64,000 bases of DNA from Candidatus Latescibacterota bacterium (GTDB lineage Bacteria > Latescibacterota > UBA2968 > UBA8231). Under the pieces are notes generated by a model, which did not search any database, was not told the DNA's origin, and worked only from the letters and a program-made list of their open reading frames with translations. Position numbers and translations under genes: made by a program. The stretch lies in contig JAJEGS010000028.1 in NCBI GenBank assembly GCA_022819745.1, positions 28,570 through 92,569 of the forward strand, given 5' to 3'. Each line of letters begins with the position of its first letter. Positions within the stretch are counted from its first letter, which is position 1. Below, piece by piece: positions 1 through 64,000 of the stretch.

Positions 1-386
1 AGGGCGCGGCGGTAGTAGGCGACAAAGAGCGGCACCCCGGCCCGGTGGGAGGCGTCAATCATTGCCAAGCACTCCTCGTGGTTGCGGGCCATTGGCTTTT
101 CGACGTAAACGGGTTTGCCGGCTTGGGCGACTTGGGCGGTGTAGTGTGCGTGGGTGTCGGGGGGCGTTGCGATATAGACCGCATTGACATCTGGGTCGGC
201 GATGAGTGCGTCGGCTTGGTCGTACCACTTGGGTACGCCGTGGCGCACGGCATAGTCGCGGGCTTTGTCTGCGTCGCGGCGCATGACCGCTACTAGTTCG
301 GAATCGCGTGTTTTGTACAGAGCGGGGCCACTTTTTACTTCTGTGACGTCGCCGCAGCCGATGATACCCCAGCGAATTGTAGCCAT
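1..386 (-). CDS. Gfo/Idh/MocA family oxidoreductase, N-terminal part
   Basis: The gene runs off the left edge, so only the first 128 codons are visible. The protein opens MATIRWGIIGCGDV, a Rossmann-fold glycine motif for NAD(P), and has the family motif EKPMA at residues 96-100. Members oxidise or reduce sugars, inositols and related polyols in the cytoplasm. The start at 386 is supported by a GGAGA ribosome site about nine bases upstream. The substrate cannot be told from the N-terminal domain alone. The start region of this gene is nearly identical to a non-coding segment at 6302-6334. Confidence 0.85.
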   Translation of the reverse strand, partial: MATIRWGIIGCGDVTEVKSGPALYKTRDSELVAVMRRDADKARDYAVRHGVPKWYDQADALIADPDVNAVYIATPPDTHAHYTAQVAQAGKPVYVEKPMARNHEECLAMIDASHRAGVPLFVAYYRRA

Positions 387-413
387 AAAATGTTCTCCAG
401 ACGAGCGAGTTAG
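381..413 (-). repeat. 33-bp direct repeat, copy 1 (RBS plus start codon)
   Basis: This segment covers the ribosome site and first codons of the Gfo/Idh gene. It matches 6302-6334 with two mismatches in the same orientation. Confidence 0.75.
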
Positions 414-555
414 TTTGTCCCAATTTCCCATTCCTGTATCCTTTCCGCAACACTCCAGCACCTCATAGCCCCTCCTCTTCCCTCTGAGCCGCCGCCGTGG
501 CACGATTCTTGCCCGTTGCCGGTACCATTCCACCCCGCAACCCAAGGCAGGGATC

Positions 556-1503
556 ATGGCCGAATTCGATACCATCGCCAAACATCTCATCCATACCTAC
601 CCTTACAACTTCGCCTGCTTCGCCCTCCATCAAGACGACGTCGACGTCATCGACGTCATCGACACCGAGCAACCCACCGTCGAAGCTCATCGCACTGACA
701 GCCTCATCCGCGTACAAGTCGGCGGCGAGGAGGCGTTGATCCATCACGAGTTTCAAACCACCGATAGTACTCCGCCCATGCCCCAGCGCATGGCCAGCTA
801 TATCGGACGCGCCATTGGGCAGCACGGGCTGCCCATCTACTCCAGTGTCATCTACCTGCGTCCCGACGCTGGCCGCACCGATCCGGGGCACTATCTCCAA
901 GAGCGACACGGCTTCCGCGTGTTGGTGCAATACCAAGTGATTCGGCTGAGTGAATTAGATGGCCAACTCATGCTCGACGAGGGACATGTAGGCTTGATTC
1001 CGTTTGCGCCATTGATGCAGCGACCGGCAAATACAGATAGGGAAGCGTGGTTGCGCCAGTGCGTAAACCGAGCGCTGCAGGTGCCGATGGACGAGCCCCT
1101 CAAAGCCAATTATCTGGCCGATCTTGCGATTTTGAGCGGTTTGGTGTATAAATCAGAAACGATTACGACCATCATCGCGGAGGAAACCATGTACGAATCG
1201 TCAGTAGTGCAGTATTTCACGGAAAAGGCCCTTGAGCAAGGCATCAAGCAAGGGATTGAGCAAGGGATTGAGCAAGGGATTGAGCAAGGGATTGAGCAAG
1301 GGATTGAGCGAGGAGGCCGCGAACGCGCCATTGAAGATCTGCTCGACGTGCTGGAGATTCGCTTTGGGTTAGCCGCGTCGGATCCGTTGGCTGCTCGCCT
1401 TGGGGCCATTGACGATGTGCAGCGCCTCAAGCAGTTGTTTCGGGCGGCCATACAGGTGCCGAGCCTTGAAGCCTTTGGGCACCTGTTAGATGCCGCCGAG
1501 TAG
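556..1503 (+). CDS. Rpn family recombination-promoting nuclease (putative transposase)
   Basis: A 315-residue protein of the Rpn/PD-(D/E)XK family, whose members are DNA nucleases linked to RecA-independent recombination. The likely active-site residues are D48 (HRTDSLIRV) and the E65-x-Q67 pair (HHEFQTT), in the spacing usual for the family. After about residue 225 comes a low-complexity stretch of six Glu-Gln-Gly-Ile-like units, then a helical C-terminal segment resembling DUF4351 (about residues 260-315). The gene stands alone, between divergent and convergent neighbours. Members often occur in many copies per genome and behave as selfish genes, so it may have been acquired. The start ATG at 556 is the first in frame and precedes the conserved N-terminus. 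Confidence 0.8.
   Translation: MAEFDTIAKHLIHTYPYNFACFALHQDDVDVIDVIDTEQPTVEAHRTDSLIRVQVGGEEALIHHEFQTTDSTPPMPQRMASYIGRAIGQHGLPIYSSVIYLRPDAGRTDPGHYLQERHGFRVLVQYQVIRLSELDGQLMLDEGHVGLIPFAPLMQRPANTDREAWLRQCVNRALQVPMDEPLKANYLADLAILSGLVYKSETITTIIAEETMYESSVVQYFTEKALEQGIKQGIEQGIEQGIEQGIEQGIERGGRERAIEDLLDVLEIRFGLAASDPLAARLGAIDDVQRLKQLFRAAIQVPSLEAFGHLLDAAE
1234..1305 (+). repeat. 12-bp in-frame tandem repeat (about six units)
   Basis: The unit GAGCAAGGGATT encodes EQGI. The last units are identical at the DNA level, and the first carry substitutions (GIKQ). Copy number can change without shifting frame. This is the usual linker of Rpn-type proteins. Confidence 0.9.
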
Positions 1504-1564
1504 TACGATGCGCTTCGGCGACGTGGACGCCGAGCCGCTGCTGGGGACCTTGAAGTGGCTCGGC

Positions 1565-2038
1565 TCAATCAAAGACTGAAAGCAATCCCGCCAAATCTTC
1601 CTCCTCCTCGTCCCCGAGCAACTGCACGCCGTCTGACGCTTCAACGTGAATAGGTACTGACGGAAACCGTTTCTTCAGGGCGCGGTAGATATGATCGCCG
1701 CCGTGCAAGGTGTGGTAGTCGCGGTCAATGCCGAGGTAGAGGTGGTCCTGTCCGTTAACGGGGAGAACGCCGGAGACAAGGACAGGGACAGAGCCAAGAA
1801 TCTGCTCAAGGGCGGAGTCTGCGCTCTCGTTTCCAAGAATAGAACCCCAGACAGTCTCAATTGCACTGTCAAGCGTTGGTGTCTGTCTCAAAACGAACGC
1901 ATTGTCTATTCCGGGAAACAGCCTCGGAGCGGTCACCATCTCTCCCGGCAACTGACTCGCGGAGACCTGCAAGGCAAGCGTTGTTGCAAGGAGAGGTAAG
2001 ACAGTGAGGGTGAAAAAGGCAGCCTTTTGCAGTATCAT
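1565..2038 (-). CDS. Secreted protein related to an inner domain of the adjacent protease
   Basis: A 157-residue protein with a signal peptide (hydrophobic residues 8-24, likely cut near VSA-S). Residues about 60-145 (VWGSILGNE, YLGIDRDY, LKKRFPSVPIHVE) are clearly homologous to residues about 350-428 of the large protease encoded immediately upstream in the same operon (gap 6 bp). I recognise no named family. The pairing of a free-standing domain with a protease that contains the same domain suggests a propeptide-like inhibitor or folding helper, but that is inference. The C-terminus is acidic (DEEEED). Confidence 0.6.
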   Translation of the reverse strand: MILQKAAFFTLTVLPLLATTLALQVSASQLPGEMVTAPRLFPGIDNAFVLRQTPTLDSAIETVWGSILGNESADSALEQILGSVPVLVSGVLPVNGQDHLYLGIDRDYHTLHGGDHIYRALKKRFPSVPIHVEASDGVQLLGDEEEEDLAGLLSVFD

Positions 2039-2044
2039 ACGCGA

Positions 2045-5000
2045 TTAGTTGCCAACCGGCTTCAAATCAAACGTGTCTTCAACCTTGTCCCACGAGTGGA
2101 AGGCAATACCCTCGTTAGTTGGAAGGCCTCCTACCAAAATTCCCACGATACGGACGATGCCGTTAGTGTCGGGAGCAGTGTAGACGGGGGAACCGCTGTC
2201 TCCAGGAATTGAGACATCTCCTTGGGTGTAGTTAATATATTCATGGAAGCGTCCGTTCACGTCACGTCTTCCCAACAACAACACATCTCCTTTGGCAAAA
2301 TTATTAGTTACCTCACCCGACAGAGCGCCGGAGAACCGGACGGGGAGCCCCTCTGTCACCTTTTGGGAGCCGGTGACTGTGTACACTGCCCCATTTGCGC
2401 CACGAATTTGCAAAGGCGCAAGGCGTTCAATGTACTTATCACTTGCGCCAACATCAAGGCAGAATTCCTCTTCGTTGCCGCTCCAGGTCAGAGAACAGCC
2501 AGGTGTCTTGGGGTGTGGGTACGCAATGAGCGAAGCGTCAACGGAGAGAATACGCCTGTCTCCTTCCTGGTAGAAATGGGGTGCTTTAAAGACCCTGCCG
2601 AGGAAGTGGTACAAGAAGCTGCCACCTCCACTGTTTCCAATCAACGTGTCTGTCCGGGAATAGTCAAGGAGCCACCGGTCATCCTTGAAGGTAAGGGGTG
2701 CGACAGTATGAGCGGATATAATAAATCCCTGAACGCCGGTTTTGGTCTCAACACCGCCAAGGGTGATGGTGGCGCAGCTGTTGTATGTATTGTCGCCAAT
2801 ACCGACAGAGCGCATAACGTCACCGCCCATAGGCAGGTTGCTCTCTGGTATATTCCGACAACTTGTATAAGGTGGCCCTTCATGCTCTTGCTTGACTCGG
2901 ATCACAACTTCTGAGGGTTCGCTGCAGAAGGTGTCCGCGCAGAGGTAGTAGTAGTATTTTGTGACTTGAGAGACAGTTGGTGCCTCATGCGTGCTGGTAA
3001 CAGTCACAGACGCGTTCGGCGCGATGTTTCCTGTTGTCGCGGTGTTCGACTCTTTGACGCCGCCTGATTGCGGTGTTGCTGTTGTTCGGGTGTGCCGGTA
3101 CACCGAGATAGGTGCGCTGTCGGTTTCACTTCCGGTGTTGGTGATAGTTGCGGTGATGGTCAGGGCGTAGGTTGACTGCACTGATTGCGGTGTCGCCTTT
3201 ATATTGGTGACGGAAAATCCGACTGTTTCCTGCGGTGTCTCAGGTTCTGAAGGCTCTGAGGGGGTCTCAGGCTCTTCCGGTGTCTCCTCCCCTTGCACGG
3301 TGACCGCTGCGGCTGAGGTGCAGTCAATGCCGGTGCAGACGTAGTAGTAGTACGTGCCCGGTGTCTCCGGTGCGCTCGCCCGCAGCGCTTTGAACAGAGA
3401 TCTGCCTGCCGTAATCGTTGACGGTCTGGTTTCTGACACTTCCTCCCCTCCTGTTGTCGGTGTGGTTGTCTCTCTCTCATGTTGGTAGAGACGGAACACA
3501 ACATCGTCTTTGTCTTCGTCAGTAGTGTTCATGACCCTTACGTAGAACGTGAGCTGTCCTCCCGGCTGTACCGGTCTGGTTGGTTTAATAAGGTAGGTTG
3601 CACTGATGCCTGATGTCTCTTCCGTCGGTGTCTCGACTTCTTCTTCAGCCTGCACCATGACAACAACAGACGCGCAGTTGTTCCCGGTGTCCTCCTCTTG
3701 CAGCGCGCTGATACAAGCGTAGTAGTGGTAGGTGCCGAGTGCCTGCGGCGCGACGGCAGAGAGATTCACAGACCTTGAGCTGTCTTTTTGCAGCAGAGCG
3801 CCGGTCGTGGTAATCGGGATACCGCCTGTCAACGGTGTCTCTGTGCTCCTTCGGTGCCGTCGGAGGAAGAGAGCCCGTGTCGCGGTCGGGGCGCCGGTGT
3901 TTGAAATGGTTGCCTGCAGGGAAATAGTCTCTCCCGGTGTCACGTTTAGCGGTGTCGCGGAGAGTTCGGTGACGGCAAGATCCGGTTCCGTCGTCTCTGG
4001 CACGACCACAACAGATCCCGGTGTCGCGGTGATCATGACGTTGTCGATAGCAACGGTGGTGAAGTCGTTGCTGGTGATACCGAAGAATCGGAGAGAGAAG
4101 GTGTCTCCAATCTGATCGCCGGAGAGGGTGAAGGTCTCCAGGTGCCACTGACCGTCTGCGTGTTGCTGACTCCAGTTTTTCAGACGACTGTAGGATCCGT
4201 TGTTGCCGATTTCAACACCAAGATACTCACTGTTGCTCATGCCGGGATCCATCCATCGGTAGAAAGAGAGGGTAACGGAGTCATGTGCTGAGAGGTCAAT
4301 AGGAGGGGAACTGAGGAAACAGACACCACATCCCTGTGCTTTCGCAACAATATTTCCGGGACCTTCACCGGGAACGGTTACATCACTTTCAAGCGATGCG
4401 GCTTCCCACTTGCTGCCGCTCCATGCGCCGAGTCCTTCTTGGAAGGTTTCAAGGAAAAGGTTAACCGGCTCTTCGGCCTCGGGGGCATCCTGCGCCGGGG
4501 TCACGGTCAGCGTCCAAGAATTCAGCGTCCCGGCATCTCCTCGTTCGTAGTCGCCGACCTGCAATTGCCAAGTACCCTTCGCCGCCTGTCCTTGCAGGGC
4601 GTCCGTTGTTGCAATGGTGCCGACGATGTTGGCCTCGGGGTTAATCCCGTCTCGGACGCCGTCGTACAGCGTCGTGGCGACCCCACTCGGCGCGACGAGA
4701 TCAATTTTCAAATCACTTTTGAACGAATGGGTGATATCCACCGCCACGGCAACAGAGCCAACCATCACGTCGTCTGGCACGGTGATGCGGCCCACGACGT
4801 GTTGTTGCCTGGTGGTGCCCCCAAGGGCTGTGTGCGGCGACTCAGCAAAGGAGATCGGCGGACCAAAGCCCGTCACCGGGGTCACCTGCCTGAGAGCGGT
4901 CATGGTCGGTCGCGTGGCCACCTTGCCCGCCTGCCGAATAACGCCGATAGACGGCTCCACGTGAATGGGCGTGACCGGAAAGCGCTGCTTTAAGGTTTCG

Positions 5001-6148
5001 TAAATGTGCTTGCCGCCTTGGGCCGTCCAGTATTCCCGGTCAATACCCAAAAACACCCGATCCTCTCCCTCAACCGGCAAGACACCGGATAGGGTGACCA
5101 GGACGTCAGCAAGCAGCCGGGCAACCACCGGATCTGCGTTCTCGTTCCCAAGAATAGACCCCCACACCACCTCGGTAACCGGGTTGAGCGAGTAGCCGCC
5201 CGCTTGGCCTATCTGCAGCGAGGCGACCGCCGCATCCGACGGATTAGCCACATAGGAGGTAAGCAACTCCGCGTCGGCCAGCTCGACGCGACCATCGCAG
5301 TTGACATCGCCCAAGGCCATCAAGCCGTGGTTGGGCAGCGCAAGGGACGGATTGACGCTGTACATGGCTACCAACAACCCATCGTCTAGATCAACGCGAC
5401 CGTTGTTGTCCACATCGCCGAGCACCCCCGCCAACGACGGCACCACCTTCCCCCGCCCCGGTCGCTCTGCCGCCACCACCAAATCCACCGCCGCCATTCC
5501 GCCGCCAAAGTCCGGGTCCACATACGTAACCAGCCCTTCGCCCGCCACCACCAACCCATACGACCCGGTCGATCCCGCCGCCCTCGACACCACCTCCACG
5601 CCCGCCCCGCCCAGCGGCACGCCCGCTTGCCCATCCAACAGCACCATCTTGCCCGTCTGATGCGCTCCCGCCACCGTCAAACGGTAGAGATACACCCCCG
5701 CTGCCGCCGCCCCACCCGCCGCATCCGTGCCATCCCACCGCGCCCGATACACTCCCGCGCTTTGCTCCTCATCCACCAGCGTCGCCACCCGCTGCCCCAA
5801 GATGTTGAACACCTCCAATCGCACCGGTGAGGTAGTTGCCAGTTGATAGGGAATGATCGTCGAAGGATTGAACGGATTGGGATAGTTTGGCCCCAGCCTA
5901 ACCGCTCGCGGCAGCACCAACGCCCCGTCCGCAGCCGTCAACGGCAATACAAACATTCCCGCCTCGTCCGTAGTGGCTTGTCCTATTGGCCCCCGGCGCA
6001 GATCGGCCACGTCAAACAGCAGCACCTGCGCCCCTGCCACCGGCGATCCAGCCGCCAGCCGCACCTGACCTTCAACCACCGGCGACGAGGCCGGACTCGC
6101 TTGAACGGAAATCAACAGACCAATCAGACAGACTAGTAGAAACGGCAT
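2045..6148 (-). CDS. Secreted multidomain trypsin-like (S1) serine protease
   Basis: The open frame extends to 6220 (1,391 codons; that numbering is used here). I prefer the ATG at 6148, residue 25, because it puts MPFLLVCLIGLLISVQA as a signal peptide directly at the N-terminus. Domains in order: carboxypeptidase-regulatory-like (48-105); FlgD-like repeat with NYPNPFNPS (110-195), usually C-terminal but here near the N-terminus; two dockerin-like calcium repeats (GDVDNNGRVD 268, GDVNCDGRVE 304); the domain shared with the 1565-2038 gene (350-428); a proprotein-convertase P-like beta domain (450-575); a MAM/lectin-like sandwich (587-735); three CARDB-like domains (745-1110); and a chymotrypsin-fold protease. 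The triad is H1171 (ISAH), D1228 (SVDASLI) and S1342 (GDSGSP). It probably acts outside the cell. Confidence 0.85.
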   Translation of the reverse strand: MPFLLVCLIGLLISVQASPASSPVVEGQVRLAAGSPVAGAQVLLFDVADLRRGPIGQATTDEAGMFVLPLTAADGALVLPRAVRLGPNYPNPFNPSTIIPYQLATTSPVRLEVFNILGQRVATLVDEEQSAGVYRARWDGTDAAGGAAAAGVYLYRLTVAGAHQTGKMVLLDGQAGVPLGGAGVEVVSRAAGSTGSYGLVVAGEGLVTYVDPDFGGGMAAVDLVVAAERPGRGKVVPSLAGVLGDVDNNGRVDLDDGLLVAMYSVNPSLALPNHGLMALGDVNCDGRVELADAELLTSYVANPSDAAVASLQIGQAGGYSLNPVTEVVWGSILGNENADPVVARLLADVLVTLSGVLPVEGEDRVFLGIDREYWTAQGGKHIYETLKQRFPVTPIHVEPSIGVIRQAGKVATRPTMTALRQVTPVTGFGPPISFAESPHTALGGTTRQQHVVGRITVPDDVMVGSVAVAVDITHSFKSDLKIDLVAPSGVATTLYDGVRDGINPEANIVGTIATTDALQGQAAKGTWQLQVGDYERGDAGTLNSWTLTVTPAQDAPEAEEPVNLFLETFQEGLGAWSGSKWEAASLESDVTVPGEGPGNIVAKAQGCGVCFLSSPPIDLSAHDSVTLSFYRWMDPGMSNSEYLGVEIGNNGSYSRLKNWSQQHADGQWHLETFTLSGDQIGDTFSLRFFGITSNDFTTVAIDNVMITATPGSVVVVPETTEPDLAVTELSATPLNVTPGETISLQATISNTGAPTATRALFLRRHRRSTETPLTGGIPITTTGALLQKDSSRSVNLSAVAPQALGTYHYYACISALQEEDTGNNCASVVVMVQAEEEVETPTEETSGISATYLIKPTRPVQPGGQLTFYVRVMNTTDEDKDDVVFRLYQHERETTTPTTGGEEVSETRPSTITAGRSLFKALRASAPETPGTYYYYVCTGIDCTSAAAVTVQGEETPEEPETPSEPSEPETPQETVGFSVTNIKATPQSVQSTYALTITATITNTGSETDSAPISVYRHTRTTATPQSGGVKESNTATTGNIAPNASVTVTSTHEAPTVSQVTKYYYYLCADTFCSEPSEVVIRVKQEHEGPPYTSCRNIPESNLPMGGDVMRSVGIGDNTYNSCATITLGGVETKTGVQGFIISAHTVAPLTFKDDRWLLDYSRTDTLIGNSGGGSFLYHFLGRVFKAPHFYQEGDRRILSVDASLIAYPHPKTPGCSLTWSGNEEEFCLDVGASDKYIERLAPLQIRGANGAVYTVTGSQKVTEGLPVRFSGALSGEVTNNFAKGDVLLLGRRDVNGRFHEYINYTQGDVSIPGDSGSPVYTAPDTNGIVRIVGILVGGLPTNEGIAFHSWDKVEDTFDLKPVGN

Positions 6149-6301
6149 AAATCCTTGTAATCTTTCCTTATTTAACGCGAGTGGCCTTCTAACAGAAGTC
6201 GAGCTTCCACTTAGTCGCATATGTATTGTATTCTTTCATTACATAGCACAACCATACACTCTGTGAGACTGCATGTCGAACCTCTCTTTAGAGTGCGAGC
6301 C

Positions 6302-6334
6302 AGCCATAAAACGTTCTCCTGACGAGCGAGTTAG
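6302..6334 (-). repeat. 33-bp direct repeat, copy 2
   Basis: This near-identical copy of 381-413 begins at the last base of the recQ stop and carries a ribosome site and ATG that lead into no recognisable gene. It looks like a leftover of a recombination event involving the start of a Gfo/Idh-type gene. Confidence 0.7.
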
Positions 6335-8265
6335 GCGGCCTGTTGGACGATGGCGAGCAGGCCGTCGCCGTATTTTTCGGCTTTGGCCGGGCCGATGCCG
6401 TGTGCCAGCTTGAGTTCTTCGAGATTGGCAGGCCGCAGCAGGACGATATCGCGGAGCGTGCGGTCGCTGGCGATGACGTAGGGCGGAACCTTTTCGTCGC
6501 GGGCCACTGACATGCGATAATGGCGAAGTGCATCGAAGAGGGCTTGAGCTTTTTCGTCGAGTTCCTCGCCGGGGTTGGGAGTTCGAGGACGGACGCGCGC
6601 GGTGTGGGCTGCTGGGAGCGGAGCCGACTTCGGCGGCAGGAGCAGGCGAGCGGGCCGTTCGGCGTGAATGACTTGGCGTCCTTCCTCCGTGAGGATTACG
6701 ACCGGCCGCTCGCCGCCGGAAAAATCGACCCAACCAGCCGTGACCAGCCGACGCAAAAGCTGCAAAAGCCAACGTTCAGAATGCTCCTTGAGGGTGCCAA
6801 AGGTCGGGGTCCGATCTAGGCCATCGCGTGCAAGGCGGGCGTCTGTGGTGCCGCGCAGGAGCTTGGCCGCCATTTGGATGCCGTAGCGTCTGTGCAGACG
6901 GGCGACCGCGCAAAGGGCTTTGCGCACAGTGGTGGTGACCTCTGTGGCGTCGTCCGCTTCGGCATGGGAGAGATTGCGGCAGACGTCGCAGCGGCCGCAG
7001 CCCGAGAGCGTTTCTTCCTCGTCGCCGAAGTAGCGCAGAATCGCGTCGTGGCGACAGGACCCGCCCTCGCTCCAGCGCATCAGTTCCAAAAAGAGATTCC
7101 ACTTGTGCTGGACCACCGCTTGGTCGGGGGCGCGGCCGTTGGCATCGCTTTCGATTAGGTGGCGTCGCAACGGCATGTCGCCGGGGGAGACCAGCAGCAG
7201 GCAGTAGGCGTCTTGGCCGTCGCGCCCGGCGCGGCCTACTTCCTGATAGTACGCTTCAATCGAGCTAGGCGGGGCGAGATGGGCGATGGCGCGCACGTCG
7301 GCGCGGTCGATGCCCATGCCAAAGGCATTGGTCGCCACTACGATTTGGATTTGGTCTTGCATAAAGGCGCGCTGCACGGCGTCGCGGTCTGGCCCCGCCA
7401 TACCCGCGTGATAGGCGTCCACCCGCCAGCCGTCCTCTTTCAGGCGGGCGGCTTCTTCCTCGGTACTCTTGCGGGTAGGGGCATAGACGATGGCGGTACC
7501 GGGCCTTTGGTCGGGCGCACTGAGGGCTTCGGCCAGCAGTGCATCAATCCGCTGGCGGCGCTCGGCGGCGCTGTTGATTTCGGCGACTCGCAGCGCGAGG
7601 TTGGGCCGGGCAAAGCCGCGCACTAGCTGTGGGGTGTCGCTCGGCAGCCCGAGGCGTTCGAGGATTTCGTCGCGCACGACCGGCGTGGCTGTGGCGGTGC
7701 AGGCGAGGACCCGACAGTCGGGCAACTCGCGGACCAGCTCGCCGATCTGCAAGTACTCGGGCCGGAAGTCGTGCCCCCACTCGCTGATGCAGTGGGCCTC
7801 GTCCACGGCGATAAGCGAGCACTTGATCTGGCTCAGGAGAGCGCGGAAGCCGGGGTAGGTCAGCCGCTCGGGCGCGGCATAGACCAGCTTGTACTGGCCT
7901 TGGGCCACTCCACTCATGCGGCGGCGCAACTCGTCGCCATCAAGGGTTGAGGATAGGTACGTGGCGGCGAGGCCGCGCCGCTGTAGCGCTTGGACTTGAT
8001 CGTGCATCAGGGCGATGAGCGGCGAGACCACTAAGGCCGTGCCCGGCAGCAGGGCCGCGGGTAGTTGGTAGGTCAAGCTCTTGCCGCCGCCAGTGGGGGC
8101 GACCAAAAGCAGGCGACCGGTGGCGAGTAGGGTTTCGATGGCTTCGCGTTGACCGGGCAGAAAGCGCTCAAAGCCGAGTCGGGCTAGTGCGGCGTCGAGA
8201 ACGGCTGGGGGAGGCTTGAGGGAGTCGGCGTCGTTGAGAAAGAGGACGTTTTTATGTTCGGTCAT
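6331..8265 (-). CDS. recQ: ATP-dependent DNA helicase RecQ
   Basis: A 3'-5' SF2 helicase of recombination and fork repair, 644 residues from the ATG at 8265 (MTEHKNVLF). The open frame reaches 8382, but the upstream part is not conserved-looking. Motifs in order: Walker A APTGGGKS, DEAHCISEWGHDFRPEY (motif II plus the RecQ aromatic loop), FGMGIDRADV and the QEVGRAGRDG motif VI. These are followed by the zinc-binding RecQ-Ct segment (CRHDAIL...CGRCDVC), a winged-helix domain and a C-terminal HRDC domain (LDEKAQALFDALRHYR to the end). Length and layout match Escherichia coli RecQ. It is transcribed apart from the upstream DUF839 gene, which has its own terminator. Confidence 0.95.
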   Translation of the reverse strand: MTEHKNVLFLNDADSLKPPPAVLDAALARLGFERFLPGQREAIETLLATGRLLLVAPTGGGKSLTYQLPAALLPGTALVVSPLIALMHDQVQALQRRGLAATYLSSTLDGDELRRRMSGVAQGQYKLVYAAPERLTYPGFRALLSQIKCSLIAVDEAHCISEWGHDFRPEYLQIGELVRELPDCRVLACTATATPVVRDEILERLGLPSDTPQLVRGFARPNLALRVAEINSAAERRQRIDALLAEALSAPDQRPGTAIVYAPTRKSTEEEAARLKEDGWRVDAYHAGMAGPDRDAVQRAFMQDQIQIVVATNAFGMGIDRADVRAIAHLAPPSSIEAYYQEVGRAGRDGQDAYCLLLVSPGDMPLRRHLIESDANGRAPDQAVVQHKWNLFLELMRWSEGGSCRHDAILRYFGDEEETLSGCGRCDVCRNLSHAEADDATEVTTTVRKALCAVARLHRRYGIQMAAKLLRGTTDARLARDGLDRTPTFGTLKEHSERWLLQLLRRLVTAGWVDFSGGERPVVILTEEGRQVIHAERPARLLLPPKSAPLPAAHTARVRPRTPNPGEELDEKAQALFDALRHYRMSVARDEKVPPYVIASDRTLRDIVLLRPANLEELKLAHGIGPAKAEKYGDGLLAIVQQAA

Positions 8266-8380
8266 TCGAGAGAATTGGATCGGCGTGGTAGCATCTGGCG
8301 GAGCAGAAAATATAAGTCGGTCTAAGACCCTTGCAATTGGCGTGCCAGCCCAATTTTCAGAGAAAATAAGTGCGTACCAC

Positions 8381-8412
8381 AAAAAGCGCTGTGCAGAATA
8401 CTACACAGCGCT
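8381..8412 (-). terminator. Rho-independent terminator of the DUF839 gene
   Basis: On the minus strand the perfect 9-bp stem AGCGCTGTG/CACAGCGCT (arms 8404-8412 and 8385-8393, 10-nt loop) is followed by a run of five T. It lies between the DUF839 gene stop and recQ. Confidence 0.75.
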
Positions 8413-8461
8413 GTATCGCCTGCCGGACTCGAAGGCGGAGAATTCTTATAGACTTGAAGAG

Positions 8462-9841
8462 CTAGCCGTCAGACCGTCGCTGATCCCAGGGGCCGTAGAT
8501 GGCTAGGGTGGTGCCGGGATGCTGGATATTGACGAAGAGCACTTGGCCGTCGGGCGAGAAGGTCGCGCCGGCGAATTCGGAATTGTTCATGCGGTTGTGC
8601 CCGAAGCGGTATATCTGGCCTGCGGGCGTTACGCCGACTAGGTTGTTTTCCCCGCTGCCATCTTCGCAGACGATCAAGTCGCCAAAAGGCGAGACCGTGA
8701 GGTTGTCGGCGTTGTCGACTAGGTCGCCGTCGTTCGGCTCGACGAACAGTTCGAGCGTCCCCGGTGCCTTGCCTTCATCAGCCGTGCCTTCGTGCGGGCT
8801 GGGCTGGTAGCGGAAGATTTGGCCTTTCTTTTTATGGCCGCCGCTGGTGCAGGCAAAGTAAATCGCCTCGCGGCCGTACCACATGCCCTCGCCGCGAGCA
8901 AAGCGGGCGCAGCCCTTGCCCTCAAAGCCCTGAATGCGCAAGTCGTCGTCCGGCGACTCGACGTTTTCTATATCGACCCAGCGCACGGCGAGCAGCTCGC
9001 CAGGGCGCACCAGCGCTTTTTCCCAGTTGCGGGTGTCCAAGCCGGGATGGTCGATTACGGCTAAGGCTTGCAGCCGCCCAGCTATTAGTTTGCCCGGTGC
9101 ATCGGGGATGTAGCGGTAGATCAAGCTGTCGCCGGTATCTTCGGTTTGATAGACGATTCCCGAGCGGGAATCTACGGCGACGGCCTCGTGCACGAAGCGC
9201 CCCATGGCCTTGAGCGGCACGGGCGCGGCGCGGCGGATTTCTGTGGTAGCGGGGACCTCGAAGTTGTAGCCGTGGTCTTTTTCGATCGGCCCTTCGACCC
9301 GCTGGGTTGTCTCTTCGCAGCTAATCCAGCTATGCCAAGGGGTCGGCCCGCCGGCGCAGTTGCGCACCGTGCCGGCCAAGCTGAGAAATTTCCGCTCCAC
9401 TGCGCCGGTTTGCGCGTTGTACACGATGTTTGTGGTGCCGCCCAAGGACGGCATCTCGCCTTGGCCCCAGTCGTACAGATCTTCTTTGGGCAGTTTGCTC
9501 AGATTCTCGTTGTCGTCGCCAAAGGCACCGGCTTCTTTCGACCCGGGGCTCAGCTCTTGGTTGCAGACCAAAACGACGCGGCCCTCTGGTCCGGGGAAGG
9601 CAGCCATCCCGTCGGCTGCGCCCGGCAATCGCAGACCATCGTCCATGAGTTCGCCGGCGCGTGCGAGAACCCGATAGCTAAATCCCTCGGGCAGGTCGAG
9701 GATGCCTCCGGGGTCGGGCACGAGCGGTCCAAAGCTATTTTCGAGCGCTGGAGCGCCCCAAGCGAGGTGGCGATGGAGGCCGGCAAAGCCGATGGAAACG
9801 GCCGCGGCGCTTTTGAGGAATTGGCGTCTAGAAACGGGCAT
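8462..9841 (-). CDS. Tat-exported PhoX/DUF839-like protein
   Basis: A 459-residue protein from the ATG at 9841, which has a GGAG ribosome site 8 bases upstream; the longer frame to 9967 is rejected. The N-terminus has a twin-arginine signal (SRRQFLKSAAAVSIGFAGL), so export as a folded protein is expected. The body resembles the DUF839/PhoX family: beta-propeller proteins, some of which are calcium/iron alkaline phosphatases. Recognisable parts are LPEGFSYRVLARAGE near the N-terminus, CNQEL, WISCEET in the middle, and a C-terminal DNLTVSPFGDLIVCEDG. Phosphatase activity is plausible but unproven from sequence. Confidence 0.8.
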   Translation of the reverse strand: MPVSRRQFLKSAAAVSIGFAGLHRHLAWGAPALENSFGPLVPDPGGILDLPEGFSYRVLARAGELMDDGLRLPGAADGMAAFPGPEGRVVLVCNQELSPGSKEAGAFGDDNENLSKLPKEDLYDWGQGEMPSLGGTTNIVYNAQTGAVERKFLSLAGTVRNCAGGPTPWHSWISCEETTQRVEGPIEKDHGYNFEVPATTEIRRAAPVPLKAMGRFVHEAVAVDSRSGIVYQTEDTGDSLIYRYIPDAPGKLIAGRLQALAVIDHPGLDTRNWEKALVRPGELLAVRWVDIENVESPDDDLRIQGFEGKGCARFARGEGMWYGREAIYFACTSGGHKKKGQIFRYQPSPHEGTADEGKAPGTLELFVEPNDGDLVDNADNLTVSPFGDLIVCEDGSGENNLVGVTPAGQIYRFGHNRMNNSEFAGATFSPDGQVLFVNIQHPGTTLAIYGPWDQRRSDG

Positions 9842-10026
9842 GGGATTGTCTCCTATGGCTAAGAGGCATGAGAGCGGCTCGAAGGGGACTTTTATAAAAA
9901 TACCAAGGTGTATCTCATGGTCAAATGCGGACTTTCCCAGCGCATGACCTTTGTCCATATATAGCAAGCAGTCCTACATCATGTACAAGGTGATCCGCAG
10001 ATAGACGCAGATAGACGCAGCATAGG

Positions 10027-10773
10027 ATGTACAAGACGATCCACCGCTCAAATTGCTATACTAAAATGATGCGATTCCAAAAACCCGAGTGGCACAACGA
10101 ACTGCCCTCGACCAATACGACCTTGGTCGAGTGGCTGCGCGAGGGCCGGGACCTGCCCGACGGCTTCGTGCTGGCCGCTCGTTCCCAGACCGCTGGTCGG
10201 GGCCGTTACGAGCGGCAGTGGCTTGCTCGGCCCGGTCGCAATTTGACCTTTTCCGCGCTATTGCAGACCGCTGCGTCGCCGTTGCAGTTCCTGTCGCTGC
10301 CGCAGGCCGCGGCCTTGGGCGTGGTTGCCTATTTGGAGGAAAATGGCTTGACAGCGCAGACCAAGTGGCCCAACGACGTGCTAGTGGGCGGCCGCAAGAT
10401 CTGCGGCATTTTGGCCGAGCGCTGCAATGGGGTCGTCCTTGGAATCGGCCTCAACGTCAACATGGATGCCGACGAGGCGGCGGCCATTGACCAGCCCGCT
10501 ACCTCGCTGCGGATTGAGACGGGGATTGAGCGCAATGTCGAAAGGACACTGGACGAGCTGCTAGGGCATTTGCAGGTGTGGATTGGGCGCTGGGAAAAAG
10601 GCGGCTTTGCTGCGCTGAGTGCGGCGTGGGAATCTCACTGCGCCAACTTGGGCCAGTACGTCGCAGTCGGCGAGTACACGGGTGTAGTGCTGGGCTTTGG
10701 CGCAGCCGGACAACTGCTGCTGCGCGAAGACGATGGGACGCGGCGCGAGGTGTGGACCGGGGATGTGGCTTAG
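10027..10773 (+). CDS. birA: Biotin--[acetyl-CoA-carboxylase] ligase
   Basis: This enzyme attaches biotin to the lysine of biotin-carrier domains, using ATP. It has the catalytic core only (class I, no N-terminal DNA-binding domain), 248 residues in the longest frame. The biotin/ATP loop is GRGRYERQW, with KWPNDV and the GIGLNVN strand following, then the small C-terminal SH3-like domain (QYVAVGEYTGVVLGFG). The true start may be the ATG at 10069 or 10072 rather than 10027. It is convergent with oadA, whose product carries a biotinyl lysine, and the two stop regions overlap by 4 bp. That arrangement supports the functional link. Confidence 0.93.
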   Translation: MYKTIHRSNCYTKMMRFQKPEWHNELPSTNTTLVEWLREGRDLPDGFVLAARSQTAGRGRYERQWLARPGRNLTFSALLQTAASPLQFLSLPQAAALGVVAYLEENGLTAQTKWPNDVLVGGRKICGILAERCNGVVLGIGLNVNMDADEAAAIDQPATSLRIETGIERNVERTLDELLGHLQVWIGRWEKGGFAALSAAWESHCANLGQYVAVGEYTGVVLGFGAAGQLLLREDDGTRREVWTGDVA

Positions 10774-12581
10774 CTTATGCGCGCCAGCACCTGTCCGTCG
10801 GCCACCTGATCTCCGGCATGGACCAAAATATCGGCGACCGTGCCTCCGACGGGGGCCGTTACCGGCATTTCCATTTTCATGGCTTCGAGCACTATGATTC
10901 CCTCGCCCGCTTCTACGTGGTCGCCGACTTGGACGAGGTGGCGGATTACTTTCCCGGGCATCTGGGCTGGCACCGGCGTGCCATCGCCGGCCTTGGGTGT
11001 TGGTGAAGAAGGAGCCGCTACGTCTGTCGATTCTGTCGATTGTTCTAGGCTGACTTGGAAGCGGCGGCCATCCACGGTGGCCGTGTCGCCGTCAATGGCT
11101 ACGGCGTAGCGGCGGCCATCGACGGTGATCGCATAGTGGGCCGGACCGTCGGTCGGTGCTTCCTTCTCTTGCTCTTTTTCGACCTTGCGCACGCCGATTT
11201 CGCCTTCTCCCTTGAGGAAGGCGAGGCCCTTGTCTTGGCAGGCGGCGACGATAAAAATGTTTTCGTCCGTCTCTTCAAGGCCAGCTTCCTGTAGTTGTTT
11301 GCGGGCTGGTTCGACGCCTTTGCTCGGATCGGCGTCGTTGCGTTCGAGTGGCTTTTGGGTCGTTGGTTCTAGCTCGAGTTGTTGGGCGGCGATTTCGACG
11401 ACTGAGGGGTCGGGCGCGACCGGCGTCTTGCCGAAGTAGCCCAAGACCATCTGGCCGTAGGGCGCGGCGATCCGCTCCCAAGGGCCGAACATGACGTTGT
11501 TGAAAGCCTGCTGAAAGTAAAACTGCGAGACCGGCGTCACCGAGGTGCCGAACCCGCCCTTTTCTACTACCTCGCGCATAGCCTTGATCATGTCGGGGTA
11601 TTTGTCCATGATGCCGTTGTCGCGCAGCATCTGGGTGTTGGCCGTCAGCGCGCCGCCGGGCATGGGGCTCCAGGGAATCATCGGCTCCACGGCCACGGCT
11701 TCGGGCGGCAGGAAATAGTCGGCCATGCACTCCTTGAAGACTTCCTCGGCGTCGCGGATTTTGTCTATGTCGATGTCGAGATCGTAATCGGAGCCGCGCA
11801 GCGCGTGCCACATGACGATGATGTCGGGCTGGCAGGTGCCGCCGGAGCAGGGGGCCATAGAGAGGTCGATGGCATCGGCCCCAGCGTCGAGGGCGGCCAT
11901 GTTGGCGCTGACGCCAATGCCGGCTGTTTCGTGCGTGTGGAAGTGGATGAAGGTATCCTCGGGCAGCATGAGGCGTGCCTCGGAGATGGTTTCATAGACT
12001 TTGGAGGGCACGGCCGTGCCCGAGGCATCCTTGAAGCAGACTGCGTCGTACGGGATGCCGGCGTCTAGTATCTGGCGCAAGGTCTTGGTGTAGAAGGCCG
12101 CGTCGTGGGCTCCAGAGCAGCCCGGAGGCAGCTCCATCAGCGTGACACAGACTTGGTGTTTGAGCCCGGCATCCACAATGCACTGCCCCGAGTAGATGAG
12201 GTTATCGACGTCGTTGAGCGCGTCGAAATTGCGGATGGTAGTGATGCCGTGCTTTTTGAAGAGTTCGGCGTGAAGCTTGATGATGTCGCTCGGCTGCGAT
12301 TCGAGGCCGACTACGTTGACGCCCCGCGCCAAGGTCTGGAGGTCGGCGTCCGGGCCGACTGTGGCGCGAAAGGCGTCCATTGCAGCAAAGGCATCCTCGC
12401 CGCAGTAGAAGTAGAAGGATTGGAAGCAGGCCCCGCCGCCGGCCTCGAAGTAGTCGATACCAGCTTCTTTGGCTGCGGCGACGGCCGGGAGAAAATCGGA
12501 CGTGAAAACGCGCGCGCCATAGACCGACTGAAAGCCGTCGCGGAAGGCGGTACACATGAAGCGAACTTTCTTCTTATTCAC
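10770..12581 (-). CDS. oadA: Biotin-dependent decarboxylase alpha subunit (OadA/transcarboxylase 5S-like)
   Basis: A carboxyltransferase TIM barrel with a C-terminal biotinyl domain, 603 residues. I choose the GTG at 12581 (VNKKKVRFMCTAFRDGFQS) because GAGG lies eight bases upstream and this start does not overlap oadB; the open frame itself extends to 12620. Metal and substrate residues are seen in FRDGFQS, the carbamylated-lysine region CFKDASG and HFHTHETAG. The biotin motif EAMKMEM sits near the C-terminus after an alanine/proline-rich linker. With OadB and OadG it would decarboxylate oxaloacetate (or a related acyl-CoA) and pump sodium ions. The exact substrate is not certain from the barrel. 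Confidence 0.88.
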   Translation of the reverse strand: MNKKKVRFMCTAFRDGFQSVYGARVFTSDFLPAVAAAKEAGIDYFEAGGGACFQSFYFYCGEDAFAAMDAFRATVGPDADLQTLARGVNVVGLESQPSDIIKLHAELFKKHGITTIRNFDALNDVDNLIYSGQCIVDAGLKHQVCVTLMELPPGCSGAHDAAFYTKTLRQILDAGIPYDAVCFKDASGTAVPSKVYETISEARLMLPEDTFIHFHTHETAGIGVSANMAALDAGADAIDLSMAPCSGGTCQPDIIVMWHALRGSDYDLDIDIDKIRDAEEVFKECMADYFLPPEAVAVEPMIPWSPMPGGALTANTQMLRDNGIMDKYPDMIKAMREVVEKGGFGTSVTPVSQFYFQQAFNNVMFGPWERIAAPYGQMVLGYFGKTPVAPDPSVVEIAAQQLELEPTTQKPLERNDADPSKGVEPARKQLQEAGLEETDENIFIVAACQDKGLAFLKGEGEIGVRKVEKEQEKEAPTDGPAHYAITVDGRRYAVAIDGDTATVDGRRFQVSLEQSTESTDVAAPSSPTPKAGDGTPVPAQMPGKVIRHLVQVGDHVEAGEGIIVLEAMKMEMPVTAPVGGTVADILVHAGDQVADGQVLARIS

Positions 12582-12598
12582 GGTCGCATCCTCGTTGT

Positions 12599-13726
12599 CT
12601 ATCCCACCAGCACGGACCACAAGACGCCGGCACCTACCGCTGAGCCGATGACCCCGGCGACATTGGGGGCCATCGCGTGCATCAGCAGGTAGTTATTGGG
12701 GTCTTCGCGCTGGCCCATCATCTGCACCACGCGGGCCGAGTCGGGCACGGCCGAGACCCCGGCAGCGCCGACGAGCGGGTTGATTTTGTCTTTGGTGAAG
12801 AGGTTCAAAAACTTGGCAAAGAGCACGCCGCTGGCCGTGGCGACTGCAAAGGACAGGGCACCGAGGCTGAAGATGAGTACCGACTGCGGCGTGAGAAAGG
12901 TCTGGGCTTGGGTTGAGCAGCCGACCGAGAACCCGAGGAGGATGGTGACGATATCGACCATCGAGGTGCGGGCGGTCTGAGCCAAGCGCTCGGTGACGCC
13001 GCTTTCCTTGAGCAGATTGCCGAAGAACAGCATGCCGAGCAGCCCGATTGCACCCGGAGCGAGGAGCGCGCAGATGAGGAAAGCGACGATGGGAAAGATG
13101 ATCTTTTCGCGCTGCGACACCTCGCGCGGGGGCTTCATGCGAATTAGCCGCTCTTTGCGGGTGGTCAAGAGTTTCATTACCGGCGGTTGGATGACCGGTA
13201 CCAGGGCCATATAGGAGTACGCGGCAATAGCAATGGCCCCGAGCAGGTGAGGAGCTAGCTTGGCCGCGAGGAAGATCGCCGTTGGTCCGTCGGCTCCGCC
13301 GATAATGCCGATGGCCCCGGACTCGGACGGAGTGAAGCCTAGGTAAAGTGCGCCGATCAAGGTGAGGAAAATGCCCGTCTGCGCTGCTGCCCCCAGCAGG
13401 ACCAGCCGGGGACTGGAGAGCATGATCGAGAAATCGGTCATTGCGCCGATGCCGAGAAAAATCAGCGGCGGGAAGATGCCTTGGCTGACGCCAAAGTAGA
13501 TGTAGTAGAGCACACTGCCTTTGTCGTACACGCCGATGGCCATGCTGGAGATAGACGGGAGATTACCCACGATGCAGCCGAAGCCAATCGGCAACAGCAG
13601 CAGCGGCTCGTAGTCTTTGCGGATGGCTAGAGAAATGAAGATCGCGCCGATGAAGATCATCAGCAGATTGCCGCGCGACATGTTGGCCACGGCCGTGGTG
13701 GAGAGGAATTCGAGGAGAATTTCCAT
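12599..13726 (-). CDS. oadB: Sodium ion-translocating decarboxylase beta subunit
   Basis: An integral membrane protein of 375 residues with about ten hydrophobic segments. It carries the family signatures GGADGPTAIF, the GCSTQAQTFL helix and the C-terminal MGQREDPNNYLLMHAM block that belongs to the ion pathway. It uses the free energy of decarboxylation by OadA to export sodium. It lies 17 bp upstream of the oadA GTG and 6 bp downstream of oadG, so the three form one operon. Confidence 0.92.
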   Translation of the reverse strand: MEILLEFLSTTAVANMSRGNLLMIFIGAIFISLAIRKDYEPLLLLPIGFGCIVGNLPSISSMAIGVYDKGSVLYYIYFGVSQGIFPPLIFLGIGAMTDFSIMLSSPRLVLLGAAAQTGIFLTLIGALYLGFTPSESGAIGIIGGADGPTAIFLAAKLAPHLLGAIAIAAYSYMALVPVIQPPVMKLLTTRKERLIRMKPPREVSQREKIIFPIVAFLICALLAPGAIGLLGMLFFGNLLKESGVTERLAQTARTSMVDIVTILLGFSVGCSTQAQTFLTPQSVLIFSLGALSFAVATASGVLFAKFLNLFTKDKINPLVGAAGVSAVPDSARVVQMMGQREDPNNYLLMHAMAPNVAGVIGSAVGAGVLWSVLVG

Positions 13727-13732
13727 GGCCGA

Positions 13733-13984
13733 TTAGTCGTTTTGGCGGCGCGCGTGCAGGGCGAAGCCGATGGCCGCGGCGATTGCGGGTGCGTCGTTTT
13801 CTTTGTTCTGACTCTGCGTGTGCAGTTGGGCTGGGGGAATATAGGGATGGATCGCGGCGAGGATCCTCGGCAAGACAGCGATAAAAATGCTGACTAATAC
13901 CAGGGCGGTGAAGACGATACTCATGCCCACGAAGGCTAGGTCTAATCCCTGCGCGAGAGGATTGTCGAGTGCGAGTTGATTCAT
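13733..13984 (-). CDS. oadG: Oxaloacetate decarboxylase gamma-type subunit
   Basis: An 83-residue protein with a single N-terminal transmembrane helix (residues about 15-40, FVGMSIVFTALVLVSIFIAV) and a short charged tail, matching OadG, which anchors the alpha subunit to the membrane complex. It is the first gene of the oadGBA operon. The C-terminal FALHARRQND resembles the ends of OadG-family proteins. Confidence 0.85.
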   Translation of the reverse strand: MNQLALDNPLAQGLDLAFVGMSIVFTALVLVSIFIAVLPRILAAIHPYIPPAQLHTQSQNKENDAPAIAAAIGFALHARRQND

Positions 13985-14079
13985 ATCTAAGTGGCTGTGC
14001 GGAAAGTGAAATACATTAAGGTATGGCGGCGGGCCGATAAGTCAAAAGGCGTTAGGACGTCGGTATTGGGGTAACTCTC

Positions 14080-14115
14080 TAAAAATCAACTCTTTGGCAC
14101 GATTTTTCCAAAGAG
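14080..14115 (-). terminator. Terminator downstream of the 14129-14758 lipoprotein gene
   Basis: On the minus strand the perfect 8-bp stem CTCTTTGG/CCAAAGAG (14108-14115 and 14090-14097, 10-nt loop) is followed by TTGATTTTTAG. It separates the lipoprotein gene from the oad operon. Confidence 0.65.
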
Positions 14116-14128
14116 ATTTCATGGCGGA

Positions 14129-14758
14129 CTAGGAAGGATCGCAGTAGTTTTTTTCCCACTTCCTTCTTCTGGCTTCGCCCCAAGTAGCCCCTTCAAAGCC
14201 CTCCTCGGCTTGCGCCGGGGGCACACTCCGCAAAATCCGCCACTCGGTCAGCCGCCATAAGCCATCCTCGGCTTGTGGGCACGTCGTCATACAGGTTTGG
14301 TCGTTGATTAGGAGACCCACATCGGCCGTGTGGTACAAGCGTATGAAGACCATTCCACACGCCTTTTGACAGGCCCCTTGTTGGGTGCGGGAGGAAATGT
14401 TGAAATCGAACTCTGCTCCACGGTAGTAGCACTGGAGGCTATCGGCTAAGGCCCTTTCGTACGCTTGGTCTTGTGTGCTGATTCCGGTCGTCTCATCGAC
14501 AAACTTGAAGTCTGGGGACATCAATTCCTCGGGAAGAAAAAAGTAGAACGGCTGGTTCAGTGCCCAAGAAATAAGAGGGTATAATTGTTCAGGGCACGCC
14601 GCGTCCGTAGGCGGCGAAAAAGGTTCGCATGAGAGCACTACCTTCGCCGATCCACAGGACTGCTTCGGCCAAGGATCATATACACAGTCATAACCCATCC
14701 TCGAATCGCCACAAGCGACTAGGGCCCAAGCGATCAGGCTAAAAGGTAGCGCTCTCAT
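14129..14758 (-). CDS. Cysteine-rich putative lipoprotein
   Basis: A 209-residue protein with a lipoprotein signal (MRALPFSLIAWALVACGDS; lipobox LVAC-G). The mature part has many cysteines (about fourteen), suggesting disulfide bonds in the cell envelope. No family is recognised. It lies downstream of the broken metalloprotease in the same direction and ends before its own terminator. Confidence 0.65.
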   Translation of the reverse strand: MRALPFSLIAWALVACGDSRMGYDCVYDPWPKQSCGSAKVVLSCEPFSPPTDAACPEQLYPLISWALNQPFYFFLPEELMSPDFKFVDETTGISTQDQAYERALADSLQCYYRGAEFDFNISSRTQQGACQKACGMVFIRLYHTADVGLLINDQTCMTTCPQAEDGLWRLTEWRILRSVPPAQAEEGFEGATWGEARRRKWEKNYCDPS

Positions 14759-14766
14759 GGTGAAGC

Positions 14767-17011
14767 TTACCGGACTAAGCTGAGCTTGAACGATTTGACC
14801 AAGCTCGGTGATTTGACGCGCACCAAGTACATGCCGCTGGCTACTTGAGCGCCCCTATCGGAGAGTCCGTCCCAAGCAACCGAGTACGACCTGGCTGCAC
14901 ATCATCTTCAGACAGCAGGTGTCGGACGAGTTGGCCGGTGATGGAATAGACAGCCACATCGACCCGTCCTGGTTCGTTCAGGTGATAGCGCAGGTTCACC
15001 GACGAATTGAAGGGATTGGGATAGGCCCCTTCCGCCGCCTCGACAGCCGCCTGTTGGGCTTTGGGCTTGGACGAGGGGCAGTCGGGATCTTCAGAAAGTA
15101 GCCCAGAAGGCATCCCATGCGTGGCACCAAAAGCTTCCCATATTTCGCCAGCGTGGGGACTTTTGTCGCCTCCTTGGCTGCATCCTTTCCAGTTCCACGT
15201 TCCATTCCCGTTCAGGTCGTCGTCGGCCAGCAGCACATTATCGAAAAACCGCTGGAAGGTGTTGGCGCGAGGCGAGTCCATTTCGAGCGCGGCGAAGATG
15301 ATCTCATCGGCTGAGGACTGGCCTAGATCAATGCGAAGATCCCAGCAGGCCCCGGCCGGTATCAAGCCCCTCTGATATGGTGAGCTGGTAGAGTTGTAAT
15401 CTCTGGGGTACTTCTTTACTGAATGGGGATTCAGTTCGCGGTAGAGAGCCGTCCCTGCGAACTCGTGGGTAGAGTCGTTGAGGAACGAACAAGCGAAGTA
15501 GTCGGCCATGCCTTCGTCAAGGGCCCGTCCCTGTCCAGACGAGCCAATGAAACGATTGTGCATTTTGTAAATGACAGCATGCACGTACTCGTGATATATG
15601 GTATCAGACTGACGCTCGGAATTGCGGTGGCCGCTGAACTCTATCTTCGGTGTAGAGCCACCACGACAGTGTGCATGTGCATTACTTCTAACGCTCCTTG
15701 AGTTGGACACGAGATCGACTTTGAATCTCACGTTGAAAAATTCGTCATCGAACCAACGTGCTATCTTGTTGGTGTGATAGAAGATGTTCAACTGGTCGCC
15801 ATCTTCGGGGATGGAATTGTCAAAAGTCCAGTTGTAGGTGCCCTTAGTGGGCGATGAGAAGCGGAACCAGTGGTCGAGGTCGTTGTCCCTATCGACATCC
15901 GTTACGCTCCTGACATACTCTCCTTCCAACTCGGCCCCGACCGCATAGGTGGCCGTGGCCCCTGTCCAGCTTAATGAGTAGTCGCCATCCGTATCCGTCT
16001 CGTCATAGTCCACCCTCTGACCCGACGACACATTGACGGCTTGGACCTTGAGGTTTTCAAAACCCTCCAATTGACGCCTCCGTGTGTCGTGGCGGGGATG
16101 TATAAGACCCTCGACCGTCCCTTCGCGGGAGTAGCTGGCTTCAGCCACCAAGCTCTCGGTGGTCAGTGTGGTGCCGCTGAAAGCATCGACGACGACCTCG
16201 CGCGAATCAATGCCGTCATCCACAGACGCAAACCATCCTATCTTGTAGGTGATGGAGTTGTCGTCCATCTGGGGAAAGATCACCAACTCCGGCTCGGCCA
16301 CGATGGCGGCATCTTCGCTATCACCGAGTAGATCCCGTATGACTTGGTCTTTTGATATGGTTGGAGAAACTTGCAAGTCTGGGTCCGGGTCGTTGCCTAC
16401 GTTGCCGGTGGGACCGATGGGTCCCGCACTTTCAATGTCTAGGTCGCTTCGCTGTACGGGGCTGGCGTGGTCTGTTACCGTGCCTTGGGAGGAGAACCCA
16501 GAGACCTCATAGAAATCGCCTCCGATCGACAAAACGGTGTTGTTCCGTCCAATCGTTACCCCGTACCGGGCATTATAGACTTCGATACCGCGGTGTTCTT
16601 GGTCAAAAGAGACAATCCACATTCCCTGCTTGGTCTCGCTCGCTCGCGCTAGTGTCAACCTGTTGGAGCAAGGAGCCATTGGCCGCCCCTACGCTTGGTC
16701 TCGCTCGCTCGCGCTAGTGTCAACTCATCGTGGTCAACGCCACTGAATATCGCTACCGCCTTGAGCACATTGCGAGCTACCTGCTCCACATTCCCCTCCC
16801 CGATTGCCTTACCGCCTGAAAAATCGAGCGCGTTGAGGTTGGGAAAGATACGTACAGCCTTGCCCGTTAGCTGATTCTGGATGTACGGATACTTGCGTCC
16901 TTGGTCATCTACGAAGACGCCTTGGATTTCATTGTCATCTTGGGCGTTGGCTGTGTCCATGAAGAAGAAACTGACAAGCCCGATCATCAGGCACTGCAAA
17001 AAGAATTTCAC
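14767..17011 (-). pseudogene. Frameshifted secreted zinc metalloprotease (thermolysin/fungalysin-like)
   Basis: Three reading-frame pieces join into one gene. Piece 1 (17011-16655) has a signal peptide ending ANA-Q and the start of an FTP-type propeptide. Piece 2 (16679-14841) continues the propeptide and contains the catalytic HEYVH, with DEGMADY supplying the third zinc ligand, then a YPNPFNSS FlgD-like sorting repeat. Piece 3 (about 14885-14767) completes that repeat in another frame (VAWDGLSDRGAQVASGMYLVRV, shown in parts). Pieces 1 and 2 are separated by a 65-bp direct duplication (not a multiple of 3). Pieces 2 and 3 are separated by a one-base deficit near 14880-14887. Removing both restores a protein of roughly 720 residues. 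Either the gene is decaying or the assembly has two errors. Confidence 0.8.
16628..16724. repeat. 65-bp tandem duplication disrupting the metalloprotease
   Basis: The same 32 bases (reading GCTTGGTCTCGCTCGCTCGC and onward) occur at 16628-16659 and 16693-16724, offset by 65 bp. Both copies encode LTLARASETK on the minus strand. The intervening 33 bases introduce a frameshift and a stop. Confidence 0.9.
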
Positions 17012-17502
17012 TTATTACCCTCCTTGGGTATGATGTGATGATGTGATGATGTGATGATAACGAGTGGCCGTTGACGTTGAATGATAGCCCCAATTTTTCC
17101 CCGCTCCTTTCTACTGTTTGCTAAACGGCCACCGGAAATGTCGAGGCGTCGCTTATTGTAGGTCTTGGGCCTGTTCGGCCGGGGCTGCGCCTCGTCAATA
17201 AGGTCTAAAAACCAGTCTAAGTCGTGCAGCGTATCCGTTACCCCAGCGGGCATCGCCGGGGTAATCCTCAAAGTCTCATGGATACGGATAAAGTTGTAGT
17301 GCATAAAGTGGAGGACCACGGCTAGGGTGTGTTGATGTAGCCTTTTGGAGAAGGCGTTGGTTTTGCGCGTGAATCGTCGTGAGGACATGCACAGAGTGAG
17401 GTTTTGGCGCTCGACCAGGGACATGGAGACATGTTCGGGATCGGGTCGCCGGCGATGACTTCCGTTCGCACGTCCACTTCCTCCGTCTTGTAAATCCGGC
17501 AC
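17008..17502 (-). pseudogene. IS1-like transposase remnant, C-terminal part
   Basis: From about residue 22 the frame encodes a block typical of the small IS1-like DDE transposases found across bacteria (HVSMSLVERQNLTL, RRFTRKTNAFSKRL, HYNFIRIHETLRITPAM, LIDEA). The N-terminal catalytic half is missing and the tail reads into unrelated DNA overlapping the metalloprotease start by 4 bp. I see no inverted repeats around it, so it is a dead remnant. Confidence 0.75.
17029..17058. repeat. 8-bp microsatellite
   Basis: About 3.5 copies of ATGATGTG lie immediately upstream of the metalloprotease start. Slippage here could alter the spacing between the ribosome site (GGAGGG) and any upstream element. 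Confidence 0.8.
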
Positions 17503-17518
17503 GGGTTACTTTGAATTT

Positions 17519-17740
17519 TCAGCGGCTACGATCGCCACGACCTGAGACCTGCAACCGTCGAGAAGGCACAGGGCGAAAAAGGGCGAGCTTGCTGAGGATA
17601 CTAAACAGCAGGCTGCCTAGGGCGATTAGGGTGGTTATCTGAATGCTGACCAACCAGCGAAATTGACTGTCCACGCGATTGCATAGCTCGGCAACGGCGC
17701 GTTCAATGGCGTCCAATCGGTAGGTTAGTTGCTCGGTCAC
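17519..17740 (-). CDS. Small membrane protein with coiled-coil N-terminus
   Basis: A 73-residue protein. Residues 1-25 form an amphipathic, probably coiled-coil helix (MTEQLTYRLDAIERAVAEL). This is followed by one transmembrane segment (residues about 30-52) and a basic tail (RRLQVSGRGDRSR). Similar small proteins are widespread and uncharacterised. It sits between rmlA and the transposase remnant. Confidence 0.5.
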   Translation of the reverse strand: MTEQLTYRLDAIERAVAELCNRVDSQFRWLVSIQITTLIALGSLLFSILSKLALFRPVPSRRLQVSGRGDRSR

Positions 17741-17773
17741 GGCGTTGCTCCTATGGGCTGGGCGTTGGAGGCG

Positions 17774-18655
17774 TTAGAACGTCGGCCCGGATTGTTCGAC
17801 GAGGTGCTTCAGATAGAGGCAATACGCATTGTCTTGGGAATAATTGGCGATGCGGAGGAGCTGTTCTTTGCCAATGTAGCCCTTGCGGTACGCTATTTCC
17901 TCGACGCAGCCCACTTTGAGTCCTTGCCGGTGCTCGATGGTTTGGACGAAGTTGTTGGCCTCTAGGAGGCTCTCGTGCGTACCGGTGTCGAACCAGGCAA
18001 AGCCCCGCCCCAACACCTCGACCTTGAGTTGTTTGCGACGGAGATACTCGTTGTTGACATCGGTAATCTCTAGTTCGCCGCGGGCCGAGGGTTTGAGACT
18101 GCGGACGATGTCGACGACCTCGCCGTCGTAAAAATAAAGGCCGATAACCGCGTAGTTGGACTTGGGGTTTTGCGGCTTCTCTTCAATGCTGATGGCGTTG
18201 CCCCCGGCGTCGAATTCGACGACTCCGTAGCTCGTAGGATCGCTCACGTAGTAAGCGAAGGCCAATCCCCCCTCCCGTAGTTGGCTGGCGCGGTGTAGGA
18301 TCGCAGTCAGGCCATGCCCGTAGAGGAAGTTGTCGCCGAATATCAAGGCACAGGGGTCGCGGCCAGCGAAATCGGCCCCCACGACAAAGGCGTGAGCCAC
18401 GCCCTCGGGCCGGTCTTGGACCGCGTATTCAATGCTCAGCCCCAGCCGATCGCCGTCGCCGAAGAGCTGACGGTAGAGATTGGTGTGCTCCGGGCTGGAG
18501 ATAATGAGAATCTCGCGGATATCGGCCAGCATCAGCACCGAGAGCGGGTAGTAGATCATCGGCTTGTCGAAGATCGGCAGGATCTGCTTGGAGACCGATA
18601 CGGTCAGAGGATAGAGGCGCGTGCCTTGGCCGCCGGCGAGGATGATGCCCTTCAT
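17774..18655 (-). CDS. rmlA: Glucose-1-phosphate thymidylyltransferase
   Basis: This enzyme makes dTDP-glucose from glucose-1-phosphate and dTTP, the first step towards dTDP-L-rhamnose and related surface sugars. The 293 residues match the family length. Motifs are the nucleotide-binding GGQGTRLYPLT at residues 8-18, KQILPIFDKPMIYYPL, the metal-binding FGDN strand, and EEKPQNPKSNYAVIGLYFYD. The rest of an rml operon is not in this window. It starts 5 bp after the PhyH gene stop (18661), so the two are likely co-transcribed. Confidence 0.95.
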   Translation of the reverse strand: MKGIILAGGQGTRLYPLTVSVSKQILPIFDKPMIYYPLSVLMLADIREILIISSPEHTNLYRQLFGDGDRLGLSIEYAVQDRPEGVAHAFVVGADFAGRDPCALIFGDNFLYGHGLTAILHRASQLREGGLAFAYYVSDPTSYGVVEFDAGGNAISIEEKPQNPKSNYAVIGLYFYDGEVVDIVRSLKPSARGELEITDVNNEYLRRKQLKVEVLGRGFAWFDTGTHESLLEANNFVQTIEHRQGLKVGCVEEIAYRKGYIGKEQLLRIANYSQDNAYCLYLKHLVEQSGPTF

Positions 18656-18660
18656 GGAAT

Positions 18661-19494
18661 TTACTCAATTCCCTTTTTTTGCGGTCCTTGGGGACGGGGC
18701 CTCTGCGGCCAGACGATCTGCCGCCGTTCGGGCGTCAGGCGCGCCAATAGCTCTTCCGAGGGATGATAGCCGTGGCGGAAGTTGCCCCAGGAGGGTCCGT
18801 AGCGATAGACGAAAATCCGGCGCGTGCCCTCGTTTTTGCGCCGGGCCGAGCCGTGCGAAAGGCCATCGACGAAAAGGAGAGCGTCGCCCTTGGCCATGTG
18901 ACACTCGATTGCGCCGGTGATGCCCTCGACGGTAGCGCCTTCGGGCTTCATGCGATGCCGGTCTAAGTCGGGATGCGTGAAGTTGGCTTTGTGGCTGCCG
19001 GGGATCAGCATGGTGCCGCCGTCGCCCGGACCGATGTCCGTGAGTGCCACGAGGATGTTGATTTGGCCGCACATGTAGCGTCCGCGGTGGTAGCGAAATT
19101 GGTTGCGCATGATGGGCGGATAGCCGCCAGAGTGCAGGCCGATGGCCTCCCCGGGTTCGCGGAAGTTGGCAAAGTTTTCGTCGATGAAGAGCGGCCCGTG
19201 TGCGTAGTCGAACGTGTTCTCGCCGCCGACGAAGTGCTTTACTTTCTCGAGCCAAGCGGGATGGTCAATCATCCGCTCAAAAGGTTCGCCCGCCTCGTAG
19301 ATTTGCTGCAAGTTGAGGCCGTCAATCGTGCCATAGGTATGGGCGTGGACATGGCCGTACCAGTCGCCCGGCTCGAGCGGCGGGATGGCGTCGAGGCAAT
19401 CGTTGAGGTCTTTGACCTCATCGGCGCTAAGCGCCCCCTCTAAGTGCAGGTAGCCGCGCAGGTCGAAGAGGTAATTTTCGAGGTCGGTGACCAT
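18661..19494 (-). CDS. Phytanoyl-CoA dioxygenase-like (PhyH) protein with H-S-G in place of HxD
   Basis: A 277-residue member of the Fe(II)/2-oxoglutarate PhyH superfamily. The double-stranded beta-helix core is recognised by GGTMLIPGSHK (159-169), the distal histidine H214 (GLSHGSA) and the 2-oxoglutarate-binding arginine in GTRRIFVYRY. At the usual first metal site the motif is H121-S122-G123 rather than His-x-Asp. Loss of the carboxylate ligand is the hallmark of Fe/2-oxoglutarate halogenases (HxA/HxG), but it also occurs in inactive homologues. It lies between rmlA and the enolase-superfamily gene, in one co-directional run. Confidence 0.8.
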   Translation of the reverse strand: MVTDLENYLFDLRGYLHLEGALSADEVKDLNDCLDAIPPLEPGDWYGHVHAHTYGTIDGLNLQQIYEAGEPFERMIDHPAWLEKVKHFVGGENTFDYAHGPLFIDENFANFREPGEAIGLHSGGYPPIMRNQFRYHRGRYMCGQINILVALTDIGPGDGGTMLIPGSHKANFTHPDLDRHRMKPEGATVEGITGAIECHMAKGDALLFVDGLSHGSARRKNEGTRRIFVYRYGPSWGNFRHGYHPSEELLARLTPERRQIVWPQRPRPQGPQKKGIE

Positions 19495-19500
19495 AAGTCC

Positions 19501-20655
19501 TCAGCGCTGGACGGGATCGCCCCAGGAGCCTTCGATATAGGGAAAGCGCGCTTCAAGGTCGTCGGCTAGTTCGACGCCGAAGCCCGGGGCGTCGGGCAGA
19601 ATCAAGTGACCGTCTTCGATTAGCGGTTTCTCGCGCAGAATCTCCCACTGTAGAGGACCCTGCTTCATATTTAGCTCGACTAGACGCGGGTCGGGCAGCG
19701 CCGCGACCATGTGGGCGTTGGCCATGGTCATCAGGCCGTTGTGCCAGTTGTGCGGGATCAGGGGTATGCCGCCGTACTCGGAGTGGGCTTTGTGGCCGAC
19801 CTCCATACAGAGGTCGATGCCGCAGACGCCGGCGTCGGGCTGGACGATGCCGAAGCCCCCCACCGCCATAAAAGGCTCGAACTGCGCCCACGTGGTAAAA
19901 GGCTCGCCGCCAGTGACGGGGATGGAGACGGCCTCGTTGAGCCGGGCGTAGTCCTCGGGTACGCGTTCGACCGGCTCCTCAAACCAAGCCCAGCCCATCT
20001 CGTCGAGGGCCTCGGCAATGGGCAGTGCCTCCTCCATCGAGAGGCGGCAGTTGCCGTCGAGGGCTAAGTCCATGCGCGCACCCACGGCCTCGTGGACTTG
20101 GCGCGCTATTTTTAGGAAGCGATCGACGGTGACGCCCGACCAAGCCCAATGGGTGCCTATGCGCATCTTGTAAGCGGTGAAACCCTCTTCGGCGTAGCCG
20201 ATGGCCTCTTCGACGACGGATTCGGGATGGTCGTCCCAGTCGTAGCGCACGCCCGAGGAAGCGTAGAGGCGGAGGCGGCGCAGGGGTTCCTGTCCTGCCG
20301 CGCAGAGCAGGTCGGCGGTGGGTTTGCCAGCGATCTTGCCGCGCAAATCCCACAGCGCACAGTTGAGGCCGGCGTTGGCGATGTCGTTGGCGCGCTCCGC
20401 TTTGTTGTGCGGCGTCAGGTCCTCGTCGCGGGGGTCGCGGCCGATGAGGCTGGGCTTGAGTTCGTCGATGCGAGCGGCGATGGTGGGCGGCACGCCGTAC
20501 GCGCAAGGTTCGGCGATGCCCTGCAAGCCTTCGTCGGTTTCGATGATGCAGATCGAGCAGTCGGCCTTGGGCACGTGGAAGGTGGCGCTGTACCACTGAA
20601 GTTCAGGCTCGTGGGCGCGCGAGAGCGAAAGCGTGCGGATGTCGGTGATTTTCAT
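19501..20655 (-). CDS. Mandelate racemase/muconate lactonizing (enolase superfamily) enzyme
   Basis: A 384-residue enolase-superfamily enzyme: an N-terminal capping domain (1-120) and a TIM barrel. Acid/base and metal residues are readable: K163 in YKMRIG (K-x-R), D200 (DGNCR), E226 (FEEP), E251 (GGEPF), and H302/H305 in IPHNWHNG. Such enzymes dehydrate or epimerise sugar acids through an enolate bound to magnesium. The start is just after a likely Shine-Dalgarno (GGAACCC is weak). Neighbouring PHP, 2-hydroxyacid dehydrogenase and transketolase-like genes point to sugar-acid breakdown. The exact substrate is unknown. Confidence 0.88.
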   Translation of the reverse strand: MKITDIRTLSLSRAHEPELQWYSATFHVPKADCSICIIETDEGLQGIAEPCAYGVPPTIAARIDELKPSLIGRDPRDEDLTPHNKAERANDIANAGLNCALWDLRGKIAGKPTADLLCAAGQEPLRRLRLYASSGVRYDWDDHPESVVEEAIGYAEEGFTAYKMRIGTHWAWSGVTVDRFLKIARQVHEAVGARMDLALDGNCRLSMEEALPIAEALDEMGWAWFEEPVERVPEDYARLNEAVSIPVTGGEPFTTWAQFEPFMAVGGFGIVQPDAGVCGIDLCMEVGHKAHSEYGGIPLIPHNWHNGLMTMANAHMVAALPDPRLVELNMKQGPLQWEILREKPLIEDGHLILPDAPGFGVELADDLEARFPYIEGSWGDPVQR

Positions 20656-20802
20656 CGGGTTCCTATTCGATCATTGGTTTCTTCACGGGCCTGTATTAAA
20701 GGGCCACTTACTTTTCGCGTCAACACTGCTAGGTGAGCCTTCCCTTGTCGCCCGCAGAGTGCTCTCGTATTTTGAGGCCGCTTCCCAACCGAGGAGAAAC
20801 CA

Positions 20803-21684
20803 ATGATTGAACATTCCTATCAGAATTTGAGCGGAGGACGCTGGCTAATCGGCAACCTGCACACGCACACGACCGCCAGCGACGGCGAACGCGATCACCA
20901 AGCGGTAATTGACGACTACGCGGGCCGCGGCTACGGCTTCTTGGCGATCACCGATCACGACATCTATACGTCCTTGGAAGACTACGAGCAATACGACGCC
21001 CAAGGGATGATATTGGTGCCGGGCAATGAAATCTCAGCCAATGGCCCGCACGTTTTGCACGTAGGGGACGCAGCGTGGGTCGCGCCGCATGCGGATCGGC
21101 AACGAGTAATCGACGAGGTCAACGAATTGGGTGGTGGTTTTGCCCTTTTCAATCACCCCAACTGGCACGGCAATTTCAATCACTGTCCGCAGGAGCTTTT
21201 GCAGGCCTGCGAGGGCTACGTGGGCTTGGAGATCTACAACGGCGTGATCTGCCGCTTGGAGGGCAGCCCCTACGCGACGAATCGCTGGGACATGCTGCTG
21301 AGCGCGGGAAGACGCCTGTGGGGGTTTGCCAACGACGACAGCCACGCGGCGAGCGGCGATGTGGGGTTGGGGTGGAATGTGGCCTATGTGGAGGAGGAGA
21401 CGGCCTCCGGCGTGGTGGAGGCTCTGCGCGCCGGTCGGTTTTACGCCTCGACGGGCGTTGAGATCAACCAGATCCGAGTCGAGGGAAACAGGATTTGGAT
21501 TGAGACGGAGAATGCGGCGCGGATCGTGGCCTTGCGCGCCGGCGCGAAGCGGATAGCCGTGGCCGATGGGCGGGAAATTGAGGTGGAAGTGCCGGAGCGG
21601 GCGGGATACGTGCGCTTTGAGTGTTGGGGCGCAGGAGAGGCGTTTGCTTGGACGCAGCCGTTTTTTTGTGAGGAGGACGAATAA
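20803..21684 (+). CDS. PHP-domain metal-dependent hydrolase
   Basis: A 293-residue protein with a PHP (polymerase and histidinol phosphatase) metal site: HTHTTASDGERD (21-32), TDHD, the glutamate in GNEIS, NHPNWH and NDDSH. The family includes phosphoesterases acting on nucleotides or sugar phosphates. The C-terminal 70 residues are beta-rich, as in CehA/McbA-like PHP proteins. The ribosome site GAGGAG precedes the ATG by seven bases. The next gene starts one base after its TAA stop, so they are translated from one message. Confidence 0.85.
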   Translation: MIEHSYQNLSGGRWLIGNLHTHTTASDGERDHQAVIDDYAGRGYGFLAITDHDIYTSLEDYEQYDAQGMILVPGNEISANGPHVLHVGDAAWVAPHADRQRVIDEVNELGGGFALFNHPNWHGNFNHCPQELLQACEGYVGLEIYNGVICRLEGSPYATNRWDMLLSAGRRLWGFANDDSHAASGDVGLGWNVAYVEEETASGVVEALRAGRFYASTGVEINQIRVEGNRIWIETENAARIVALRAGAKRIAVADGREIEVEVPERAGYVRFECWGAGEAFAWTQPFFCEEDE

Positions 21685-21685
21685 C

Positions 21686-22696
21686 ATGGGCGATTTGATC
21701 GTCGTTCATCCAGATTTTGACGGGGTTTGGCCCTTTGCCGCTGATCACTTCCGCACCTTGTGGCCCGAAGCGGACTTTGTGCGCCTAGCGCACGGAGACG
21801 AGCGGCCCTTGGGCGAGGTGGTCGAGGACCCGAGCCAAGTGACGCGGTTGGCCACGCTAGGGGTGCCAGTGAGTTTGACGTGTCTGCGACTTTTTACGGC
21901 TTTGCAGGAGGCGACCTTTCAGGGGTCTTATGGTCGGCGGCTGGGCGAGGGCTGTAGTGAGTATCTGGCCGAGGCTGGCGTCGTTGTGTACGACCATCCG
22001 AGCGAGGGGTTTTGGTCGCAGACCGTGGCGGAATTTGGTTTGGCCTTGACACTGTGCGGACTGCGGCGAATCCCGCAGTTGCACCGCGAGATCATCCAGA
22101 GCCAAGCGCCTTGGGACTACGAGCCGCCCGAAGGCCAGGGCCGGCCCGGCGCACGCGGGCACCAGTTTGGCGACGACTCTGCCTTTGCCAGCGGCACGCT
22201 GTGTGGCAAGCGGGTGCGGATCGTCGGGGCCGGCAATATCGCCAGCCGCTACGCCAGCTTCGCGTCGATGCTGGGAGCTGATGTGGCGGCTTGGGATCCG
22301 TTTGCCACGGAGCCGTGCTTTCACCGGGCCGGGTCGCGCCGCGAGTACCATCTGGAACAGCTAGTCACCGATGCCGAAGTGTTCGCGCCCATGGTGCCGC
22401 TGACGGAATCGACGCGCGGGTTAGTCGAGGCTGGGCACATTGACGCACTGCCCAAGGGCTGTCTGGTGGTGCTGGTGACCAGAGCCAGAATCTGCGATAC
22501 GGACGCGATCCGGCGGCGAGTGATGGCCGATGAACTGAGCCTAGCGGCGGACGTGTGGGACCAAGAACCGCTGCCTTTAGACGATCCGCTGCTGGGGCGG
22601 CACAACGTGGTGCATACGCCGCACAACGCCGGGCGCACGATCGACGCGAACAAGGCGTGGGCGGAGAAATTGGCCGTGCAGTTTAAGCCGCGTTGA
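21686..22696 (+). CDS. D-isomer-specific 2-hydroxyacid dehydrogenase family protein
   Basis: A 336-residue protein. The ATG at 21686 is chosen because AGGAGG lies about ten bases upstream; the open frame runs further up inside the previous gene. The NAD-binding motif VGAGNIASRYASF lies mid-protein. The catalytic set looks intact: arginine in VLVTRARI, glutamate in WDQEPLP and histidine in HTPHNAG. It would oxidise or reduce a 2-hydroxy/2-keto acid, consistent with a sugar-acid pathway shared with the neighbours. It is followed by a likely promoter for the next gene. Confidence 0.85.
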   Translation: MGDLIVVHPDFDGVWPFAADHFRTLWPEADFVRLAHGDERPLGEVVEDPSQVTRLATLGVPVSLTCLRLFTALQEATFQGSYGRRLGEGCSEYLAEAGVVVYDHPSEGFWSQTVAEFGLALTLCGLRRIPQLHREIIQSQAPWDYEPPEGQGRPGARGHQFGDDSAFASGTLCGKRVRIVGAGNIASRYASFASMLGADVAAWDPFATEPCFHRAGSRREYHLEQLVTDAEVFAPMVPLTESTRGLVEAGHIDALPKGCLVVLVTRARICDTDAIRRRVMADELSLAADVWDQEPLPLDDPLLGRHNVVHTPHNAGRTIDANKAWAEKLAVQFKPR

Positions 22697-22725
22697 TTGC
22701 TCGCATTCAGTGCTGGGTTTATACT
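22697..22725 (+). promoter_or_regulatory. Candidate sigma-70 promoter of the transketolase-like gene
   Basis: TTGCTC, a 17-base spacer and TATACT lie 50-77 bp before the start at 22774. The -10 is good and the -35 is weak. Confidence 0.45.
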
Positions 22726-22773
22726 TTTACGACTCTTTCATTCAATTAAAAATACCCACTTAGGGAGTTATAC

Positions 22774-25017
22774 ATGCGGGGGATCGAAGCGGCGCAAACG
22801 GGCCAGCGGCAGCGCAACAAAGAGTTGTTGGGCGGAGTGCGCTACCTAGGCGAGAAGGTGCATTCCGAGGTCTTGCCGCTCACCGTGGATATCGGCAACC
22901 AACAAGCGCTGCACCAAGAGCAAATCGACGCCCTAGAGGGCTTGCAGATCGAAGCAGCCGCGACCGCGATCCGCTCGCTGGCCTCGCTGGCCGAAATCGG
23001 CGAACTGGATCACCTCGGCGGTGGTCTGGAGTTGATTCCGCCGCTCTTGCTGACTTTGGCGATTACCGACTACGAACGCATCGAATACACCATCGAACAC
23101 GCCCACACCTCCGTGGGTTACTACGCGACACTGGCGGCGCTGGGCTTTATCGATGAGGAGGTCGTCGTCGAGGGTTTTCGCCGCGGGCTCGACGCTCCCG
23201 GGCACGTGTCTTGGCTGCCGGGTGGCACCCAACTCAACGGAGGGCGCTTGGGGGTGATGATCCCGGTGGCCGTGGGCCAAGCCCTTGGCAAGCGGGCTAG
23301 GCGTGGCGAGGGTGGCTGGGTCATCTGTCACTGTGGCGACGCGGGCTACATCTCGGGCCAAGCGCTCAACGGCTTCAACGGCGCAGCCGTCCACGGAGCG
23401 CCGATCACCTTCGTCATGCACCGCAACGGCATCCAGCTTTCGGGCGCGACCGAGGGCATTATGGACAAGGACCCGCGTCCGATTGTCGCGGCGATGGGCG
23501 TGGAAGTCATTGAGATCGAGACTCTGCACGACGCTGCGGTGCTTTATGAAACCTATGTCGAAGGCTACAAACTGGCTCAGCAGGGTCGGTCGACGCTGAT
23601 CTATCCCACGGGAACGCACGAACTCCTCGGCGACTTTGGCGAGCGCTTGGGCATTGGTTCCGAGGTCGCAGCGTTTGCCGCCGAGCACGGCGTCGATCTC
23701 AGCACTCGCATCTGGATCCCCGGTTCGCTGATGAGCTATCGCGACGTAGTGCCGATGCTCGAATGCCTTTTCTTGGTCAACAAGCTACCCGGCGGCGAAG
23801 GGCATCACGACGGGCACATGAAGGGCCGAGACGCTGCGCAAGTGCTGAGCAACCCGATGTTCCAAAAAACAGCGGCGGCGTGCCAAGCCCTAGCGACGCT
23901 GCGCCAAGACGAGAAGCGCCAAGTCGAGACCCGGGCTAGACCTGCTCCTGGCAGCCGCAATTTGGTTCTGTCCCAGGATGTGCGGGAAAAGGTCAGCTTG
24001 CCCGCGGTGGGCACGAGCGAAAGTCCGCGCGCTGGATCCGAGGCTGCGTACGCGGCGGTGGCCGCGCATTTTCCCGACGATGTCTTCGTCGTTAGCTGCG
24101 ACCTCGATCCCTCGACTAAGCTGGCGAAGGCACGCGGTTTTTTGGCGGACGATCACCAGTTCGAGATGAGCATTGAGGAGCAAGCTGCTTGTCTGATTAC
24201 CGACGGATTGGCGATGAGCGTGCCGGGTCCGCAGCTCAATGTGGTATCGACGTTTGCCGCCTTTTACGAGGGCATTGCCCGCGAGGGCTTTGACGTCTGG
24301 CGCTATCAGCGCAACCTCACCGGCGTCAATGAAGGGCTCAACGTCGCCTTCCACGTCTCGCACGTGGGGGCCTGCACTGGGCGCGATCACTTTTCGGGTT
24401 GGGGCTTGGAGTGGATCAACGTTGGCTTGAGCTATTTGCCCTATCTGCACCGGTTCTACGGGCCAGCCGATGCGCGGGCGGCGTTTTTGGCAGTCTGCGA
24501 TATGGCGGCGCACTACGGAGGGCACATCATCGGCATCCCGCGCGACTCCCTGCCCATCCTCGAAAAGCAAGACGGCTCGGGGCCGCTGTGGGAAGCAGGC
24601 GACGCTTGGGAGCCGATGACAGTTTACCGCACTTACGCTGGAGCTGAGCGGGCGATCTTGGCTTTTGGCGCGCCGGCTTTTCTGGCTGGCGAGGCGGCCG
24701 AGCAGCTCGAAGGCGCGGTGGATGTGCATGTAATCAATGGTCTGCCGCTGCCTGATGCGGCCTTAGAAGAACTAGTGGGCCGCTATCCCAAGGGCGTGGT
24801 AACTATAGAAGATGGCTTGATCGGCGCAGCCAATGTCGGCGTGCGCGGTTTCGCCGGATTGGTGGCGGGCGTCGCTGGCGACTTGGGCATTCCGGCGGCG
24901 CACATCGGCATTACCGATCCGACGACGGCCCCGTCAGAAGGCCATTTAGAGACGTGGGCGCACTTCGGCATTACGACCGAGGCGCTCATCGCAGCCGTGA
25001 GTGGGTTAGATCAATAA
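22774..25017 (+). CDS. Transketolase-like thiamine diphosphate enzyme
   Basis: A 747-residue protein with the three-domain transketolase layout: a cofactor-binding N-domain (about 80-380), a pyrimidine domain (about 430-600) and a C-terminal domain (about 620-747). The diphosphate motif reads CHCGDAGYISGQ...NG, that is GDA where most members have GDG, with HRNGIQLSG completing the site. HGHMKGRDA-like HHDGHMKGRD and the FEMSIEEQA segment (the proton-relay glutamate) are also seen. It differs from housekeeping transketolase and may act on another ketose or keto acid. A ribosome site GGGAG stands eight bases before the ATG. Confidence 0.75.
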   Translation: MRGIEAAQTGQRQRNKELLGGVRYLGEKVHSEVLPLTVDIGNQQALHQEQIDALEGLQIEAAATAIRSLASLAEIGELDHLGGGLELIPPLLLTLAITDYERIEYTIEHAHTSVGYYATLAALGFIDEEVVVEGFRRGLDAPGHVSWLPGGTQLNGGRLGVMIPVAVGQALGKRARRGEGGWVICHCGDAGYISGQALNGFNGAAVHGAPITFVMHRNGIQLSGATEGIMDKDPRPIVAAMGVEVIEIETLHDAAVLYETYVEGYKLAQQGRSTLIYPTGTHELLGDFGERLGIGSEVAAFAAEHGVDLSTRIWIPGSLMSYRDVVPMLECLFLVNKLPGGEGHHDGHMKGRDAAQVLSNPMFQKTAAACQALATLRQDEKRQVETRARPAPGSRNLVLSQDVREKVSLPAVGTSESPRAGSEAAYAAVAAHFPDDVFVVSCDLDPSTKLAKARGFLADDHQFEMSIEEQAACLITDGLAMSVPGPQLNVVSTFAAFYEGIAREGFDVWRYQRNLTGVNEGLNVAFHVSHVGACTGRDHFSGWGLEWINVGLSYLPYLHRFYGPADARAAFLAVCDMAAHYGGHIIGIPRDSLPILEKQDGSGPLWEAGDAWEPMTVYRTYAGAERAILAFGAPAFLAGEAAEQLEGAVDVHVINGLPLPDAALEELVGRYPKGVVTIEDGLIGAANVGVRGFAGLVAGVAGDLGIPAAHIGITDPTTAPSEGHLETWAHFGITTEALIAAVSGLDQ

Positions 25018-25044
25018 ACACACCAAGCATAAAGGCATAAAATT

Positions 25045-25686
25045 ATGAAGCGGAGCGCACTATTAATCATCGCACTTTGGGCTTTCGGCTGTGGAACCGG
25101 CGGTCAAGGTGGGGAAACAAGTAAGGAGATCTTAATGGATCCTACAGGCGAGGCCCTGAACGAGCAGGCACCCGACGAATTCTCAGTGCGCTTGGAGACT
25201 AGCGCTGGCCCGGTGGTCATCCAAGTGACGCGCGATTGGGCACCGATCGGTGCCGATCGGTTCTACAACTTGGTCCGCAGTGGTTTCTACGACGAGCAGC
25301 GCTTTTTCCGCGTGGTACCTAACTTTGTGGTGCAGTGGGGCCTGAGCGGCAATCCAGCGCTGAACCAGGTCTGGCATCGGGCTCATATCCTCGACGACTC
25401 CGTCGTGCAGAGCAATACGCGCGGACGGATCACGTACGCCAAAACTAATCAGCCCAATACGCGCACGACCCAGCTCTTTATCAATTTGGGAGATAACGCC
25501 AATCTCGACGGCATGGGGTTTGCGCCCTTTGGCGAAGTGGTAGAAGGCATGGAGGTGGTCGATGCAATCAACGCCGAGTACGGCCAGCAGCCTTCCCAAG
25601 GGCAGATCGCCATGAACGGCAACGCTTATCTCGAAGAAAACTTTCCCAACCTAGACTACATCGTCAAGGCCGAGATCATCGAGTAA
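25045..25686 (+). CDS. Cyclophilin-type peptidyl-prolyl isomerase lipoprotein
   Basis: A 213-residue protein with a lipoprotein signal (lipobox AFGC-G after MKRSALLIIALW), so it is membrane-anchored on the envelope side. The cyclophilin core is clear: TSAGPVVIQVTRDWAPIGADRF, NLVRSGFYDEQRFFRVVPNFVVQ (given in parts) with the catalytic-arginine strand FFRVVPNF, and TQLFINLGDN...FAPFGEVVEGM. It should speed proline isomerisation in exported proteins. It is followed after one base by the transporter gene. Confidence 0.9.
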   Translation: MKRSALLIIALWAFGCGTGGQGGETSKEILMDPTGEALNEQAPDEFSVRLETSAGPVVIQVTRDWAPIGADRFYNLVRSGFYDEQRFFRVVPNFVVQWGLSGNPALNQVWHRAHILDDSVVQSNTRGRITYAKTNQPNTRTTQLFINLGDNANLDGMGFAPFGEVVEGMEVVDAINAEYGQQPSQGQIAMNGNAYLEENFPNLDYIVKAEIIE

Positions 25687-25687
25687 A

Positions 25688-26584
25688 TTGGCCGCCGAAA
25701 TCCGCAATGAGGCCGTCGGGCTAAAGGCCGGTACCCTAGCCGTTGTGACCGCCGTGCTGTGGGGCGGCAATCCGGTGGCGATCAAGGTGGGTCTCGACGG
25801 AGTGCCACCTGCGGCGATGGCTGGTTTGCGCTTTGCATTGGGTGCCCTGACCGTATGGGTCGGGGCACTTTTTGCTGGTATTCAGTTGCGCATACCCTCC
25901 AGCGAATGGAAAGGGCTGGGCGGCTTGGCGCTGCTGTTCGCGCTGCAAATATGGCTTTTGAACGCGGGCACTCAATACACCACGGCTAGCCGCTCGGGGG
26001 TGGTGGTCAATATCTACCCCTTCTTCACGGCACTCTTCGCGCACTTACTCGTCGGCGACCGCTTGGGCTTGGGGCAGTGGTTTGGCTTGCTCATTTCGTT
26101 TGCCGGTGTGGTGCTGCTGTTTTGGGAGTCGCTGGCGCTGGCCGAAACGCAGTACTTGCTCGGTGACGCGATGGTGGCTGCCAGCGGTTTGTTGTTGGGC
26201 TTGCGGCAGGTGGTGATCAAGCGGTTGGTACAGGGGCTTAATCCCTATCAGGTGCTGTTTTGGCAAGCCATGCTGAGCCTGCCGCTGTTTGCCGCTTGGA
26301 GCGCGTTCTTAGAATCCGAAGCTGAGTACGTCCTGACCGGCCCGGTCGTCGCCGGCGTGCTCTATCAAGGCATCGTCGTCGCTGGGCTGTGTTTTATCAT
26401 CCTCGTCTTTCTGCTCCAACACCACTCGCCGGGGCGATTGGGGGGCTTCGGCTTTGCTACGCCGGTAGTGGGCGTGCTGTTGAGTGCCGCGCTTTTGGAC
26501 GAGGCTATATCGCCCTATCTGCTGGCCAGCATGGGATTGGTGGCTGTGGGGATTGTGGTTGCCAACTGGGTCGAGCGGGATTAG
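25688..26584 (+). CDS. EamA (DMT) family transporter
   Basis: A 298-residue inner-membrane protein with ten predicted helices in two EamA repeats (about 10-145 and 155-298). The start is a TTG one base after the previous stop. The first in-frame ATG would remove helix 1 (GTLAVVTAVLWGGNPVAIKV), so the TTG is preferred. The family exports metabolites such as amino acids, nucleotides or sugars; the substrate is unknown. Coupling to the cyclophilin gene by adjacency is evident. Confidence 0.85.
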   Translation: MAAEIRNEAVGLKAGTLAVVTAVLWGGNPVAIKVGLDGVPPAAMAGLRFALGALTVWVGALFAGIQLRIPSSEWKGLGGLALLFALQIWLLNAGTQYTTASRSGVVVNIYPFFTALFAHLLVGDRLGLGQWFGLLISFAGVVLLFWESLALAETQYLLGDAMVAASGLLLGLRQVVIKRLVQGLNPYQVLFWQAMLSLPLFAAWSAFLESEAEYVLTGPVVAGVLYQGIVVAGLCFIILVFLLQHHSPGRLGGFGFATPVVGVLLSAALLDEAISPYLLASMGLVAVGIVVANWVERD

Positions 26585-26614
26585 GGCAACCCTACAAGTC
26601 AACGGGGATTCAAT

Positions 26615-29600
26615 ATGCAGTTCGTAATCGACGTGCATCTGCACTCGCGCTTTGCGCGGGCGACGAGCCGCGAGCTCAACCCGTCCAACTTGCACAAGTG
26701 GTCGGCGCTCAAGGGCGTTGATGTGGTCGGCACGGGGGACTATACGCATCCAGAGTGGTTTGCCGAAATATCTGAGCAACTTGAACCGGCCGAAGAGGGC
26801 TTGTACCAACTCGAACCCGGCCGTCGCGCTGCCGTAGAACAAGAGCTGCCCGAGCGCTGTCGCCGCGCTGTGCGCTTCATGCTTTCGGTGGAAATCAGCA
26901 CCATCTACAAGAAGGGCGACAAGACCCGCAAGATCCACCACGTCGTCATCCTGCCCTCCCTCGAATCCGTCGCTCGGCTCAACCGCCGTCTTGGTGCCAT
27001 TGGCAACTTGCACTCCGACGGTCGGCCCATCTTGGGGTTAGACAGCCGCGACCTTTTAGAGATTTGTCTCGAAGCCGATGAGAATGTGCTCTTCATCCCG
27101 GCCCATATATGGACGCCGCACTTTGCCGCGTTGGGGGCATCGTCGGGTTTTGACTCGTTGGAGGAGTGCTACGAGGATTTGCTGCCGCACATCTTCGCCG
27201 TGGAGACCGGCCTGTCCTCGGACCCGCCGATGAACTGGCGGCTGTCGGCCCTGGATCGCTATGCGATCGTATCCAATTCCGACGCCCACTCGCCGCAAAA
27301 ACTGGCCCGCGAGGCCACGTGCTTTGACACGGAGTGCTCGTATCCGGGCATCTACTCCGCGCTCAAAGACCGCGATCCTGCGCGCTTTCTAGGCACCTTG
27401 GAGTTCTATCCCGAAGAAGGCAAGTACCACTACGATGGCCACCGCAAGTGCGCGGTGTGCTACAAGCCGGAGCAAACGCTGGCCGCCGAGGGGATCTGTC
27501 CGGTGTGCGGACGCAAGCTGACGGTGGGGGTTTTGCACCGGGTGGAGAAGCTGGCCGATCGCCCGGAGGGATTTCGACCGGATGTTGCTCCTTCCTACGA
27601 GTACCTGATCCCGCTCGACGAAGTGATCGGCGCAGCGGTTGGCGTTGGCCCGAAGTCCAAGAAAGTCCGCGGCGTGTACGACCGGCTGCTGGCCGAAGTA
27701 GGTACAGAACTCGAAGTATTGCGTCGCGCCGGACTCGAAGCGATTGAAAGCTGCGCTGGGCCGTTGGTGGCCGAGGGCGTGCGCCGGATGCGTTGCGGCG
27801 AGGTGGATATCTACCCTGGCCACGATGGGGAATACGGCGTAATCAGCGTGTTCACCGAGGAGGAGCGGACGCGCTTACAAGGGCAAGGTGCGTTGTTCGA
27901 CTTGGGCCCGGCGGTCGCGAAGACGGCTGAGGAAGTCCACGTTCCAGCGGTGCCGTCGCCAAGACCCGATAGCACCGCGCAAGCGGAGCGGGACGAGGAC
28001 GCGCTCGACGACGCACAGCGGCAAATCGAAGAGGCCGAGGGAGGGCCTTTAGTGGTCGTGGCTGGCCCAGGGTCGGGCAAGACCCGGGTGTTGACGCGGC
28101 GCATTGCGCGGCTGGTCGCAAGCGGTGTGGACCCGGGGCAAATCATGGCCATTACCTTTACCCGGCGGGCGGCTGGACAGATGCGGCAGCGGCTGAGCGC
28201 ATTGCTGGATGGTGGGCTGGGCGCGATGCAGGTGGGGACCTTTCACCGCTTGGCGTTGTCGCTGTTGCGGGAGTTGGGCTGCGAGCCAAAGCTGGTACTC
28301 GACGAGGTGGAAGCGCGCCGGTTGCTGGAAGGGACGCTGGCAGACGCTGGATTGTCCGGGTCAGTTACCGCGGCCAGCCAAGCCATCTCGCTGGCCAAGG
28401 CCGCCGCACAGGGGCCGGATGAGGTGGCCGAGGAGTGGCGACCGCATTACGGCGCTTATCAGGCAGCCCTCCATGCGTCTGGGGCCTGCGACTACGACGA
28501 CATTCTCTTGGATTTGTTGCGCTTCTTAGAAGCGGATGCAGCCGTACGGGAACAGGTGCGGGCGCGGTTTCCCTATTTGCTGATAGACGAGTTCCAAGAC
28601 CTCAACGCCGCGCAGTATAGATTGGTCCTGCAGTTGGCGGGTGAAGGCGCGGGCCTGATGGCCATCGGCGACCCGGATCAGGCGATCTACAGCTTTCGCG
28701 GGGCTTCGCCCGACCACTTCGTTCACTTGCGCGACCGTTTCTCGGATACGCGACTCTTTCATCTAGGCGCGAACTACCGCTCTCAGGGGCATATTGTCGA
28801 GGCCGCTGCCGCCGTCGTCGGCCACAATCCAGAGCGAGAGGCCATTGAACTCGCAGCCGTACGCCCGGGAAAAGAGCGGATCCGCCTAATTGAGGTGCAG
28901 AGCGAGACAGCCGAGGGTATTGCGGTGGTGCGGGAGATTGCCCGCATGGTCGGCGGCACCGATATGGTGCAGACCGATGCCGGCGCAGAGGGCACGCGCA
29001 GCTTCGCCGACTTTGCCGTGCTCTTCCGCACGGGCCGACAGGGCCAAGTGCTGGAGGAGTGCTTCCGCAAGGAGGGCCTGCCCTACCGGCTCGTCGGCCA
29101 GAAGGGCTTTCTGCAAGCGCCGACCGTGCGGGCCGCGTTGGCATTTGCTCGCTATGCCTCGCTCTCGCAAGAGGATGTGCGCCGTTGGCAGGCACTAGAG
29201 GCTATAGGCGTGGAACCGCACATTTTGCGCCAAATTCGGCGGGGGGAGCTGTCGGCTGCGGCGCAGGACCGGGTCGAGGCGCTAGAGGCGCGGATAGCAG
29301 AGTACAGGCAATGGGCCGCGCAGGAGGGGGCGGGGACTTGGGTGCGCCGCTGGCAGGTCGAGTTCGGGGACCCGGAGGACGAGGCCTTGGAGCACTTGGC
29401 TCGAGTAGCGGACGGGACCGGAACGCTCGCTCAGCTACTGGAGACTGTGCTCTTAGGCGCGGAGGCCGACTACGAGGAGCGGGGCGGCCCCCAAGGCCCA
29501 GAGGCCGTCGCGCTGATGACCCTGCACGCGGCCAAGGGCTTGGAGTTTCCAGTGGTATTTATCTGTGGGGTGGAGGACGGACTCATCCCCTTCCGCGAGC

Positions 29601-29869
29601 GGGATGCCGACCTTCGGCTGAGCTCAGGACTTCGGCGAGCTCAGTCGAGTCGTCGAAGCCTCGCCGAGGAGCGGCGGCTCTTTTACGTGGGTATGACGCG
29701 AGCGGAGGAGGAATTGGTGTTGCTGCGGGCGCGCAGCCGCCAGCGCTATGGCGAGCGGGTGCAGGGCGCGCTGTCGCCGTTTGTAGAAGAAATTCCCGCT
29801 CAGTTGCTCGTGCGCGAGGATGTGGCCATGCCGCGCCGACGGGAGGCCGAGCAGCTATCGCTCTTTTAG
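26615..29869 (+). CDS. EndoQ-like PHP nuclease fused to UvrD/Rep helicase
   Basis: A 1,084-residue fusion. Residues 1-415 match the TIGR00375/endonuclease Q family, which nicks DNA 5' of deaminated bases: HLHSRFARATS (8-18), GDYTHPEW (41-48), SVEIS, PAHIWTP, NSDAHSP (221-227) and a zinc finger with C279, C282, C295 and C298. Residues 460-1084 are a complete SF1 helicase: GPGSGKTR (484-491), DEFQD, GDPDQAIYSFRGA, the motif V/VI block LHAAKGLEFPVVF and RLFYVGMTRA. The ATG at 26615 has GGGGA upstream. A single chain that recognises damage and unwinds the strand is the likely role. A 47-bp palindromic insert adds extra residues before motif VI. Confidence 0.88.
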   Translation: MQFVIDVHLHSRFARATSRELNPSNLHKWSALKGVDVVGTGDYTHPEWFAEISEQLEPAEEGLYQLEPGRRAAVEQELPERCRRAVRFMLSVEISTIYKKGDKTRKIHHVVILPSLESVARLNRRLGAIGNLHSDGRPILGLDSRDLLEICLEADENVLFIPAHIWTPHFAALGASSGFDSLEECYEDLLPHIFAVETGLSSDPPMNWRLSALDRYAIVSNSDAHSPQKLAREATCFDTECSYPGIYSALKDRDPARFLGTLEFYPEEGKYHYDGHRKCAVCYKPEQTLAAEGICPVCGRKLTVGVLHRVEKLADRPEGFRPDVAPSYEYLIPLDEVIGAAVGVGPKSKKVRGVYDRLLAEVGTELEVLRRAGLEAIESCAGPLVAEGVRRMRCGEVDIYPGHDGEYGVISVFTEEERTRLQGQGALFDLGPAVAKTAEEVHVPAVPSPRPDSTAQAERDEDALDDAQRQIEEAEGGPLVVVAGPGSGKTRVLTRRIARLVASGVDPGQIMAITFTRRAAGQMRQRLSALLDGGLGAMQVGTFHRLALSLLRELGCEPKLVLDEVEARRLLEGTLADAGLSGSVTAASQAISLAKAAAQGPDEVAEEWRPHYGAYQAALHASGACDYDDILLDLLRFLEADAAVREQVRARFPYLLIDEFQDLNAAQYRLVLQLAGEGAGLMAIGDPDQAIYSFRGASPDHFVHLRDRFSDTRLFHLGANYRSQGHIVEAAAAVVGHNPEREAIELAAVRPGKERIRLIEVQSETAEGIAVVREIARMVGGTDMVQTDAGAEGTRSFADFAVLFRTGRQGQVLEECFRKEGLPYRLVGQKGFLQAPTVRAALAFARYASLSQEDVRRWQALEAIGVEPHILRQIRRGELSAAAQDRVEALEARIAEYRQWAAQEGAGTWVRRWQVEFGDPEDEALEHLARVADGTGTLAQLLETVLLGAEADYEERGGPQGPEAVALMTLHAAKGLEFPVVFICGVEDGLIPFRERDADLRLSSGLRRAQSSRRSLAEERRLFYVGMTRAEEELVLLRARSRQRYGERVQGALSPFVEEIPAQLLVREDVAMPRRREAEQLSLF
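29612..29658. repeat. Palindromic repeat inserted in frame in the helicase
   Basis: The segment has a GAGCTCAG core twice and a CTTCGG/TCGAAG pairing, with the look of a REP-type intergenic element. It adds about 15 residues (RLSSGLRRAQSSRRS) just before EERRLFYVGMTRA, where UvrD proteins are normally continuous. Confidence 0.65.
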
Positions 29870-29905
29870 ATTTCTCAAGCCGCGGGATTGGGCCGCGAAA
29901 GCAGG

Positions 29906-30469
29906 CTAGGGCAGTAGGTCGGCGACGGAGATGGCCGCGTCGGGACGGGTGAGTGGAGAAACCGTGTCGTCGTGGGTAAGTACTGTACAGGACTGATAGG
30001 TTTCCCGTTCTTGGTCTGGGTCTCTATAGACCTCTAGGCAGTAATCTACCAGATTGAGGATCCAGAACTCGGGAGTACCGCTGGCGGCGTACAATCTTTG
30101 CTTGTGTTCCCGATCGTATCTCAGCGAGGAATCCGAGATTTCGACGACTAGTGCGGCGACCGTGGGATGGTACGCGAGGTGATCGCGTGGTTGGCCGCGG
30201 ACTACGGCGACATCGGGTTCAGGCTCGGACGACTCTCCCAAGGCCATGGGGACTTGGACGCGCACGGTAAAGCCTTGGACATATATTGCGCTCAAGACTT
30301 CACTCACTAGACAGACTGCTGTAGCGTGGGCACGGCTTTGTGGTGTCATTTCGAGGATTTCCCCGTTGATCAGCTCAAGTCGGTCTTCTGGATGAAAAAC
30401 GCCGGCAGATACCATTTTCTCGTATTCTTCCCGCGTCCATAGATGGGGTTGTAGGGACATTGCATTCAT
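29906..30469 (-). CDS. Uma2 family (DUF820) endonuclease-like protein
   Basis: A 187-residue protein of the Uma2/DUF820 family, PD-(D/E)XK fold proteins common in cyanobacteria and other repeat-rich genomes. Signatures are the N-terminal MTREEYEKM-like WTREEYEKM, ELINGEILEM, EPDVAVVRG (active-site aspartate) and LVVEISDSSLRYDREHK, which supplies the E-x-K half. Function in the cell is not established; nuclease activity is inferred from the fold. Confidence 0.85.
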   Translation of the reverse strand: MNAMSLQPHLWTREEYEKMVSAGVFHPEDRLELINGEILEMTPQSRAHATAVCLVSEVLSAIYVQGFTVRVQVPMALGESSEPEPDVAVVRGQPRDHLAYHPTVAALVVEISDSSLRYDREHKQRLYAASGTPEFWILNLVDYCLEVYRDPDQERETYQSCTVLTHDDTVSPLTRPDAAISVADLLP

Positions 30470-30545
30470 AGACCGCTATCTCCGTCTTTTCAATTTAACA
30501 TACCGCATTAAGCATTGCCACGATCTCATAGTCCTGATGGACGCC

Positions 30546-32486
30546 CTACGCTGGTTCAGGATTAAAAAGCCGCGCGATGTGTACGGCTTGGAAGAGCGTC
30601 GCTGGCTCTAGCTGCGTGCGCAGGGCACGCTTGCGCGGCAGGAGCGTGGTTTCGCCGAGCATGGGCGGGCAAACCATCACTTCGACCCGTCCACTGCCGA
30701 TGTTGAGATTGCCGCGCGGACATTTGGGCCATAGGGAATGGAGGCCGCGAAAAGTTAGCGGCACGATGATCACGTCGGGCGGCAGATAAGCAAAAAGCGC
30801 GTGCTGCATGGGCAGGCACTGATGCTCAAAGGCGGCGGTGGTGCCCTCGCCATAGACGACGCCCGGCCGCTCTGAGAGGAGCTCGGCAAAGCGGCGCGTG
30901 GGATTTTTCGTGTCGGCTGAGCGGGTCATAATGACGTGCCCATCGACTTTCTCCATGATCTGATCGACTTCTTCAGTAGTAAAGCCAATCAATGAAAAAG
31001 AGCGCCCGCCAATACGCAGGGATGCAGGTTCGGTGAGGCGAGCGCGGGCGAGGCTCACCGGCGCGGGGAGTTCGCGCCAGCCCATCAGTTCGAGGAAGCG
31101 GGGGTCGTGGATCAGGGTACTCATCACCGGATGGTCGAAGAGACTGCGGTGCGTGGGGAGGAAAAGGACCTTCTCCTGTTTGTTGGCTAGGTCGAGATCG
31201 TGGGCGGTAGCGGCGAAGAGCGGGTCGGCGCTTACGGTCAATTCAATGCCGAAGATGTCCAGCGATTTCCGCCCCCATTCGCTGCTTTGGGCGCTGGCTG
31301 CTTTGAGGCGCTCCTTTTCTGGAAGCTGAGCCGCTAGCAGGCTCATTTTTTTCTTTCCAGTGCGGTAGTAGAGGAAAGCCCACCGAAAGAGGCGCGCCCG
31401 ACGGCTCCATGGGCCGAGGCTCTGGCGTCGCCCGACGTGCTGGTATTCGAGAAAACGGCCCTTGGCCTTGCCGTCGAGCAGTGGGGGCAGGACCACCAGA
31501 TCGACTTCTCCCCGCGCCCGGCCTGCTAGTCGGTTGACGTAGCTGACTAAGCGGCGCGTCAGGTCGATCATGTCGCGGGTCAGGTAGCTATACTCTTGGC
31601 CGTACCAAAATTCCCTCGGCTTGATTTGGGCGGGATCTTCGGAGTGGGCTTGGAGGAACTTGAGTAGCATCCCCTTACCCAACAGAACCAGCTTGCACAA
31701 CTTTTGGTGCCATTGAGCGCGCACCCGCCCCTCGATGCGGGCCAAGAGCACGTCGGCGTCCGTGATGGCCTTCCACACCGAGATGCCTAAGTAGATGAAG
31801 TTGCTATAGGTGTTGAAGCGGATGGCGAGGTGCTCGCCAGCGGCGAGGTAATCGACGACGCGCTCGGCGACTTCGCTGAGCAGATCGCGCAGGGTTCCGG
31901 CGTGGCGGACTCCGTCGATTTCGCAGGCGTAGTGCTCGGCCAAGCGCGGATCGTCGCCCGAATCGGGCGCGGGCTCTTTTTGCGCCGCACCGGATTGTAT
32001 CTTCTCGGCGACGGCGTGGGCGTGGGACAGTGGCACGCGGGCGACCCGCAGCTTGACGAGAGCGGCTTCACCTTCGTCGAGGGTGTAGGGATTGTCGCGA
32101 CCTAGGGCGTGTAGATAGACCGATTGGTAGAGCGCGTGGAAATCGAGTGCGTCGCCGCGCCCGCGCTCGACGAAGAGCTGGCGCGTTGCTAGGTAGAGGC
32201 GGTTCGCTTGGTGGTACGCCGGGCCGACGCGTTCGTAGTGGTCGTATGCCTCTCGCAGGCGCTTGTCGCGGAGCGGGGGGATGCCCTCGTGAATGGCACC
32301 GATCAGTTCGGCGCGGCGCACGAGCGCGTCGAGGTCGCTGCCCACCGGCCAGATGATTTCGCTTGGATCGCGGTCGGTAAAGTGGCCGTCGCTGATGGCG
32401 ACTTGCATCAGCTCCTCAGCCGCCTCGTCGTAGAGACGCAGCATTTCGTCTAGATCCACGTCGCGCAGCAGTTTGTCTAGGTCCAC
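30546..32486 (-). CDS. PlsB/PlsC-type glycerolipid acyltransferase
   Basis: A 646-residue protein whose C-terminal half is a LPLAT acyltransferase. The catalytic HX4D box is THRSLFDHP, followed about 110 residues later by the VVYGEGTTAAF box that binds glycerol phosphate and the VPLTF box. The N-terminal 330 residues are helical and charged and not recognised. Layout and size are closest to glycerol-3-phosphate acyltransferases, the first step of phospholipid synthesis, although a different acceptor is possible. Confidence 0.75.
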   Translation of the reverse strand: MDLDKLLRDVDLDEMLRLYDEAAEELMQVAISDGHFTDRDPSEIIWPVGSDLDALVRRAELIGAIHEGIPPLRDKRLREAYDHYERVGPAYHQANRLYLATRQLFVERGRGDALDFHALYQSVYLHALGRDNPYTLDEGEAALVKLRVARVPLSHAHAVAEKIQSGAAQKEPAPDSGDDPRLAEHYACEIDGVRHAGTLRDLLSEVAERVVDYLAAGEHLAIRFNTYSNFIYLGISVWKAITDADVLLARIEGRVRAQWHQKLCKLVLLGKGMLLKFLQAHSEDPAQIKPREFWYGQEYSYLTRDMIDLTRRLVSYVNRLAGRARGEVDLVVLPPLLDGKAKGRFLEYQHVGRRQSLGPWSRRARLFRWAFLYYRTGKKKMSLLAAQLPEKERLKAASAQSSEWGRKSLDIFGIELTVSADPLFAATAHDLDLANKQEKVLFLPTHRSLFDHPVMSTLIHDPRFLELMGWRELPAPVSLARARLTEPASLRIGGRSFSLIGFTTEEVDQIMEKVDGHVIMTRSADTKNPTRRFAELLSERPGVVYGEGTTAAFEHQCLPMQHALFAYLPPDVIIVPLTFRGLHSLWPKCPRGNLNIGSGRVEVMVCPPMLGETTLLPRKRALRTQLEPATLFQAVHIARLFNPEPA

Positions 32487-32588
32487 TTTGCACCTGTCTT
32501 TCGGTTTGCTTTAGCAGCCTAGAGTGAGTTAATGCAAACCGCCTGCTTGGTCAAGCTCGTGCGGGGTGGTTCGAGGCGCGGAGGGAAC

Positions 32589-32716
32589 CTATTCGCCGCG
32601 ATGCATGACAACGCCACGGGGATTCTCAAAGGCGTCGATCCACAAGCGGCACCATTCCCCGTAGTCGGTCAGCTCGCTGGACGGATCGCGGCGAGAGCGC
32701 GCGACAAAATCGGGGT
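32589..32716 (-). pseudogene. Remnant of the 3' end of a PhyH gene
   Basis: On the minus strand 42 codons read PDFVARSRRDPSSELTDYGE and on to HRGE plus TAG. This is nearly the same as the last 42 residues of the PhyH gene at 34438-35322. The rest of the gene is absent. The stop is conserved, so it is a truncated duplicate abutting the downstream end of the 32740-34317 gene. Confidence 0.85.
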
Positions 32717-32739
32717 ACCTAGGCCCCCGTGCAGAGAAG

Positions 32740-34317
32740 CTACAATTCACCCGGTCCCAGATCTGCATCGATCAAACCCCGATGGTAATTCTTCCCCATC
32801 AAGTACTTGATTTCCAGCTCTACATCGCGCAATACGACAGCCGGTAGCGCCTGCCCGTCCCGTTTGAGCAGTTCGACCTCCAGCACATTCCACCCCTGCA
32901 CCGGCCTAAATTTTTCGGGCAAACGAAAGACATACCAATAGCCAAAAACCCGATAGCGCGGCGCATCCATCACGTACATCTGATTGATTTTGCGCAGCAG
33001 CGATTGCGGTAATTCTTTGCCGTTAAAAGCAAAGCGCAAGCGATCCCGCTCCGTCGTCTCCTGCACTCGCACCCGCAAGATTACCTCGTGGACCCGATTG
33101 ACCTTGTCCCATTTTTGCAGATCATCACTCACCGCAAAACCCACCTGTAGCGCCTGCCCCTTTGCCAATTCAATGGGTAGCGGATTAGCGACATTCGGCG
33201 CAATCGCCTCTGGCACCGGCGCGCTGCCCTCGCTGGGGATTCGATAGATTTTGTCCTTGGCCGCCATCGTTTCGGGGAAGGGCACCTCGCGCAGCTTCTG
33301 GTAGAAATCGGCCTTATACGGCCAACAGCCAAACCAATGCGCGATATAGAGACCATCGACTCCCTGCGCCCAATAGTTGCAAGCCCCCGCCCGCACCATT
33401 TCGATCGTCCCCTCGCCGACCCGGTCGCTGTCGATCCGACTCTGTAACGCCGGCAAGACCCGACACGCCGTCCCGTGTGCCGCTTTGACGAAGGCGCTGA
33501 AATCCGCCGACGGGTCTGCCGCTCCCGATGCCTCGGGCACGATCGCGTCGACAATGCCCCGGCGCATCCACTCCAATGGCTCTAGCCCTACCGCCCGGCA
33601 TCCATCCAGATTCGCTGGCACTCGCAGGACCAATTCTCGTGCCGGATCGCTCTTTTTTACAGCCGCGTAAACCCGCCCTATCCACTCGGTCATAATCCCC
33701 GTCCCCGCCGCAATCTCATCGGGGTGAAAGTAATAGGGGCAGTAATTGAGCTGTAGCTCAAAACCGTCAACGGGATAGTGCGCGAGCACTTCCTCGACTA
33801 TCGCCAAATTCCGCTCGCGCACTGCATCCCAAGCGTAATCCCACGCGCGATACCCCGGCCACTCCGCGTCCACACCGCCCTTGCTGCCGATCTCCAACGG
33901 CTGCGGGTTGCGCTGCTGGGCGGCGAAGCGCGGATTTTCCCAGCTTTTCAACATCAACTCCCGCGGTCCCTGCTGCGGCAATAGCATCGCGTAGAGCAGC
34001 AGGCCATTGGCATGGGCTTTGTCGCAGAGCACCTGGAGCGGATCGCATCCGGCTTTGATCAATTGGGTGAAATTCTGGTTGGCCCGCTTCCAGATCAGAT
34101 GCGGCCACTTCTTTATATCCCGTCCCCACAACGCGCCCACCTGCGAATCGTAGAGCAGGCTCTGCGCATCGCCTAGGGTCAGAGACAGCGCCTCGACTGG
34201 TGTCCCCACCAACTCGTCTACTGCCGCCTCCAGCTCTTCTTTCTGCATCGGCGGCTCGTACATGTAGATCAGCGGGTGCCGACCGTCGTGGTCGAAAAAA
34301 ATGCGTGGTTTGGCCAT
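32740..34317 (-). CDS. Glycoside-hydrolase-like TIM-barrel protein (GHL10-type)
   Basis: A 525-residue cytoplasmic protein (no signal peptide) resembling the family-10-like putative glycosidases of Planctomycetes and related phyla. The barrel part (1-370) has DGFELQLNYCPYYFHP near strand 4 and IVPEASGAADPSADF near strand 6. Residues about 400-525 form a beta-sandwich with RLRFAFNGKEL and VFRLPEKFRPVQGWN. Catalytic acids cannot be assigned with certainty. It lies between a PhyH gene and a fragment duplicated from the same PhyH gene, suggesting it was inserted or the locus was rearranged. Confidence 0.6.
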   Translation of the reverse strand: MAKPRIFFDHDGRHPLIYMYEPPMQKEELEAAVDELVGTPVEALSLTLGDAQSLLYDSQVGALWGRDIKKWPHLIWKRANQNFTQLIKAGCDPLQVLCDKAHANGLLLYAMLLPQQGPRELMLKSWENPRFAAQQRNPQPLEIGSKGGVDAEWPGYRAWDYAWDAVRERNLAIVEEVLAHYPVDGFELQLNYCPYYFHPDEIAAGTGIMTEWIGRVYAAVKKSDPARELVLRVPANLDGCRAVGLEPLEWMRRGIVDAIVPEASGAADPSADFSAFVKAAHGTACRVLPALQSRIDSDRVGEGTIEMVRAGACNYWAQGVDGLYIAHWFGCWPYKADFYQKLREVPFPETMAAKDKIYRIPSEGSAPVPEAIAPNVANPLPIELAKGQALQVGFAVSDDLQKWDKVNRVHEVILRVRVQETTERDRLRFAFNGKELPQSLLRKINQMYVMDAPRYRVFGYWYVFRLPEKFRPVQGWNVLEVELLKRDGQALPAVVLRDVELEIKYLMGKNYHRGLIDADLGPGEL

Positions 34318-34437
34318 CGTCGTCTCCTTGCAATCGCTCAGTGCAGCCAGCCATTCGCCAAGCTGCGATCAAAGAAGCCGTCTGGAAATTCCTAGCAAAG
34401 CTCAAAGCACGAGCGAAAACGTACGGTTAGCGCCCTT

Positions 34438-35322
34438 CTATTCGCCTCGGTGTGAGACAACGCCGCGAGGATTTTCAAAGGCGTCGGTCCACAAACGGCA
34501 CCATTCCTCGTAGTCGGTCAGCTCGCTGAACGGGTTGCGGTGGGAGCGCGCGACGAAGTCGGGGTGGCCGGTGCGGCCGGTGTGCTGGCCGGTGGGCTGG
34601 TAGCGCAGATCCAGCGACCAGCGGCATTGGTCGGAGTAATTGGGGGTGGAGCGATGGGGCGTAAAGCGGCTCATGAGCACCACGTCGCCGCGCTTGCACT
34701 CCAAGGGGAAGGGTTCAATTTGGGGCATGGCCTCGGGGGCGATGGTGGTGCCGCCGGCTGCCAAGTGCCGGAGGTAGCCGGTTTCGACGAGGCCGGGCAA
34801 GACCTCCATGCAGCCGGTCTCTACTGTGGCTTCGGCCAAGGGTAGCCAGCAGGTGACGACGTTAGAGCCTTCGGCTTCTGGCATCATCACGCCGGCGTCT
34901 TGGTGCCAGGGCGCGTTGTGGAAAGAGGGGCCTTCGCGGTTTTCGTAGGCTTGCGGCGGCTTGGCTCGCAGGTGCTGAATGGGGTTGCAGATCAGTTCGG
35001 GACCTAGCAGCGATTCGAGCAGGTCGAGCAAGTTTTCGTTGCGCAAAAACTCGAACATCGCCCGCCCCCGATAGTGCATGATGTCCATTCCACGCCCGAT
35101 CTCAGGGCACTGTTTGAACAGCAAGCCGTAGCGCGTGGCAAACGGGGCGTCCTCGTGCAGGTCTGCTATTTCGCCCTCGTCGTGCAGCGTCTGTGCGCGG
35201 GCGTCGATCCACGCCGACAGCTCGTCGATGAGTGGCTGCAAGTCGTCGTGGGTGAGCGCTTCGCGGGCGATGATGACGCCGCGCGTGTTGAATTCTGCGA
35301 TCTGTTCGGTCGTGAGTTTCAT
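34438..35322 (-). CDS. Phytanoyl-CoA dioxygenase-like (PhyH) protein
   Basis: A 294-residue Fe(II)/2-oxoglutarate oxygenase from the ATG at 35322 (MKLTTEQIAEFNTRG), which has GGGGGAAA upstream; the frame to 35370 is not needed. The metal triad is complete: H140-Q-D142 (WHQDAG) and H223 (TPHRSTPN), with R240 (SLDLRYQ) for 2-oxoglutarate. The substrate is unknown; PhyH proteins hydroxylate lipids and many small molecules. It is most like the PhyH gene at 52102-53073 in its C-terminal half (LRYxPxGQxTGR...PDFVARS), and its own 3' end is duplicated at 32589-32716. Confidence 0.88.
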   Translation of the reverse strand: MKLTTEQIAEFNTRGVIIAREALTHDDLQPLIDELSAWIDARAQTLHDEGEIADLHEDAPFATRYGLLFKQCPEIGRGMDIMHYRGRAMFEFLRNENLLDLLESLLGPELICNPIQHLRAKPPQAYENREGPSFHNAPWHQDAGVMMPEAEGSNVVTCWLPLAEATVETGCMEVLPGLVETGYLRHLAAGGTTIAPEAMPQIEPFPLECKRGDVVLMSRFTPHRSTPNYSDQCRWSLDLRYQPTGQHTGRTGHPDFVARSHRNPFSELTDYEEWCRLWTDAFENPRGVVSHRGE

Positions 35323-35456
35323 CGCGGTTTCCCCCAATCCGTTGTGCGGGCAAATTAAAGCAATCCCCATTGAACTGTAAATTTCTCGGCGTCTTCCCGT
35401 TCTGCAGATGGTGCATCCCGAGATTTGGCGGTGCCCCGAGCGCCGCCGTTGGATAG

Positions 35457-35485
35457 TTTACTTTCTGTAAAAGCTTACATATCTT
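35457..35485 (+). promoter_or_regulatory. Candidate promoter of the tandem structured-RNA leader
   Basis: TTTACT, a 17-base spacer and TATCTT stand just ahead of the first RNA repeat, so transcription would start near 35492. The arrangement mirrors the better promoter in front of the fourth copy at 49816. Confidence 0.45.
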
Positions 35486-35498
35486 TATTCTTATCCAC

Positions 35499-35614
35499 CT
35501 TGCGCAGGGAACCCGCATGTAGGTTCCCTTGTTGTACATAGTTCAGAATGCTTAGTGGAGGGGTCGCTCCCCTTTGCTGAGCATTAAGCGGAATGCTCTG
35601 ATATTCTGCGCGAG
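35499..35614 (+). ncRNA. Structured RNA element, copy R1 (unassigned family)
   Basis: The outer stem pairs 35501-35508 with 35605-35612. Hairpin 1 is GGAACC/GGTTCC around the loop CGCATGTA. Hairpin 2 is long, AATGCTTAG (35547-35555) with CTGAGCATT (35577-35585), and is tipped by GGGG-TCGCT-CCCC. A short hairpin with loop GGAAT follows. The stems differ in sequence from the other copies but keep pairing. Confidence 0.6.
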
Positions 35615-35722
35615 GAATCCACATGTTGGATGCCTTGTTGTATAATATAGTCGGAATGCTTAGTGGAGTGGTTGCTTCTCTTCACTGGGCAATAGGCAGG
35701 AAATGCTCCGCATACTCTGTGT
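35608..35722 (+). ncRNA. Structured RNA element, copy R2
   Basis: Hairpin 1 is ATCC/GGAT (35617-35631) around ACATGTT. TAGTGGAG at 35661 and AGGCAGGAAATGCT near 35694-35706 match R1/R3. The closing stem is weak (mostly G-T pairs) and its 5' arm overlaps the 3' arm of R1, so R1 and R2 cannot both be fully closed. Confidence 0.5.
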
Positions 35723-35725
35723 AAT

Positions 35726-35842
35726 TATGCAGGGAGCCGCATGTCGGGTCACTTGCTGAATACAATAGCCAGAGTACTTAGTGGAGGGGTCGCTCCCCTT
35801 CGCTTGGCGAATAGGCAGGAAATGCCCCGCATACTCTGCGTG
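35726..35842 (+). ncRNA. Structured RNA element, copy R3
   Basis: The outer stem is ATGCAGGG (35727-35734) with CTCTGCGT (35834-35841). Hairpin 1 has loop CATGT, hairpin 2 ends in GGGG-TCGCT-CCCC, and hairpin 3 is GGCA-GGAAA-TGCC (35814-35826). It is followed by GGCCCGGCCCC, which also follows copy R4. Confidence 0.6.
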
Positions 35843-35857
35843 AGGTGGATATGGCCC

Positions 35858-35879
35858 GGCCCCCACTTTTTAGGGGGCC
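35858..35879 (+). promoter_or_regulatory. GC-rich hairpin after R3, before the haloperoxidase start
   Basis: GGCCCCC (35858-35864) pairs with GGGGGCC (35873-35879). No T-run follows, so it is not a standard terminator, but it corresponds in place and sequence to the terminator after R4. Confidence 0.5.
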
Positions 35880-35916
35880 GATTCACCCATCACACAGAGG
35901 AGGCATTACCTTCATC

Positions 35917-38217
35917 ATGCGGAGTAGAAAATTTCTTGTCTGCGCGCTTTTCACCACCCTCGCATTATCTTCCACTCCAACGCTCGCCCAACACTCGGTC
36001 GCACGCCAGTGGAATGAGGCCCTGTTGGAGACGATTGGCAATGATTACGCCGATCCCACGATCCAAGCCCGCAACCTCTTCCACACTAGCATAGCCCTGT
36101 ACGATGCTTGGGCAGTGTACGGCGATGGCCCCGAGCAGACCTATCTGCTGGGCCAAACTGTAAGCGGCTTTACCGTTCCCTTTGCCGGGGTGCCTCGTCC
36201 CGATGACGTAGAGGAGGCTCGCCGCCAAGCTATGAGCTATGCGGCCTACCGTCTCATCAAGCACCGCTTTGCCAATTCTCCGGGTTCGGAATCGATATTC
36301 AGCCCTATTGAAGTGCTCATGGCAGACTTGGGCTACGATCCAGCCTTTACCTCCACGGACTACGCCGATGGCAACCCCGCGGCCTTGGGCAACTACATTG
36401 CCCAAAATCTGATTCAATTCGGCTTGCAGGACGGTTCCAACGAGCAGCTCGCGTACAGCAACCGTTTCTACGAGCCTTTCAATTCGTCTCTGAACCCTAC
36501 CCTGCCAGGCCCCAACGGCCTTTTTGACCCTAATTTCTGGCAGCCCCTCTATCTTGACACCTACAAATCGTTTCTCACCGCCGACTGGGGTTTCGTGACT
36601 CCCTTTGCCCTCAGCGACGAGGACCTAACGATGTACCGACGGGACGGCAACGACATGCCGGTGTATCACGATCCGGGACCGCCGCCCCATATACAACAAG
36701 ATTCACAATTCTCCAACTTGGCCGACCTGTTCAGAGCGTTCAACGGCCTCCGCAACCACCGCGATCCCCCTAGATTGAGAATGGCGTCTGAAGAATATCA
36801 ATGGGGCTTTGCCCTCGTCGCGCTCTGGGCGTCCCATCTCGATCCGGCCGATGGCGTCCTCTGGGATATTTCGCCCGGTGCCATCGGCAACGCGCCCGAA
36901 TTGCCTCAGACGTTAGCCGAGTACCAAGCATTCTACAACATGCTCGAAGGCGGCGACGCCAGCGAGGGCCATCCGATCAATCCCCACACCGGCCAGCCTT
37001 ATGAAGAACAGTGGGTGCCGCGCGCTGACTACGCCCGAGTGCTGGCCGAATTCTGGGCCGATGGCCCAGAGACCGAGACTCCGCCGGGCCATTGGTTTTC
37101 CATCCTCAACTACGTCAGCGATCATCCGCTCTTTGAAAAGCGCTTCAAAGGCGAGGGGCCAATCCGCGACGACCTCGAATGGGATGTCAAAGCCTATCTC
37201 GCTATGGGGGGTGCCATGCACGACGCGGCCGTGACCGCCTGGAGCATCAAGTGCTGGTACGACTACGTCCGCCCCATTTCGGCCATTCGCTGGCTGGCAG
37301 GTCGCGGCCAGAGCAGCGATCCCGATCTGCCGCATTATGATTCCCTCGGCTTACCGCTCATCGACGGCCATATCGAGTTGGTTCAAGCCGGAGATCCCCT
37401 CGCTGGTGAGAGTGGCGAACACATCGGCAAAATCAAGCTGAAGTCTTGGCGCGGGCCGAGCTACATCGCCGATCCGGCCACCGACATAGCTGGCGTCGGC
37501 TGGATTTTGGCCGAGAATTGGTGGCCGTACCAACGGTCCAATTTTGTCACCCCGGCCTTTGCCGGCTACGTCTCGGGCCACTTGACCTTCTCAAGTGCCG
37601 CGGCCGAAATTCTGACCCTGCTTACCGGCGATCCGTTTTTCCCTGGAGGCTTGGGCGAATTTCGCATCGAGCGCAACAGTTTTCTCGTTTTTGAGGAAGG
37701 CCCTAGCGTCGATGTGGTGCTGCAATGGGCGACCTACCGCGACGCCTCGGATCAGAGCAGCCTATCGCGTATGTGGGGAGGCATCCATCCCCCCGCGGAC
37801 GACATTCCCGCTCGCCTAATCGGCCCCCGCATTGGTGAGGACGCCTTTGCGCTGGCCGAAGCGTATTTCAGCTCGCCGACGCAAGGTGCGGCTCGCCGGT
37901 CCGCCGCGCTGGTCGAGGATTTTACGGCTGAATTGCCGATGAAATTCGCCCTAGACCAAAACTACCCGAATCCATTCAACAGCGGCACGGCCATTGCATT
38001 TGACCTGCCCTACGGAGAGATGGTGGACTTGACTGTGTACACGATCTCCGGTCAGAAGGTGGCCACCTTAGTACGCGGAACCCGGGCTGCAGGGTATCAC
38101 CAAGTGTTGTGGGATGGACGGGGCGAGGATGGGGCCGAGCTAGCCAGCGGCGTATTCCTGTATCGCCTGCAAGTCGGCGACCAACTAAAGACGCGGAAAA
38201 TGCTGTTGCTGCGCTGA
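35917..38217 (+). CDS. Secreted vanadium-dependent haloperoxidase-like (PAP2 superfamily) protein
   Basis: A 766-residue protein from the ATG at 35917 with a signal peptide (FLVCALFTTLALSSTPTLA-Q); the frame to 35845 is rejected. The vanadate/phosphate site of the PAP2 superfamily is complete: K445-x6-RP (KCWYDYVRP), the S553-G-H555 acid/base motif and S617-R-x5-H624 (SRMWGGIH). The C-terminal 90 residues are a FlgD-like sorting repeat (QNYPNPFNSGTAIAF to the end), so it is exported and probably surface-bound. Family members oxidise halides with hydrogen peroxide or act as acid phosphatases. Expression may be controlled by the structured leader; AGGAGG lies about 14 bases before the ATG, an unusually long spacing. 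Confidence 0.85.
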   Translation: MRSRKFLVCALFTTLALSSTPTLAQHSVARQWNEALLETIGNDYADPTIQARNLFHTSIALYDAWAVYGDGPEQTYLLGQTVSGFTVPFAGVPRPDDVEEARRQAMSYAAYRLIKHRFANSPGSESIFSPIEVLMADLGYDPAFTSTDYADGNPAALGNYIAQNLIQFGLQDGSNEQLAYSNRFYEPFNSSLNPTLPGPNGLFDPNFWQPLYLDTYKSFLTADWGFVTPFALSDEDLTMYRRDGNDMPVYHDPGPPPHIQQDSQFSNLADLFRAFNGLRNHRDPPRLRMASEEYQWGFALVALWASHLDPADGVLWDISPGAIGNAPELPQTLAEYQAFYNMLEGGDASEGHPINPHTGQPYEEQWVPRADYARVLAEFWADGPETETPPGHWFSILNYVSDHPLFEKRFKGEGPIRDDLEWDVKAYLAMGGAMHDAAVTAWSIKCWYDYVRPISAIRWLAGRGQSSDPDLPHYDSLGLPLIDGHIELVQAGDPLAGESGEHIGKIKLKSWRGPSYIADPATDIAGVGWILAENWWPYQRSNFVTPAFAGYVSGHLTFSSAAAEILTLLTGDPFFPGGLGEFRIERNSFLVFEEGPSVDVVLQWATYRDASDQSSLSRMWGGIHPPADDIPARLIGPRIGEDAFALAEAYFSSPTQGAARRSAALVEDFTAELPMKFALDQNYPNPFNSGTAIAFDLPYGEMVDLTVYTISGQKVATLVRGTRAAGYHQVLWDGRGEDGAELASGVFLYRLQVGDQLKTRKMLLLR

Positions 38218-38304
38218 AACACCCTGCGGCGAAGATCCCCACCTCTACGCCAAAGATATAATCCCCTGTAGCATAGAAAGGTATCAAGCATACAATGGGC
38301 AGGT

Positions 38305-39432
38305 GTGTGTGTGGTTTTGATGTTGTTTGGTATGAGTGTAGCATGGGTAGCTTGTTCCACAGATTATACGGTAGCCCCTTCGGGTCCAGCGGCAAAAATG
38401 ACCACAGGCGATTCGTCTGAGCGGTATTACATCCATTGGACCTGTGGTGCCGACGAATGGTCCATGCCGGCCGACTCCGCGTGGACGATTTTCTATGGCT
38501 CCAATCGGTTCTACACGGATGGGCAGCGCGTCCATATCTCCGAATATCTCACCCCCAATTCCAAGCGCGTCTATTGGGCCGCTGAGACGGCCAATGAACG
38601 ATACAAGCGCGCCGGAGTTGGTCTAGTACTGTCCGATAACACCTGCGCTATTTGGAGCGACTTGATTGACCGGGACACCTCGGTGGTGCGCATCTATCGC
38701 GGTGAGGTCAAATGGCGCTACCGGGCCTATCCGGATCATTCTCAATACGCGCTGGTAGAAAACGAGGAGTACTACCGCATCGCCTATGTCCGGGACAGCT
38801 TGGTGGTCCACCGGGATTTTGACTACTGGTTCGACCGCGATCCCCACCCGTCGGCCTTAGGCGATGCTCGGGCTTATTACCCTTTCAACTTCAGTCAGAC
38901 CGCCATAGACACTATGCTGAACGTGCCCAGAGATGACAGACCCTACCTGCTTGACGTGGTGTGCGCCGGCGATGATTGCCCTGAGTTCTTGCAGTCAACG
39001 GAGACGAGGACGACGGAGACGACGGAGAGTAGGGGAAGTACGGAGAGTAGGGGAAGTGCGGGATATATTTCTTCGGTAACCTCCGAAGAGGCGGAGCATC
39101 TTCCTCAGGAGGTAATAGATTGTGGCCCGGTTCCGCAAGAGATTATCGATGCCCGCGATGAGGTAAATATTCGTCAAGAGGCCTATTCTGAAAAGCATGA
39201 TGTTTGGGGGGTTGAAGCGAGAGCTCTTATTGATCTTCATTCTATCGAGGTTCTAGAGGAATGTCTTAGTCCGTTGAGCCGTGACCCTTATATATATTCC
39301 AGCGACCCTCCTTGTACAGCTCATAATGCAGCGTATAAGTCGCTTCAGGAGGCTATAGTTGCGCATTCCGCTGCGGAAAACGCTTTGGAGCAACTGGAAG
39401 AGGAGCATGGGATTCCTCTTGCGTGTCGATAG
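38305..39432 (+). CDS. Putative lipoprotein of unknown function
   Basis: Up to 375 residues. The GTG at 38305 or the ATG at 38320 could start it, both giving a lipoprotein signal with lipobox WVAC-S. Residues about 30-215 are rich in tyrosine, aspartate and tryptophan and look like a folded extracellular domain. Residues about 232-255 contain a short ESRGS repeat (an 18-bp direct repeat near 39022-39058). The C-terminal 120 residues are lower in GC, acidic and helical. No family is recognised. The composition change around 39060 suggests the tail was acquired separately. Confidence 0.6.
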   Translation: MCVVLMLFGMSVAWVACSTDYTVAPSGPAAKMTTGDSSERYYIHWTCGADEWSMPADSAWTIFYGSNRFYTDGQRVHISEYLTPNSKRVYWAAETANERYKRAGVGLVLSDNTCAIWSDLIDRDTSVVRIYRGEVKWRYRAYPDHSQYALVENEEYYRIAYVRDSLVVHRDFDYWFDRDPHPSALGDARAYYPFNFSQTAIDTMLNVPRDDRPYLLDVVCAGDDCPEFLQSTETRTTETTESRGSTESRGSAGYISSVTSEEAEHLPQEVIDCGPVPQEIIDARDEVNIRQEAYSEKHDVWGVEARALIDLHSIEVLEECLSPLSRDPYIYSSDPPCTAHNAAYKSLQEAIVAHSAAENALEQLEEEHGIPLACR

Positions 39433-39441
39433 CGTCCAACG

Positions 39442-40371
39442 TCAGCCCAAATCCTCGACGTGTTCTGCGATGTAGCGCTCGATCTCCGCTGCGCTCATCG
39501 CGCCGGTAAAGGTTCCACCGGGCGGCATGTAGTAGAACGCCTCGGCGTAGTCTAGGCCATAGGGATCGCCGAGGCGTTGGTATTCTTGCAAGCCAAAGAG
39601 GCGGATGTACTGGCGGTCGGCTTCTTCGTCATCGTTGCCCAAGGCGGGCAGGTGCTTGCCCTGACGCGCCAGCCGTTCCTTGAGGCGGCGACCGTGAGCA
39701 CCCGCTGGCCCTTGAGCCTTATTGGCGCTCATGGCGGCGACCTTTGCGTCGAGATGAGGGACTATATCGACGACGGTGTTGTAGGGCTGACCCGGGCGGC
39801 AGGTCCAGTAGTAGAGGTCTTTGACCGAGTGAGGCTGCATGCCGCAAGCTAGTTGTTCGGGGTAATCCTTGCCCATGCCAGCCATCCAGCGCGCCGCTTC
39901 GACGGCTTGGCCGGTGATGTAGTGATCGGGGTTTTCCTCCCAGTGGCCCCAAGGACTGAACGTGGTGATGGTGTCGATTTTGAGGGCGCGGATTAGGAAT
40001 ACCAGCCGGGCTCTCAGCTCGGTGGGGGCGGCTTCGTCGAGGAAGTGATTGCGGTAGCCGAGGTGGATGACCTGTTTGAAGCCCAACTCTTTGGCCAGCA
40101 CTTCGACTTCGCGCTCGTTTTGGAGGATGGTCTCGCCCATCGTGCCCGGCCCGCACTTCTCGTCGTTGGTGGTCTGGATTAAATAGGCCGTGTAGCCTTC
40201 GGCGATGAGCTTGGCGACGAGGCCGGCGCAGAAGAGGGGAATATCGTCGGCGTGGGCTTGGACGGCGGCCAGCACCTTGCCTTGGTGGGGTTTGTCTGGG
40301 GTGAGCTTTTCGACGGTTATCTCGCCGACGGGGGTGTACCAGGGAATGCGCGGGTCGGGACTAGGGGACAT
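39442..40371 (-). CDS. PIG-L (LmbE-like) deacetylase
   Basis: A 309-residue protein. The zinc site of the N-acetylglucosaminyl deacetylase superfamily is seen as AHADDIPLFC (residues about 40-49; most members have AHPDD), with NPDHY providing the third ligand near residue 148. TTNDEKCGPG follows strand 2. It would remove acetyl from an amino-sugar conjugate in the cytoplasm. The His-x-Ala-Asp variant is tolerated because the His, Asp and Asp ligands are retained. Confidence 0.88.
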   Translation of the reverse strand: MSPSPDPRIPWYTPVGEITVEKLTPDKPHQGKVLAAVQAHADDIPLFCAGLVAKLIAEGYTAYLIQTTNDEKCGPGTMGETILQNEREVEVLAKELGFKQVIHLGYRNHFLDEAAPTELRARLVFLIRALKIDTITTFSPWGHWEENPDHYITGQAVEAARWMAGMGKDYPEQLACGMQPHSVKDLYYWTCRPGQPYNTVVDIVPHLDAKVAAMSANKAQGPAGAHGRRLKERLARQGKHLPALGNDDEEADRQYIRLFGLQEYQRLGDPYGLDYAEAFYYMPPGGTFTGAMSAAEIERYIAEHVEDLG

Positions 40372-40452
40372 GGTCGGTTCCTTTTTGTGGTGGTGGACGG
40401 CTATTCAGACAGAAATATGAAGCGTGGGAACTTAATGCGCTACGTTCCCACG

Positions 40453-41976
40453 CTACTGAAGGCCGCTGCGATCGAGTGCTCGATACTGTATGGCCTCCGC
40501 TAGATGCTGCGACTGAATTGGGGCGTCGGCCAAATCGGCTATGGTGCGAGCGACTTTGAGGATGCGGTCGTAGGCGCGGGCCGACAGACCGAGGCGGGCC
40601 ATGGCCTTTTCGAGCAGGGCCTGTCCGGCGTCGTCGAGCGAGCAGTGGCGGCGGATGTGCCGCGTGTTCATCTGGGCGTTGCAGAATAGCTCGCCGGCAA
40701 AGCGGTCGAGTTGCCGCTGGCGGGCGGCGTTGACGCGCTGGAGGATGTGCGCTGAGTCTTCGCCGCTTTGCTTGTTGGCCAAGTCGTCGTAGGCGAGGGC
40801 TGGCACTTCGATGTGGATGTCGATGCGGTCGAGGAGCGGCCCGGAAACGCGCGCGCGATAGCGGCGGATTGCGGCCGGTGAGCAGGTGCAGGTGCGGCGG
40901 GCGTCCGAAAGATAGCCGCAAGGGCAGGGATTCATCGCTGCGACGAGGGTAAAGTCCGCTGGATAGGCGATTGCGATCTGCGCCCGCGTGATGGTGACGG
41001 CGTGGTCTTCGAGCGGCTGGCGCAGGGCCTCGACGACGTTGCGGCGAAACTCGGGCAACTCGTCTAGGAACAGCACGCCGTGATGAGAGAGTGACACCTC
41101 GCCCGGGCGGGGGTACGCACCGCCGCCGATGAGGCCCGCGTCTGAAACAGTGTGGTGGGGGGCGCGGAAGGGTCGGGTGGCGACTATGGCTTGGCCTGGG
41201 GGCAGGACGCCAGCGACTGAATGGATCTTGGTGGTGGCGAGTGCTTCTTGCAGGGTTGGCGCTGGGAGAATAGTGGGTAGGCGGCGGGCGAGCATGGTCT
41301 TGCCCGAGCCAGGCGGTCCGACCATGAGCAAATTGTGCCCTCCGCTAGCGGCGACTTCAAGGGCGCGCTTGGCGTGATCTTGGCCGCGCACGTCCGCAAA
41401 GTCAACCCCGTAGTTGGCGTTGCTGCGAAACACCTCCTCCACGTTCAATTCGTAGGGCCGTTGGCGCGCGTCGCCGGTCAAGATGGCCAAGGCTTCGCTC
41501 AGCGAACTGACGCCATAGACGAGCGGTCCGTTGGCAATGGCGGCCTCGCGGGCGTTTTGCGTTGGTACGATCATGCCGTAGAGGCCCTGCTGGTGCAGGG
41601 ATGTGGCCATGGAAAGCATGCCGTGCACCGGGCGCACGCTGCCGTTGAGCGAGAGCTCGCCCAAGAGCGCGAACTCGGCGAGACCCAAAGGCTTGATTTG
41701 CTGGGAGGCCGCCAAGACGCCGACGGCTATGGGCAGGTCAAAAGCCGAGCCTTCCTTTTTGCGGTCGGCCGGCGCGAGATTGATGGTGACCTTGCGCCGC
41801 GGCCACTGATAGCCGGCGTTTTTGATGGCCGCCAAGACGCGCTCCTTGCTTTCGCGGACTGCGGAGTCGGGTAGGCCGACGACCGTGAAGGTCGGCAAGC
41901 TGCGGTCGGTATCGACTTCGACGTGGACCGGGTATGCGTCAATTCCGAGCGTGGCGGCAGAGAGGACAGTGGAGGG
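40453..41976 (-). CDS. comM: YifB/ComM-family magnesium-chelatase-like AAA ATPase
   Basis: A 507-residue protein from the ATG at 41976 (MPSTVLSAATLGIDAYPV). Order: a Lon-protease-like S16 N-domain (1-170), the AAA domain with Walker A GPPGSGKTM and the Mg-chelatase pattern (APHHTVSDAGLIGGG, GVLFLDELPEF), a CX2C-type zinc segment (CPCGY...CTCS), and the C-terminal helical domain LSARAYDRILKVARTIADL (19 residues shown). ComM is the hexameric branch-migration helicase used in natural transformation. The symbol is given by family resemblance. Confidence 0.92.
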   Translation of the reverse strand, partial: PSTVLSAATLGIDAYPVHVEVDTDRSLPTFTVVGLPDSAVRESKERVLAAIKNAGYQWPRRKVTINLAPADRKKEGSAFDLPIAVGVLAASQQIKPLGLAEFALLGELSLNGSVRPVHGMLSMATSLHQQGLYGMIVPTQNAREAAIANGPLVYGVSSLSEALAILTGDARQRPYELNVEEVFRSNANYGVDFADVRGQDHAKRALEVAASGGHNLLMVGPPGSGKTMLARRLPTILPAPTLQEALATTKIHSVAGVLPPGQAIVATRPFRAPHHTVSDAGLIGGGAYPRPGEVSLSHHGVLFLDELPEFRRNVVEALRQPLEDHAVTITRAQIAIAYPADFTLVAAMNPCPCGYLSDARRTCTCSPAAIRRYRARVSGPLLDRIDIHIEVPALAYDDLANKQSGEDSAHILQRVNAARQRQLDRFAGELFCNAQMNTRHIRRHCSLDDAGQALLEKAMARLGLSARAYDRILKVARTIADLADAPIQSQHLAEAIQYRALDRSGLQ

Positions 41977-42288
41977 CATGCGGTTCCTTTCCGTTGAGAT
42001 AGGCAACAGGAAACAAGAACCGTGCCAGTGGGGGGTGTGCTCTGAGGGCGGGAGGATGTTGAGATGCAGAATGGGAGCTAGGCGATACGGCGTTGGTACC
42101 TAAAGGGTACAAAGACGCGACCCATTAACTGCGCCCCTAAGTACACGCCAGTAGCGCGGTATGGGATGCTTCGCTTCGCTCAGCATGACAACATGGATGT
42201 CAGCACCTGTCATGCTGAGCGGAGCGAAGCGGAGTCGAAGCATCGTAGGCCGCCCATGCCTAACGTCCAGTGGATTACTGTCGGGTAC
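41977..42288. other. Gene-free stretch between yifB and the kinase-like gene
   Basis: No coding frame of interest was seen. It holds the inverted repeat at 42165-42244. The rest is unremarkable. Confidence 0.6.
42165..42244. repeat. Long imperfect inverted repeat (intergenic)
   Basis: GATGCTTCG, GCTTCGCTC and AGCATGAC on the left pair with GTCATGCT, GAGCGGAGCGAAGC and CGAAGCATC on the right, around an ACATGGATGTCAGCACCT loop. This is the CTTCG-rich palindrome type often scattered between genes in environmental bacteria. Confidence 0.8.
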
Positions 42289-43107
42289 TTAGCGGTGCCC
42301 TAACCGCCGCGCCTGCTGCCAAGCCGCGTAAAACTCCTCCATCGAACCGTAGCGCTCCTCGCGCTCCTGGCGACAGGCGCGCCGCACGACCTCCCCCATC
42401 GCACCGCCGATGTCGTCGCCGAGGCAGACGATTGCGGTGCGGCCCATGGTAAAGACGGTCGTGCGCTCGTCGATTAGTGCGCCGCGCTCAAATTCCTCGG
42501 GTGCCATGAAGCGCGTCGAGCCAAACATTCGCCCCATCTGGTTGGTGAACGCTCCCAAGTGATAGTTATCGAGATCTACGATGTGCATGGCTTGGCGCTC
42601 AAAGTCGTACATCAGACAGCCATCGTAGAAATCCACGGCAATCCACCCGCGCTGGGTGAGTTGGACGTGCAAATCGTAGATCGCGTCGAGCACGGCGAGA
42701 ATGGCGTCGGTGGGCAGGTGGCGAAATCGCTGATGCGCCGATTGCGGATCGTCGCGTCCGCCATGTAAGCACTCGCCGTCAACCCAATCGTACACGAGCG
42801 CCGGGCCGTGTGAAGTTGCGACGATGTGGTGCAGCGCTGGCAAGGTTGGATGATTGCAACTGCGCCTGAGTCGAGCCGCATTGTACAGGAGCGTCACGCG
42901 GGCGGCGTGGTCGCTGAATACCTCGGCCTCGGGGTCGGTGGTTTTGACGAAGAAGGACTCGTCGCCGACCTGCACGCCATAGGAGACATTGCCCGAGTCT
43001 TGGGTGAGCGCGCCGAAGGTGGCGAAAACAGTGCCGATTGCTTCGAGATACGGACCGGGCGGGCCGTCGATGCGCTCGATGTCGCGCAGTGGATGGGGGG
43101 TGCTCAT
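42289..43107 (-). CDS. Divergent protein kinase-like protein
   Basis: A 272-residue protein. The residues of a Hanks-type kinase can be lined up: K55 in FFVKTT (VAIK), D159 in VDFYDG (catalytic-loop aspartate), D178 in VDLDNY (replacing DFG), and APE at 202-204 within GSTRFMAPEEF. The HRD histidine-arginine and the DFG phenylalanine-glycine are changed, but the three essential charged residues remain, so it may still bind ATP. No membrane segment or sensor domain is seen. It is transcribed from the same strand as the UxuA-like gene 7 bp upstream. Confidence 0.65.
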   Translation of the reverse strand: MSTPHPLRDIERIDGPPGPYLEAIGTVFATFGALTQDSGNVSYGVQVGDESFFVKTTDPEAEVFSDHAARVTLLYNAARLRRSCNHPTLPALHHIVATSHGPALVYDWVDGECLHGGRDDPQSAHQRFRHLPTDAILAVLDAIYDLHVQLTQRGWIAVDFYDGCLMYDFERQAMHIVDLDNYHLGAFTNQMGRMFGSTRFMAPEEFERGALIDERTTVFTMGRTAIVCLGDDIGGAMGEVVRRACRQEREERYGSMEEFYAAWQQARRLGHR

Positions 43108-43114
43108 GGGCTAC

Positions 43115-44110
43115 CTAGCGCGCTCCATTCTCGTCCATCACCGCTTGGATCATGGCTTGGATATAGCCGAACTCGTACGCCCAAGCTTGGCGCATACTGT
43201 GGGGATCCTTGTGCCCGGGCGCGTGATCTGGGACGCACATGTGCTGATAGCCCACTTCTTTGAGCGCCTGCATATTGCGGTGCATGTTCATCACCCCTTC
43301 GTCCGGCCAGACCTCTTGGAACTTGTTGCGCTTGCCGACGATGTTGCGGAAGTGGCAGAGGAAAATTTTGTTGCGCGAGCCTAAGTAGCGGATGATTTCG
43401 GGGACTTCGTTGAGCGGATCTTCGACGCTTTCGGCCATGCAGCCCAAGCAGAGATTGACGCCGTGGTAGGGGCTGGGGCAGATCTCGATAAAGTGCTTGA
43501 AGCCGTCAAAGCCGCCCATCACGCGATCGACGCCCCTATAGCCGGGCGGCAGCCAAGGGTCGCAGGGATGGCAGGCCATGCGGATCTTGCACTCGGTGGC
43601 GACCGGGATGACTCGCTCCAAGAAGTAGGTGATGCGACGCCAGTTTTCCTCTGCGGTGACTGGTTTGTCGTAGCGCGGCGTATCGGCGTCGGCCTTTTCG
43701 AGGTCCCAAGTGCTGTAGATGGAGCCGCCGCGGCCGGGGGGCGTGCTTTCGGTGCGCTGGTTTTCGAGGGCGCAGAGGTAGTACTTGATGGCTGGGATGC
43801 CGGCTTCGGCCGCCTGTCGCACCATGTTGATGACCAGATCGATTTCCTTATCTCCCTCTTCGTAGTTGCCCATCATAAAGTTGGGCACGCCGTCGCCGTT
43901 GACGTTGAACTGGGCCATGGGCAGGGCGACCATCTCCATGTTGATGCCGAAGCGAGCGCACTTTTCCTTCTTGGCGACCAATTCTTCGACGTCCCAACCG
44001 TATTCGCGGTGGAATGTGATGAAGTTTTCGTTTTTGTTGAAGACTCCGTGACGAGCCAGATATTCGAGGTCCTCGTCCGTTGTAGTGAACTGCTGGGTGC
44101 CGACGTGCAT
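43115..44110 (-). CDS. Mannonate dehydratase (UxuA)-like sugar-acid enzyme
   Basis: A 331-residue xylose-isomerase-like TIM-barrel protein of the UxuA group. Metal and substrate motifs are MACHPCDP, LCLGCMAE, CHFRNIVG and VPDHAPGHK, in the order seen in mannonate dehydratase, which converts D-mannonate to 2-keto-3-deoxygluconate. The protein is shorter than Escherichia coli UxuA (about 390), so the substrate may differ. It starts at 44110 with GGAG upstream (AAGGAGCCCTTC). Confidence 0.82.
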   Translation of the reverse strand: MHVGTQQFTTTDEDLEYLARHGVFNKNENFITFHREYGWDVEELVAKKEKCARFGINMEMVALPMAQFNVNGDGVPNFMMGNYEEGDKEIDLVINMVRQAAEAGIPAIKYYLCALENQRTESTPPGRGGSIYSTWDLEKADADTPRYDKPVTAEENWRRITYFLERVIPVATECKIRMACHPCDPWLPPGYRGVDRVMGGFDGFKHFIEICPSPYHGVNLCLGCMAESVEDPLNEVPEIIRYLGSRNKIFLCHFRNIVGKRNKFQEVWPDEGVMNMHRNMQALKEVGYQHMCVPDHAPGHKDPHSMRQAWAYEFGYIQAMIQAVMDENGAR

Positions 44111-44231
44111 GAAGGGCTCCTTGGTGGGGTGAAAAGGTCGGGTTGGAAACGGTACGCAAGCCGCGCTAGGTTGGCAATTTTTCAGACTGCTGCGTTGGAT
44201 GCGTTGTTGAGCATGGAAACGGTGGGAGTAC

Positions 44232-44810
44232 CTAGCCTTCGTCGAGAATCTGACTGCGGCGGAAGCAGTCGAGTACGTGGTCGTTGACCATGCCAGTGGC
44301 CTGCATGTGGGCGTAGATGACGGTTGAGCCGATGAATTTGAAGCCGCGGCTTTTGAGGTCTTTGCTCAAGGCATCGGACTCGCGGCTGGTGGCCGGTAAA
44401 TCGGCGAGGGTGCGAAACTCGTTGACGATAGGCTCCCCATCGACAAAGCGCCAAATATAGGCGCTGAAGCTGCCGAATTCGTCCTGTATGGCGAGGAAGT
44501 GCCGAGCGTTTTCCACGGCCGCGCTGATCTTGCGGCGATTGCGAATCAGCCCGGGGTCTTGGAGCATCTGTTCGACTTTGGCTGCGTTGAAGCAGGCGAC
44601 TTTGGCGGGATCGAATTCGGCGAAGGCTTTGCGGTAGTTGGCGCGCTTGCGGAGGACGGTGTACCAACTGAGGCCGGCTTGGGCGGATTCGAGGGTGAGA
44701 AACTCGAAGTGCTTGCGGTCATTGTGGACCGGCACACCCCATTCGCGGTCGTGATAAGCGACGTAGTCGGGTTTATCGAGGTCGAGCCACGGACAGCGTT
44801 GGATGGCCAT
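44232..44810 (-). CDS. tag: DNA-3-methyladenine glycosylase I
   Basis: A helix-hairpin-helix-type glycosylase that removes 3-methyladenine; 192 residues from the ATG at 44810. Signatures are RCPWLDLDKPDYVAYHDREW (zinc-ligand cysteine and histidine plus the family opening), FEFLTLESAQAGLSW, and the late HMQATGMVNDH that holds the last zinc ligands. The start is one base after the topB TGA, so translation is probably coupled to topB. Confidence 0.95.
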   Translation of the reverse strand: MAIQRCPWLDLDKPDYVAYHDREWGVPVHNDRKHFEFLTLESAQAGLSWYTVLRKRANYRKAFAEFDPAKVACFNAAKVEQMLQDPGLIRNRRKISAAVENARHFLAIQDEFGSFSAYIWRFVDGEPIVNEFRTLADLPATSRESDALSKDLKSRGFKFIGSTVIYAHMQATGMVNDHVLDCFRRSQILDEG

Positions 44811-44811
44811 A

Positions 44812-47295
44812 TCAGCGTGCATCAGTGGGAAAATCAAACGCGGCTTTGTATTCCGGCCCGAGCTTCAACCGCGCGTCGAATTTGTTGCCCTTTTTGCTTT
44901 TGAAACCCTTGATTACGTTGGTTTTGCCTTTGGCGATCAAGGTGTGGATTTGCTTTTCGGTCAGCTTCTTGCCCGCCATTTCCTTCCACACTACGAAGTC
45001 GCACCCCTCGCGATAGCGATTGCAGCCAAAGCCGCGCTGGCCCTCGATGATTTGTCCCTGTTGACACTTGGGGCAGGTGAGGGGGGAGGTGGATTGGGCG
45101 ACTTCCGCTGGCGGCTTCTCTTGGGGTGAGGGGCGTCCCTTCGACTTTGAGGAGCCATTCCGCGGCCCGTCGTCAAACTCGAAGACGACCTTGAACTCAT
45201 CGTCGAATTTGAGCCGCGCCGCAAATTTCTTGCCGGCCTTGGAAGTAAAGCCCTGCATCTTTTCGGTGCGGCTGTTGGCCATCAACAACTGCGCCTGTTT
45301 TTCGGTCAGCTTCTTGTGCGCCACTGTCTTCCAGATAGTAAAGCTGCATCCCTCTCGGTAGCGACTGCATCCGTACGCTTTGGCGTTTTCTACTACTTGG
45401 CCCTCTTTGCACTTGGGACAAGGCCCTAACACCTTGCCGCTGCTCTTACCGCTGCCCCTCTTCTTGCCCTGTGCCTGCGCCGCTTGCTCGGGCGAGAGTG
45501 CCGGTCCTTGCTGGACTTTGGGTACCAGCGTCCTCACCAAATCGGTGATTCCTTCGTAGAAGCCCGCCACCGGCCGCTGACCTTCCTCGATTTCCTTGAG
45601 CTGCTGCTCCCATTCGCCCGTCAGCTCTGGGCTGCGTAGCGATTCGGCCACCAAGCCCACGAGTGCCTTGCCCTTCTCCGTCGAGGTGATTGCCTTGCGG
45701 TCGCGGACTACATAGCCAGTGCGAAGCAGCTTTTCGATGGTCTCGGCCCGCGTGGCCGGTGTGCCCAGCCCCGATTCCTTCATGGCTGCGGCTAATTCGT
45801 CGTCCTCGATTTCGCGGCCGGCGTTCTTCATTGCCGCTAGGAGTGTGGCGTCTGTGTAGGGGCGCGGCGGCTGGGTTTCCTTCTCGACCACATCCATACT
45901 CGTTACGTGAACTTGCTGGCCTTGTTGCAGCGGCGGGAGCGCCCGCTGGTCGTCGTCTTCCTTCTCTTTACTCTTTGCAGCGTTTGGAGGCCGTATGGCT
46001 ACCACCGTCCAGCCTGCCTCTAAGACGACAGATCCTTTGGCGACAAAGTCGGCACCGCCGATGTCGAGCAAGACGGTCGTCTCTTCGACCTGTTGGTCAG
46101 GCAGAAAGATGCCGACAAAGCGCGCCACTACCAAGTCGTACACCTTCTGTAGGTCGGGTGCGAGATTGGGGGCGGGCTGTTGTCCGGTGGGAATGATGGC
46201 GTGGTGATCGGTGAGCTTAGTGCGATCGACATACGCTCTGCTGAGCCGGTGGCCGCCGCGCAGGCGCTCCAATGCGACTGATGCTTGCGGGTGTGCGAGC
46301 TTCTCCAAGATGCCGGGCAGCTTGGGCACCATGTCTTCGGAGATGTGGCGGCTCTCGGTGCGCGGGTACGTGATGAGCTTGTGGGTTTCGTACAGGGCTT
46401 GAGCGCGTTCGAGGGTTTGCGCCGCGGTAAAGCCAAAGCAGCGGTTGGCGTCGCGCTGGAGGTTGTTGAGGTCGTAGAGAGGGGGAGGCCGGTTTCTTTT
46501 GACTTTCTGCTCAATTTTGCGGACGGTGCCGACCTTGTTGGGGCTGAGCTGGCGATGGAGGCGCTCGGCCTCCTCCTTCTTGTCGATGCGGGTCTGGCCG
46601 TCCTTGCAGTACTTAGCGGCAAAGCCCTCTGCTAGCTGCGCCACCAACTCGTAGAAATACGCCTTTACAAAGCTGGCAATCGCCGCATCGCGCTTGACGA
46701 CCATGGATAGGGTCGGCGTCTGCACGCGGCCGATGGTGCAGAGCGCCTTGTTGTGGACGGTATAGGCGCGGGTCAGGTTCATGCCCATCAGCCAGTCGGC
46801 TTGGCCGCGCGCCCGCGCGGCCGCAGCGAGATGATCGAAGGCCGTTCCTTCCTGCAAGGCGCGGAAGCCGCTCTGGATTGCCTCGTCGGTCAGGCTCGAA
46901 ACCCACAGCCTGCTAAACGGCTTTTTGCAGCGGGCGTGCTCGTAGATCAGGCGAAAGATGTGTTCGCCCTCACGGCCGGCGTCTGTGGCGCAGATGACGC
47001 GCTCCGTCTGGGGATTGTTGAGCAGTTTTTTGACGATTTGGTACTGGTCGGAGGTCGAGCGCGTCGTCTTGAGCTTCCACTGCTCGGGAATCATCGGTAG
47101 CTGGGCAAAGGACCAGCGGCTGTTCCAAGGCGGGCCGTAATCGTCTGGCTCGGCGAATTGCACGAGGTGCCCTAGTGCCCAAGTGACGATATAGCCGTTG
47201 CCTTCGACGTAGCCTTGGCCGCGTTTGTTGGCCCCTAGGACTCGGGCAATGTCGCGCGCCACGCTGGGCTTTTCGGTGAGGACGACGGTGGCCAT
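44812..47295 (-). CDS. topB: DNA topoisomerase III
   Basis: A type IA topoisomerase that relaxes or decatenates single-stranded regions, often working with RecQ (also in this window). The 827 residues comprise a TOPRIM domain at the N-terminus (VLTEKPSVARDIA; acidic DAGREGE), the active-site tyrosine in ITYPRTESRHI, and the archaeal/bacterial topo-III order of domains. The C-terminus carries two zinc-ribbon-plus-tail units (CPKCKEGQ...CSRYREGC and CPKCQQGQ...CNRYREGC). Each is followed by a KKLTEKQ...FARLK-type repeat; the two units are about 55% alike and probably arose by duplication. Confidence 0.95.
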   Translation of the reverse strand: MATVVLTEKPSVARDIARVLGANKRGQGYVEGNGYIVTWALGHLVQFAEPDDYGPPWNSRWSFAQLPMIPEQWKLKTTRSTSDQYQIVKKLLNNPQTERVICATDAGREGEHIFRLIYEHARCKKPFSRLWVSSLTDEAIQSGFRALQEGTAFDHLAAAARARGQADWLMGMNLTRAYTVHNKALCTIGRVQTPTLSMVVKRDAAIASFVKAYFYELVAQLAEGFAAKYCKDGQTRIDKKEEAERLHRQLSPNKVGTVRKIEQKVKRNRPPPLYDLNNLQRDANRCFGFTAAQTLERAQALYETHKLITYPRTESRHISEDMVPKLPGILEKLAHPQASVALERLRGGHRLSRAYVDRTKLTDHHAIIPTGQQPAPNLAPDLQKVYDLVVARFVGIFLPDQQVEETTVLLDIGGADFVAKGSVVLEAGWTVVAIRPPNAAKSKEKEDDDQRALPPLQQGQQVHVTSMDVVEKETQPPRPYTDATLLAAMKNAGREIEDDELAAAMKESGLGTPATRAETIEKLLRTGYVVRDRKAITSTEKGKALVGLVAESLRSPELTGEWEQQLKEIEEGQRPVAGFYEGITDLVRTLVPKVQQGPALSPEQAAQAQGKKRGSGKSSGKVLGPCPKCKEGQVVENAKAYGCSRYREGCSFTIWKTVAHKKLTEKQAQLLMANSRTEKMQGFTSKAGKKFAARLKFDDEFKVVFEFDDGPRNGSSKSKGRPSPQEKPPAEVAQSTSPLTCPKCQQGQIIEGQRGFGCNRYREGCDFVVWKEMAGKKLTEKQIHTLIAKGKTNVIKGFKSKKGNKFDARLKLGPEYKAAFDFPTDAR

Positions 47296-47333
47296 GGATT
47301 TATGCTACGAATCGACTAGCTCCGGCGCAATGA

Positions 47334-47379
47334 TTGACAGGCAGTTTATAGACGTGTACACTATCATGTACACAAGGAG
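47334..47379 (+). promoter_or_regulatory. Promoter and palindromic operator of the toxin-antitoxin pair
   Basis: TTGACA (47334), a 17-base spacer and TACACT (47357) form a near-consensus promoter. The perfect inverted repeat GTGTAC...GTACAC (47354-47359 and 47368-47373) overlaps the -10, as expected for an antitoxin autorepression site. The ribosome site AAGGAG is at 47374. Confidence 0.75.
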
Positions 47380-47385
47380 TTTTCT

Positions 47386-47880
47386 ATGCGCTTTGTCTCA
47401 GTCCGCGAATTGCGCGGGAAATCGGCTGCTATTTGGAAGGAACTCGCGCATGAGCAAGAGATGGTAATCACTTCCAATGGCAAGCCAATCGCCTTGCTTT
47501 CAGCGACATCGGAAGCATTGCTGGAAGAATCGCTCGACACCCTGCGCAGCGCCCGCGCCCTAGCTGCTGTCAACGCCGTGCAGCAAACGTCCATAAAGGC
47601 GGGTACGGATCAACTCTCTGCTGCTGCTATTGAGGCTGCGGTCAAGGCTGTGCGCAAAGGGCTGTTGCTGTTGATGGGATCAGAGCCAGAGGAGTTTGAG
47701 CGGGAAGCCCGATTCCTACTCGCCTTGAAGCTCTTTGAACTTCGCCGCATATCTGCTGGCAAAGCGGCTGAAATGAGCGGGATGCAAAAGCCTGAATTTC
47801 TGTTGAAAGCGAGCCAACTGAACGTTGCAGTAGTTGATCTGGACCAAGATCAACTGGACGCCGAATTCAAGAATGCGTGA
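47386..47880 (+). CDS. Antitoxin fusing a Phd/YefM-like and a UPF0175-like domain
   Basis: A 164-residue protein. Residues 1-50 (MRFVSVRELRGKSAAIWKEL, then VITSNGKPIALL) are a Phd/YefM-type DNA-binding antitoxin fold. Residues about 105-164 (LALKLFELRRISAGKAAEMS and onward to VVDLDQDQLDAEF) match the UPF0175 family that usually pairs with DUF3368 PIN-like toxins. The two parts are normally separate small antitoxins. The gene overlaps the toxin gene by 8 bp and is probably autorepressed through the palindrome upstream. Confidence 0.8.
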   Translation: MRFVSVRELRGKSAAIWKELAHEQEMVITSNGKPIALLSATSEALLEESLDTLRSARALAAVNAVQQTSIKAGTDQLSAAAIEAAVKAVRKGLLLLMGSEPEEFEREARFLLALKLFELRRISAGKAAEMSGMQKPEFLLKASQLNVAVVDLDQDQLDAEFKNA

Positions 47881-48373
47881 ACGGCTCCTGGTCGCAGACA
47901 GCGGTCCGTTAATCGCCCTCGCCGGTATATCTCATCTTCACCTATTGCCCCAACTCTACAGTCGCATAGCGGCACCCCTTGCCGTTATAGCAGAAATTAG
48001 GGCCGGTGAGCATTTGTCTCCCGGTCATCGCTTTTTGGACGATACACCGTGGTTGGAGCATATAGAGTCTCCGCAACCGCCCGACTCGCTTTCCGCTGTC
48101 CTAGGCCGTGGCGAAGCCGAAGCGATCACTCTCGCCCGACTACATGCCGACTCTTTGCTCCTGCTCGATGACCATCAGGCGCGACGTGCAGCCGAAGCGT
48201 TGGGACTGTCCATCACTGGCACGGCAGGAATTCTGGTACGTGCCAAGAAAGAAGGAATGGTCGAGACCGTGGGACCTCTCTTGCATAAGATGCGGGAGCA
48301 AGGGTACTTCCTGAGCGATGCGGTTATTCAATACGCCTGTCGGCAGGCGGAAGAAGCTGCTCCAGTTTCTTGA
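47873..48373 (+). CDS. DUF3368 (PIN-like) toxin
   Basis: A 166-residue protein. The N-terminal VADSGPLIALAGI carries the first PIN acidic residue and EIRAGE the second. GRGEAEAITLAR and LLLLDDHQARRAAEALG supply the remaining acids, followed by TGTAGILVRAKKEGM, a DUF3368 hallmark. PIN domains are RNases, so it would cleave RNA when free of antitoxin. Its ATG lies inside the last codons of the antitoxin gene, giving translational coupling. Confidence 0.85.
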   Translation: MRERLLVADSGPLIALAGISHLHLLPQLYSRIAAPLAVIAEIRAGEHLSPGHRFLDDTPWLEHIESPQPPDSLSAVLGRGEAEAITLARLHADSLLLLDDHQARRAAEALGLSITGTAGILVRAKKEGMVETVGPLLHKMREQGYFLSDAVIQYACRQAEEAAPVS

Positions 48374-48501
48374 ATAAATCCTTAAAAATCGCATTTTATA
48401 AAGTCATCGGGGATGATGAAGAGTTCGACTTAAACGGCGGAAACGGTGGTGGAGATAGCCCAAGTGAAATTGGCAAAATTGATCCAGTCAAATCAACTTA
48501 A
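48370..48501 (+). CDS. Possible 43-residue protein (TTG start)
   Basis: The frame TTG AAT AAA TCC begins on the last codons of the toxin gene and stays open to TAA at 48499-48501, encoding an acidic, glycine/asparagine-rich peptide (KIAFYKVIGDDEEFDLNGG and onward). No ribosome site of its own is seen; coupling to the toxin stop is possible. It may be a small real protein or only AT-rich open sequence. Confidence 0.3.
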   Translation: MNKSLKIAFYKVIGDDEEFDLNGGNGGGDSPSEIGKIDPVKST

Positions 48502-48516
48502 CCTAGGATTATAATA

Positions 48517-49395
48517 ATGTCTGAGGATATGAAACGGCACGCCGAGACGCTTGAAGAACTAAATTCAGACCCTGATTTTGTGCAAAAGTTGAAAGCTTTT
48601 AGTGAAGCAGCGAAGGCTGCACAAAACTTCTCGGCAATTCGCATCAAGAGGTTTTTAGGCCGTTTTACTGAAACATCTGTCTTTGTGAAAGATATGATTG
48701 AATATCGCAAAGCAGTAGAGGAAGTAGCGGTTGAAGACAAGGTACGTGCAATGCGGCAAGTACTAAAGGATGATATTAGCGATATCATGCCACACATGGA
48801 AGATGAACAATTGGCGCGAGAGTTTTCTAGAATCTCATCACAGATCGAAGTTGATATACGAAAAAAAGTAAAACTCTATGACTTGTGGCTAATTAACCAA
48901 TCTATTGTAACCCTTTGCACGATCCTAGACGCATTTTTTGATGAAGCCGTAGATGCAGCACTAAAAAAGAATTCTTATCTATTATATAACAAACAGATTT
49001 CTCTTAAAGAGGTGATAGAATTGGAAACTAGTAAACAGGTAAGCGATCATATTAGACAGGAAGCAGTCTCATCTTTTTCAGGCAAAGGATTGAGTGAGAA
49101 ACTAAAATATATGAAGACGAAGCTTGAACTAACTCCATCTGAAATATGTAACTGGAGCTACTTTGATAGTGAGGTACAAATTGAGTTCGAGACGTGGAAC
49201 CTTGATACTCTCCGCGAAATTTACAAAGATCGGAACGATATCGTCCATCGGGATGAAAAACCCTATCAAACTGTCGAAGAGTTATGCAACATAGCACACT
49301 TCTTTAGATGTATATCTTGGAGCACAACCTTTTTTCTTTACAAGAAATTTGGAATAGGGATTGATTTTGAGCTAGATAAACGCACCGATGAATGA
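48517..49395 (+). CDS. HEPN-like protein, AT-rich, probably acquired
   Basis: A 292-residue, mostly helical protein. Near the C-terminus YKDRNDIVHRDEK fits the R-x4-H motif of HEPN ribonuclease/abortive-infection proteins. The first 120 residues are charged and probably coiled-coil. The gene is clearly lower in GC (around 40%) than its neighbours and lies directly behind a toxin-antitoxin pair, which fits a defence or stress island. I do not recognise a closer family, so antiphage function is only inferred from fold and context. Confidence 0.6.
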   Translation: MSEDMKRHAETLEELNSDPDFVQKLKAFSEAAKAAQNFSAIRIKRFLGRFTETSVFVKDMIEYRKAVEEVAVEDKVRAMRQVLKDDISDIMPHMEDEQLAREFSRISSQIEVDIRKKVKLYDLWLINQSIVTLCTILDAFFDEAVDAALKKNSYLLYNKQISLKEVIELETSKQVSDHIRQEAVSSFSGKGLSEKLKYMKTKLELTPSEICNWSYFDSEVQIEFETWNLDTLREIYKDRNDIVHRDEKPYQTVEELCNIAHFFRCISWSTTFFLYKKFGIGIDFELDKRTDE

Positions 49396-49409
49396 CTTCT
49401 CCTATCTAT

Positions 49410-49711
49410 ATGAGTTCGATCCGGAGTGATATAGATAACTTGGCATTAAGGAACATTTAGAGCAGAAACTTACTCATATAGAGCAGCGTCTTATTCGTCG
49501 TCGTCAAAATAGTCATCCGACTGCGGACGTTTTTGCTGATGGGCGATCTTGTCTATATGATACTCAACCCGTTCAAGAGTCTTCCCAGACCATTTCTTCT
49601 CATGTTGAATATCAAGAGACGCCAGAAGAAAGCTTCCTTCTGGTGAATGGCCGAAAGTATGTCGAGTTTGCTCGTATTTCAGACGAAGATATACAGCGTC
49701 TAGATCATTAG
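49410..49711 (+). pseudogene. Frameshifted small ORF behind the HEPN gene
   Basis: An ATG at 49410 starts MSSIRSDIDNL. One base later in phase, from about 49439, a frame stays open for some 90 codons (GIKEHLEQKLTHIEQRLIRR to SDEDIQRLDH) and ends in TAG at 49709-49711. It is followed at once by a strong terminator hairpin. The codon pattern looks coding. A one-base deletion near 49438 (AAC-TTGG) would explain the break. The product is unknown, with a possible coiled-coil N-terminus. Confidence 0.5.
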
Positions 49712-49731
49712 AGTCGGTTTCCAGTTCACCC

Positions 49732-49770
49732 GGCCCGATGGTGAGGCACACCATCGGGCCGTTGGTTTTA
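49732..49770 (+). terminator. Strong terminator closing the HEPN island
   Basis: The perfect 12-bp stem GGCCCGATGGTG/CACCATCGGGCC (49732-49743, 49749-49760, 5-nt loop) is followed by GTTGGTTTTAT. Confidence 0.75.
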
Positions 49771-49815
49771 TAAAAACTTTGTGCTGCGATAAAAGTCAAG
49801 ATGTTCTCTCTGAAA

Positions 49816-49844
49816 TTGACTTTTGCAGTCCGAGGTGGTATAAT
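49816..49844 (+). promoter_or_regulatory. Consensus sigma-70 promoter of the R4 RNA
   Basis: TTGACT, a 17-base spacer and TATAAT. The expected start, near 49851, is exactly the first base of the long closing stem of the R4 RNA. Confidence 0.85.
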
Positions 49845-49850
49845 GGGAGC

Positions 49851-49986
49851 GTTCACGTTTCTCACAGAGCCCGCGTATGTCGGGTCCTCTGCTGAATACA
49901 ATAGCCGCAAGACCCGGCGAAGGGTCGCTCCCTTCCGCCTCGGCAAATAGGTGGAACATTTCTGCATACTCTGTGGGAACGTGAAC
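49851..49986 (+). ncRNA. Structured RNA element, copy R4 (candidate riboswitch or sRNA)
   Basis: The RNA is closed by a stem of about 17 bp: GTTCACGTTTCTCACAGAG (49851-49869) with CTCTGTGGGAACGTGAAC (49969-49986), one bulged base and one wobble. Inside are hairpin 1 GCCCG/CGGGT around CGTATGT, hairpin 2 GGCGAAGGG/CCCTTCcGCC around TCGCT, and a short hairpin with GGAAC. The same loops, with different but still pairing stems, recur in R1-R3 at 35.5-35.8 kb. It belongs to no riboswitch class I can recall. Confidence 0.7.
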
Positions 49987-49992
49987 AGGCCC

Positions 49993-50012
49993 GGCCCCTT
50001 CGGGGGCCTTTT
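49993..50012 (+). terminator. Intrinsic terminator between R4 and the dockerin-protease gene
   Basis: GGCCCC-TTCG-GGGGCC followed by TTTT. It stands 26 bases before the ATG at 50039 (with AAGGAG between), as in the expression platform of a transcriptional riboswitch. Alternatively it ends a free small RNA. Confidence 0.8.
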
Positions 50013-50038
50013 GTCCGCTTTCTCAAGGAGATGTCTCC

Positions 50039-51088
50039 ATGACTATTCGCTTCGCGCTCTTCTGCTTGTTGGTCTCGGCTGCGCCTGGATGGGCACTGGT
50101 GGGTGACCTCAATGGCGACGGCGTTGTCAATTTTGACGATTACTTCCTCTTTGCCGATAGCTTTGGCCAGCAGGGCGAGCCTCAAGCCGCAGCAGCCAAA
50201 GCCGTACACGCCACCCCAACTAGACCTTCCCCGCACACAACATGGACTTCGGTCGTTGATGAGATTGAGAAGGCAACCTACTGGCTCGGTTACACCGCCA
50301 AGCCGCGAGGAAGTACTCGCTATTATGTGACCTTTGTCGGAACAGGGTTTGCCGTGGATCGCTGGGCTATTGCAACCAATTATCATGTTGGCAGCTATAT
50401 TGACCAGAGGATAAAAACTTTCTACTCATGGCTAGAGCCAGCCTTTATTGCTGTGCGTGCCAACTCGCGCGTGTTTGGTCCGCATACATATTACCTCGGG
50501 CGGATTGACGAGGAGCGTAATCTTAACGGCTTCTGGCATCCTGGATATGAGTTTAAAACTCTCTCCCCCGATATGGCGATTTTTTATGCGTATGATACTC
50601 GCACCGGCGTAGCAGCGGGCGATCTTGAATTCGTACGTCTGATTAGTCTAAGAGATGCCATGCAGGTACAGCCTGGAGACGAAATAGGCATATTGGGTTT
50701 CCCAGGGGTTTTAGAGGTCAATCACAGCCCATATAATTTGAATCCTATCGCTACTTTCAAACGGGGAACGATTAGTGCGCTCCGGGTCTTTGAGGGTAGC
50801 CATCCGTTGAATAGAGACTGGGTACGGGCCTTGATGGGACTGTATATCCAACATGATCTCGACACTGTGCCGGGGAATTCTGGCAGTCCGCTATTCAACA
50901 AACGAGCCGAAGTTATCGCTATGCACAACTCCGGTATTCCCGGTGGCGACGCACTCGACTTCGGCGTCCGTGCCGATGTGCTGCGGCTTTTTATGATGGC
51001 CCTCTATTCGGGCGTAGAACACGTCAATGCCAAGCCCGTTGCTGGACAAGGTCTCTACCCGGTCTTGCCACATCCTCGCCCGCGATAA
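50039..51088 (+). CDS. Secreted trypsin-like protease with N-terminal dockerin-like repeat
   Basis: A 349-residue protein. A signal peptide (1-19, ending AAPGWA) is followed at once by one EF-hand/dockerin-type repeat (GDLNGDGVVNFDDYFLF, 22-38), a proline/alanine linker, and a chymotrypsin-fold protease. The triad is H116 (ATNYHV), D178 (SPDMAIF) and S281 (GNSGSPLF). It lacks PDZ domains, so it is closer to single-domain trypsin_2 proteases than to HtrA. It probably works outside the cell. Ribosome site AAGGAG lies at 50025-50030; the leader RNA may control it. Confidence 0.88.
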   Translation: MTIRFALFCLLVSAAPGWALVGDLNGDGVVNFDDYFLFADSFGQQGEPQAAAAKAVHATPTRPSPHTTWTSVVDEIEKATYWLGYTAKPRGSTRYYVTFVGTGFAVDRWAIATNYHVGSYIDQRIKTFYSWLEPAFIAVRANSRVFGPHTYYLGRIDEERNLNGFWHPGYEFKTLSPDMAIFYAYDTRTGVAAGDLEFVRLISLRDAMQVQPGDEIGILGFPGVLEVNHSPYNLNPIATFKRGTISALRVFEGSHPLNRDWVRALMGLYIQHDLDTVPGNSGSPLFNKRAEVIAMHNSGIPGGDALDFGVRADVLRLFMMALYSGVEHVNAKPVAGQGLYPVLPHPRPR

Positions 51089-51103
51089 TTTCAAACGCAA
51101 CCA

Positions 51104-52009
51104 CTACCCCAGTTTCCTGAACAAATCTCCGAAAATCGGATCGCGCCGCACTGTCCGCGCCACGCGCATAAAGTGCCGCGACGGGTCGTGGCTCCAAGTC
51201 TTTTGATCGGTCAGCACCGAGCTATGTACCACGTCGGTTGGCACCCACGATGCGTCGAGCAGCCAAGCGACCGCCGACATGTCCCAAATTACCTTGGAAG
51301 CGGCGAAGTGATTTTGGGCATAGGTGGCGAATATCTCGACCAGATAGTCGCCAATCGCCCCCCGTCCCTTGACGTAGTGCTCCAGCTCTGTCAGTGTCGT
51401 CTGCAGGTGCGAGGCCACGGGGTGGCATGGGATTTGTACGAAGGGCACGCCGCAGTCGAAGACTACCTGCGCTGCTACGAGATCGCCTTGGAGGTTGAAT
51501 TCGTCCGCCGTCGGCCAGTAGAGCGCGTGGCCGCCGAGCCAGACCACGACGATTCGCTCGATGATGGAGGGGTCTTTCAGGATAGCCGAGGCCACGTTGG
51601 TGAGTGCGCCGATAGCTACCACGTAGAGCGGGTCGGCGGCTTTGGCCTTGGCGATTAGGTCATCGACCGCTGCGCTTTCCTGTGGCGCGTCGTCCCGCAG
51701 CACATCCGTCGCTCCCCGGAACGCCAAGCCCTCCGGCGCAATACCCAACCGTTCCAATAGCCGCAGGATTTCCTCGTAGCTTTTCTCCATTCCGTCGCCT
51801 GGGCCGGACGAACGGATGTTGTAGAAAGGTACCGCGTAGATCGCCTCGACCGCGAGTTGGTCGGGCGAGAGCAGCGCTTGGACCACTGCGAACTGGTCGT
51901 CGATCTCGTTGTACGTATCGGTGTCGAGGACTATCCGCACCTTGTCTGTCGGCGGCGTCAGGCGCTCTAAGCGCAGGGCTTCGTCGAGTTTGGGGAAATT
52001 CATAGCCAT
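51104..52009 (-). CDS. Nucleoside hydrolase family protein
   Basis: A 301-residue protein from the ATG at 52009, with AAGGAG 10 bases upstream; the frame to 52048 is rejected. The calcium-binding family motif appears as VLDTDTYNEIDDQFA near residue 27, with an asparagine/aspartate cluster later (DEFNLQGD, where N-F-x-x-D is typical). Such enzymes split the N-glycosidic bond of nucleosides for salvage. Substrate preference cannot be read. It is divergent from the PhyH gene at 52102. Confidence 0.88.
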   Translation of the reverse strand: MAMNFPKLDEALRLERLTPPTDKVRIVLDTDTYNEIDDQFAVVQALLSPDQLAVEAIYAVPFYNIRSSGPGDGMEKSYEEILRLLERLGIAPEGLAFRGATDVLRDDAPQESAAVDDLIAKAKAADPLYVVAIGALTNVASAILKDPSIIERIVVVWLGGHALYWPTADEFNLQGDLVAAQVVFDCGVPFVQIPCHPVASHLQTTLTELEHYVKGRGAIGDYLVEIFATYAQNHFAASKVIWDMSAVAWLLDASWVPTDVVHSSVLTDQKTWSHDPSRHFMRVARTVRRDPIFGDLFRKLG

Positions 52010-52101
52010 TACGGCGCTTCTCCTTTCAGCTATTCGCAAACGGATCATATCGCGCTATATTCAAGCGCAGATCGAATCCTTCAACCCACGGAGGAAAGCA
52101 T

Positions 52102-53073
52102 ATGCCATGCTTGACGGACGAACAACTCGCACACTTTGACGAAGAAGGCTACCTACTAGTGAGAGGGATGCTTGACGTGGAAGAGGTCATCCAGCCCATT
52201 ATCGACGAATACCACGGCGTCCTCGACAGGCTCGCTCGCGAACTCTACCAAGATGGCCAGATCGCATCCACGTATGACGACCTGTCTTTTGGCCAGCGCT
52301 TGACGCAAATCGTCGTCGAGAGCGGCCAGATCCACGCCCAGTACTTCGACTTCTCCCTGCCCCAGACAGGCATTGATGCCGATACCCCCTTCTGGGCTGG
52401 CCCAGCCGTTTTTCGCTGTATTACCAACCCCGACCTCCTCGACGTGGTCGAGTCCATTGTCGGCCCGGAGATTTGGTCCAACCCCGTCCAGCACGTGCGC
52501 CTCAAGCCGCCCGAGCGCCTAGTGCCCAAAAACCACAACGGCCAAGCGCTAGTCAGCGCCACCAACTGGCACCAAGACAACGGCGTGGTCCTGCCCGAAG
52601 CCGACGACTCGGAAGTCCTGACAGTGTGGTTCCCGCTCAATGAGGCGACGCTCGAAAACGGCTGTCTGCGGATTATGCCCCGCAGCCATCGGCGAGGGCT
52701 ACAAACTCACTGTCCGGGAGGGCCGGGAGGATTGTGGATACCCGAGTTGTTTATGGATATGGATGCGGCGATGCCGGTGCCCATGCAGCCCGGCGATGTG
52801 CTTTTCCTCACTCAACACACCATCCACGGCTCGCTGGCCAACAACAGCGACGATGTGCGCTGGAGCTTTGACTTGCGCTACAATCCAATCGGCCAGCCCA
52901 CGGGCCGCGACCTCTTCCCCGGCTTTGTCGCCCGCAGCAGATCCAACCCAGAAAGCGTCTTACGCGATCCAGTGGCTTGGGAAAAGCTCTGGCGCGACAC
53001 CCGCGACCGGTTGGCGCAAGAGGCGCACACCCCCTTCAATCGCTGGAACGCCGACGCGGCTGTTTGTGCCTAA
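52102..53073 (+). CDS. Phytanoyl-CoA dioxygenase-like (PhyH) protein
   Basis: A 323-residue Fe(II)/2-oxoglutarate oxygenase with an intact site: H157-Q-D159 (NWHQDNG), H242 (TIHGSLANN) and R259 (SFDLRYN). GGAGGAAAGC precedes the ATG. The C-terminal block NPIGQPTGRDLFPGFVARSR closely parallels the PhyH gene at 34438-35322, so these two are paralogues. Substrate unknown. Confidence 0.9.
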   Translation: MPCLTDEQLAHFDEEGYLLVRGMLDVEEVIQPIIDEYHGVLDRLARELYQDGQIASTYDDLSFGQRLTQIVVESGQIHAQYFDFSLPQTGIDADTPFWAGPAVFRCITNPDLLDVVESIVGPEIWSNPVQHVRLKPPERLVPKNHNGQALVSATNWHQDNGVVLPEADDSEVLTVWFPLNEATLENGCLRIMPRSHRRGLQTHCPGGPGGLWIPELFMDMDAAMPVPMQPGDVLFLTQHTIHGSLANNSDDVRWSFDLRYNPIGQPTGRDLFPGFVARSRSNPESVLRDPVAWEKLWRDTRDRLAQEAHTPFNRWNADAAVCA

Positions 53074-53216
53074 AGTTGTCTCGGAGAGGGCGAATAGACG
53101 ATACTGGGTGCCGCTGTAAAGTACAGATGAGAACCAACGTCGATTGATTCGAGAGAGAACTTGGGCGTGTGAATCACCGTTCCACCGCAGCGAAAACTAC
53201 TGTGTTATACGACGGA

Positions 53217-53663
53217 CTATTCCGCGCCCGTTTTCACAGTACCACAATAGAACTTGTAGTATCTATGCTGCCGTAGTCCAAGCTCTTCGTAAAACGCGGC
53301 TGCCGGCGTTGCTTCATTGGCGATTAGGGACATGGATACATCCGATTCCCCGAGTTTGTCGAGCAGATGACGCACCAGTCTTCGTCCGTGGCCGGACCTT
53401 CTTTGATCAGACTCGATAAAAAGTTCCTGCATGTAATAGTTAATTCGGTCTTGCCAAGGATAGCAGTATCCGAACATCGCTCCGATCACGTCATCTTTGT
53501 CGAGGGCGACGAGGCAATGCTCGGGATCGAACTTCCAGAACCGACTGAGATAGTGGTGAGCTTGGGTGACGCTCCACGATTCCTTGTACGGCCATTCAGA
53601 GAAAACCTTCGCGAATAGACGTGCGCAATCTCGCAAGTCCTCTGACGTGATGGGCCGTATCAT
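53217..53663 (-). CDS. GNAT family N-acetyltransferase
   Basis: A 148-residue single-domain GNAT protein. The acetyl-CoA pyrophosphate loop is RRSGHGRRL (residues about 88-96), preceded by the beta4 strand YYMQELFIESDQ and followed by ATPAAAFYEELGLRQHRYYK, the usual C-terminal motif B. The acceptor is unknown. It is followed closely by the carbonic anhydrase gene upstream in the same direction. Confidence 0.85.
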   Translation of the reverse strand: MIRPITSEDLRDCARLFAKVFSEWPYKESWSVTQAHHYLSRFWKFDPEHCLVALDKDDVIGAMFGYCYPWQDRINYYMQELFIESDQRRSGHGRRLVRHLLDKLGESDVSMSLIANEATPAAAFYEELGLRQHRYYKFYCGTVKTGAE

Positions 53664-53677
53664 TACCTAATTACCCC

Positions 53678-54172
53678 TCATATTCCGACCTCGTTCAGCT
53701 TTCCGGTGGCGCAGTCATAGACGAACCCCCGCACGTCGTCCTTGTTCGGGATGAACGGGCTGGCCTGAATGCGGGCGATCGACTGCCGTACGTCCTCCGC
53801 GAGATCGCCGAACGCCTCTAGAGCGAAGGCTGGGCGGATGCCGGTATCGGCTGTGATCGCGTCCTTTACGTCGTCGTCGCGGAATGTCAGCATGCCGCAG
53901 TCCGTGTGGTGGATGAGCATGATCGAAGTCGTGCCCAACAGCCGCTGCGAGATCGTCAGCGAACGAATCGCGTCGTCGGTTATCACGCCGCCCGCGTTCC
54001 GGATCACGTGCGCGTCCCCTTCCGCGATCCCCAGCAGACCGTGAACGTCGATGCGCGCGTCCATGCAGGCTACCACCGCTAGGTGCAGCCTTGGAGGCAA
54101 GGGAAGGTCGCCCTTATCGAAGTTTTCGACATAGCGGGCGTTGTTTTCGAGAAGTTCATTGATAACGGCCAT
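53678..54172 (-). CDS. Beta-carbonic anhydrase
   Basis: A 164-residue zinc enzyme interconverting carbon dioxide and bicarbonate. The ligands are in CMDARID (Cys, with the catalytic Asp-Arg pair) and HHTDCG (His and Cys), and RNAGG is also conserved. The length matches the short, plant-type-like beta class. AAAGGAG precedes the ATG at 54172. Bicarbonate supply for biotin carboxylases would be a reasonable use. Confidence 0.93.
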   Translation of the reverse strand: MAVINELLENNARYVENFDKGDLPLPPRLHLAVVACMDARIDVHGLLGIAEGDAHVIRNAGGVITDDAIRSLTISQRLLGTTSIMLIHHTDCGMLTFRDDDVKDAITADTGIRPAFALEAFGDLAEDVRQSIARIQASPFIPNKDDVRGFVYDCATGKLNEVGI

Positions 54173-54340
54173 CAGAAATCTCCTTTCGCCGTGGGTTGCG
54201 TCTGCGTCAGTCCATGTCCAGTGGGACGATGCAGACCGTAATGATATTTGTATAGTAAAATCAAGTCGATGAACGCCTGCAAGGATCGGGCAAGCTACCT
54301 GATCAGCGTTTGCCGAATCTTGTTATTAAGCGACTCGGGG

Positions 54341-54877
54341 CTATTCAGACCAGAGTCTTTCGAATACCAAGCGTCCATCGATGGCTTCTTTGAGAGCAAA
54401 TACGTCTGGATTCGATAGAGATTCCCATCCATCGTAGCCGAAATTAGAGTCCAGTGAGTTCAGGATTAGACTCAAGAGGTTGCCATGGGTTACTGCAATA
54501 GGGAATCGGTGACCACCGTCGATTAGCTCGGTTATGGCGGCCCAGCCGCGGTCTAATACTTCGCGTGCCGACTCGCCGCCCGGTATCCGCAACTCCAGGT
54601 CTTCAAATGAATCGCGGACCACCTCGCGCCAGTTGTCAATCGGACTCCCCGAAAGCGTCCGTTCAGTTAAGCGGTGATCCAAGTGAATGGGTAATCCCAC
54701 TGTGGCGGCGAACGGTTCAACGCTTTGCTGTGCCCGCGTGTAGGAGCTGGAGACGATCATGTCGATTGGGTAGTCGGACAAGAACCTAACGAGTGCTTCC
54801 GCCTGTTTACGCCCAGTCTCTGTCAGCGCCGCATCTGGGTCTTGCCCCGAGGACTGACAATGTCTAATCAGCAACAT
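54341..54877 (-). CDS. Histidine phosphatase (phosphoglycerate mutase-like) family protein
   Basis: A 178-residue protein. The catalytic histidine lies in LIRHCQSS (RHG is usual, RHC here), the second conserved arginine in SSSYTRAQQS, and the second histidine in VTHGNLL. These enzymes transfer phosphate through phosphohistidine and may act on small molecules or phosphosugars. It starts 7 bp after the end of the HisG-HisE-like gene and is likely co-transcribed with it, hinting at a phosphatase step on the same substrate. Confidence 0.85.
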   Translation of the reverse strand: MLLIRHCQSSGQDPDAALTETGRKQAEALVRFLSDYPIDMIVSSSYTRAQQSVEPFAATVGLPIHLDHRLTERTLSGSPIDNWREVVRDSFEDLELRIPGGESAREVLDRGWAAITELIDGGHRFPIAVTHGNLLSLILNSLDSNFGYDGWESLSNPDVFALKEAIDGRLVFERLWSE

Positions 54878-54884
54878 AGGCAGA

Positions 54885-55814
54885 TCACGACCACCTAGAT
54901 TTCAGGTCTGCCTCAATTTCCTGCCAGGGGACTTGCAGTTTTGCGGCTGCGGCCATCAACGCGTACACGACGCCGTTAAATTCTTCTGGAATCCCCGTTT
55001 CTTGCGTAAACGCTCTCACAAACTCAGCCGATTCCTCGCCGACTTTCTTGCAAATTGCATTGCTGTCTGCAAGGAGCTTTGACGTCTTGGAGCCGGTGGG
55101 CTTTTGCGCGACTGCGGATATTCTCCGGTACTCCTCTTCCCATGGATTGACGATTTCCCGTCCGATCAATGAGATGTCGCTGAATCGGACGACCTCGGCA
55201 ACCTTGAGTCCGGTCTTGGACATCGCGCTTGCGGGCGAGCGTTCCCCGCGATACACCACCTCAATGCACCAGTCGTGCGTGCCCTCTGCTACCGTGTTTT
55301 CCGTGTCGCCAGCATAAGCAGCGATACTGATCCGCAGTTTGCTGGCTTGGAAGCGCTGCGACAGATACTGGCGAGAGGACAGTTCGTATTTCTTGTTCAC
55401 GGCAATGGACACCACTGCGGACGAATCTGGAATCCGCCCTTCGCGATTCAACAGACAAAGGGCTGGCCGATAGAACTGAGCATTTGGATCGAACCAATCG
55501 TAGGTGTTGAGGACTCCAAGTGGAGAGTCCCCAGCGCCCAGCATGTACTCGTCGAACAGATCGTCTCCAGTGAGGCCATACGCGACTTCTCCACGTAGGA
55601 GACAATCGTCAACCCGTTGGGGCACGTCTTCCCCGCGCGCCGAAATTATTTCGAGGGTTCCCAGGCTCTCGTCAGTTCGGGTGAACTCGCCTCCGTCGCT
55701 AACACCGATGTCACTCAGGAGGTTGTTCACATACTCATGCAGCCCACTGTTCTTGGGAATGTAGAGTTTGGCCTTTGGTTCAGGGACGAATAAACCGATT
55801 GCTTCGCGAAACAT
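54885..55814 (-). CDS. HisG-HisE-like fusion (ATP phosphoribosyltransferase plus phosphoribosyl-ATP pyrophosphatase-like)
   Basis: A 309-residue protein. Residues about 15-210 resemble HisG: LYIPKNSGLHEYVNNLL (PRPP/ATP-binding opening), EIISARGEDVPQRVDD and AYGLTGDDLFDEY (the GITGxD-type signature). Residues about 240-309 resemble HisE/MazG-type pyrophosphatase: TSKLLADSNAICKKVGEESA with its K-x2-EE-x2-E metal motif, and a trailing LLMAAAAKLQVPW-like helix (here YALMAAAAKLQVPWQEIEAD). HisG and HisE catalyse steps 1 and 2 of histidine synthesis but are usually separate, and HisE is normally fused to HisI. No other his gene is near, so a non-histidine role is possible. Confidence 0.75.
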   Translation of the reverse strand: MFREAIGLFVPEPKAKLYIPKNSGLHEYVNNLLSDIGVSDGGEFTRTDESLGTLEIISARGEDVPQRVDDCLLRGEVAYGLTGDDLFDEYMLGAGDSPLGVLNTYDWFDPNAQFYRPALCLLNREGRIPDSSAVVSIAVNKKYELSSRQYLSQRFQASKLRISIAAYAGDTENTVAEGTHDWCIEVVYRGERSPASAMSKTGLKVAEVVRFSDISLIGREIVNPWEEEYRRISAVAQKPTGSKTSKLLADSNAICKKVGEESAEFVRAFTQETGIPEEFNGVVYALMAAAAKLQVPWQEIEADLKSRWS

Positions 55815-55931
55815 TTGTTACTCCCCTCTCTCGATCATCGCTAGTTATCTCTTCTTGCACACGGTCAGGTCAATATCCGACCAACCCGACCAACGTGCAA
55901 TGGCAATTTCCCCTCCGGTTGGATAGAGGAA

Positions 55932-57269
55932 TCAAGGGCTTGGAACTCGTCGAATCCACAGGCGAATTTGCGCTGGAGTGGGCCGTCGAACATTCCCGGG
56001 AAGCGCGGTGAGTCGGTCTTCTACCTGCGCGGCAGATGAGGCAGCCAAATCCGCCAGCGAACGAATGCCGGCTTTGACCAGCAGATTGCCGTACTCCACC
56101 CCAATGCCTTGGTGCAGGTATAGTTCGATGAGACTACGAGTGGAGTGGGTGCGTTCGCGGCCCAATTCCCCTTCCATTTGCCGCCAAATTTCCGCCGATT
56201 CTCTAGCTTCCAAATCGGTCAGATAGACGATGCCTTCGTCCTGCAAAAAAGTGCGAGCGGCCGGACCCAGACCGTCCACTTTGGCCAAGCGCGGCTTCAC
56301 CGAGCCGACGTTCAAGTAGATATAGTGATTGACCGTCAGGGCGAAAGCCGCGGCCAAAAGGACGATGACGAACGCATTCCAGACCTTGGTCGGCGCGGGC
56401 CGCTGGTCCCGGTGCGCTCCCAATGGCGGAGCCAACCGGTACCACACCAACAGACGATAGACCAGAGCGCATTCCACGGCAAAGGGCGGAAAGCCCAAAA
56501 AGCCAGCGAGCGGCATTTCAAAGAGTTTCAATTCTTCAAAAAAGGGCACCGTGTAGATCCACTTGACTTGGGCCCAATAGTTGAAGAATTCCCACAGACC
56601 ACCGGCGATAAATCCGGCCAGTAGCTGGCGGGTCAGCGGGGCGTAGTCGCCGCGTGCCAATTGATGTAGCAAGCTGTCGGGCAGGCGGCGGTATTCGACG
56701 GGAGCCAAAAGCAGGATAAAGGCGAGCCAAGTGAGCGGGAAGAAGAAGCGCGGCCACACAAGGACCAGCGCTAGCCCAATCAGGCCGGCTATTTGCAGGA
56801 GAGTTAGACGACGGGGAGTCAGCGGCCAACGACGGCCCTGCCAACCGGCAGCCACGCCGCGCAGACCCAAGTAGTATTCCAACCACAGCAGACCGGGAAA
56901 AACGGTGGCAAAGGAGAAGACAGCGTTCAGCGTCTGCGAAACAGGGTGGTCGAGGACGAAGATGTAATACCAGTTTTGCAGACGGAAATTGATCAACTCA
57001 AAGGCGTACCACCCCACTGCGGACCAAAAGAGGATCAGCAAAAAAGCCGGACCGCAGCGGGCGATGAGCGAGCGTCCTTCCCGCCAGTGGATGAGACGGT
57101 CTAGGGTCCAAATGATGCCGTACCAGGCGCATAGGTAAAACAAAGTGGTCACAGGTTCCACCCGGCGCAGCATAAGGACAAAGGAAAGCCCGATGAATAG
57201 GGGTCCTAATAAAAGCAGTAGCGCAGACTGGAAACGGCGCGAATCCAGCGGCGCGGAACAGGTGGTCAT
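55932..57269 (-). CDS. Multi-pass membrane protein with C-terminal helix-hairpin-helix (DUF4332-like) domain
   Basis: A 445-residue protein. The ATG at 57269 overlaps the stop of the upstream gene (ATGA), which fixes the start; the frame above it is shadow sequence. Residues about 15-310 contain eight to nine hydrophobic helices with aromatic-rich loops. Residues about 320-445 are soluble and contain two helix-hairpin-helix-like repeats (VDGLGPAARTFLQDEGI and VEYGNLLVKAGIRSLADLAA), as in DUF4332 proteins. No enzymatic motif was seen. Translational coupling to the aspartoacylase-like gene suggests a shared task. Confidence 0.7.
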   Translation of the reverse strand: MTTCSAPLDSRRFQSALLLLLGPLFIGLSFVLMLRRVEPVTTLFYLCAWYGIIWTLDRLIHWREGRSLIARCGPAFLLILFWSAVGWYAFELINFRLQNWYYIFVLDHPVSQTLNAVFSFATVFPGLLWLEYYLGLRGVAAGWQGRRWPLTPRRLTLLQIAGLIGLALVLVWPRFFFPLTWLAFILLLAPVEYRRLPDSLLHQLARGDYAPLTRQLLAGFIAGGLWEFFNYWAQVKWIYTVPFFEELKLFEMPLAGFLGFPPFAVECALVYRLLVWYRLAPPLGAHRDQRPAPTKVWNAFVIVLLAAAFALTVNHYIYLNVGSVKPRLAKVDGLGPAARTFLQDEGIVYLTDLEARESAEIWRQMEGELGRERTHSTRSLIELYLHQGIGVEYGNLLVKAGIRSLADLAASSAAQVEDRLTALPGNVRRPTPAQIRLWIRRVPSP

Positions 57270-58177
57270 TGGGAAGAATCGAGTTCCAAAACCGCGGCCA
57301 AACTGTCGCCTTGGTGGACGCGGTTGAAGACTCGCAGACACAGGATCAAACCCGCTTGGGTCGATACTACTTCCTCGCGCCGCTGTCCCAGATGATCGAC
57401 CACTGTGCCGATCACATCGCCCGGTTGCACCGGCGCTTTCAGTGTTACCCGAGGCTCGAAATAACCGGCAAAGGGCGCTGGGTAATTGACTTGTATGTGA
57501 CCAGAGTTTTCGCGGTCGTCCTCTACGGTGTACTCGGCGTGCAAGGGCGGCAGGGTGCGGTCGATCATGTCCAGTTCGGCCAAGACGTTCAAGCAGCCCT
57601 CGAAATAGGCATCCGCGCCCTGGGGGTCGCACGTGCCACCGCCCATCCACTCGGCGTAGATGGCTGGCACCTTGGCGTCGCGGGCCACCGAGAGCGTCCG
57701 TCCGTCGAGCCGAGCCGAGGTGCCCCAGATGATGGGCATATTCAAAGCGCGGGCCATGCGCCGTTGCACGTCGAGGATAGCTTTATCGGGATGCAGGGTG
57801 TATCCCACGGTAGGATAGAATTCCATGACTATCCCGCCGCTGTGCAGGTCGATGAGATAGTCGGCCCGGCGGATTTCTTGGCTGACGGCGTGGGCCGTGC
57901 GCTCGGTGATCGAGCCGTCGGCCCGACCCGGACAGGTGCGGGCCAAGTCTAACTCGTCCTCGGCCGTGCGCTGGCCGCGCCAATAAGCGGCCTCGTTGAC
58001 TACCGGGATGGCGGTGAGGCGGCCCCGCAAGTCCGTTGGGTCGAGGTGGTCCAGCAGGCGGCGGATGGCTGCCATAGACTCGAACTCGTCGCCGTGGATG
58101 CCGCCTAGGATCAGCAAGTTGGGACCTTTTTGAGCCCCTTCTATTACTTTTTTTTGCAGAGTGATTATCGGAGTCAT
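57266..58177 (-). CDS. Succinylglutamate desuccinylase/aspartoacylase family (M14-like) enzyme
   Basis: A 303-residue zinc-dependent amidohydrolase or carboxypeptidase-like protein. The zinc ligands are seen in GGIHGDEFES (residues 26-35) and IDLHSGG (about 108), with the catalytic glutamate likely in IYAEWMGGG. The C-terminal 80 residues form the beta-barrel domain of the family (GYFEPRVTLKAPVQPGDVIG). It would release an acyl or amino-acid group from a small molecule. It shares an ATGA junction with the membrane protein gene downstream. Confidence 0.88.
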   Translation of the reverse strand: MTPIITLQKKVIEGAQKGPNLLILGGIHGDEFESMAAIRRLLDHLDPTDLRGRLTAIPVVNEAAYWRGQRTAEDELDLARTCPGRADGSITERTAHAVSQEIRRADYLIDLHSGGIVMEFYPTVGYTLHPDKAILDVQRRMARALNMPIIWGTSARLDGRTLSVARDAKVPAIYAEWMGGGTCDPQGADAYFEGCLNVLAELDMIDRTLPPLHAEYTVEDDRENSGHIQVNYPAPFAGYFEPRVTLKAPVQPGDVIGTVVDHLGQRREEVVSTQAGLILCLRVFNRVHQGDSLAAVLELDSSQ

Positions 58178-58216
58178 AGATGGGAAACCACCTCTCGATC
58201 CACAGTTGGCTGTCTT

Positions 58217-59173
58217 TCAACTGTCATCGCGATAGGGACCTGTATCAATGCCGGGTAGGGTATGCTCCAAAAGGTCCAAAGTTTGGCTGGTGAAGTACGG
58301 GTGTCTAGGCTCGGGCCAGCCGAACAGGCCGCGCACTCGGGGCGTGGTGGCGGTAAAGAAAGGCAGCATGTACTCGCGTTCGCCGTAGATAAAGGGATTG
58401 GCGAATCGGGTCCAGCGATCGTTGTCGCGGCGGCACATAGACAAGGTCCAAAAGGCGCGCTGCGTGCGCTTATTGGCAAAGGGTTGCGCCGCGTGGATTA
58501 GGTACGACGAGTAGAAAAGGGCCGACCCCTGCCGACCAGTGGCAGGGAGCGGAGCGGCTAGTTCGGTGGCTTGGCGCAGGTCTTTGAAGGATCCACCCGC
58601 CGCGTTGTCGTTAGCCAGCGCCCGCACAAAAGCGGGACCAGCTACTTTGTGCGAACCGGGGATGACCAGCATGGGGGCACCGTCGTCTTCGACATCGTGC
58701 AGGTACACCCCGGAATTGACGTAGTCGAAACGGCCTGTTTGGTCGTGGGGCGGCAGCAGGCAATTGGTGTAGTGGTCGATGTGGTAGCCCTCCCAAGAGT
58801 TGTCGGGATGGCGCTTGTCGGTAGGCCCTGATCGCATGAAGAGGTGGGCATTGCAGTAGCTAGCTTTTGAGTCTAGGCACTGCTCAAAGACATCGAGGTA
58901 GGTCTCGTTTTCTATTAGCCCGTCCAAGGCGGGCGCACCCACGGGAAATTGCGAGCGGCCTTCGGAGTGGTCGTGCGTGGTGGTGAAGCCGTCCGAGATC
59001 CCGGAGGCGTCGCCTTGATCGCAAGCGGCCAACCATTGCTCGAAGGATTGGCCGTAGAAAATCTGTTCCATCGCCGCTAGGGCATCATCCATCTCGTCGG
59101 CAGTGAACAGGTCGGGGACGATGATATAGCCGTCGCGGTGGAATTGGTCGAGTTGGGCTGGCGTTAGGCTCAT
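58217..59173 (-). CDS. Phytanoyl-CoA dioxygenase-like (PhyH) protein
   Basis: A 318-residue Fe(II)/2-oxoglutarate oxygenase. H131-I-D133 (YHIDHYTN) and H227 (LIHAAQPF) form the metal site, PMLVIPGSHK (167-176) is the superfamily core strand, and the arginine in KRTQRAFWTLS binds 2-oxoglutarate. It differs markedly from the other PhyH proteins here and belongs to another subfamily. It is divergent from the sigma factor operon. Confidence 0.88.
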   Translation of the reverse strand: MSLTPAQLDQFHRDGYIIVPDLFTADEMDDALAAMEQIFYGQSFEQWLAACDQGDASGISDGFTTTHDHSEGRSQFPVGAPALDGLIENETYLDVFEQCLDSKASYCNAHLFMRSGPTDKRHPDNSWEGYHIDHYTNCLLPPHDQTGRFDYVNSGVYLHDVEDDGAPMLVIPGSHKVAGPAFVRALANDNAAGGSFKDLRQATELAAPLPATGRQGSALFYSSYLIHAAQPFANKRTQRAFWTLSMCRRDNDRWTRFANPFIYGEREYMLPFFTATTPRVRGLFGWPEPRHPYFTSQTLDLLEHTLPGIDTGPYRDDS

Positions 59174-59257
59174 GGGGTCTCGATCTAGTATAGGTTGAGG
59201 TTGGTTTTCAGGCGGTGGGTGGTAAGATACCGCACTCGACTAGCGAGTCAACTCAAG

Positions 59258-59299
59258 GAGGAAACCGGCCTTCAAGGAGATTTCCGGTTTTTTTTCCTT
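59258..59299 (+). terminator. Terminator-like hairpin in the leader of the sigma/RNA polymerase operon
   Basis: AAACCGG (59262-59268) pairs with CCGGTTT (59284-59290) and is followed by five more T. The stem can extend through AAGG/CCTT. No plus-strand gene ends upstream, so it can only act on transcripts heading into the sigma factor gene, that is as an attenuator. A small hairpin, ACTCG/CGAGT, precedes it at 59234-59248. Confidence 0.6.
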
Positions 59300-59351
59300 C
59301 GTCTTTGAACCTGTGCTTTCCGGGCGGCGTCTTTACTTGCAGAGAGCCTTG

Positions 59352-59951
59352 ATGCAGATACCGGACCCACAACTCATAGCGCAAATAAAAGAACGCGACG
59401 AACGCGCATTCCAGCAGTTCTTTGAGCGCTATCGGGAGCAGATCCACGATCACGTGCGCCGCATCGTCCGCGACGATGCGAGCGCTAACGATGTAGTGCA
59501 GGAGGTTTTCTTGCGGGTCTGGAACCGGGCCGGCCAATGGAGTGGTCGAGGCTCTGCGGCTAGCTGGCTGTTCCGCATCGCCACTCATCTTTCCCTGACT
59601 CATCTGCGCACCGTGCGAAGGCGGCGGGAACAGCGGCTGGAAATGCTGTCTGAAACCGTGGAGCAGGAGACGCAGCAAGTGCCCGAATGGATGATTGAGG
59701 CGGCGTCCGAACGCCCCGACGCCCAAGTGGAAAGGGCCGACCAGCAGCGCTGGCTGCGGCGACAAGTACAAGCGCTGTCCGAGGACAAGCGCGAGGTTTT
59801 CCGTCTGATCTACGACGCCCAAGTAGAAGTGCGGGACGCGGCCGAACGCTTGGGCATTCCCGAAGGCACCGTAAAGTCGCGCCTGCACCACGGTCGCCGC
59901 CAGCTCTCACGGGCCTGGCAGGCCATCCATAACCCGGAGGAACACGAATGA
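59352..59951 (+). CDS. ECF-type RNA polymerase sigma factor
   Basis: A 199-residue group 4 (ECF) sigma factor from the ATG at 59352 (MQIPDPQLIAQIKERDERAF). The open frame reaches 59313. Region 2 is complete (FFERYREQIHDHVRRI, VVQEVFLRVWNRAG, GSAASWLFRIATHLSL). Region 4 has the helix-turn-helix VRDAAERLGIPEGTVKSRLH. No anti-sigma gene adjoins it. Instead its stop overlaps (ATGA) the start of the single-chain RNA polymerase-like gene, so the two are made together. The natural inference is that this sigma factor serves that polymerase, or recruits it to promoters. Confidence 0.92.
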   Translation: MQIPDPQLIAQIKERDERAFQQFFERYREQIHDHVRRIVRDDASANDVVQEVFLRVWNRAGQWSGRGSAASWLFRIATHLSLTHLRTVRRRREQRLEMLSETVEQETQQVPEWMIEAASERPDAQVERADQQRWLRRQVQALSEDKREVFRLIYDAQVEVRDAAERLGIPEGTVKSRLHHGRRQLSRAWQAIHNPEEHE

Positions 59952-62900
59952 CATTGAATCTCGACATACCTTGGCATAGGGAGTCCTTTGACCTTTTCGT
60001 CCACCAGCGACTGCCCCAGCTTTTGGGCGAGCGCTTGCCGCTGGCTGACTATCAAGTCGAACAACAGGACTCTTATACTTTTTCTATTAAACTGAGCTTG
60101 GGACTCGGCGATGCCTCGGTCGAGGTTGAGTACCGGGATTTGCCTCGGCCCGACCGCGACGGGCTTTTCCACATTGAAGGCAACTATCGGGTCGTGGTCC
60201 CCTATCCCGATCGGCGCGACCTCGCTGAAGCGCGCATTCTGTGTGTGGGCGAGCAGTTCTACGACTTTATTGACCAAAGATTGGAGGCGGCTCCCGAGCA
60301 ATTGGCTTGGGACGACGACCTAGTGCGGAACTGGCTGCCGTTGGACGCTTGGATGCGCGACTTCCACTTGGAGGAAACTTCGCAGTATCTACAGGCGACC
60401 AACTGGCTCGACCGTTACACCCATCTGCGGCGGCTGACTTTGATCCCCATCGTCGTCGAGCCGTTTGACGACCAAGACGTTTTTCCCGACAGCCAATACG
60501 GCCTAGTGTGCCCCTATTGCACCCCCGAAGGCCCCAATATCGGCCGAGTGCTGGAAGTGGCCCGCGGTGCCCGCATCCGCGATGGCAAGCTCGAACGGAT
60601 CGACGAAGCGCCCGACAGCATCTTGGGTTTTTCGGCCTCCATGGTGCCCTTTCTCGAACACGACGATACCAATCGCGCCCTGATGGGCATCAATATGATG
60701 CGCCAGTGGACGAGCGCCGCCGACACAGCAGCACCGATTCACGACACGGGTTGGTTCCGCCAGCAGTACGACCAGCGCTTGGCCTCTAAGGGCAACAAAC
60801 CCGAGCCGGCCCTAGTGCAGACGGGATACGAGCCCGAGGCCGCCGATTTTTGGGGCGGGTACAGTCTGCTGACTGCCTTCGTCATGTGGGATGGGGACAC
60901 GTTTGAGGATGGCTTAGTCATTAGCGAGTCGGCCGCGGCACGGATGGACTTTCCCGCCGCAGTGGGGGTGGGCGACAAACTAAGCAACCGCCACGGTGCC
61001 AAAGGGGTGGTGACGCGCATCCTGCCCGACGCCGACATGCCGCAGTTGCCCGACGGTACGCCGATAGAGCTCATCTTGAGTCCGACCAGTATGGTCTCGC
61101 GGCTCAACTTCGGCCAGCAGCGCGAGGCGGTCATGGGTCGCCTCGCTCAAGCCGAAGGGACTCCGGCGGTGGTGCCGCCTTTCCAAGCACCCAGCGAAGA
61201 GACGTTAAAAGCGCGTCTGGCGGCGGCGGGGCTGCCCGAAGACGGCATGGAGCAACTGACCCTCAAAGGCGCAAAGCTGCCCTATCGCAGTACCGTGGGT
61301 TGGGTGTACTGGGGCCTTCTGGCGGCCCACACTGCGGCCGAGTACTTGGAAACCGCGGTGACAGGAGTCGGCGGACCAGCGCTCGACATGATGGCCTACG
61401 GAGCTTTGTGCGAGGCTGGGGCCGTAGCCAATATCCACGCTTTGTTCAACACGGCCGCGGCTGAGCGGCCCGACGCCAATGCGCTAGGCCAGCGTTTGGC
61501 TTCTGACCCAATATCCCCGTCTTCGCCTCCGTCTCCACGCTTTGCTCTATTGCAGCAGTTGTTGGGTATGGCCGGGATACGGGCCGAGTTAGCGGGCGAG
61601 GAGTTGCGCTTTTCCTTTGCCGAGCCCGAGGGACTGACCTTGGCCCGGCCAGTGCCGCACCCGTGGGCACCGGGACGCCAAGTGGGGACGGTGGGAGATC
61701 CCGGCGCTTTGCCTGCGGGGATCGAGTTCGACCCGATTCGAGGCTGCTACGAGGATTTGGTCGAAGCCAATACGCGCTTGCAACGCATCATCGATAGCGA
61801 GGCTCCTGAGGCTCTGGTCGGGCCAGCAGTGGCGCAGGTGACTCAACGGGTGGAGGATTTTTTTACCGCGCTGTTGCGTCCGGAGCACCTCCACTTCCGG
61901 GCTAGACCGCTGTTTAGCGGCCGGGCCGCGCTCGCCTCGGAGTCTGAGTTGGATCTCGACCAAGTGGGCCTGCCCGAGGAGATGGCTTGGGCTTTGTTCG
62001 GGCCTCAGGTAGAGCGGGAGATAGGTCGCGCCGAGGAAGTGGCGCGGCGTTCGCCCCGAGCGACTGAGGTTCTGGACGCGCTCATGGAACGCTCGTGGGT
62101 GCTGCTGTACAGCGCCCAGCGGGTGCTGGTTGACGATGGCCCGGCGTCCACCGCAGTGGTGGCCTTTCGTCCGCAGCGTTTGGCCGGGGCCGCCGTGCGC
62201 GTCCATCCGCGCGTTTGCCGACTGATGGAGCTAGATTTCGACGGCGATCAGATCGAGGTGTTTTTGCCCCTCACTGAGGAAGCCCAGGCCGAAGCCGAGA
62301 CTGCGCTGTCGGTGGCCGGGCACATACAGCGCGATGCAGATATATGGCGCTACGTGACCGACAACTACCACGGCACGATATGGGGCTTGGCGCAGCTTTG
62401 CCGCACGGAGGAAGGCCGCGCTGAAGTGGAGGAATTGACCGGAGTGGCCGTGGATGGCAGTCGGCTATTTTCCAAGCACGATCTCAACCGCTTATTAGCT
62501 CAGGTGCTGCAGCACGAGGGCCTAGAGCGAGCGTTAGAGGTTCTCGACCAGTTGACGCGGCGCGGCTTTGAGGTCTGCAAGCTGTCGGGGGCCTCCTTCA
62601 ATCCCTTCCTCGGTTCGAGCAAGGAGTGGCCTGAGCAACCCAAAGAGGCCGATTGGGACGAGTGGCAAATGTATGGCGACGAGTTGGTGGCGGCTTTCTA
62701 CCAGCAGGCCGATTTCGACGACAACGACTTGGGGCCCTTGGCCTTGTTGTCGCTGTCGGGGGCGCGGGGCAACCAACAGCAGATGATTCAATACGTGGGC
62801 GGTGGGTTAATCTATCGGGAAGATGGCGGCCTATTCGCCCAGCGCGGTTGTTGGCGCGACGGCCTGTCGGTAGAGGAAACCAAGGTGCGGGCCCCGCGTG

Positions 62901-63112
62901 CCTTATGGTGGGGTCTGGCCGCCGCCAACCAGCGCTGGATTGAGGCGCAGGAAGCGGCCCAACAGCCCGTCCGTGCCGATTACCACGTTTTGGGACGAGC
63001 CGCCAAGGCCGCGCAACCGGGCGTGGTATTGGCGAGGGCAGCCGAGCGCGGCGAGGTCGAGCCGCTGACCAGTCTATTCAGCAGGCTCTTTGTGGGACTG
63101 ACGGCGGACTGA
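59948..63112 (+). CDS. Compact single-chain RNA polymerase beta-beta' fusion protein
   Basis: 1,054 residues, against some 2,700 for beta plus beta'. Beta-type motifs come in canonical order: CPYCTPEGPNIG (188-199), PFLEHDDTNRALMG (234-247), FVMWDGDTFEDGLVIS (311-326), and GDKLSNRHGAKG (342-353) with both catalytic-centre lysines (K344, K352). Beta'-type motifs follow: FSGRAAL (656-662), RVHPRVC (751-757), the metal-binding DFDGD (763-767), SGARGNQQQMIQ (937-948) and the bridge-helix start RDGLSVEE (970-977). No trigger-loop motif (QLTMRTFH type) is seen; the chain ends about 75 residues after the bridge helix. Residues matching Escherichia coli beta' R425 and N458 are D730 and E761. Known relatives of reduced polymerases include phage YonO. 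No alpha or omega partner is encoded nearby. Confidence 0.9.
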   Translation: MTLNLDIPWHRESFDLFVHQRLPQLLGERLPLADYQVEQQDSYTFSIKLSLGLGDASVEVEYRDLPRPDRDGLFHIEGNYRVVVPYPDRRDLAEARILCVGEQFYDFIDQRLEAAPEQLAWDDDLVRNWLPLDAWMRDFHLEETSQYLQATNWLDRYTHLRRLTLIPIVVEPFDDQDVFPDSQYGLVCPYCTPEGPNIGRVLEVARGARIRDGKLERIDEAPDSILGFSASMVPFLEHDDTNRALMGINMMRQWTSAADTAAPIHDTGWFRQQYDQRLASKGNKPEPALVQTGYEPEAADFWGGYSLLTAFVMWDGDTFEDGLVISESAAARMDFPAAVGVGDKLSNRHGAKGVVTRILPDADMPQLPDGTPIELILSPTSMVSRLNFGQQREAVMGRLAQAEGTPAVVPPFQAPSEETLKARLAAAGLPEDGMEQLTLKGAKLPYRSTVGWVYWGLLAAHTAAEYLETAVTGVGGPALDMMAYGALCEAGAVANIHALFNTAAAERPDANALGQRLASDPISPSSPPSPRFALLQQLLGMAGIRAELAGEELRFSFAEPEGLTLARPVPHPWAPGRQVGTVGDPGALPAGIEFDPIRGCYEDLVEANTRLQRIIDSEAPEALVGPAVAQVTQRVEDFFTALLRPEHLHFRARPLFSGRAALASESELDLDQVGLPEEMAWALFGPQVEREIGRAEEVARRSPRATEVLDALMERSWVLLYSAQRVLVDDGPASTAVVAFRPQRLAGAAVRVHPRVCRLMELDFDGDQIEVFLPLTEEAQAEAETALSVAGHIQRDADIWRYVTDNYHGTIWGLAQLCRTEEGRAEVEELTGVAVDGSRLFSKHDLNRLLAQVLQHEGLERALEVLDQLTRRGFEVCKLSGASFNPFLGSSKEWPEQPKEADWDEWQMYGDELVAAFYQQADFDDNDLGPLALLSLSGARGNQQQMIQYVGGGLIYREDGGLFAQRGCWRDGLSVEETKVRAPRALWWGLAAANQRWIEAQEAAQQPVRADYHVLGRAAKAAQPGVVLARAAERGEVEPLTSLFSRLFVGLTAD

Positions 63113-63115
63113 GTT

Positions 63116-63985
63116 TTACTGAACCACCGCTTCGTCGCCCAAATGCTCGCGAATCCACGCTTTCAGCGGCACATCTTCTTCTTTTGGCGAAGTGTAGCCG
63201 TGCCCGCCGCTTGGGCCAGCACCTAATAGCTGCTGGCGGATGGGGTCGCAGCGGTCCATCAGGTGCTCCACCGTCATGTCGTCGCGCGGTCGCAACCAGC
63301 GGTAGCTATAGCCGTAAAACAGCGCCCTGCGCGCGTTGGGTGAGGAGTTGTGGCCGGCCGCGTGCCAGATGCGCCGGTCGAAAAACACCGCGTCGCCCGC
63401 TGCCACTTGGATTGGTGTTGCGCCTGCTGGGTCTAAGTCCTCGTCTTCGGGCATTTCCAGCTTGTTTTTTAGGTGCGAGCCGGGCACCGCGTGGAAGTTG
63501 CCGCGATTGGTCTCAGTGCAGTCCGTGAGAAAGTACGCCACCTTGAGCGAGACCCTCGGCCGGGGCTCAGTCTCCATGTCGATGTTGAGCCGCCCGCTGT
63601 CTTGATGCCAGCCCAGCCGCTTGCGCGCGGGCACGACGCCGTCTAAAGGCGGAGTGACGATCAAGTGCGTGTGGTAGAGCTGAATGTGCCAGCCCAAAAT
63701 CCCAAATACCTTGGCGAACGTCTTGGGCCAGTCGAGCAACTCCAGAAAGAGCTCGTCTTTGCCGATAAAGTCGAAAAAGTTGTGCATTTGGTGCTTTTTC
63801 AGCCCCTTTTGCAGCCGGGCGTCGGCGTCGAGGCGATCGACGATGGGGATGAGCTGTGCTAGAGCTGGTTTCAAAACTCCGATAGGGATTCGGGTTGAAT
63901 TTTTGCGCGGCTGCGGGCTATTTTTCGACCATCGAAAGGAGTATATCCGATGGTTGCGTATACCGGTGAAGTCACCGAAGCCCAA
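63116..63985 (-). CDS. Phytanoyl-CoA dioxygenase-like (PhyH) protein, 5' end apparently replaced
   Basis: The C-terminal part is a normal PhyH protein: GWHQDSGRLN gives the His-x-Asp pair, IWHAAGHN the distal histidine, FHAVPGSH the core strand, and RRALFYGYSYRW the arginine. The recognisable family start (GVLKPALAQLIPIVDRLDA) begins only about residue 36, and the usual preceding DGYVVI-type strand is missing. The first 35 codons read back through the left end of an IS5-type element, so the gene is probably truncated at its start by that insertion and may not be expressed. Confidence 0.7.
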   Translation of the reverse strand: MGFGDFTGIRNHRIYSFRWSKNSPQPRKNSTRIPIGVLKPALAQLIPIVDRLDADARLQKGLKKHQMHNFFDFIGKDELFLELLDWPKTFAKVFGILGWHIQLYHTHLIVTPPLDGVVPARKRLGWHQDSGRLNIDMETEPRPRVSLKVAYFLTDCTETNRGNFHAVPGSHLKNKLEMPEDEDLDPAGATPIQVAAGDAVFFDRRIWHAAGHNSSPNARRALFYGYSYRWLRPRDDMTVEHLMDRCDPIRQQLLGAGPSGGHGYTSPKEEDVPLKAWIREHLGDEAVVQ

Positions 63986-64000
63986 TGGGCCAAAATCGAG
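63950..64000 (+). mobile_element. IS5-family transposase, first 17 codons (runs off the right edge)
   Basis: AAAGGAG, about seven bases upstream, precedes ATG at 63950, which encodes MVAYTGEVTEAQWAKIE, the typical opening of IS5-type transposases (DUF4096-like N-domain). The likely left end of the element lies around 63885-63910, in the disturbed start of the PhyH gene. Only the beginning is in the window. Confidence 0.7.

What the first reader, a model, noticed from the sequence alone, without database searches (positions are those of the whole stretch)
59352..63112. ECF sigma factor co-translated with a compact single-chain beta-beta' RNA polymerase
The sequence shows a 1,054-residue chain carrying beta motifs and then beta' motifs in canonical order, with the DFDGD metal site and both conserved beta lysines. 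An ATGA overlap joins it to an ECF sigma gene. In normal bacteria beta and beta' are separate and about 2.6 times larger in total, and they depend on alpha and omega. Single-chain reduced polymerases are known in some phages (YonO); I know of none paired with its own sigma factor, though I cannot search. This could be a dedicated transcription system for a small regulon, a domesticated mobile element, or a primase-like enzyme.
Basis: partly seen in the sequence, partly recalled or inferred. Interest (0 to 1): 0.95.

Follow-up and report, generated by a model that had tools for sequence, protein, structure and literature searches.

The report
Miniature RNA polymerase with private sigma
Beside their normal RNA polymerase, some uncultured bacteria of several phyla carry a two-gene unit, a sigma factor plus a shrunken one-piece RNA polymerase, behind its own conserved start signal; the two proteins would likely form a second, private transcription machine that switches on its own genes.

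Summary
An ECF sigma gene (59352-59951) overlaps by ATGA a 1,054-residue chain (59948-63112) that maps piece by piece onto beta and then beta' of E. coli, with a confident predicted RNAP fold (pLDDT 93). It keeps both catalytic barrels, the clamp helices and the bridge helix, but lacks lobes, flap, Zn ribbon and trigger loop. Relatives also hold ordinary rpoB and rpoC. By record titles the pair occurs on chromosomes of at least five phyla: 59 of 63 distinct loci have the sigma gene upstream on the same strand; the other four are contig ends (3) or a truncated polymerase gene (1). New here: one ECF-type promoter, TGAAC-N15-GGYGTC, precedes the sigma gene (54 of 57 regions match at least 10 of 11 positions; shuffles 0.3 per set). 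Genome scans found it above chance only before the operon itself, though the strict pattern saw just 13 of 31 operons. Most likely this is a self-activating sigma plus private polymerase. Against this: the flap that normally holds sigma region 4 is gone, and catalytic Asp residues are lost in 12 of 160 family rows, mostly in the window's wider clade. No activity was tested. Ten searches of an open-access library listed no such pair.

The parts
59306..59331 (+). Promoter of the operon: -35 TGAAC (59306-59310), 15-nt spacer, -10 GGCGTC (59326-59331), 20 nt before the sigma ATG
   Evidence: Only match in the window at <=1 mismatch (such a match is not rare by chance, 2.6 expected, so position and conservation carry the case). 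Same element before 54 of 57 sigma genes at >=10 of 11 positions; shuffles 0.3 per set
59352..59951 (+). ECF sigma factor, 199 aa, with a conserved inter-domain linker (P-x-W-M-I/V-D/E ... P)
   Evidence: Sigma70_r2 2.1e-15, Sigma70_r4_2 3.1e-13; family alignment A3
59948..59951 (+). ATGA stop/start overlap of the two genes
59948..63112 (+). Compact single-chain beta-beta' RNA polymerase, 1,054 aa
59948..61600 (+). Beta half (residues 1-551)
60977..61003 (+). K344 to K352 (within GDKLSNRHGAK): the two active-site lysines
   Evidence: Aligned to E. coli beta K1065 and K1073
61601..63109 (+). Beta' half (residues 552-1054)
61721..61873 (+). Clamp-helix hairpin (residues 592-642), the usual docking site of sigma region 2
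   Evidence: Two helices in the model; aligned to E. coli beta' 263-310
62234..62248 (+). DFDGD, the catalytic metal site
62870..62959 (+). Bridge helix (residues 975-1004); the 50 residues that follow leave no room for a trigger loop
62987..63100 (+). C-terminal piece that corresponds to the C-terminus of beta'
   Evidence: Structural alignment runs to E. coli beta' 1358; family motif PGxVFARAAAxGExDPLTxxxSRLFVGL

Best explanation
The window holds an operon of an ECF sigma factor and a miniature single-chain RNA polymerase behind a conserved ECF-type promoter, and the two products likely form a private holoenzyme that would read that promoter and so switch on its own operon, beside the cell's normal RNA polymerase. 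Shown: the operon, the polymerase homology and active-site residues, conserved pairing, the promoter element, and no excess of further promoter copies in the scans. Predicted: the fold. Inferred: sigma region 2 docks on the retained clamp helices, the conserved sigma linker threads the small active-site cleft, and region 4 reads TGAAC without a flap to hold it. The first transcripts would have to come from the host polymerase. The output is inferred to be a self-sustaining on-state plus whatever is co-transcribed (in some loci of one genus an ABC exporter gene sits between the two genes). The physiological purpose is not known.
For: Pairing: 59 of 63 distinct loci (and for L061). Sigma and polymerase distances correlate (r 0.906 over 26 pairs; largest of 2,000 permutations 0.43). 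In 32 of the phylum's 64 held genomes the paired sigma stands apart: 275-315 bits in 18 genomes, next other ECF 123 bits; 17 of the 18 have the polymerase and in G040 the contig ends 151 nt after the sigma match. Active site: the three Asp are kept in 50 of 52 genome loci with a readable gene over 880 aa. Purifying selection in the genus: dN/dS 0.14-0.17 polymerase, 0.02-0.18 sigma. Interface changed on both sides: clamp-helix positions R275, E295, A302 are invariant in 10 ordinary RpoC but Ala (62/84), Ala (62/84), Arg (61/84) in the family, while N276, R278 and P288 stay. The sigma has W57 and W63 in 31 of 31; 20 unpaired ECFs have W in 1 and 0. The sigma linker, reported as the least conserved ECF part and as the piece that enters the active-site cleft (PMC6411747, passages), is conserved here. 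Promoter. No other copies above chance.
Against: The flap that normally holds sigma region 4 is deleted (in the profile alignment residue 328 matches E. coli beta 821 and residue 333 matches 1054), and so are the lobes next to which region 2 normally sits (PMC6411747, passages), yet the -35 box and a 15-nt spacer are kept. Catalytic Asp residues are lost in 12 of 160 rows; at least 7 changes on a tree, mostly in the 22-row clade of the window. L008 has YFDGD yet keeps sigma and promoter, so there the host polymerase must read the promoter. The window protein has Glu where E. coli has N458 (Asn in 44 of 84) and lacks a trigger loop. K344 is Arg in 34 of 160 rows. Co-inheritance alone also fits a sigma that serves the host enzyme. 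No activity, binding or start site was measured.
Confidence: 0.5

Rival explanations
1. The sigma works with the ordinary multisubunit polymerase and merely autoregulates the operon; the compact polymerase does another job (RNA synthesis without a promoter, primer synthesis, or copying another template).
For: The promoter has a normal ECF layout with both boxes and fixed spacing. The compact chain has no flap. The operon persists where a catalytic Asp is lost (L008, L018). Sigma autoregulation is common for ECFs (recalled).
Against: Paired-specific sigma residues and clamp-helix changes on both partners; an unusually conserved linker; near-obligate pairing, although a third gene can separate the two in one genus.
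Confidence: 0.28
2. The chain is a polymerase-shaped sigma partner: it holds or releases the sigma (an anti-sigma or sink) in the operon place where anti-sigma genes often sit (recalled), and catalysis is secondary or lost.
For: Operon position; repeated loss of catalytic Asp in the window's wider clade with genes still open (9 of 22 hand-picked rows, two of them the same protein); clamp helices retained.
Against: The three Asp are kept in 148 of 160 rows and in 50 of 52 genome loci; the bridge helix and the two barrels are kept.
Confidence: 0.12
3. A phage or plasmid RNA polymerase, recently domesticated, that transcribes a hidden element.
For: Single-chain two-barrel polymerases are typical of phages and plasmids (PMC10770324, PMC7281927, passages). 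Distribution is patchy: 22 of 64, 17 of 291 and 5 of 400 genomes of three phyla.
Against: No match covering 80% of the protein on phage or plasmid records and only five remote ones on viral contigs. Sequence is closer to bacterial than to archaeal or eukaryotic subunits. In the window's genus several flanking genes are shared.
Confidence: 0.07
4. Misassembled or decaying rpoB-rpoC.
For: None beyond homology.
Against: 110 of the 120 listed homologues are over 980 aa, purifying selection, ordinary rpoC over the family cut-off in 13 of 13 relatives tested, 9 of which carry the compact gene.
Confidence: 0.01

Closest known systems
Bacterial multisubunit RNAP beta and beta' (RpoB/RpoC)
   Same: Both barrels, active-site motifs, clamp helices, bridge helix and beta' C-terminus; 32% identity over the structurally aligned part of a bacterial beta
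   Different: One chain of 1,054 aa; no lobes, flap, Zn ribbon or trigger loop; curated rpoB/rpoC cut-offs not met
YonO of phage SPbeta and YonO-like proteins (PMC5467207)
   Same: Single-chain two-barrel polymerase without trigger-loop homology
   Different: No detectable sequence similarity beyond DxDxD (hhalign probability 0.2%, HMM score -3.2 bits); the passages read leave open which factor, if any, YonO needs at promoters
AR9 non-virion RNAP with sigma-like subunit gp226 (PMC9209446, PMC7598289)
   Same: Reduced bacterial-type RNAP with a dedicated promoter-specificity subunit
   Different: Phage, several polypeptides, has a trigger loop, gp226 lacks clear sequence similarity to sigma factors (passages); here a true ECF sigma on bacterial chromosomes
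Phage P23-45 single-chain vRNAP/nvRNAP and crAss-like phage gp66 (PMC10770324)
   Same: Both barrels in one chain
   Different: Phage enzymes, highly divergent; no sigma partner mentioned in the passages read
Autoregulated ECF sigma factor operons (recalled)
   Same: Sigma with regions 2 and 4, TGAAC/GTC-type promoter before its own gene
   Different: The second gene encodes an RNA polymerase instead of an anti-sigma; linker conserved; no excess of promoter copies elsewhere

Membership tests
RpoB/RpoC (multisubunit RNAP, equivalog level) | Reaches the curated NCBIfam cut-offs TIGR02013 / TIGR02386 | tested here: not met
   161.1 of 801.15 bits; 83.8 of 963.5 bits
RpoB/RpoC (multisubunit RNAP, equivalog level) | Separate beta and beta' with flap, lobes and trigger loop | tested here: not met
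   Profile and structural alignments
Two-barrel (double-psi beta-barrel) RNA polymerases | Two barrels with the DFDGD metal site and the beta lysines | tested here: met
   For the window protein: sequence and predicted fold
Two-barrel (double-psi beta-barrel) RNA polymerases | Template-dependent RNA synthesis | not testable with these tools
   needs purified protein
YonO-like | Sequence similarity to YonO | tested here: not met
   hhalign 0.2%, HMM -3.2 bits, against 99.9% for E. coli beta'
ECF sigma factors | Regions 2 and 4 only, above Pfam cut-offs | tested here: met
   TIGR02937 100.9 bits, cut-off 42.9
ECF sigma factors | Directs an RNA polymerase to its promoter | not testable with these tools
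   promoter found by comparison only
Phage or plasmid RNAP | Close relatives on phage or plasmid genomes | tested here: not met
   No record covers 80% of the query; all under 60% identity, listed rows up to 34%

The most novel reading that the evidence does not exclude
Bacteria of several phyla carry a second, self-reading transcription system: a one-chain RNA polymerase that has shed flap, lobes and trigger loop, with its own co-evolved sigma and a private promoter that exists only in front of their own operon. It would be a self-activating switch orthogonal to the host RNA polymerase and perhaps the smallest sigma-dependent RNA polymerase.
Probability: 0.38. Interest if true: 0.97.

Novelty: new variant of a known kind. 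Interest (0 to 1): 0.88.

Why it matters
Bacteria are taught to have one RNA polymerase core that sigma factors borrow. A chromosomal, sigma-paired, single-chain polymerase would break that rule. It would show which parts of the enzyme sigma-dependent initiation really needs (here no flap, no trigger loop) and would offer a compact orthogonal transcription tool. Because a candidate promoter is now known, the idea can be tested with two proteins and one DNA fragment.

Tried and rejected
Misassembly or relic: rejected. Mobile element: no phage or plasmid carriers. The five viral-contig hits are remote; of these only L047 was examined, a 2,007-aa chain with Rpb1 and Rpb2 domains. Conserved third gene: none across the family. 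Neighbours are shared mostly within genera; two upstream genes are shared by seven loci. A regulon: a strict pattern in 62 genomes (31 with the polymerase, 31 without) gave 18 hits, 13 of them the operon's own promoter and 5 others, against 5 for the reversed control pattern. That pattern missed the own promoter in the other 18 of the 31 genomes, so its reach is limited. With one mismatch, 26 polymerase-bearing genomes gave 143 hits (at least 17 of them own promoters) against 109 control, and 27 genomes without it 110 against 92. Regulon sites that fit less well cannot be excluded. Defence system: no PADLOC match to the polymerase; the sigma has one weak match (6.2e-4, residues 140-179) to a CARF3 model. 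An empty site in genus members without the operon: not found; G006 and G007 hold one neighbour in another context. A purine-rich stretch after the -10 box could be a ribosome-binding site or an initial transcribed sequence; undecided. A rooted tree of the family among all RNAPs was not attempted, because of long branches. A structure of the complex was not attempted; the tool folds single chains.
Full report
What is there. The window encodes an ECF sigma (59352-59951, 199 aa) and, in ATGA overlap, a 1,054-aa chain (59948-63112). The nearest held genome is G001 (26% of sampled words). Its copy of the polymerase is the one on a contig titled Candidatus Latescibacterota (L001, 96% identical). The window's own assembly is not held, so statements on other genes of the genome rest on relatives.

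Active site. One search aligned 166 sequences (120 database proteins, 46 from loci and the window, with overlaps between the sets). The first lysine is K in 121 and R in 34 of 160 rows that span it, and the second is K in 148 of 160. All three catalytic Asp are kept in 148 of 160 readable rows and lost in 12. On a tree of 79 rows, picked to hold every affected database protein, 68 keep them; loss needs at least 7 changes (FastTree, several open forks, L008 and P0061 are the same protein). Nine of the 11 affected rows are in the 22-row clade that holds the window and 2 in the other 57 rows. Among genome loci with a readable gene over 880 aa, 50 of 52 keep all three; L008 and L018 do not, yet both keep the sigma gene; the fragment L039 is also affected. 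The window protein keeps DFDGD and both lysines but has Glu at the position of E. coli N458, which is Asn in 44 of 84.

A second polymerase, not the main one. Ordinary rpoC is found over the family cut-off in 13 of 13 relatives tested, 9 of which carry the compact gene. Of 11 genomes reached through loci that carry the compact gene, 9 show both ordinary rpoB and rpoC, G103 only a piece of rpoB and G105 only rpoC.

Distribution. Loci come from records named Latescibacterota, Poribacteria, Gemmatimonadota, Hydrogenedentota, Armatimonadota, Chloroflexota, Myxococcales and a few others (names are the submitters' and some bins may be mislabelled). Within phyla it is patchy: 22 of 64 genomes of the window's phylum, 17 of 291 in that of G104 (titled Armatimonadetes), 5 of 400 drawn from that of G105 (titled Chloroflexi).

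Pairing. Of 63 distinct loci, 58 show the sigma gene upstream on the same strand: 44 with a gap of at most 50 nt or an overlap (some overlaps are long only because the polymerase frame is open further upstream), 9 with 51-300, 5 with more. L061 has it 1.9 kb upstream. L039, L042 and L043 start at or near contig ends, and L036 holds a polymerase gene truncated at its N-terminus without a sigma gene. Of the wide gaps, L014 and L017 hold an ABC exporter gene and L020 another gene; L150 has a stop inside its polymerase gene. In 32 genomes given to, 18 have the paired sigma (275-315 bits). 17 of these have the polymerase and in G040 the contig ends 151 nt after the sigma match. G010 has only the promoter and a match to the first 112 sigma residues (153 bits), with no polymerase on that contig. 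The next best other ECF scores 123 bits. Sigma and polymerase distances correlate at r 0.906 over 26 non-redundant pairs (2,000 permutations, largest 0.43); shared descent explains part of this.

Interface. A comparative paper (PMC8321222, passages) names beta' R275, E295 and A302 as the essential residues of the coiled coil that meets sigma 2.2, and the beta flap-tip helix as the partner of sigma 4. The ECF holoenzyme structure paper (PMC6411747, passages) places ECF region 2 between the beta lobe and the beta' coiled coil and region 4 on the flap tip; it adds a second anchor for region 4 on a C-terminal beta helix, so the flap is not the only known anchor, and says that the linker, the least conserved part, enters the active-site cleft. 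In 10 ordinary RpoC the three residues are invariant (9, the tenth). In the compact family they are Ala, Ala and Arg in 62, 62 and 61 of 84, whereas N276 (81), R278 (73) and P288 (84) are kept. The paired sigmas carry W57 and W63 in 31 of 31; 20 unpaired ECFs of the phylum carry W in 1 and 0. In region 4 the paired ones mostly carry V/I at 153 (unpaired R/K), A at 186 (unpaired R/Q/K) and W at 189 (unpaired L). Their linker core is 39% identical between members under 60% overall identity, against 17% in unpaired ECFs. The unpaired set is also more diverse overall (36% against 52% in region 2) and was aligned to the paired profile, so part of the difference is that. By E. coli sigma70 numbering W57 falls at M413, a clamp-contact position (recalled).

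Promoter. Upstream regions of the sigma genes share TGAAC-N15-GGTGTC. In one search, 31 of 43 regions kept as non-redundant share the exact dyad (shuffle maximum 5). In one search, 36 of 57 regions (56 loci and the window) match 11 of 11 positions, 18 match 10 and 3 match 9; shuffles give 4.5 per set at 9, 0.3 at 10 and none at 11, so the last three are no evidence. The spacer is 15 in 54 of 57. L021 and L063 were too short to score. The window copy is 59306-59331 with GGCGTC. Genome scans find no excess beyond the operon, but the strict pattern itself found only 13 of 31 own promoters. In the window's genus the 9 hits with at most one mismatch to the genus version are all operon promoters: 8 in the 7 polymerase-bearing genomes (two in G003) and one at the G010 remnant. 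Among the five extra strict hits, one stands before a truncated sigma-like frame (G110:C139) and one before an ABC-2-type permease frame (G111:C1, named by eye).

How it most likely works. The parts suggest a sigma that brings the small polymerase to one promoter, its own, giving positive feedback. Docking of region 2 on the clamp helices and of the linker in the cleft is inferred. Region 4 without a flap is the main open point. The host polymerase has to make the first transcripts, and in lineages with a broken metal site it must make all of them. I give this 0.5, and 0.28 to a sigma that serves only the host polymerase.

Known relatives. YonO is a single-chain two-barrel polymerase without trigger-loop homology (PMC5467207, abstract, introduction and passages); our profile does not recognise it, while E. 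coli beta' is recognised at 99.9%. Phage single-chain enzymes are described in PMC10770324 (section 12 and passages), and fused subunits in plasmids and phages in PMC7281927 (passages). AR9 nvRNAP with sigma-like gp226 (PMC9209446, PMC7598289, passages) is the closest functional parallel. Ten searches of the open-access library listed no paper on an ECF sigma paired with a single-chain polymerase; the lists were capped, and subscription journals and preprints are not covered.

Noticed in passing
L047:6666-12689; G110:C268:1298-5383; G058:C540: Other single-frame polymerases: a 2,007-aa chain on a viral contig with Rpb2_6, Rpb1_2 and Rpb1_5 domains, and 1,999-aa and 1,474-aa open frames in bacterial genomes that match both halves of the profile.
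   Followed up: partly
L014, L017, L020 (between sigma and polymerase): In one genus an ABC exporter gene (L014, L017), or in L020 a 396-aa protein without a Pfam match, sits between the two genes.
   Followed up: partly
L009:5404-6357 and six other loci: Two conserved genes upstream of the sigma gene in seven loci; one has a DksA/TraR zinc finger in L009.
   Followed up: partly
G439:C1:2623972-2627028; G749:C318; G010:C605: Decaying copies: internal stops in the polymerase gene, or only the promoter and the first 112 sigma residues left. Described only.
   Followed up: partly
window 59221-59231 and 59234-59248: Two short inverted repeats (GGTAAGATACC, ACTCGACTAGCGAGT) between the operon and the divergent PhyH gene, largely conserved in the genus.
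   Followed up: no
window 52102-53073, 58217-59173, 63116-63985: Three PhyH (phytanoyl-CoA dioxygenase) genes near the operon; the last is convergent and ends 3 nt after the polymerase stop.
   Followed up: partly
window 54885-55814: A frame with a phosphoribosyl-ATP pyrophosphohydrolase domain and a HisG match below cut-off, possibly a HisG-HisE fusion.
   Followed up: no
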